A DNA stretch of 21,392 bases from a virus: positions 1 to 21,392 of the IMG/VR virus record IMGVR_UViG_3300031669_000275; one strand, written 5' to 3'. The notes below the pieces were generated by a model. The model was not told the origin of the DNA. It was given only the letters and a program-made list of their open reading frames with translations, and made no database searches. Shown here piece after piece: positions 1 through 21,392 of the stretch (position 1 is the first letter of the stretch; every line of letters begins with the position of its first letter). The position numbers were made by a program, and so were the translations under genes.

Positions 1-11
1 GATAGTGAAGG

Positions 12-530
12 TTACCATGTCACCGCCTGCACCTGTGCGACAGCTGTAGCTGCACGGATTGCGGTCTTCTGCGTCTGTTTGTGGATGAATAGCGGCTGGC
101 CGCGCCCGAGGATGGAAGCGGCCAAGCCCTGCAACTGGGCAAAGGTCATCGTCACCGGAACATTATTCATATCATACCACGCGAACCCTGCCGGCAGCGC
201 GCCACCCGCAGCGGTGAGCACCGACGCGATCAAATCCTGGCTCGCCTGGTCTGCCTGAAAAGTGGTGCCCATATAGGCAATCGGCGAGAAGACGGAGGCT
301 GCATAGCTGCTGTCCATCAGTGCAAGTTGCTGAGATTGAGCATCGGCAAGGCTTTGCACATACGGCGCAATCGTTCCAAGCGTTCCGGCGATCGCGGCGG
401 CATACAGGTCGCGGCCGAGTTGCTCAGTATCGTTCGAGTTGGCGGTGAATGGAATCCAGCCATACTGCGGGTGGTCAATCTCCATATCCACTGTGCCGTG
501 CGCGCTGTATTTCAAGTTCCTTGTTTCCAT
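12..530 (-). CDS. DUF4376-type phage protein, tail-fibre associated
   Basis: This 172-residue protein is encoded directly after the tail fibre gene. Its N-terminus carries the 'HPQYGWIPFTAN' pattern common at the start of phage tail-fibre-adjacent proteins. The C-terminal half resembles the DUF4376 family: it has 'TTFQADQASQ', a 'WYDMNNVPVTMT' strand pair, and the closing 'TAIRAATAVAQVQAVTW', a typical DUF4376 end. No catalytic residues, signal peptide or membrane segment are visible. The start is ATG at 530, with an AGGA site six bases upstream and the fibre stop codon 10 bases before it. Position suggests a role in fibre assembly or as an accessory tail protein, but this is inference because the family's function is not established. 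It is the last gene visible before the left edge. Confidence 0.75.
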   Translation of the reverse strand: METRNLKYSAHGTVDMEIDHPQYGWIPFTANSNDTEQLGRDLYAAAIAGTLGTIAPYVQSLADAQSQQLALMDSSYAASVFSPIAYMGTTFQADQASQDLIASVLTAAGGALPAGFAWYDMNNVPVTMTFAQLQGLAASILGRGQPLFIHKQTQKTAIRAATAVAQVQAVTW

Positions 531-540
531 GAGTTATCCT

Positions 541-1614
541 TTATGCTAAACGTTGTGCAAAGGCTGCTTGCTGAGTAGATGCAGCGTCATCTCTAAGCGC
601 CGCTCCAGTAATAATTCGCCACGTTCCAGAGAGATTTGTAGATTGAGACATTAGTACCTGGTTAGTCGGCAGTCCACCGGAGTTAGTCCCCGATATTTGG
701 CATAGATATAGTAATGAACCAGTAACACTTGTGCCTGATGAATAATTCACGGATGTGTTTCCAGGAATTACCAAACACATAATGCCGACTCCAAGCGAAC
801 CAGCATCTTTTGGTACGGCTGCATTTGCTGTCGTTTGGGCGTTATTTGCGGAAGTCTGGGCGTTATTTGCTGTCGTTTGGGCGTTATTTGCTGTCGTTTG
901 GGCGTTGGCGGCACTTGTTGGCGTAAGTGCAGCCCCTCCAGTAGTCGTATCAGATACCGTTCCAGAGCCGGTAAGGTTGACTGCATCCGTTGCATTTGCT
1001 ACTGATGTTCCAACATTGCAATATAGGTTTCCTTGTCCATCCGTATAAATATTGGCGATATAACCTTGCGGAATAGTAATCGATGCACCAGCCGTTCCAC
1101 CGTTTATCTTGTCGGTAGAATAAGGTGTAACAGTTACCGCGCCACCATAAGCATAGACTGTAACGAACCATGACTTATTCAGCAATGAAGTCTGCGCAAC
1201 TGTCAATATCAGTGCCGCGGTACAGATAAATACCGTTCCGCTATCCACCAGGGCAACAGATTGGCTAACTGCAATCGTGCTTTCAGTGAATGGCGATGTC
1301 TGAGTAGCAACAGCAGGCGGCGTTACATAGGCGGCCTGATTGAGCTGATTTCCTGCCGCATCGTAAAGGGTGAAAGTATAAGTTACACCGGATACAAGGA
1401 ATAACTGGCAGGATACGCCGGATGAATTGGATATTTCGCCGCGAGCGTTAAGCGGTATCGGGTTCGGCAATGGTATCGTACCGGCTGAATCCTGATAAGT
1501 GGCATAGTTTATACCGCCGACCTGAGTCAATACAGATCCGCCGACATTTGGCTCGGCCTGATTGTTCAGGAAGAACTGGATACCATAAGGTGAAATGCTT
1601 ACTTGAGTGGTCAT
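541..1614 (-). CDS. Short tail fibre / tailspike-like protein
   Basis: This 357-residue protein is a likely receptor-contacting fibre. Residues 1-95 resemble virion-binding N-terminal domains of podovirus tailspikes and fibres: a 'GGSVLTQVGG' strand, then 'ATYQDSAGTIPLPNPIPLNARGEI', then a 'YTFTLYDAAGN' strand. Residues about 107-205 form a beta-rich domain. Residues about 236-264 are four near-identical heptads of the AQTTANN type, expected to make a trimeric coiled-coil stalk. The C-terminus ends in a small domain with 'SGTWRIITG', a pattern seen at many tail fibre ends. No polysaccharide-degrading domain is visible, and the protein is short compared with P22 tailspike (about 670 residues), so enzymatic activity is unlikely. 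Its ATG overlaps the preceding small ORF in ATGA, and AGGAG lies seven bases upstream. The protein class is fairly sure; the receptor is unknown. Confidence 0.75.
   Translation of the reverse strand: MTTQVSISPYGIQFFLNNQAEPNVGGSVLTQVGGINYATYQDSAGTIPLPNPIPLNARGEISNSSGVSCQLFLVSGVTYTFTLYDAAGNQLNQAAYVTPPAVATQTSPFTESTIAVSQSVALVDSGTVFICTAALILTVAQTSLLNKSWFVTVYAYGGAVTVTPYSTDKINGGTAGASITIPQGYIANIYTDGQGNLYCNVGTSVANATDAVNLTGSGTVSDTTTGGAALTPTSAANAQTTANNAQTTANNAQTSANNAQTTANAAVPKDAGSLGVGIMCLVIPGNTSVNYSSGTSVTGSLLYLCQISGTNSGGLPTNQVLMSQSTNLSGTWRIITGAALRDDAASTQQAAFAQRLA
824..907. repeat. 21-bp tandem repeat, four copies, in fibre stalk
   Basis: Four direct copies of a 21-base unit occur back to back at 824-844, 845-865, 866-886 and 887-907. 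Copies 1 and 3 are identical, copy 4 differs only at its last base, and copy 2 carries several substitutions. On the coding strand each unit gives a seven-residue block of the AQTTANN type, so the repeat keeps frame and heptad register. Copy number could change by slippage or recombination, lengthening or shortening the stalk without a frameshift. Confidence 0.9.
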
Positions 1615-1748
1615 TTACTTGCTCCTGTGGTAGCATATCGCATGTTTGAACCATTCCTGATAGGTGCTGGAGCAGTATGGGCTAGACCCATCATGCGAGC
1701 TATTGACTCTGGTTTGTACAAATTCTGGAAGATCATCGTTTTTCCCAT
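1611..1748 (-). CDS. Small 45-residue protein between ejection and fibre genes
   Basis: An ATG at 1748 opens a 45-codon frame that fills the otherwise empty space between the large ejection protein and the tail fibre. It begins MGKTMIFQNLYKPESIARMM and ends in TTGASK. Its TGA overlaps the fibre ATG in an ATGA junction, a sign of translational coupling. An AGG lies nine bases upstream of its start, 11 bases after the previous stop. The fibre ribosome-binding site (AGGAG) lies within its last codons. No known domain is recognised. The product is basic, with four methionines and no membrane segment. It could be a minor virion peptide or a leader that couples translation to the fibre. The frame and junction are seen directly; expression is inferred. 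Confidence 0.6.
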   Translation of the reverse strand: MGKTMIFQNLYKPESIARMMGLAHTAPAPIRNGSNMRYATTGASK

Positions 1749-1758
1749 TATCTGTTAC

Positions 1759-3852
1759 CTATTTTTGACTGCCGGACGCATTATTGGAAAGCAGCGCAGA
1801 AAGCGGAACAAGTCCCATCTTACCCGTTACGTTCGGTAGTTTGTTTTTCAACAAATTAGTCACTTCCCCAGGCGAAGAAATACCGGCCCCAGGTTGTAAA
1901 ATGCTCCTCAAGGTATTCGATGATGCCTTTTTGTCAATCGCTGAAGAAATGACATTATGCGCCATGCTTCCTATAGGGGAATGAGTCAAGGTATCAACCG
2001 CACCCGCAGCAACCCCACCAGCAGAACGAGCAAGGTTAGATACATCGGTATTTGAGTTGTTTACAAATGAACCAGTAGGCTGAGATTGGACATTAGTAGC
2101 AACCTTTCCTAGAGTTTGCATAGTAGCTTGCTCTTCAGGGGAAAATATAATACCTAGCTTTGGTTTCAGGGCATCCAAAGCATTGTTATAGTCATTTTGG
2201 CTAAAATTACCTGCCTGATTAACGGACTTATCTTTTAAATGATTGACCACTGAAGCCTTGATGTTCTGTAGCGCAGCTGGATCGTCATGCAGAATTCCCG
2301 CCATTCCTTGAATATCCCCTGACTTTCCGTTGATGATGAATTTTTTAACAAAATCATCAGGAGATACTTTCCCGCTGGCCACGGCTTTATAAGCCGGAAC
2401 GGAACGCTCAAGGTCGAATCCTTGCTTGGCAGCTGCACGGGCAGTATCAGCCAAGCCTTTTAGTTGACCAGCCTGACCATCCATCGGCATATTCTCTAGC
2501 GTGTTACGAACGGTATTGACCGCCCCTTCCACGTTTCCATCGGTAGCACCACGAGCCGAAGCACCAAGAATAGTTCTGAGGTTCTCGAAGTTCTCAAAGT
2601 TCATGGGCTGTTCACCAGTCTGGAACTTTTGCAGGATTCCTTGAATCTGTGGAGGAAGGAAAGCACCTTTCATATTCTGTCCGAGCGCCTGATTAGCGTT
2701 AGCAGCGAAAGACTTTCCGTCAATCGGAATCTGGCCGCCATTAGCATCCGTCAGCGCTTTATAAGCCGCCTGAGTTGCAGCTTTGTTCTGGTCGATCTTT
2801 CCTTGTATCGAATCAATTAGATTCTGTCCGGCAGTAAAATTGTCAGGAACGGCCACATCAGGAGCAGCATTTTTCTTTATTGAATCAATATTCCCTATTA
2901 GTTGGGAATTCTGGTCATTGTATTTATAAGCCATATCAAGGTTCTTAGCGCGCATATTCCGTTCCATTGAAATCTGAACAGGGTCTTGCGTAGCCTGACC
3001 GGAAGTTAATGAAATCTTCACCGGCAATGAATCAGCCTCTACTTGTCTGGAAAGTGCAGCAGGGTTTAAATTCTCACCTTTTGCGGCAGCAGCTTTAACG
3101 GCAGACTGCAATTCAGGGCTGGCTCCGGCTACCGCTTCAGCAGCATCCTTGCCTGAAAGAGAAGATACGCCATTACGAACAGCATTCAGGAGTTTATTAC
3201 CAGCAGATCCTAAGACTTTACCCGCTACCGCGCCGACTGGATAGCCAATTGCACCACCAGCAGCACCAGCTCCCGTTTGCAATACTTTCTGCGACCAGAA
3301 ATTAGCATCAGGATTATTTACAGGTTGAGAAGCGCCGATAATCCCCCCTGCCTTGGTAGCATAAATCAGTTTGTTTATAAGATTCGCCCCTTCGCCAACA
3401 TCGCCAATTGGCAAAGCAGCAGCCGAAGCAACCGTTCCACCAAACTGGCCGGCAGTATTTGTTTTTGGGTTACTGGCAGCATAAGGCTGATTTTCTGAAC
3501 TGAGATTCTTTATCCCTGTTTCAGCGTCATTAGATAGCCATTGACCTGCTTTGTTTACAGTTGAGCCGATACTATCAGGAAGAATATTTGATGCAGCCTG
3601 TAGCCCTTTCCCTGCTAACTGTTGTATTCCTAGTGCAGTATCTCCGAATCCTTTACCAAGTCCAGCCCCAAACGAAGCCAATTTGCTTTCTGGCTGTGCT
3701 GGTGGAGTAGCAATCGGAGCAGGAGCAGGGTTAGACCCAACAGCATTAATCATGCTATCGTCAAAGGTATTCTGATTAGCCGAAGGTGCAGTACCAGAAG
3801 ATCCACTGGTATTGATCGCGTTAATTAAATCAGGGCTGAATACATCACTCAT
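1759..3852 (-). CDS. Internal virion / DNA ejection protein (gp16-like by position)
   Basis: This 697-residue protein is rich in Ala, Gly, Asn, Ser and Gln, like podovirus ejection proteins, which leave the capsid with the DNA and help it cross the cell envelope. The N-terminal 55 residues are disordered-looking and hold two copies of a D..INA.. motif (near residues 8-16 and 32-40), followed by a Pro/Ala linker. Residues 60-90 and especially 193-216 (GAGAAGG, then GYPVGAVAGK) are small-residue, glycine-zipper-like segments suited to membrane insertion. Residues from about 225 to the end look mostly helical. It is the last of three consecutive ejection-type genes, matching P22 order 7-20-16, and is close in size to P22 gp16 (about 609 residues). 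The start overlaps the upstream stop in ATGA. No lytic transglycosylase motif was noticed. The family call rests on order and composition, not on clear sequence identity. Confidence 0.65.
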   Translation of the reverse strand: MSDVFSPDLINAINTSGSSGTAPSANQNTFDDSMINAVGSNPAPAPIATPPAQPESKLASFGAGLGKGFGDTALGIQQLAGKGLQAASNILPDSIGSTVNKAGQWLSNDAETGIKNLSSENQPYAASNPKTNTAGQFGGTVASAAALPIGDVGEGANLINKLIYATKAGGIIGASQPVNNPDANFWSQKVLQTGAGAAGGAIGYPVGAVAGKVLGSAGNKLLNAVRNGVSSLSGKDAAEAVAGASPELQSAVKAAAAKGENLNPAALSRQVEADSLPVKISLTSGQATQDPVQISMERNMRAKNLDMAYKYNDQNSQLIGNIDSIKKNAAPDVAVPDNFTAGQNLIDSIQGKIDQNKAATQAAYKALTDANGGQIPIDGKSFAANANQALGQNMKGAFLPPQIQGILQKFQTGEQPMNFENFENLRTILGASARGATDGNVEGAVNTVRNTLENMPMDGQAGQLKGLADTARAAAKQGFDLERSVPAYKAVASGKVSPDDFVKKFIINGKSGDIQGMAGILHDDPAALQNIKASVVNHLKDKSVNQAGNFSQNDYNNALDALKPKLGIIFSPEEQATMQTLGKVATNVQSQPTGSFVNNSNTDVSNLARSAGGVAAGAVDTLTHSPIGSMAHNVISSAIDKKASSNTLRSILQPGAGISSPGEVTNLLKNKLPNVTGKMGLVPLSALLSNNASGSQK

Positions 3853-5390
3853 TTTGGCATCTGCCCATTTATCAGCATGTTCAGATTGTGCATGTGCAAT
3901 TGAACTTCAGTCCTTTGGTTTGGAGGAAGCTTGTTGATTGTAGACAAGGTATTGTTGTAACCTTGCGTATCTCCAAGGTTCCGTTCAGCCAGCAATCGGA
4001 AAGCGTTTATATCCGCGTTCTTGGCCCATTCAGAATCAAAGGCACGTTTTGCAATCGGGTTCTGGTTACTGGTTCCAACCACGTTATCCAACCCCTGACG
4101 ATATGAGTGACTTGCCTCTAGCGTAGCAGCACCAAAGCGCAACTTTTCAGCCAGAGCCTGGGGATTCATCTCTGTAGTTCCGGCAGCACCAGCCGCCATT
4201 GATCGAGCCGCATCGGTAGAAAGCCCAGCAGCCCCGGCGTTCTGTAAAGCCAGTCTATCAAGATAGCTTCCAACTTCCTGCATACTTGAATTGGGACTCG
4301 CTCCAAAAGGAGTCAGGATCGAGGTGAGCTTATTCCAATCATGGCTGTTGGGGCCAATAGCAGGATCAGTTTTAAGCAGTCCAAGAAGGTTAGAATAGAC
4401 CTGTTTTGTAGGTGCATAGCCAGTTACCGGGTTTGAGTCTCCCTGCCGTACTGCATCAGATTCCTGTGCCGCAGAGGTTGCGCTTGCAGCCTGCTGCGGG
4501 GTAGGGAACTGTGGTAGTTTCGGCCATTGGTTACCAGTTGGCGCAGCGTTAGGTGCTTGCTGAACTGGCGCAGGTGCGGGATTCGTACCGGGCGTAACCG
4601 AGAATGGCTGTCCAGTGGCCGGATTGATACCCATCATTCCCTTTTGAATCGCCGGTCCAGAAGGCGTAAATCCTCCACCGGCAGCAGGAGGAGCATAAAC
4701 ACCGGGTTGAACTGTGTTTCCCAAGTCCATATTGCCTTGATTCGGCTGAGTCTGTACCGTTTGACCAGTCTGGAAAAGAGCAGGCAAGGATTGGGCCAGA
4801 TGTTCCCGAGCCTGAGGATCAGCCGTGTTTTCCATGTGATCCAGAAATGTTCCGGCATGGTTTACAATCGAATTGAGTTCTGGATGATCTGTTGCAAGTT
4901 GCATCAATCGTTGCCGTGTGCTTTCGATATTCTGATTTGACGGATCGAGCGACAAGGACTGAATCGGGCCTTGCACCAATTTCTGACCCTGTGCGTCCAA
5001 AGTCTGCATGGATGATTGCAGCCCTACTTTGTCGGAGGTCGTTTTAATGATGTTCTGTGCAATTTGAGGCGCAAGTGGAGCAACGCGACCAGCCATCATT
5101 ACCAGCTTAGTCGGATCAATTTCACCATTAGCACCCATTAGAGATTGACCTTGATCGTCTACTCCGCTTTGCACATATTTACCAAATGCTTGAGCCTGTT
5201 GTGCGCTTTGTTGCTTTACTTTGGCTTCCTGTTGAATTGCAGGAAGTTGCGCCTGTTGACCAGCAATACCTAACGCCCCCGATTGCAACTGTTGCTGTTG
5301 CAGACGCAGGTTCATTATGTTGTTGAGCATTGGCAAGTTCTGGGCTGGGCCGTTTATTCCTTCTGCTACAGGTGCGCCGAAATCTGCCAT
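3849..5390 (-). CDS. Internal virion / DNA ejection protein (gp20-like by position)
   Basis: This 513-residue protein is Gln-, Ala- and Asn-rich. Residues about 25-75 are a predicted helix dense in Gln (LQQQQLQSG and following). A Pro/Gly-rich low-complexity linker occupies roughly the middle, and the C-terminal 180 residues look helical and globular. The middle-gene position in the three-gene ejection block corresponds to P22 gene 20 (about 471 residues). Two starts are possible. The ATG at 5402 touches the GGAGG with no spacer, so the ATG at 5390 (MADFGAPV) is preferred; GGGG lies six bases before it and the previous stop is only two bases upstream. Its TGA overlaps the next ATG. No enzyme motif, signal peptide or clear membrane helix is visible. 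A structural or ejection role is likely; exact equivalence to gp20 is unproven. Confidence 0.6.
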   Translation of the reverse strand: MADFGAPVAEGINGPAQNLPMLNNIMNLRLQQQQLQSGALGIAGQQAQLPAIQQEAKVKQQSAQQAQAFGKYVQSGVDDQGQSLMGANGEIDPTKLVMMAGRVAPLAPQIAQNIIKTTSDKVGLQSSMQTLDAQGQKLVQGPIQSLSLDPSNQNIESTRQRLMQLATDHPELNSIVNHAGTFLDHMENTADPQAREHLAQSLPALFQTGQTVQTQPNQGNMDLGNTVQPGVYAPPAAGGGFTPSGPAIQKGMMGINPATGQPFSVTPGTNPAPAPVQQAPNAAPTGNQWPKLPQFPTPQQAASATSAAQESDAVRQGDSNPVTGYAPTKQVYSNLLGLLKTDPAIGPNSHDWNKLTSILTPFGASPNSSMQEVGSYLDRLALQNAGAAGLSTDAARSMAAGAAGTTEMNPQALAEKLRFGAATLEASHSYRQGLDNVVGTSNQNPIAKRAFDSEWAKNADINAFRLLAERNLGDTQGYNNTLSTINKLPPNQRTEVQLHMHNLNMLINGQMPK

Positions 5391-5392
5391 GA

Positions 5393-6118
5393 TTAACCCC
5401 ATCCTCCAGTATTCGCCATGTTGAAATTAGGGCTGGCAGTGGTATATCCTGCATTATCTACAGCGCCAGTACCGCCTCCATAGTTATATCCAGCCCCATT
5501 CATTAGCGCGGCCATACTTAAGCCTCCAGATAGTGCATTGGCAGCGCCTACCGTTCCAGCAGCTTGTGAACCACCAGCAGCAGCTTGAGCCTGTGCAACG
5601 CCGGTTCCGAGTTGAGTCCCAGCCGATCCGACATTGGCAGCAGCATTTTGTCCGATCTGAGTCAAACCTGACAGACGGTTGAATATGTTATTCTGCTGCG
5701 TCTGGAACTGATTGAAATAGTCTCCGTAATGAGTCGCAGCGGTATTCGTGGCAAAGCTGGTCAGGTCTTTTAACGCTGCACCAGACATCGCACCTTGTCC
5801 TGGTGTGTCGGCGTTTAAAGTCGCTTGCTGGCCTTGTTGCTGGGCGAATTGATAACCGGGATATTGTTCGAGTTGTTGCTGGGTAGGATTGAATTGCTGG
5901 GTCAGATAGCCGCCCGGCTTCATCATGTCGCTTAGTGTCTGATTCGCACCATAACCAGATTGAATGAAAGGCTGTTGCTGCTTGTTGATGGTGTCGAACA
6001 TCGCCTTTTGCGTTGCAGCGGCTTGTTGCTGTGCAGCCGATTGTTGCCCAGCGGCTTGCTGCGAACCCATATAGCCCAATACAGCCGACCCTCCGATTGC
6101 TACCGCTATCCAAGACAT
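5393..6118 (-). CDS. DNA transfer / ejection protein (gp7-like)
   Basis: This 241-residue protein resembles the phage 'DNA transfer protein' group related by position to P22 gp7 (about 229 residues). It begins with a hydrophobic stretch, MSWIAVAIGGSAVLGYMG, followed by a Gln/Ala-rich helix (residues about 19-55), the recognisable 'QPFIQSGYGANQTLSDMM' block and a Gly/Ala/Gln-rich C-terminal half. P22 gp7 loses a short N-terminal segment during maturation; whether this one does cannot be seen. The start ATG has AGGA six bases upstream and lies inside the 3' end of the cupin gene (13-base overlap). It is the first gene of the ejection block and is expected to be packaged in the head and released early with the DNA. 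Confidence 0.7.
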   Translation of the reverse strand: MSWIAVAIGGSAVLGYMGSQQAAGQQSAAQQQAAATQKAMFDTINKQQQPFIQSGYGANQTLSDMMKPGGYLTQQFNPTQQQLEQYPGYQFAQQQGQQATLNADTPGQGAMSGAALKDLTSFATNTAATHYGDYFNQFQTQQNNIFNRLSGLTQIGQNAAANVGSAGTQLGTGVAQAQAAAGGSQAAGTVGAANALSGGLSMAALMNGAGYNYGGGTGAVDNAGYTTASPNFNMANTGGWG

Positions 6119-6555
6119 GACAATTCCTTCACTTTATTGCTGGAATCGAACAATGCCAGATCGTCAGACTCGATAATCTCCCGCTCTATTTCATCGAGAT
6201 CGGTATTGTTGGTACGATGGACAGTCAGGCAAGTGGCATCGGTCAAGGCTAATACAGCGCGCTTTGTGCCTGGTTTGGATACGATAACTTGCGGCCCTGT
6301 GATTTCCTTAACGCCGGAGTCGGTTGTAACCTTAATAGTTCCGCAGCAAATGATGTAAAAATGCTCGTTTTTGTGAACCTTTCCGACAATCAGCGTTCCA
6401 GCCGGACGCGGAAGGAATCGGCAATACATGCCGTCAGCAAAGAAGTGTTCCGTAGGAAGGTCGGCTTGTGGCATTTTAGCCATAGCCGATTGAAGATTGA
6501 AAATATCCGCTTTTGTCGGTATATGATCTTCAGAATTAAGTGGCAGCAGTAACAT
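6106..6555 (-). CDS. Cupin-fold phage protein
   Basis: This 149-residue protein has a single cupin-like beta-barrel. Residues about 45-130 show alternating short strands, including 'GTLIVGKVHKNEHFYIICCGTIKV' split by a turn, 'EITGPQVIVSKPGTKRAVLAL' and 'CLTVHRT'. One His of motif 1 is in KNEHFYII and a second is in TVHRT; the full metal-binding set of classical cupins is not clearly complete. An upstream in-frame ATG at 6588 adds 11 residues, but ATG at 6555 has a near-perfect AAAAGGAG five bases before it and is chosen. The gene sits between tail genes and the ejection block and follows an AT-rich gap with a possible promoter. Cupin proteins recur in phage structural regions with no established job; it could be a small virion protein or a host-modifying accessory. 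Confidence 0.7.
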   Translation of the reverse strand: MLLLPLNSEDHIPTKADIFNLQSAMAKMPQADLPTEHFFADGMYCRFLPRPAGTLIVGKVHKNEHFYIICCGTIKVTTDSGVKEITGPQVIVSKPGTKRAVLALTDATCLTVHRTNNTDLDEIEREIIESDDLALFDSSNKVKELSCLG

Positions 6556-6604
6556 CGAGACTCCTTTTAGGTTAAAAGCGCTCGACATATCAGCCGTGAG
6601 CGAT

Positions 6605-6633
6605 AATCTATATCAAAAATAAAAGAAAATCAA
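6605..6633 (-). promoter_or_regulatory. Possible sigma70-type promoter before the cupin gene
   Basis: In the 86-base gap between the 214-residue gene and the cupin start, the minus strand carries TTGATT (6628-6633) as a -35 and TAGATT (6605-6610) as a -10, 17 bases apart. Each matches consensus at four of six positions. TATAGA (6607-6612) is an alternative -10. The spacer is strikingly T-rich, and this is one of the few real intergenic gaps in the operon. It might drive the cupin and ejection genes separately from the head genes. Matches are imperfect and AT-rich gaps give false hits. Confidence 0.35.
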
Positions 6634-6641
6634 GCTATTAA

Positions 6642-7286
6642 TCATGCGATTCTTTTAACAACCACTGAACCAGTCCACGCATTCGGCATTATTATTGTTC
6701 CGAGGGATGACCAGACTGTTGTGGTGTCATCCCAGTGTGTTTCAGTATCCAGAATATAATTTGAACCTGTAATTGCGCTTCTTGATCTTATAGATGCCTG
6801 CTTCGTGGCAGTTGAGGTGAAAACAGTTGCCAATAAAGAATAAACAGAACCGTTTGAGCCATCCAGAACCATGGCGCTCGTAGTACTTATCACAGACGCT
6901 GGTGCACTTCCAAGTGTTGCATAAATAAATCCAGTTGTGAATGCGGAAGCATAAGTCGTATTGTTTGGATTAAGAGTACAATTTATCCCTGCCCCTGCCG
7001 CGGGTGTGAAATTACCGGCCATATCAATCTCATAAGCCTGCCCATCACCACAAGCTATGTGCAGAGGCATGGAAGTTGCGGAGGTGAAAGAATCTTGCGT
7101 AATCTGACCTACGCCTAACACACGGTCGTTTACGCCATCCCAAGCAACTGGCGTAAAATAAGAACCGACAGCCAGTGATAGATTGTATAAATACAGATAC
7201 CAAGTCGGATCGGCAATAACAATTCCTTGCGCGTTTGCTTTGCCGAATATGCTTCCTGATTGCGGGATCTTCTGGACTATGCTCAT
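6642..7286 (-). CDS. Unknown beta-rich protein in the tail-needle slot
   Basis: This 214-residue protein was not recognised. It opens 'MSIVQKIPQSGSIFGKANAQG' (split here for length) and is rich in Ser, Thr, Ala and Gly with alternating hydrophobics, the look of a beta-sandwich virion protein. It has no coiled coil, signal peptide or membrane segment. Its ATG overlaps the stop of the gp10-like gene in ATGA, so the two are probably translated together. In P22 the gene after gp10 is gp26, the trimeric tail needle that plugs the portal, followed by gp14. This protein occupies that slot but lacks the long helical heptads of gp26. It might be a plug, needle knob or other tail-tip component. That role is inferred from order only. 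Confidence 0.6.
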   Translation of the reverse strand: MSIVQKIPQSGSIFGKANAQGIVIADPTWYLYLYNLSLAVGSYFTPVAWDGVNDRVLGVGQITQDSFTSATSMPLHIACGDGQAYEIDMAGNFTPAAGAGINCTLNPNNTTYASAFTTGFIYATLGSAPASVISTTSAMVLDGSNGSVYSLLATVFTSTATKQASIRSRSAITGSNYILDTETHWDDTTTVWSSLGTIIMPNAWTGSVVVKRIA

Positions 7287-9334
7287 GCCGAACTGAATGC
7301 CTTGAGTGTTACGCCTATCAAATCACGCTTAACCGGATCAATTACTTGCAAATCAACCACGCAATCTCTGCTGAATCCAAGTCTGCGCCACATTGTCCGA
7401 GTCTTGTATTTTCCTGCTTGTCCGATAGGTCGATAAGTACGCTGACCGAAAGTCTTGCCACCATCACGAGAGATAGCCAAACTACACTGCGGAGCTGAAC
7501 CTAATCCAGACGAATTGCCAACTCCAGAAGAAAAATCAAGCTGTAAACTGGCCATGAATACGCGACCGCGCTGCCCCTTGTCCCATATTGGCGGTGAGCG
7601 TCTTTGTGCCAGTAAAGGCCATCCGGCATCGTTCTGCACATCCCGCGTCATTTGATACAAAGCGCCGTTCTGATAATCTCCGACAATGCGCATACTCTTG
7701 AAATTCATGTAGCAATTAGACCGATGCCGATGGTATTGCTGCGTATACGGGTCATAGGAAAGTCGCTTGTGCAACAATCCCGACTGCGTGTCATAGCACC
7801 ATGTCGTATCAGCAGTCGGGAACGTCAGCACATAGAATTCGTGCGTATCCTCCTGATAGGTGTATCCGATTGCATCATAAGTCACCGGATATTGCGATAC
7901 TTCAGCGCTGAATGCAGGGGATGAAACAACGTTATATTGAAATCCCTGAGTGTGAATAATCTTGTTTTCCCCGCGCTCATCTCGTCCGAGCCAAATCAAA
8001 CCTTCCACACCTTCAGATGAGCAAATACGGGCAACGGATGCTGTAGCCATGCATCCTGCTTGAATCAATGTTCCGGTCAATCTTGAGAATGGGAAATTAG
8101 CGCCGCCTGCGTCATACCAAATCTCCGTCGTTTTGTCACCGATCAGCCAGAGCATTTCCTTATGCTCCATGACCGATAGCAGATTATCGGAATAGGCATC
8201 CTTTAGCGCAAAATAAGTTCCTGAGAAAGCAATCCCATAGGCAGGATAATTTGTGTAGAAAGTCTGCGATCCAGGCTTGTTGAATACCCACCAGCCATCA
8301 ATATAAGCAACACGAGTCGCGCCAAGGAATGCAGGATCAAATATCTGCGTCCAGACTGGAAGCGTCGATGTAACGGTATCGGAAGATGATGCGCCGGTTG
8401 TGTTATTTGAAATAGTAATGGTAGGTGGTGCGCCGAAATAATCAACAGCAGTAATCGTTGTTCCGGCTGGAATATATCCTGCTGAATCTGTTACCGTTGC
8501 ACCGATTATCATTTTATAATTCGGCGTTGCATTAAAAGTCAGTACATTCGATGCTACAAACGGGACAATGCTACATGCACTGGATACTGTTGGAACAATG
8601 GCAGCACCGCCTAATGTAGCGGAAAGTTCACATGCGGTTGTAGTAAGTCCCGTAGCAATGACATAATAATTAGTATTTGTAGTAAATCCAGTCGGAGGAG
8701 TACCCTGAATAGATACAATATCTCCAGCACTGAAAGCCTGAGTTGCTGTAGTGAATAATCCGGTTGACGTGCTTTGCGAGGCTGATGCAACCGAAGTTCC
8801 ACCGGCTGTATACATATTCGAAGTTGTAGAGCTTGCCGTTCCATCCAGGCGATACAGATACCCATAAGGGCCATCCACAATTACCGCATATCCACCAGCG
8901 TTATTATCACGGATTGAGACAGGACCGGAGCTGGTCAGCAACATGCCAACATAGGTCAGTGTCAAGGTAGCAAATGTTGATACTTTTGCTGAATAGGCAG
9001 TTACCAGATAGCATTTATTGGCGATTATTGCCAATGCCTGATTTCCACCAGGCAATTCCCAAACTCCGCGCACTGGCAGGTTAGTTACTGCTGATGCGGC
9101 CGGCCATTCAGTTTGCGTATTGGTGAATCCCGGCGCACCGCCAGCCGGATCTGCTACCAGTTCGACAAGACCTGGGCAACCGAGTAATCCTACAACTTCC
9201 TTCGGATTTTGCTGGTCAACCTCGACGTAAAAATTGATGCAGATTTGATCGTTCTGCATTGGGTTAGGCGCGACATCCTGACCGCCTGCCATGCCCATAT
9301 CACCGAAGAAATTTAGAGGTCCGGGGCTTGCCAT
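7283..9334 (-). CDS. P22 gp10-like tail hub / packaged-DNA stabilisation protein
   Basis: This 683-residue protein resembles the P22 gp10 group, which forms the tail hub below the portal and holds packaged DNA in. Family-like features: an N-terminal block with 'NDQICINFYVEVD' and 'LLGCPGLVEL', beta-propeller-like repeats such as 'VRGVWELPGGNQALAII', 'FLGATRVAYIDGWWVFN' and 'WYDAGGANFPFSR', and a C-terminal 'SLQLDFSSGVG ... RDGGKTFG' region. P22 gp10 is about 472 residues. Much of the excess here is an inserted Ser/Thr-rich segment at about residues 167-327, which breaks the family sequence just before 'QIFDPAFLGA'. The start ATG has AGGAG nine bases upstream. It follows the gp4-like gene, as in P22. 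The family call is strong; the insert's role is unknown. Confidence 0.85.
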   Translation of the reverse strand: MASPGPLNFFGDMGMAGGQDVAPNPMQNDQICINFYVEVDQQNPKEVVGLLGCPGLVELVADPAGGAPGFTNTQTEWPAASAVTNLPVRGVWELPGGNQALAIIANKCYLVTAYSAKVSTFATLTLTYVGMLLTSSGPVSIRDNNAGGYAVIVDGPYGYLYRLDGTASSTTSNMYTAGGTSVASASQSTSTGLFTTATQAFSAGDIVSIQGTPPTGFTTNTNYYVIATGLTTTACELSATLGGAAIVPTVSSACSIVPFVASNVLTFNATPNYKMIIGATVTDSAGYIPAGTTITAVDYFGAPPTITISNNTTGASSSDTVTSTLPVWTQIFDPAFLGATRVAYIDGWWVFNKPGSQTFYTNYPAYGIAFSGTYFALKDAYSDNLLSVMEHKEMLWLIGDKTTEIWYDAGGANFPFSRLTGTLIQAGCMATASVARICSSEGVEGLIWLGRDERGENKIIHTQGFQYNVVSSPAFSAEVSQYPVTYDAIGYTYQEDTHEFYVLTFPTADTTWCYDTQSGLLHKRLSYDPYTQQYHRHRSNCYMNFKSMRIVGDYQNGALYQMTRDVQNDAGWPLLAQRRSPPIWDKGQRGRVFMASLQLDFSSGVGNSSGLGSAPQCSLAISRDGGKTFGQRTYRPIGQAGKYKTRTMWRRLGFSRDCVVDLQVIDPVKRDLIGVTLKAFSSA
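8354..8836 (-). other. Inserted beta modules inside the gp10-like protein
   Basis: This stretch encodes residues about 167-327. It looks like two different small beta modules. The first holds 'AFSAGDIVSIQG ... NYYVIATG ... CELSATLGGAAI'. The second holds 'TDSAGYIPAGTTITAVD ... TITISNNTTGASSSD'. The flanks would join into an uninterrupted gp10-like sequence if it were removed. The second module has a relative in the adjacent gp4-like protein (9858-10121). Similar Ser/Thr-rich modules are common as add-ons in phage structural proteins; surface display is inferred. Confidence 0.6.
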
Positions 9335-9356
9335 TACTTAAAACTCCTTTATTATT

Positions 9357-10355
9357 CTATTGATACCCACCTGTAAAAATCCATCCTGCGTTTCCTTTGT
9401 TTCCTCTACTCAATGCGCTTTCATATCTAGCAACGCCTGCTGGTTGAGCATTCAATGCCTTAATCAGATCCTTCGATTCCTGCGCATTCTTCTTGATTGA
9501 TTCGGATAATGGAAAGCCATATTCTGAGCATAATTCATAAGCCAGCAACCATTTCATCATACGGTTATAGCCTTGCGGCATGATAATAACCTGATTCAAA
9601 GTCAAGTTTTGCAATATTCCAGTGGTAAAAAGATGCAATGCAGAACCATTTCCAGGCGTTTGGTAAACATTCAGGATTCCATAAGGGAATTGCGGGTTAT
9701 ACCAAGCAACGGTCGGCCACGGTCCGGGCTGTGCCTTATAAAGAATCGATGTATATTGCGCCTCTGTCTCCATCACATCCAAAGTGAAATCCAAATTATT
9801 GAAGCGCGTAAATCCATGCGTAATGCGTAAAGGTCTGTTAATTGGAAAATTACCAGGAACAGTATAGGTAATCGAATCCGCGCCGGATGAACTTCCAGTT
9901 GCATTGGCTGACATCGTTACTGTATGCGCAACAGAATCAAATGCCAGAACTGTAGTATTTGCTGGAATAACGCCTTGTGAATCAGTAAGGATAGAGCCGG
10001 AACCAACTAGATAAGCTGCGCTTGCACCAGCTACTAGATTACTTGGCATGTTGGTTACACCGGTAATCGTAGGCGATCCAGATGTGACAGTTCCGATAAA
10101 TGGAGCAGAGCCGAGCAAAGTACAAACAGGATTACCAACTGTGTATTGGTTTTTCTGAGCGGTCCAAGCAAGGATATTCTCGTTCGTCCCGAATGCCAGC
10201 GACTTGTCAAGGCTCAAAGAATCGAGTAAGTCATTGAACGTATCGAGGCAATCAGTTGCATCTGGTGTATCTATTGTTTCTCCAGACTGATACGAGTTAA
10301 TGCGCCGCAATGCGCCTTCGATTATATTTAATGCTGTTGTCACGCCAATAGTCAT
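9357..10355 (-). CDS. P22 gp4-like head-to-tail connector protein
   Basis: This 332-residue protein belongs to the P22 gp4 group, which binds beneath the portal and starts tail assembly. The N-terminus has the expected helical pattern 'ALNIIEGALRRINSYQSGETIDTPDATDCLDTFNDLLDSLS' (residues about 8-48), then 'QYTVG' (70-74). In the family this is soon followed by a strand with 'RPLRI', but here about 90 residues of beta module are inserted first, and 'NFPINRPLRITHG' resumes at about 169. The C-terminal part has 'LLAYELCSEYGFPLSESI', typical of the family's final helices. P22 gp4 is about 166 residues, so this one is twice as long. A lytic activity has been reported for P22 gp4; no active site can be assigned here. 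AGGAG lies six bases before the ATG. Confidence 0.8.
   Translation of the reverse strand: MTIGVTTALNIIEGALRRINSYQSGETIDTPDATDCLDTFNDLLDSLSLDKSLAFGTNENILAWTAQKNQYTVGNPVCTLLGSAPFIGTVTSGSPTITGVTNMPSNLVAGASAAYLVGSGSILTDSQGVIPANTTVLAFDSVAHTVTMSANATGSSSGADSITYTVPGNFPINRPLRITHGFTRFNNLDFTLDVMETEAQYTSILYKAQPGPWPTVAWYNPQFPYGILNVYQTPGNGSALHLFTTGILQNLTLNQVIIMPQGYNRMMKWLLAYELCSEYGFPLSESIKKNAQESKDLIKALNAQPAGVARYESALSRGNKGNAGWIFTGGYQ
9858..10121 (-). other. Inserted beta module inside the gp4-like protein
   Basis: This stretch encodes residues about 79-166, lying exactly between the two halves of the canonical gp4 core (QYTVG and NRPLRI). It has the pattern TSGSPTITGV, then TDSQGVIPANTTVLAFD, then TVTMSANATGSSS. 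This is clearly similar to the second module in the neighbouring gp10-like protein (TDSAGYIPAGTTITAVD ... TISNNTTGASSS). Shared origin or repeated acquisition of the same mobile beta domain is inferred. Confidence 0.6.
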
Positions 10356-10364
10356 CTTGTACTC

Positions 10365-10634
10365 CTAGACGTTGGTATTGCCTGCCGGATAAGCGACTGA
10401 CATTGGAAACTGACCGCAAGTCAATTGGACCGATGAATTGGCAACAATGCCAGTTGCGCCTGATGCTGGATTTTGTGCCGTTACCACGGCAGGATTAGCG
10501 GCTGTGCTGATGAATGAAATAGTTACCGGATCAATCTGGAAATATCCAAGCGGAAGCACCCTAACTCCGGCGTCCACCATAGCCAGCAGTGCGGCTTCGT
10601 ATTCGAGTCCGACACAATCTGGCATAGTCGGCAT
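10365..10634 (-). CDS. Small PASTA-like domain protein
   Basis: This 89-residue protein is nearly all one PASTA-like domain. It has 'MPDCVGLEYEAALLAMVDAGVRV' (split for length; the family's P-[DN]-V-[VI]-G helix start), then 'VVTAQNPASGATGIVANSSVQL', the classic x-Q-x-P-x-x-G loop and closing strand, ending by about residue 74. PASTA domains bind peptidoglycan or beta-lactams in bacterial kinases and penicillin-binding proteins; phage copies are less understood. There is no signal peptide, so it is probably cytoplasmic or in the virion. The start ATG has no good Shine-Dalgarno site but lies three bases after the previous stop, pointing to reinitiation. It sits between two small beta-rich genes and the gp4-like connector. 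A virion or cell-wall-binding role is inferred. Confidence 0.65.
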   Translation of the reverse strand: MPTMPDCVGLEYEAALLAMVDAGVRVLPLGYFQIDPVTISFISTAANPAVVTAQNPASGATGIVANSSVQLTCGQFPMSVAYPAGNTNV

Positions 10635-10637
10635 AAT

Positions 10638-10997
10638 TTACATCAATACTACAGGCGTAACAGTTAGCAATGTCGGTCCAGCAGCAGAGCCAATGGCAGT
10701 AACGGAAACTGGAAACGATAATCCGTCTATTACCGTATCATCATAAGTAAGAATGGGGAAATCACCCGCAGTCCCATCTCCAGGTATCGTCGCAGCACCT
10801 GCACTCGGCGGGGCGTTACTCCCATTTGAACTGGATGCTACTTTTATGTAGGTAACAACTGATGTAGATGTATTGCAACAAACAAGTCCATTGGCAGATG
10901 GGTCAATAGCATCGATTTTAACTGCCGCATGACTTGATGCAGTTACAGACAAACCAATTGTCTGTCCTGCGAATCTATATGCAATAGTAGTCGCCAT
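10638..10997 (-). CDS. Small beta-rich probable virion protein
   Basis: This 119-residue protein was not recognised. It is rich in Ala, Val, Thr, Ser and Gly with alternating hydrophobics, ends in 'LLTVTPVVLM', and has a CC pair in 'GLVCCNTSTS'. It looks like a compact beta-sandwich of the sort used for capsid decoration or head-tail accessory proteins. Residues about 55-75 (NGSNAPPSAGAATIPGDG) may be a loop. There is no signal peptide or membrane helix. AAGGA lies nine bases before the ATG, and the previous stop is one base upstream, so it is coupled to the 139-residue gene. Confidence 0.6.
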   Translation of the reverse strand: MATTIAYRFAGQTIGLSVTASSHAAVKIDAIDPSANGLVCCNTSTSVVTYIKVASSSNGSNAPPSAGAATIPGDGTAGDFPILTYDDTVIDGLSFPVSVTAIGSAAGPTLLTVTPVVLM

Positions 10998-10998
10998 T

Positions 10999-11418
10999 TT
11001 AAGCAGTCCTTGTAAATGCGTAAGCAGTAGAGCTTGAGAACATCAGCGTAAATCTTGCCAATCCTGTTGCTCCACTGGCTACGGTCAATTGACCGAAACT
11101 TGCAGCAGTAGTGGCAGCAGCATCAGACAGAATACCGTTCGTGGCAACCGCAATCGTTACTGTGTTAGCCCCTGCGGTATTGTCGATGTAAAGCTGGAAA
11201 ACAGTCCCTTTTTGTGCTTTCAGATATTGCCCGAGCAAAGTTCCGGTCGGCAATGTGATAGTCGTAGCTGCGGCACTAGTCGAGGTGATGTAGCCGCCAG
11301 CAACTTGTGCAGCTGTAGCCGTAGCCGTTGCATTGATCGCCACCGGAACATAATTGATCTGTATGTTTTCCAATACCGGGTCAGCGAAGGCTACTCCTAA
11401 TGCTTTTGTATTCGACAT
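10999..11418 (-). CDS. Probable capsid decoration-type protein
   Basis: This 139-residue protein has the pattern 'TTITLPTGTLLGQYLKAQKGTVFQLYIDNTAGANTVTIAV' (split in the gene by no gap), followed by 'GLARFTLMFSSSTAYAFTRTA'. This 'tLPtG ... G ... idN..GanTvTi' arrangement is common in small phage surface or decoration proteins and C-terminal fibre domains. A family name cannot be given with certainty. It is Ala/Thr-rich with no charged clusters, signal peptide or membrane segment. AGGA lies seven bases before the ATG. It begins a trio of small genes (139, 119 and 89 residues) between the glycosyltransferase and the gp4-like connector, a position where P22-like phages often carry extra capsid genes. 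Decoration is inferred. Confidence 0.6.
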   Translation of the reverse strand: MSNTKALGVAFADPVLENIQINYVPVAINATATATAAQVAGGYITSTSAAATTITLPTGTLLGQYLKAQKGTVFQLYIDNTAGANTVTIAVATNGILSDAAATTAASFGQLTVASGATGLARFTLMFSSSTAYAFTRTA

Positions 11419-11429
11419 GATATTTTCCT

Positions 11430-12113
11430 TTAGGCTACGCGAAGAGACAAGTCTCCGCCTGGTTGGTGACGCAAAAAATTATGAAAGTTGCCTCGATATT
11501 CTTTATCTTCGGAATGATGGTTCAAATTCAGGTTAGGTACTACCCATATTTCACCACCACAATCGATCCAATTACGGCTGAATGCGTAATCTTCACCCCA
11601 CCACGCGCCATCATGTGCGCCATGATTAAATAAATCAACTGATAGGTTGTATTTTGGACCAAAACATAAGTCAGGATAAGATGACATAAATTTGTCAACA
11701 GCGCCTGCCGTTACCTTCAAAAATCCCGCCGGTACTCTGGTAGCCTTTATACAACCATCTGTACGTACTACAGGCTGAAAGTTTTTTCCATCCTGAATAA
11801 CGCCCATATATTTCTCTTCGTCATCCTTGAAACGATAGAGTCCTGCAACTACATCACCAGGAGTTTCAATCAGGGTTAGAAGGTCACGAGGATCCCAACT
11901 CATATCATGGTCGATGAAAATAATAATGTCAGCTTTGGCATCCATCGCCTTGCGCAACATCGTGGCACGGGCAGCCGATATGTAAGGGCATCCAATTTCG
12001 TTTACCATTCCATGATCGTAATTGCCGAGCACTGGAACGGAATTTTTTAGACTATCCAGCGTTTGCTGGTATGGCCGTTTGAGTGTTGGAATGCAGAAAA
12101 CAACTTTTTTCAA
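11430..12113 (-). CDS. GT-A family glycosyltransferase
   Basis: A GT-A-fold glycosyltransferase, transferring a sugar from a nucleotide donor to an unknown acceptor in the cytoplasm. The fold starts with 'KKVVFCIPTLKRPY' (first strand and loop). It continues through the nucleotide-binding half to the DxD-type motif 'IIIFIDHDMSW' (D68-H-D70 in 227-residue numbering), which binds metal and donor. Near the C-terminus 'GGEIWVVPNLNLNHHS' resembles the closing strand and catalytic or metal-site histidine of this group. An ATG at 12179 would add 22 residues, but that stretch encodes an RNA hairpin, has no family look and lacks a proper ribosome-binding site. TTG at 12113 (GGGAG ten bases upstream) is preferred, giving 227 residues. 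It lies between head-fibre and decoration genes. Targets could be a virion protein or a host glycan; the sequence does not say. Confidence 0.75.
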   Translation of the reverse strand: MKKVVFCIPTLKRPYQQTLDSLKNSVPVLGNYDHGMVNEIGCPYISAARATMLRKAMDAKADIIIFIDHDMSWDPRDLLTLIETPGDVVAGLYRFKDDEEKYMGVIQDGKNFQPVVRTDGCIKATRVPAGFLKVTAGAVDKFMSSYPDLCFGPKYNLSVDLFNHGAHDGAWWGEDYAFSRNWIDCGGEIWVVPNLNLNHHSEDKEYRGNFHNFLRHQPGGDLSLRVA

Positions 12114-12147
12114 TTTATTCCAACTCCCATAAATATGGAACTGGATT

Positions 12148-12172
12148 GCTCCCGCACCAAACGTGCAGGAGC
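12148..12172 (-). promoter_or_regulatory. Strong RNA hairpin after the head-fibre gene
   Basis: A ten-base inverted repeat (GCTCCTGCAC / GTGCGGGAGC on the minus strand, one G-U pair) closes a five-base loop. A further outer pairing ATGGAA/TTCCAT flanks it. It lies in the 72-base gap between the 91-residue head-fibre gene and the glycosyltransferase. On the minus strand no T-run follows, so it is not a classical intrinsic terminator there. On the plus strand TTTCCATTTTTT follows, which would suit a terminator of antisense transcription. An attenuator or RNA-processing element limiting read-through from capsid to tail genes is possible. Confidence 0.6.
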
Positions 12173-12185
12173 TTTCCATTTTTTA

Positions 12186-12461
12186 CTAGGCAGCCCAAAT
12201 TCCAAGCGCCAGCAACGTATTTACGACTTCGAGCATCTGCGCGACCTGCAACGTCCCGTAAGCCGAAGACGTAACATAATTGCTAGTCGTATGAGTCGAT
12301 GCGGTTGCCCGCTGCGCTATTGGTGTTGCACCATAAAAACCATTCAGGGCAGCCGGATTATCTCCAAACTGATTCGGACCGCCTTGATTCAGGTACGGAT
12401 TAGGCGAAGAGACTACATTTGGCCCAGGATTGCTGCCGTCTACATTAGTTGTTGCTACCAT
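12186..12461 (-). CDS. Small head-fibre-like protein
   Basis: This 91-residue protein has a Gly/Asn/Pro-rich, flexible-looking N-terminal half and a C-terminal half with 'GFYGATPIAQRAT', then 'VAQMLEVVNTLLALGIW'. That ending ('fyGaTPvaQ...' followed by a short C-terminal helix) recurs at the C-terminus of small phage head-fibre proteins and is thought to drive trimerisation. No signal peptide or membrane helix is seen. AGGAG lies seven bases before the ATG, and the gene starts 11 bases after the major capsid stop, so capsid and fibre are probably on the same abundant message. Likely a capsid surface spike or fibre; its partner is presumably the coat protein. This is inferred from the motif and position. 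Confidence 0.6.
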   Translation of the reverse strand: MVATTNVDGSNPGPNVVSSPNPYLNQGGPNQFGDNPAALNGFYGATPIAQRATASTHTTSNYVTSSAYGTLQVAQMLEVVNTLLALGIWAA

Positions 12462-12472
12462 GCTATTTCTCC

Positions 12473-13837
12473 TTAACCCGAAACACGAACAGCCAGCGGA
12501 CGAAACAGGCTTGCGAATCCATAAGCTAAATCGAGGCGGGTTGGTTCAGCGTCATTGTTGATGGTGTACTGCGTCGCAATCCGGATAGAAATGCCCAGAT
12601 CATCGTCGTATGCACGGCTTGCTTCAACTGCGGTACGTGGCAATGGCAAGTCAACGAAAGCCAGAGCAAACGCATCACGATGGAAGTACAGGTTTTCCGT
12701 CGAGTTGGTTGCCAAAGCTGCCCCGCCATTAAGCGTTACTGTCGGTGTGCCAGTCCATGCCGATCCAGTTGCACAGTTCTGGAATTGACCGCCAGTGATC
12801 GCGCATTCGCCTACCGTTACTGACAAAGTACCATCGCTCTTTGCCGTATACAGACCAGTTGAAGCGTTGAACGTGCCATTTGTCGGCGTACCAGCGGCAA
12901 ACTGAGGACCACCAGGAGATGCAACACCAGCCATTTGCGCATAACCAGCAGGAGGCAAGACAACAAACTGTTTCAGCGTATTGCCGTACTGACTGCGGTT
13001 TTGCGGGTTGACAGGATACAGACCTGCAACCTGGATGGTATCGCCAACTTTACAAGCTGCCGAGCTATTGGTCAGTCCTGACAACTGGAATACACCAGTC
13101 TGCGCCCAGCCGGCAGTGATGATCGCCGTACCGCCGGATGCAGCAGTTACGCCAGCCAAAACTGGGGTACCGAGCAAGCTACCAGTGGTGTACGAAGCCA
13201 CGTTCGGATCTTCAAACCAGTCAGCACCGGCTGTTTTTGCAGCTACCAAGCCAGTTTCATACAGATTGCTGATTTGTGCTTGAGGATTGAACAGACCCTT
13301 CAGACTGTCAGCCATCGAGGACATTGCCAGCGGATGAAGTACCGCGGTTGGCATCATTCCCTTCGGCATACCTTCGGAAGCCAGGATCGCACGAGCATCG
13401 CTGAAGTTCTTGAACGAAGTTGGAGAAGTTCCAGGAGTGCCTAGACGGTTTGCGGTATTTTGCATGGCGAAGTAAGCACCGTCCGAGTCCACGCGGTTTG
13501 CAACCGTAATACAGGCGGGATGAATGAAACGTTCTTCGAAGTCGTCAATGTCCAGCAGCATGTTGATCGTGTTGAACTGGATGTCAACGTGGTATTGATA
13601 CAAGATGTTTACCGGAACATAGTTCTCGGTGGACGCCTCTACGTTCAAGGCAGGGCCGAAAGTACCCAAATAACGGGGAGACACACGAACGTTGCAGGTT
13701 GCACCGATCTTGCGGCCTTTTTGCCCGAATTCCTTGTCGTATTGACGGTTGAATTTATCAGTCAGAACGCACTCGTTTGCCAATACTGGCAGGGCGCGAT
13801 TGGTAATCTGACTGATCGTAAGCAGTTGATTCGCCAA
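12473..13837 (-). CDS. P22-type major capsid protein
   Basis: This 454-residue coat protein forms the icosahedral shell (HK97 fold). Family features: the N-terminal 'LLTISQITNRALPVLANE', 'KFNRQYDKEFGQKGRKIGAT', 'VSPRYLGTFGPALNVEAST', 'LLDIDDFEERFIHPA' and, later, 'VAGLYPVNPQNRS', 'LYFHRDAFALAFVDLPLP' and the C-terminal 'RLDLAYGFASLFRPLAVRV'. These match the P22-coat family common in phages with gp4/gp10-type tails. The segment at about residues 290-360, Gly/Ala/Thr-rich, looks variable. Length is close to P22 coat (430). The start is TTG at 13837, not ATG: the family N-terminus (MANQLLT) begins there, and AAGGAG sits seven bases upstream. No in-frame ATG lies nearby. It is preceded by the scaffold gene, as expected. 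Confidence 0.92.
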   Translation of the reverse strand: MANQLLTISQITNRALPVLANECVLTDKFNRQYDKEFGQKGRKIGATCNVRVSPRYLGTFGPALNVEASTENYVPVNILYQYHVDIQFNTINMLLDIDDFEERFIHPACITVANRVDSDGAYFAMQNTANRLGTPGTSPTSFKNFSDARAILASEGMPKGMMPTAVLHPLAMSSMADSLKGLFNPQAQISNLYETGLVAAKTAGADWFEDPNVASYTTGSLLGTPVLAGVTAASGGTAIITAGWAQTGVFQLSGLTNSSAACKVGDTIQVAGLYPVNPQNRSQYGNTLKQFVVLPPAGYAQMAGVASPGGPQFAAGTPTNGTFNASTGLYTAKSDGTLSVTVGECAITGGQFQNCATGSAWTGTPTVTLNGGAALATNSTENLYFHRDAFALAFVDLPLPRTAVEASRAYDDDLGISIRIATQYTINNDAEPTRLDLAYGFASLFRPLAVRVSG

Positions 13838-13843
13838 AATAAT

Positions 13844-13849
13844 ACTCCT
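13844..13849 (-). promoter_or_regulatory. Ribosome-binding site deciding the TTG capsid start
   Basis: AAGGAG-type Shine-Dalgarno on the minus strand, about seven bases before TTG (13835-13837). No ATG or GTG lies at a usable distance, so the major capsid protein must start at TTG. A hairpin ends just upstream at 13854. Confidence 0.75.
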
Positions 13850-13853
13850 TCAC

Positions 13854-13887
13854 AAGCGGCAATTGCCGCATAACGAAAATTCCGCTT
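13854..13887 (-). promoter_or_regulatory. Overlapping inverted repeats just before the capsid ribosome-binding site
   Basis: Between the scaffold stop and the capsid start, two alternative hairpins can form in the minus-strand RNA. One is the perfect 14-base palindrome GCGGC-AATT-GCCGC (13856-13869). The other pairs AAGCGGAATT (13878-13887) with AATTGCCGCTT (13854-13864) with one bulge. They share bases, so they exclude each other. Neither is followed by a T-run. They could protect or process the capsid message or tune ribosome access. Confidence 0.5.
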
Positions 13888-14962
13888 AGTGCCGTTTTCG
13901 TATACCGAAGTTTCTCTGGTTGCGCTTGGCATAATCCGTAATCACTTCCCGGATATTCTCAGGATTGATTTCGATTGCTGCGCTTCCATTGCTACCCAGT
14001 GGACTAATCACAGGCGCACTTTTTGTGCGGGCCATGCTCGGAAGTATCTCCGTATTTTCGCTCGACGCTGTTTTGTCGTGTGCAGGTTTACTAGGCGTTG
14101 CGCCTTTTGCATCCTTGGATTTTCCATCCAATGATTCATTTCTACTCTTACCATTTTCATTTGTCAAGGATTTTTTACCGAATGGCTCAAGTTTGTCCTC
14201 GATCTTGCCAATCTTGACCAATTGCTCATCTGGAGCCAGCTTTGCAATAGATGTTAAAACGTCAGGATTCTTTGCCAGGTAATAGCCCAACTCGGCAAAC
14301 AATTCGGACTTTTGCATGTAACCGGCAATCGCTGGAGGGACAATAATATCCGCACCATCAACCGTTTCCTGAAAGTCTGGAACGAGCGCTATCGCGGCAT
14401 CAATGCGACCTTTTGCAGTTTGGATTACTTCTTGTTGCTTACGTTCAAGCGCCTCCTTTGCGGCGATTTCGGCTTGCTTCTTTAGCCCTTGATCCACTCC
14501 CCACTGAATAGAGGCATCAATATATTCAGATTCGGTAGAGAAATCAGCGCGAACCGGCTTCTTGGCTTCTGGTGTGGCAGTCGCAACAGCCTTCCCTTTA
14601 AGTTCTTCAAGTTGACGCTCAATTTCAGCGGCACGAGTTTCAGCCATCTTGCGTTCGTTGTATTGAGCTGCGGCGAATTCTTCTGCCTCTTTCAGCATAC
14701 GATGCTTTTTGCCGATTGTTTTCTGCATCTTTGCAGTCAACGAAGCACGTTCTTCAGCGGTTAGGCCGTTCTCATCTTCTTCATCGTCCGCATGAGTTTC
14801 CGCCACTGTCTCGGACTTGTTTTCGTTGTTTTTCGCATCTGCTTGAGTTCCAGCTTTATTTTCTGCTGCATCGGCGTTTTCATTGTTTTCTCCTTCAGGC
14901 ACTACGCCTGCATCTTCAAGGATTGCGGGAAGGTTGGTGCTATCTAATACGACTGTTGCCAT
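13886..14962 (-). CDS. Scaffolding protein
   Basis: This 358-residue protein directs procapsid assembly and is expected to leave before DNA fills the head. Residues about 20-70 are very acidic and low-complexity. Residues about 75-130 (ASLTAKMQKTIGKKHRMLKE onward to ERQLEELKGK) form a charged coiled coil. A middle helical domain follows, with 'FSTESEYIDASIQWGVDQGLKKQAEIAAKEALERKQQ' (split by helix breaks). After a Ser/Lys-rich linker, a basic C-terminus (YAKRNQRNFGIRKRH) resembles the basic helical tail by which P22 scaffold binds coat. Position between portal and major capsid genes, and size near P22 gp8 (303 residues), support the call. AGGAG lies nine bases before the ATG. No protease motif is seen, so it probably exits intact, as in P22. 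Confidence 0.82.
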   Translation of the reverse strand: MATVVLDSTNLPAILEDAGVVPEGENNENADAAENKAGTQADAKNNENKSETVAETHADDEEDENGLTAEERASLTAKMQKTIGKKHRMLKEAEEFAAAQYNERKMAETRAAEIERQLEELKGKAVATATPEAKKPVRADFSTESEYIDASIQWGVDQGLKKQAEIAAKEALERKQQEVIQTAKGRIDAAIALVPDFQETVDGADIIVPPAIAGYMQKSELFAELGYYLAKNPDVLTSIAKLAPDEQLVKIGKIEDKLEPFGKKSLTNENGKSRNESLDGKSKDAKGATPSKPAHDKTASSENTEILPSMARTKSAPVISPLGSNGSAAIEINPENIREVITDYAKRNQRNFGIRKRH

Positions 14963-14966
14963 TTTA

Positions 14967-17120
14967 TTAATCTCCTGTAGTAGGTTGGTTTACTTGCTGT
15001 TCAACATTTTGCGATTGCTGGATAAGTCTATCTGCTGCTGCTTCGTGATGCTTGGCTTCGGCATGGGTATTCAGCAATGATGCACCAGCAGCTATTTCTG
15101 CCTTTGCCAATTCGGTATGCGACCTGATATTCGTATCGTGTTCTTTGGCTCCAACAATCATCTGCGTTTTGGACAGACCAATTTTCAAGTCCTGCTCAAG
15201 CTGTTGCAATTTCTGTTGTAGTTGCTGATTCTCGTTTGCCAGCGATTGAACGATATGTTTAGCCCGTTTAGATAAGCTTCCCATTAGTTTCTCGAGTCCT
15301 TCAGGATTCTGAGCCATCAGACGGTCAGCCAATTCCTGCATGTATGGATGGTCAATCGAGCGGAATACCAAATCAGGCGCAGTCTTGGCGACAATCTCAG
15401 CCAGTGCTGGGATAGCCAGTAGAGAAATCAGGTTCTCCGCGCCTTCTTCGCGTTTTGTCTCGTAGCCTGGGCCGGTATCCATCACCACATCATATTTTCC
15501 AACGGATAAGTCATTCTTGACGCGCTTAACGCCATCTTCCTCTACCTGCTGATTGATGTTTATCATTTCAGGGGTTGAATCTTCCCCGATAATCCGTTGC
15601 ATCTTGGATTCGCTGAAATAGTGCGGTATCCACTCGACCATGACGCGCCAGCATTGCGCGATTGCCAGCGTGAGATTGTCGTAATACTGGAAATGGGATT
15701 GGTCGGACATATACTGCCTGCGTTTCAATGCCTGCCCTGAAACAATCACGCCTCCTTGCTGATCCTGTCCGGGTTCATGCGGCATCCCTGCAACAGATAA
15801 CAAGTTCGACCTCATTCCCTGCACGAATTCGCTAAATCCTGCCTCAATCTGGGCTGGAGCTTGACGCGCTGGTGGAGGAGGCATAATCGGCATCATGCCT
15901 GAAGTCTCGATGATCACCGGCTTGTAAGTCAGCACGTTATAGGCTTTCTGGTTGGCATCATCCCATTCAGGATGACCGTCCAGTTGTCCTTCTGCTGCAA
16001 CCCAAGGAGCTTTCGGAGCAAGTCCTAGCCTTTTGATCTTGGCGACTTCTCCATAATTTACCATGCGCTGCGGGTCCATCATTCCCTCGACCATGCCGCG
16101 ACGGCGCACTCTACCCTCGATATTCATTGCATTTCCGGCCACGCGGAATATGGGGATGTATTGTCCTGGCAATACTTCGCGCTGGATTACCTTCAAGCCG
16201 TTCAATTTGAACCATTCTACGCTACGAACCACAGAATCACGGTCCGCAACTATCTCAAATCCCTGAGATGCCAGTCTCGCAGCAATATCCTCAAGATCAA
16301 CCTTACCATCCGCACCCTTTGGAAACTCGGAGCGATATTTGGTGAATTCCTCGCCATTCTGACCTTTGATTAGATACAGTTTCTCAGTCTTTTCGCGGAT
16401 TCTGAAGTATTCGGCTATACGGATTGATTCCTTATCCTCCCAATCATCCGTCCGGTCTGCGCGGCTTGATTCTGTCCATCCTGCATTGGTAGCATTCGGA
16501 TACTTGCGCTTGTATTCCTGGCGCTTCATCTTGACCGAAATAATGCACCAGTTCTGGTCTGCACCAGTCGGCATGATCGCATCCGGATCCATTGAAACAG
16601 AGAATACGTTGTCAATCGGCAAAATACGCAAGTCAGTCTGGAATGAGCGCGAATCCAAATATTCAGGCAATATCCTGAAATAACCGAATCCCGCATCAAC
16701 TGAACGCTCGGCAGCCAAGTCATAAGCCACGGATGCCTCGGAACGTGTCTCGATATGCCGGCCGATCCCGTTTATCACGTCTGCAATCTCTATGTCTGCA
16801 CCTTCCCCGACAGGATGGCATTTACCACGAGGCCGCTGCTGCTTGATATTGTTTACCACGCGCCTGACGAAAGAATCAGTAAGGTTAATGGTCAGTTCCG
16901 GTTCATCTTCCGATACTGACGATGTAGATGGCGCATCCCATTGGTCGCCTTCACGGAACAGCATCGCAGCTTTGGCCCGTTTCCGGTTGTCAGTCTCGGC
17001 TTCGTTGGCAATTTCGAGACGGTCGCGGGCTTCTTCAAAAATCTCTTTCTCTGTAATCGCGGCGAATTCTCTATCTTCGTCCGTACGGTCTGCTGCTGGC
17101 GTTGCTGATTGGTCGGTCAT
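14967..17120 (-). CDS. P22-type portal protein
   Basis: This 717-residue protein forms the dodecameric ring at one capsid vertex, the channel for DNA. Size matches P22 gp1 (725). The N-terminal part has 'LTINLTDSFVRRVVNNIKQQRP' (split for length), typical of this group. The core has 'MVEGMMDPQRMVNYGEVAKIKRLGLAPKAPW' (also split) and 'QGGVIVSGQALKRRQYMSD', the stem region. Residues about 620-710 are a long Gln/Ala/Glu-rich helix (ANENQQLQQKLQQLEQDLKI and beyond) that fits the P22 barrel extension into the capsid. The preferred start is ATG at 17120, whose ATGA overlaps the large-terminase stop and which has GGATGAGG upstream. ATG at 17132 would add only four residues and has no site. The terminase gene directly upstream supports a packaging role. 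Confidence 0.92.
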   Translation of the reverse strand: MTDQSATPAADRTDEDREFAAITEKEIFEEARDRLEIANEAETDNRKRAKAAMLFREGDQWDAPSTSSVSEDEPELTINLTDSFVRRVVNNIKQQRPRGKCHPVGEGADIEIADVINGIGRHIETRSEASVAYDLAAERSVDAGFGYFRILPEYLDSRSFQTDLRILPIDNVFSVSMDPDAIMPTGADQNWCIISVKMKRQEYKRKYPNATNAGWTESSRADRTDDWEDKESIRIAEYFRIREKTEKLYLIKGQNGEEFTKYRSEFPKGADGKVDLEDIAARLASQGFEIVADRDSVVRSVEWFKLNGLKVIQREVLPGQYIPIFRVAGNAMNIEGRVRRRGMVEGMMDPQRMVNYGEVAKIKRLGLAPKAPWVAAEGQLDGHPEWDDANQKAYNVLTYKPVIIETSGMMPIMPPPPARQAPAQIEAGFSEFVQGMRSNLLSVAGMPHEPGQDQQGGVIVSGQALKRRQYMSDQSHFQYYDNLTLAIAQCWRVMVEWIPHYFSESKMQRIIGEDSTPEMININQQVEEDGVKRVKNDLSVGKYDVVMDTGPGYETKREEGAENLISLLAIPALAEIVAKTAPDLVFRSIDHPYMQELADRLMAQNPEGLEKLMGSLSKRAKHIVQSLANENQQLQQKLQQLEQDLKIGLSKTQMIVGAKEHDTNIRSHTELAKAEIAAGASLLNTHAEAKHHEAAADRLIQQSQNVEQQVNQPTTGD

Positions 17121-18562
17121 GTCCTCATCCAAGAATGTGTGCCAGTCCTGCGCCCGATGAATTGGGGCTTGGGTGGCTGTTGTTGTGCCAATTTTGGCGC
17201 GTTTACGAATTCCATCCCCCTCCCGAACAATGACATGACATCAGCGCCATCGTCATATTTTCCAGATGGGAATTTAAGCAATTGCTTCATCAGTTCCGCT
17301 TTCCACGGCGCATGTTTCGGGAAAAATACCTTTCCCATGTGCATCCGAGCTTGAATAGCCCTTGCCCTGGTAGGTTTGTCAGATATAGATGGCAACCATT
17401 CAAGCCTGCAAAATGCTTGCCTTTCTTGCATCCGTTTACGCAAGAATGGTTCAATAGCTTTTCTTATGGGGCCGGATTCTCCAAACCATATAAGCGGCTT
17501 GTATTTCAAAATCATGTCGCATTCACTCTCAATCCACACATCACTTGCAGCCTGATCTCTCCACCAATCAGTGATATACAAGTCGCCGTTGTAATCCATA
17601 CCGGCTATTCCATGCTCGGTGTAATCGCCACCGCCTTCTGTAACAGCATAGTCAGACGCACCGTAAAAGTGTAGCTTATCAGGCAGTTCAAGATATTCTC
17701 CAAAGTCATCGCGCTGGAAGAATTCCCCTTCATCTGGTGATGGGTCTTGCTGATACAGTGCATTCCAGGCCCGCGGGTCAAGTTTGGCCTGCGCAATCAT
17801 TTCGTCAGTGAACCATTCCGGCCATAGTTTTTCACCTGGCTCACGTCCTAATGGATCTGATGCGATGGCGACCATTGGCAGGCTTACAACCGTCCACCGA
17901 TTAGCTTCGCGCTCAAGCAATCTTCCGCCAAGATCATCTTCATGCCATCTGGTCTGTATAAGTATCTGTTTTGCATTTGGCTTAAGTCGCGTAAAAAAGT
18001 CATTAACGTACCAGTCCCAATGTTTTTGCCGTGTCCGGTCACTATCTGCCTCTTCCCTTGATTTAATTGGATCATCAATAAGCCCTAAATCAGCACGCCT
18101 ACCAGCAATGGCAGAACCAATACCAGCAGCGAAGAATTCAGCCCCTTTTTCAGTTTCCCAATTACTTGCAGATTGGGTCTTTTCAGAAATACCGAATCCG
18201 AACACATTTCTAAATCGTTGCAATGTAACAATATTTCTTGATCTACGGCTGAATCGTTCAGCCAACTCAGTGGTATTGCTAACCCCTAGAACTGAATTCT
18301 GCTCATTCCGTCCCATATACCACGGCGGGAACAGGATGCTTGCGTAGGTGCTTTTAGCAGAACCTGGCGGCATCAGAACCATCAACCTTTCAATGTCTCC
18401 GCGCTCAATCGCCTCTAAATGTTCGATTAATAGCAGATGATGCGCAGCCGGCTTAAATCCTAAATCCAGATACTGGATGAAATCTTTTAAGCTCTTACGC
18501 GCTGCCCGTCTGCTTAGTATCTCCTTTGCCGCGTCTTGTGGCGATAGCAATGAGTTCGTCAT
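17117..18562 (-). CDS. Terminase large subunit (packaging ATPase-nuclease)
   Basis: This 481-residue protein pumps and cuts DNA at the portal. The ATPase N-terminus has a P-loop variant 'MPPGSAKST' (residues 64-72), the Walker B 'LGLIDDPI' (159-166) with acidic D163/D164, and the coupling motif 'QTRWHEDDLGG' (203-213). A linker 'YQQDPSPDEGEFF' leads to the RNase H-like nuclease, where D304 (GASDYAVTEGG), E362 (WFGESG) and the DD/D at 437-441 (KYDDGADVMS) are the likely metal ligands. All key residues appear intact. The gene begins 68 bases inside the small-subunit gene and overlaps the portal start in ATGA. The N-terminal 'LLSPQDAAKEILSRRAARKS' is family-like, which supports the upstream ATG despite a weak ribosome-binding site. 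Confidence 0.95.
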   Translation of the reverse strand: MTNSLLSPQDAAKEILSRRAARKSLKDFIQYLDLGFKPAAHHLLLIEHLEAIERGDIERLMVLMPPGSAKSTYASILFPPWYMGRNEQNSVLGVSNTTELAERFSRRSRNIVTLQRFRNVFGFGISEKTQSASNWETEKGAEFFAAGIGSAIAGRRADLGLIDDPIKSREEADSDRTRQKHWDWYVNDFFTRLKPNAKQILIQTRWHEDDLGGRLLEREANRWTVVSLPMVAIASDPLGREPGEKLWPEWFTDEMIAQAKLDPRAWNALYQQDPSPDEGEFFQRDDFGEYLELPDKLHFYGASDYAVTEGGGDYTEHGIAGMDYNGDLYITDWWRDQAASDVWIESECDMILKYKPLIWFGESGPIRKAIEPFLRKRMQERQAFCRLEWLPSISDKPTRARAIQARMHMGKVFFPKHAPWKAELMKQLLKFPSGKYDDGADVMSLFGRGMEFVNAPKLAQQQPPKPQFIGRRTGTHSWMRT

Positions 18563-18995
18563 CAGTCATTTCATCCGCTGTTCTGTGGGTAGTTAAATCA
18601 ACTGTAGCCTTTTCGCCATATTTCATTGGGTTCCATTTAGACAGCAGCCAACGGCGCGTATCAATCTGCAAACGACGATGGCCAAGCATATCCTCTTCTT
18701 TTATCTCGCACGTACCATCAGCTTTAATAGTTTTAATTACGCCTTTGTAAGGAGTATCGGCTATTTCCTGTATTTCACCCTCAATAGCGGTATGCCCTAT
18801 ATCTCTTGCTCTCGCGTATTGTACGGCAAACTCGTTATGTGCTTGAATCCAATCGAATATTGTTGTGTAACCTATGCATAATTTCTTAAGCAAAGGACGC
18901 ATTGGCTTACCTTCAGATAGATGATGGCAAATCTGAAGTGCTAGTTCCTTAGTATATTTGGAACCTGATCCTTTGGGAGCGCCAACTTTAGCCAT
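18495..18995 (-). CDS. Terminase small subunit
   Basis: This 166-residue protein recognises the packaging site and recruits the large subunit. Residues about 12-55 form a helix-turn-helix: 'KYTKELALQICHHLSEGKPM', then 'LLKKLCIGYTTIFDWIQ', a DNA-binding layout typical of this family. The middle has 'YARARDIGHTAIEGEIQEIADTPYKG', and the C-terminal half carries 'RRLQIDTRRWLLSKWNPMKYGEK', another hallmark. ATG at 18995 (MAKVGAPKG) is preferred; it overlaps the upstream stop by eight bases. A TTG at 19004 is a weaker alternative adding three residues. It lies directly before the large subunit, as usual. The packaging site (cos or pac) is not identified here. Confidence 0.88.
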   Translation of the reverse strand: MAKVGAPKGSGSKYTKELALQICHHLSEGKPMRPLLKKLCIGYTTIFDWIQAHNEFAVQYARARDIGHTAIEGEIQEIADTPYKGVIKTIKADGTCEIKEEDMLGHRRLQIDTRRWLLSKWNPMKYGEKATVDLTTHRTADEMTDDELIAIATRRGKGDTKQTGSA

Positions 18996-19221
18996 TTGTC
19001 TCAATCTTCAGCTTGTGGAATATGCCATTGCCATCCTTTGCATAAATTCCTGACTTGGTGGCTACGTACAAAACATCCTTGAATGCCAGCATCGCTACTA
19101 TTTCATCAGGATTGACATCTAAAATACTCTTATCGCCTTGCGTGATATCGACATTAATCACATCATGTGTGTTGTCATTCCGGACGAGTAAAGCGGGTCT
19201 TGAGTTTTGGTTAATTACCAT
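18988..19221 (-). CDS. Unknown 77-residue protein
   Basis: Not recognised. The protein is mainly beta-rich, with 'PALLVRNDNTHDVINVDITQGD' (split) and 'EIVAMLAFKDVLYVATKSGIYA', reading like a single beta-propeller blade or small beta-sheet protein. An upstream ATG at 19272 would add 17 residues. ATG at 19221 has a perfect AGGAGG six bases before it and overlaps the previous stop by seven bases, so it is preferred. No signal peptide or membrane segment is present. It sits just before the terminase small subunit in a train of overlapping small genes. It could be a packaging or capsid accessory, but nothing in the sequence shows this. Confidence 0.65.
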   Translation of the reverse strand: MVINQNSRPALLVRNDNTHDVINVDITQGDKSILDVNPDEIVAMLAFKDVLYVATKSGIYAKDGNGIFHKLKIETNG

Positions 19222-19502
19222 GGCCGTCCTCCTGATTCTCGGGCGTACCAATTTGATACGAAATCCTGGCATCGCGCCGGATTCGTGAAATGCAAAGCGC
19301 GCTCAGGGGCGCGAAAGTCATATTCTTCAGGGTAAAGTGTCACGATGTACTCGGAGCCGTGGTTACGCACATTGAGTAGCGCTCCCTTTGTCCAGTCATC
19401 AGGTAATACAGGTTCAGCCTGCGCCGTCTCGATCTCTTTGATCGGCTCCGGTTCAATTGCTTGCTGCCGCTTCCTTGGCAGGTGAATCGTTTTCTGTTTC
19501 AT
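19215..19502 (-). CDS. Unknown 95-residue protein
   Basis: Not recognised. The N-terminal third is charged and Glu/Pro-rich (IEPEPIKEIETAQAEP), probably disordered; the rest has 'WTKGALLNVRNHGSEYIVTLYPEEYDF' (split) and a C-terminal 'CQDFVSNWYARES' helix, so a small alpha/beta domain is likely. The start overlaps the 3' end of the GroES-like gene by 50 bases in another frame, and GGAG lies about ten bases before the ATG. The stop overlaps the next start in ATGGTAA. No targeting signal is visible. Position in the early packaging cluster is the only clue to function. Confidence 0.6.
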   Translation of the reverse strand: MKQKTIHLPRKRQQAIEPEPIKEIETAQAEPVLPDDWTKGALLNVRNHGSEYIVTLYPEEYDFRAPERALHFTNPARCQDFVSNWYARESGGRPW

Positions 19503-19941
19503 CTTCGCTTGTCTCCACTATTATGCAGCCGACATCAGCCTCTCTACAAATGACGTGCATCACGTCGCCCCAATAGAACTGCTGGAAATTGTAACCTCGA
19601 TGCAATCCGCCACGATCATCTTCGCCATACCCGCCTAACTCCACAACATCGCCAATCTTGACCTCGGTTGGCTGGAATTTCTTGCTGCGCCACATCTTCG
19701 TGCGGCGATGCTTTTCGGGATGATCGTAACGCCAAGGATAATGCCCTGGCCCTACTGCCTTCACAATACCGCGCAATGGCTTCGTGTACTCGATTACGGC
19801 CAATACCTTGCTATGATCGACTGGCAGCGGCTCGACTATAATCTGGTCGCGCAACAGCCGGATATTCATCGTGGCCGCTATCTGTGTCTTGCTCTCGTAG
19901 GATAGCTCGGCAGATGTCTGGCTTGTGTGCTTAATTGCCAT
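19453..19941 (-). CDS. GroES-like phage co-chaperonin
   Basis: This 162-residue protein looks like the GroES/Cpn10 fold. From residue 25 it runs 'MNIRLLRDQIIVEPLP' (compare GroES MNIRPLHDRVIV), then a mobile-loop segment with 'VLAVIEYTKPLRG', 'IVKAVGPG', 'VKIGDVVELGGYG' and 'CREADVGCIIVE', matching the order of GroES strands. Compared with GroES (97 residues) it has 24 extra N-terminal residues, a basic insertion at about 70-92 (YDHPEKHRRTKMWRSKK) in the roof region and an acidic C-terminal tail. A start at residue 25 is possible but has a poor ribosome-binding site. ATG at 19941 is coupled to the previous gene by TAATG, so the long form is chosen. It would cap host GroEL, probably to help fold the coat protein, by analogy with T4 gp31. 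Confidence 0.75.
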   Translation of the reverse strand: MAIKHTSQTSAELSYESKTQIAATMNIRLLRDQIIVEPLPVDHSKVLAVIEYTKPLRGIVKAVGPGHYPWRYDHPEKHRRTKMWRSKKFQPTEVKIGDVVELGGYGEDDRGGLHRGYNFQQFYWGDVMHVICREADVGCIIVETSEDETENDSPAKEAAASN

Positions 19942-20297
19942 TAGTGGCGCTTCCTTGGCTTTTCTTCTTTTTCTTCCTTCTTTGATTCTTCGTGATGAAT
20001 TCCAAGATGAGTAATCTGTAATCCTACACTACGATGGTCTTCTTCGCCTTCGCGCTTTTCACTACGAGCCGATACCACATGAGCTTTGGCATGTAAACTA
20101 ACTTCCCCTCCGACTTCAGGCATTTCATCCATGCAAATCTTTTTCATACCTTCATGGTCAAGATCAACGCGAAGACCATAAGGATAATTAGGTCCAGATT
20201 CTCGAACTTTCATTGGCTCCATTTCGCGCTTTTTTTCTTCCTTACTGCGCGCCATATGCGCCATTTCAACAGGCTTACCAGATGTATCGCGCGGCAT
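19941..20297 (-). CDS. Probable capsid staple protein
   Basis: This 118-residue protein carries a pattern seen in phage 'capsid staple' proteins: 'PNYPYGLRVDLDHEGMKK', then 'CMDEMPEVGGEVSLHAKAHV' and 'RSVGLQITHLGI'. These proteins are thought to pin coat subunits together on the head. The N-terminus (to about residue 30) and the C-terminus (ESKKEEKEEKPRKRH) are highly charged and probably disordered. GGAG lies seven bases before ATG 20297, and both ends use TAATG junctions with neighbours, so translation is coupled. The name is recalled from general phage annotation and rests on the central motif; the charged tails are not diagnostic. A generic small virion protein is the alternative. Confidence 0.6.
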   Translation of the reverse strand: MPRDTSGKPVEMAHMARSKEEKKREMEPMKVRESGPNYPYGLRVDLDHEGMKKICMDEMPEVGGEVSLHAKAHVVSARSEKREGEEDHRSVGLQITHLGIHHEESKKEEKEEKPRKRH

Positions 20298-20461
20298 TAT
20301 TTCTCTCCCGATTTGTTAGTATTGTTAGCGTCAGGCGTAGGACGTACAGCGCCGGATTGCTTGCCCTGGCTCACTCCGTCAGTGTTGAAATTTCCAGTAG
20401 AAATACGCTGGTTGGAGTTGCTGCGTGATTCTGAAGGCTTCGTATTGGATTGCTTACTCAT
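20297..20461 (-). CDS. Unknown small polar 54-residue protein
   Basis: Not recognised. The 54 residues are almost all polar, rich in Ser, Asn, Gln, Gly and Thr (MSKQSNTKPSESRSNSN, then RISTGNFNTDG), so it is probably disordered. An in-frame ATG at 20566 would give 89 residues, but that upstream part overlaps another good gene in full; ATG at 20461 has AAGGAG about ten bases upstream and is preferred. Its stop overlaps the staple start in TAATG. No domain or targeting signal is present. Confidence 0.55.
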   Translation of the reverse strand: MSKQSNTKPSESRSNSNQRISTGNFNTDGVSQGKQSGAVRPTPDANNTNKSGEK

Positions 20462-20615
20462 GGCGATGTTTCTCCTTTTTTGAACGCTTCTTTGCTTCAC
20501 TGTACCCGACTGCCAGCCTTTGCTTGATGTCCGGAAATTCATCTTCCTCATGCTTCGAGCTAACAAAGCGGCTGATGAACTTTCCGAGCGGTTCGCCTTT
20601 TTGTCTGGCCGGCAT
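20454..20615 (-). CDS. Small basic 53-residue phage protein
   Basis: This frame begins MPARQKGEPLGKFISRFVSS and continues through 'EDEFPDIKQRLAVGYSEAKKR' (split at P), ending in HRHE. The arrangement 'GKFISRF.SSKHE...FPD.KQR.AVGYSEAKK' is common in short phage proteins encoded near terminase or head genes. Their function is not established. It is Lys/Arg-rich and probably helical, with no membrane segment. The start lies two bases after the stop of the upstream coiled-coil gene, which suggests reinitiation; the stop overlaps the next gene by eight bases. A longer frame in another phase covers part of it, but this frame's family-like sequence and junctions make it the real gene. Confidence 0.75.
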   Translation of the reverse strand: MPARQKGEPLGKFISRFVSSKHEEDEFPDIKQRLAVGYSEAKKRSKKEKHRHE

Positions 20616-20617
20616 GG

Positions 20618-20836
20618 TCAAGCCTCGGCTGCTGTATCAGTCGTTTCTGTCTGCGCTTCTACAACAACACTCGGTACAGGCGGAGGCGTACCCTTGAAGA
20701 ACGCCAGGACAGCGTGGTAGAGCGTTGCCAGCTCTGTTTCGGTCTTGCCAAGCAATTCAGATGGCAATGCGGCTATTTCCGCTTCGATTCTCACGACTTC
20801 AGCCTTTGCAGCAATCAGATCAGTTTCGAGCGACAT
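20618..20836 (-). CDS. Small coiled-coil protein
   Basis: This 72-residue protein starts MSLETDLIAAKAEVVRIEAE, a clear heptad coiled coil over about residues 3-25. It continues with a helix ending in 'LYHAVLAFFKG', then a Pro/Val/Thr-rich acidic tail. An ATG four codons upstream (20848) has no ribosome-binding site, while GGGAG lies five bases before ATG 20836. There is no signal peptide or membrane segment, although 'LYHAVLAFF' is hydrophobic. Not recognised as a named family. It is the first of the small-gene train leading to the terminase, so a role in assembly or nuclease partnering is possible but unshown. Confidence 0.65.
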   Translation of the reverse strand: MSLETDLIAAKAEVVRIEAEIAALPSELLGKTETELATLYHAVLAFFKGTPPPVPSVVVEAQTETTDTAAEA

Positions 20837-20869
20837 AATAACTCCCAAATTTATATTCGGCGCATTGAT

Positions 20870-21211
20870 TCAACCACAAATTGGCTTTGATTGCAATAGT
20901 CCTTTCAAAGTTTGCTCAATCATGTTGATCGCCTCGCCGCTGTTCACCATGTCCGTGGTAAATCTGAATACCCGGTAGCCCAGCAACGCCGCATGTGAAT
21001 ACTTTTCACAATCAGCACTGAAGCCTTTGCCGGTTTGATGCCTCCCTTGAATCCACACTCCGCCCTCGATCTCGATCAGTATCATCTTGTCGGGGATTGC
21101 GAAATCTGCGCGCCACTTGCGCACCGTATGGAACTTAAACTCAGTCTCTACCTTGATGCCGACCACACGGCACTGCATGGCGAATGTTGCCTCGGGCGCG
21201 CTCTGCTTCAT
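20870..21211 (-). CDS. PD-(D/E)XK endonuclease, DUF559/Vsr-like
   Basis: This 113-residue protein looks like a small PD-(D/E)XK nuclease. After 'KFHTVRKWRADFAIPDK' come D36 and the strand 'ILIEIEGG' with E47 and E49, the metal-binding acidic set. 'GKGFSADCEKYSHAALLGYR' supplies a conserved Lys/Tyr helix, and 'VFRFTTDMVNSGEAI' closes the core. This layout matches DUF559/very-short-patch-repair-like nucleases often carried by phages. It probably nicks or cuts DNA during replication, recombination or packaging; the substrate is unknown. Its ATGA overlaps the HNH gene stop, and AGGAGG lies eight bases upstream. Catalytic residues appear intact. Confidence 0.75.
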   Translation of the reverse strand: MKQSAPEATFAMQCRVVGIKVETEFKFHTVRKWRADFAIPDKMILIEIEGGVWIQGRHQTGKGFSADCEKYSHAALLGYRVFRFTTDMVNSGEAINMIEQTLKGLLQSKPICG

Positions 21212-21392
21212 GCCAGCAACCTCCTAAACGTCACCGCCAGCGCATCGTACTCATCCATGCGCATGACCTTCCAGATGGATTTTCGGCCATGAATTCCGTT
21301 GTGCGCGCCTTGATGGCAGTCTTGGCATAAACTGACGCAAAGCCACGGATTGTCCTGTTTGATGTGATGCGCGGAACTCGGCCCGGGTGCGT
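21208..21392 (-). CDS. HNH endonuclease, C-terminal part (cut by window edge)
   Basis: Partial gene: the 5' end lies beyond the window. The visible 61 codons read 'APGPSSAHHIKQDNPWLCVSLCQDCHQ', split by motif: AHHI is the first conserved histidine pair, and 'LCQDCH' with 'NGIHG' is the second half of a zinc-supported HNH site. The C-terminal 'RMDEYDALAVTFRRLLA' is helical. HNH proteins near terminase genes help packaging cleavage in HK97-like phages; here eight small genes and the GroES-like gene separate them. Its stop overlaps the PD-(D/E)XK start in ATGA, so the two nucleases are translated together. The call is fairly sure for the motif, less for its role. Confidence 0.7.
   Translation of the reverse strand, partial: APGPSSAHHIKQDNPWLCVSLCQDCHQGAHNGIHGRKSIWKVMRMDEYDALAVTFRRLLA

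Follow-up and report, generated by a model that had tools for sequence, protein, structure and literature searches.

A predicted GT-A glycosyltransferase paired with a small fibre-like protein in the head operon of P22-type phages

In a 21,392-base virus sequence, whose whole length is referred to here as the window, a predicted GT-A glycosyltransferase (GT; 11430..12113, minus strand) is encoded directly behind the gene for a small fibre-like protein, and the two are paired and exchanged together among related loci. With a probability of roughly 60%, we propose that the GT glycosylates this fibre-like protein, which is translated just before it, so that progeny virions would carry glycosylated capsid fibres; the proposal draws on sequence comparison and structure prediction. 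Glycosylation of phage particles has been demonstrated in few systems, and sequence gives little hint of the acceptors. If the proposal is true, the enzyme, its acceptor and an optional sugar-capping step could be predicted from one two- or three-gene cassette carried by numerous uncultivated phages and by prophage-like loci from Rhizobium and its relatives. PHROG 1574, a family of 'unknown function', would then gain a role, and phages might vary the glycans on their surfaces through cassette exchange.

The gene and its setting

The late operon lies on the minus strand in the order terminase, P22-type portal, scaffold, P22-type coat protein, a 91-amino-acid protein, GT, several small proteins and head-completion proteins. 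The coat protein (12473..13837, minus strand; PF11651, 1.8e-25; PHROG 283) serves as the marker of the capsid lineage. It is followed by the 91-amino-acid fibre-like protein (12186..12461, minus strand), the proposed acceptor, which has motifs in common with its relatives, no match in Pfam, PHROG or NCBIfam, and a low-confidence structural model. On the other side of the GT lies p139 (10999..11418, minus strand), a small Ala/Thr-rich protein that is possibly a decoration protein. A sequence-only reading of this DNA had placed the GT within the structural operon, and there it is, two genes after the P22-type coat protein and flanked by small genes. The same reading had called the neighbours 'head fibre' and 'decoration' genes; the setting between them stands, but the two labels derive from position and composition, the small flanking genes having no Pfam or PHROG match.

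The GT region contains one open frame on the minus strand, the longest version of which starts with an ATG at 12179 (249 residues) and would add 22 residues to the 227-residue protein that starts with a TTG at 12113. The TTG is the better supported of the two: aligned relatives begin at residues 1-3 of the 227-residue version rather than at the ATG, which lies 22 codons further upstream. In the window sequence a GGAG is located 10 nt 5′ of the TTG, and no Shine-Dalgarno motif is visible before the ATG. The TTG start suspected earlier is thus backed both by the relatives and by the GGAG.

Fold and active site of the enzyme

The GT matches PHROG 1574 (E 1.2e-15; profile positions 13-230 of 240) and falls below the gathering cut-off of the Pfam family Glycos_transf_2 (PF00535; 18.2 bits against 23.3, E 0.0025). 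With 42 aligned sequences as input, AlphaFold gave a confident model of GT-A fold (mean pLDDT 92.4, pTM 0.90). Foldseek searches with this model return glycosyltransferases including COLGALT1 and LH3. A second structural aligner ranks the glycosyltransferase A197 of the archaeal virus STIV first (PDB 2c0n; Z 17.0, rmsd 2.6 over 165 residues, 19% identity), followed among solved folds by the lysyl hydroxylase LH3, the yeast mannosyltransferase subunit Mnn9 and the collagen galactosyltransferase COLGALT1. By sequence, the similarity between A197 and the GT is very weak (E 0.019).

Twelve residues are invariant across the 42 aligned GTs: P9, R49, D68, D70, F162, E174, D175, F178, W190, H199, G208 and N209. 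We take E174/D175 to be the xED catalytic motif and H199 to be the C-terminal His, as these motifs are named in GT-A enzymes; the invariant set fits the DxD, xED and C-terminal His of this class. Of the 'intact D-H-D motif' described earlier, the two aspartates hold up, both being also invariant in a 44-sequence alignment. Between them the displayed rows have H, A or Y, which rules out D-H-D as a strict signature and leaves DxD, the metal/nucleotide motif, as the conserved element. Overall, the confident fold, the solved match to A197 and the conserved catalytic residues uphold the assignment to the GT-A enzymes, and they supplement the annotation of PHROG 1574. The median dN/dS among GT relatives is 0.125 over 996 pairs (22 re-fetched locus copies having been dropped beforehand), which argues that the protein has been kept functional. 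In our reading the GT is a predicted soluble, single-domain, metal-dependent GT-A glycosyltransferase.

Linkage between the enzyme and the fibre module

A scan of viral contigs with the GT yielded 209 relatives, the best 80 of which were retained. Their gene order is coat protein, one or two small fibre-like genes, a methyltransferase in some, GT, a small gap and the tail adaptor. The GTs of these 80 loci are 64-75% identical to that of the window and the coat proteins of GT-carrying loci 26-48%, a contrast biased by the use of GT similarity to select the loci. In the relatives, the gene that precedes the GT encodes a C-terminal module whose motif (G/A)FYGxTPxxQR hardly varies, and the fibre-like protein of the window has this module in common with them (GFYGATPIAQR).

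Ninety loci with a window-type GT were available for a test of this linkage, ten re-fetched copies having been dropped; 74 of them extend at least 800 nt upstream of the GT and were counted, and 16 have too little upstream sequence. A profile search finds the fibre module within 1200 nt upstream of the GT in all 74. The distance between the two is within 60 nt in 33 loci, 61-400 nt in five, 401-620 nt in 35 and longer in one, and the 401-620 nt spacing corresponds to the size of a methyltransferase gene (PF08241, 3.1e-09). A search for relatives in the same position, which the sequence-only reading had called for, has therefore returned a conserved head-operon order with a fibre module paired to every GT that was counted. 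In a larger set of GT-, fibre- and capsid-selected loci that overlaps with these 74, the first type of GT is accompanied by the module in 124 of 124 cases; the fibre profile stays under threshold in L003, L202 and L262, the latter two of which had been retrieved by their fibre. Among distant-type GTs the module accompanies one of 33, that of L178, where it lies directly upstream of the GT in a gene overlapped by the longest reading frame of the locus, and was found by eye after being missed by the script.

The methyltransferase is found between fibre and GT (L002:14876-15382), as a methyltransferase-like stretch fused to the GT (L003:9998-11275) or after the GT (L178:6013-6567), as if sugar methylation were optional.

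From the fibre side, a module scan whose first query came from a Hyphomicrobiales contig returned at least 599 stretches, with 277 relatives among the matches listed; the 80 loci closest to a GT-linked query were analysed, that is, the best 80 of at least 277. A broad-family GT is present in 74 of these 80, 73 found by script and one by eye (L224, in which a methyltransferase and a GT stand between two fibre genes). Two further loci of the 80, L210 and L256, have in place of the GT a non-homologous MptE-like enzyme (PF01973; 46.9 bits and above the cut-off of 34.6 in L210, 23.5 bits and below it in L256), whose domain we take to be that of Maf proteins. These enzymes lie directly behind the fibre module (L210:2816-3595, L256:2719-3459). 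Three contigs (L194, L213 and L258) end 7, 407 and 13 nt after the fibre, so that the presence of an enzyme is undecidable, and L212 has the module and neither a GT nor an MptE-like enzyme; L213, with coordinates identical to those of L212, probably also lacks a GT. With both non-homologous enzymes counted, the module is accompanied by an enzyme in 76 of 77 decidable loci within the best 80 of at least 277. When the 12 contigs already seen in the GT scan are removed from these 80, the remaining 68 divide into 62 with a GT, two with an MptE-like enzyme, one with none and three undecided. L212 carries the module without a GT, and glycosylation would therefore not be required.

Four further loci came from a scan of genome contigs: Rhizobium ecuadorense (L181), a Hyphomicrobiales MAG (L180), a Falkowbacteria MAG (L179, a 5.9-kb contig that also carries a methyltransferase) and an Acidobacteria MAG (L182, where the locus is cut). 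The order of coat, fibre and GT is kept in three of these four prophage-type loci, the cut L182 being the other. In L181 the fibre and GT genes overlap by 4 nt, which suggests translational coupling. The Rhizobium and Hyphomicrobiales loci suggest that some carriers are temperate.

Exchange between capsid lineages

A scan with the coat protein gave a different set of loci from that chosen by the GT, namely the 80 closest to the window (66-86% coat identity). In this lineage the gene after the coat protein usually encodes a protein of 130-150 amino acids that represents another fibre type and has TNxDGxNPGP or a variant of it in its N-terminus, the strict pattern being present in 56 of 75. A broad-family GT is found in 29 of the 64 coat-lineage loci with at least 1300 nt downstream, and the remaining loci are without one. 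In many loci of this lineage a distant GT (21-28% identity), which belongs to the same sequence family, PHROG 1574, as that of the window, occupies the same slot beside the unrelated fibre type, and the slot is therefore not tied to one type of fibre.

In L099 (6372-7790) and similar loci within L084-L163, the distant GT is often found between two fibre genes of the other type. In other loci the slot is taken by different small proteins.

Only one of the 80 coat-chosen loci, L084, has a window-type GT (about 60% identity), and it is also the only one with the fibre module; this coincidence argues that the pair moves as a cassette. The fibres of the window and of L084 join the N-terminal motif of the coat lineage (TNVDGSNPGP in the window) to the C-terminal module of the GT lineage. 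The window's re-fetched copy aside, an N-terminus of the TNxDGxNPGP type is found in no other of 156 module-bearing proteins. At the DNA level, the window matches L096 (no GT; coat identity 86%) up to 14 nt beyond the end of the coat gene. With both L096 and L087 the similarity is lost no more than 3 nt inside the fibre gene and returns 78 nt into p139; with L084 it extends over most of the fibre and GT genes. The fibre module and the GT were thus swapped as a block at this site.

A broader reading, which we hold at somewhat less than even odds, is that the fibre module and a dedicated enzyme form one evolutionary unit, a glyco-fibre cassette swapped among unrelated P22-type phages, with glycans exchanged in a serotype-like manner. 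Just as tentatively, the N-terminal capsid anchor would be specific to each lineage and the C-terminal module would travel with its matching enzyme. That enzyme might be, at similar odds, a GT-A protein, a GT-A protein with a methyltransferase, or an MptE-like protein.

A proposed route to glycosylated fibres

The GT would take a nucleotide-sugar from the host and move the sugar onto newly made fibre protein in the cytoplasm, before or during head assembly or capsid decoration. Cytoplasmic transfer would be the simplest mechanism for a soluble, single-domain enzyme whose gene immediately follows that of the fibre within one operon. The likely targets would be hydroxyl side chains in the C-terminal module, where the stretch that follows the FYG motif is rich in Ser and Thr (on average 24% in 86 unique sequences, against 14% in large window ORFs). 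Thr is found at T46 in 98% of sequences, and Ser or Thr at positions 59 and 64 in 88% and 93%, respectively; this content and conservation are compatible with O-glycosylation without proving it. The predicted structure of the fibre is poor (pLDDT 53.5), and no acceptor site can therefore be placed on it. In the many relatives with a methyltransferase gene between fibre and GT, the additional enzyme would cap the sugar; the window has no methyltransferase. Shielding or altered adhesion are candidate benefits of the glycan.

The leading alternative, though improbable in our estimate, is that the GT modifies another virion protein, such as the coat or the decoration-like p139 or p119, and merely adjoins the fibre gene. 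The GT sits in the head operon, and the additional small genes p139, p119 and a PASTA-like gene lie just downstream of it in the window. The literature describes the coat protein of STIV as the suspected target of A197 (PMC10551542) and glycans on mycobacteriophage coat proteins (PMC11256854). Against the coat as target stands its 26-48% identity among GT loci where the GTs keep 64-75%, in a comparison biased by the choice of loci; against p139, its retention in L096 and L087, which lack a window-type GT; and against both p139 and p119, their absence from most GT loci.

Slightly less probable is a change of host surface glycans that alters a receptor or blocks superinfection, which the sequence-only reading had considered equally possible. 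This is a recognised role of phage glycosyltransferases (PMC10202952, PMC12619734), and some carriers are apparently temperate, as the Rhizobium and Hyphomicrobiales contigs indicate. It would, however, not lead one to expect the strict pairing with the fibre module, the joint exchange or the fixed place in the head operon, and late structural expression would be poorly timed for superinfection exclusion. Host-surface operons of the gtrABC type have a flippase and a lipid-carrier glycosyltransferase beside the gene. A scan of 19 window ORFs other than the GT gave no match to such surface-modification partners, neither to a flippase nor to a membrane-type glycosylation gene, in a record that is a 21-kb fragment. 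The virion option is thus favoured because the GT and the fibre module are paired and exchanged together, and the parity of the two options has not survived.

The fibre and the GT may also have no biochemical partnership, their pairing reflecting hitch-hiking on one recombination cassette, and we regard this as unlikely. The genes are adjacent, often 0-60 nt apart, and evolutionary distances do not single out the fibre as the partner of the GT. In a mirror-tree comparison over 61 loci, some of them GT- or fibre-chosen and with 22 re-fetched copies dropped, the coat-adaptor correlation is 0.961, and the GT and the fibre correlate with the coat, the adaptor and each other at 0.737-0.796 (GT-fibre 0.795, GT-adaptor 0.796, GT-capsid 0.778). 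Yet the pairing outlasts the insertion of a methyltransferase gene between the two in many loci, and in two loci a non-homologous enzyme replaces the GT. Modification of phage DNA or of a small molecule is very improbable: some viral glycosyltransferases do glycosylate DNA, as cited in PMC12619734, but among solved folds the nearest are A197 and glycosyltransferases that act on proteins or glycans, and no DNA-modification gene was matched in the scanned window ORFs, a weak argument in a fragmentary record.

Relation to known systems

Glycosylation of virions by virus-encoded enzymes is already known; a fixed pair of fibre and enzyme seems to be a new form of it, and no description of a fibre-plus-glycosyltransferase cassette was found in the open-licence PMC literature at the level of titles and abstracts. 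Like the window GT, STIV A197 is a small, single-domain viral GT-A enzyme, but STIV is of a different realm and capsid type, and the suspected target of A197 is a capsid protein, the coat (PMC10551542).

PMC11256854 describes phage-encoded glycosyltransferases thought to modify capsid proteins in the mycobacteriophages Che8 and Rita, as well as glycan shielding. The same paper places the GT genes of Maravista, a related phage, close to the 3′ end of the genome and not in the head operon, unlike the window GT. The mycobacteriophage targets are the coat or tail-tube protein, in contrast to the small fibre proposed here.

COLGALT1 and the GT domain of LH3 have the GT-A fold in common with the window GT and glycosylate a fibrous protein; they differ from it in being eukaryotic and multidomain, in using hydroxylysine as acceptor and in their low identity over the fold (12-16%). 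The fold of Maf is unrelated to that of the window GT, and the analogy concerns the mode of action only. Flagellin, a filament protein, is O-glycosylated by this dedicated enzyme in the cytoplasm, before export (PMC4065374), and the fibre may be modified in a similar manner.

Other features of the locus

The hairpin that had been noticed ahead of the GT (12132..12178, minus strand) lies between the fibre stop codon and the TTG start, and a T-rich run follows it on the plus strand. It is real, in that none of 200 shuffles folds as well (z -3.44), but private to this one record: among all loci compared, its core is seen in the window and in L001, the window's own copy. With the core absent from other loci and no match in Rfam, a role as a conserved regulatory element was ruled out.

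The GC content of the GT gene is 43.4%, against a window mean of 47.9 (s.d. 2.7); it was dropped as proof of recent acquisition, p332 being equally low (43.7%). The adaptor-like (9357-10355) and head-closure (7283-9334) proteins exceed their PHROG relatives in length, with apparent Thr/Gly-rich insertions. A weak PASTA-domain match, slightly under the cut-off (E 8.5e-05), marks an 89-amino-acid protein (10365-10634) that 41 of the 80 coat-lineage loci also have. In phages of the GT lineage (L004:6915-7193 and L060), the first fibre gene encodes an N-terminus similar to that of p139 (NTKAxGVAF), as if otherwise different proteins had common N-terminal anchors.
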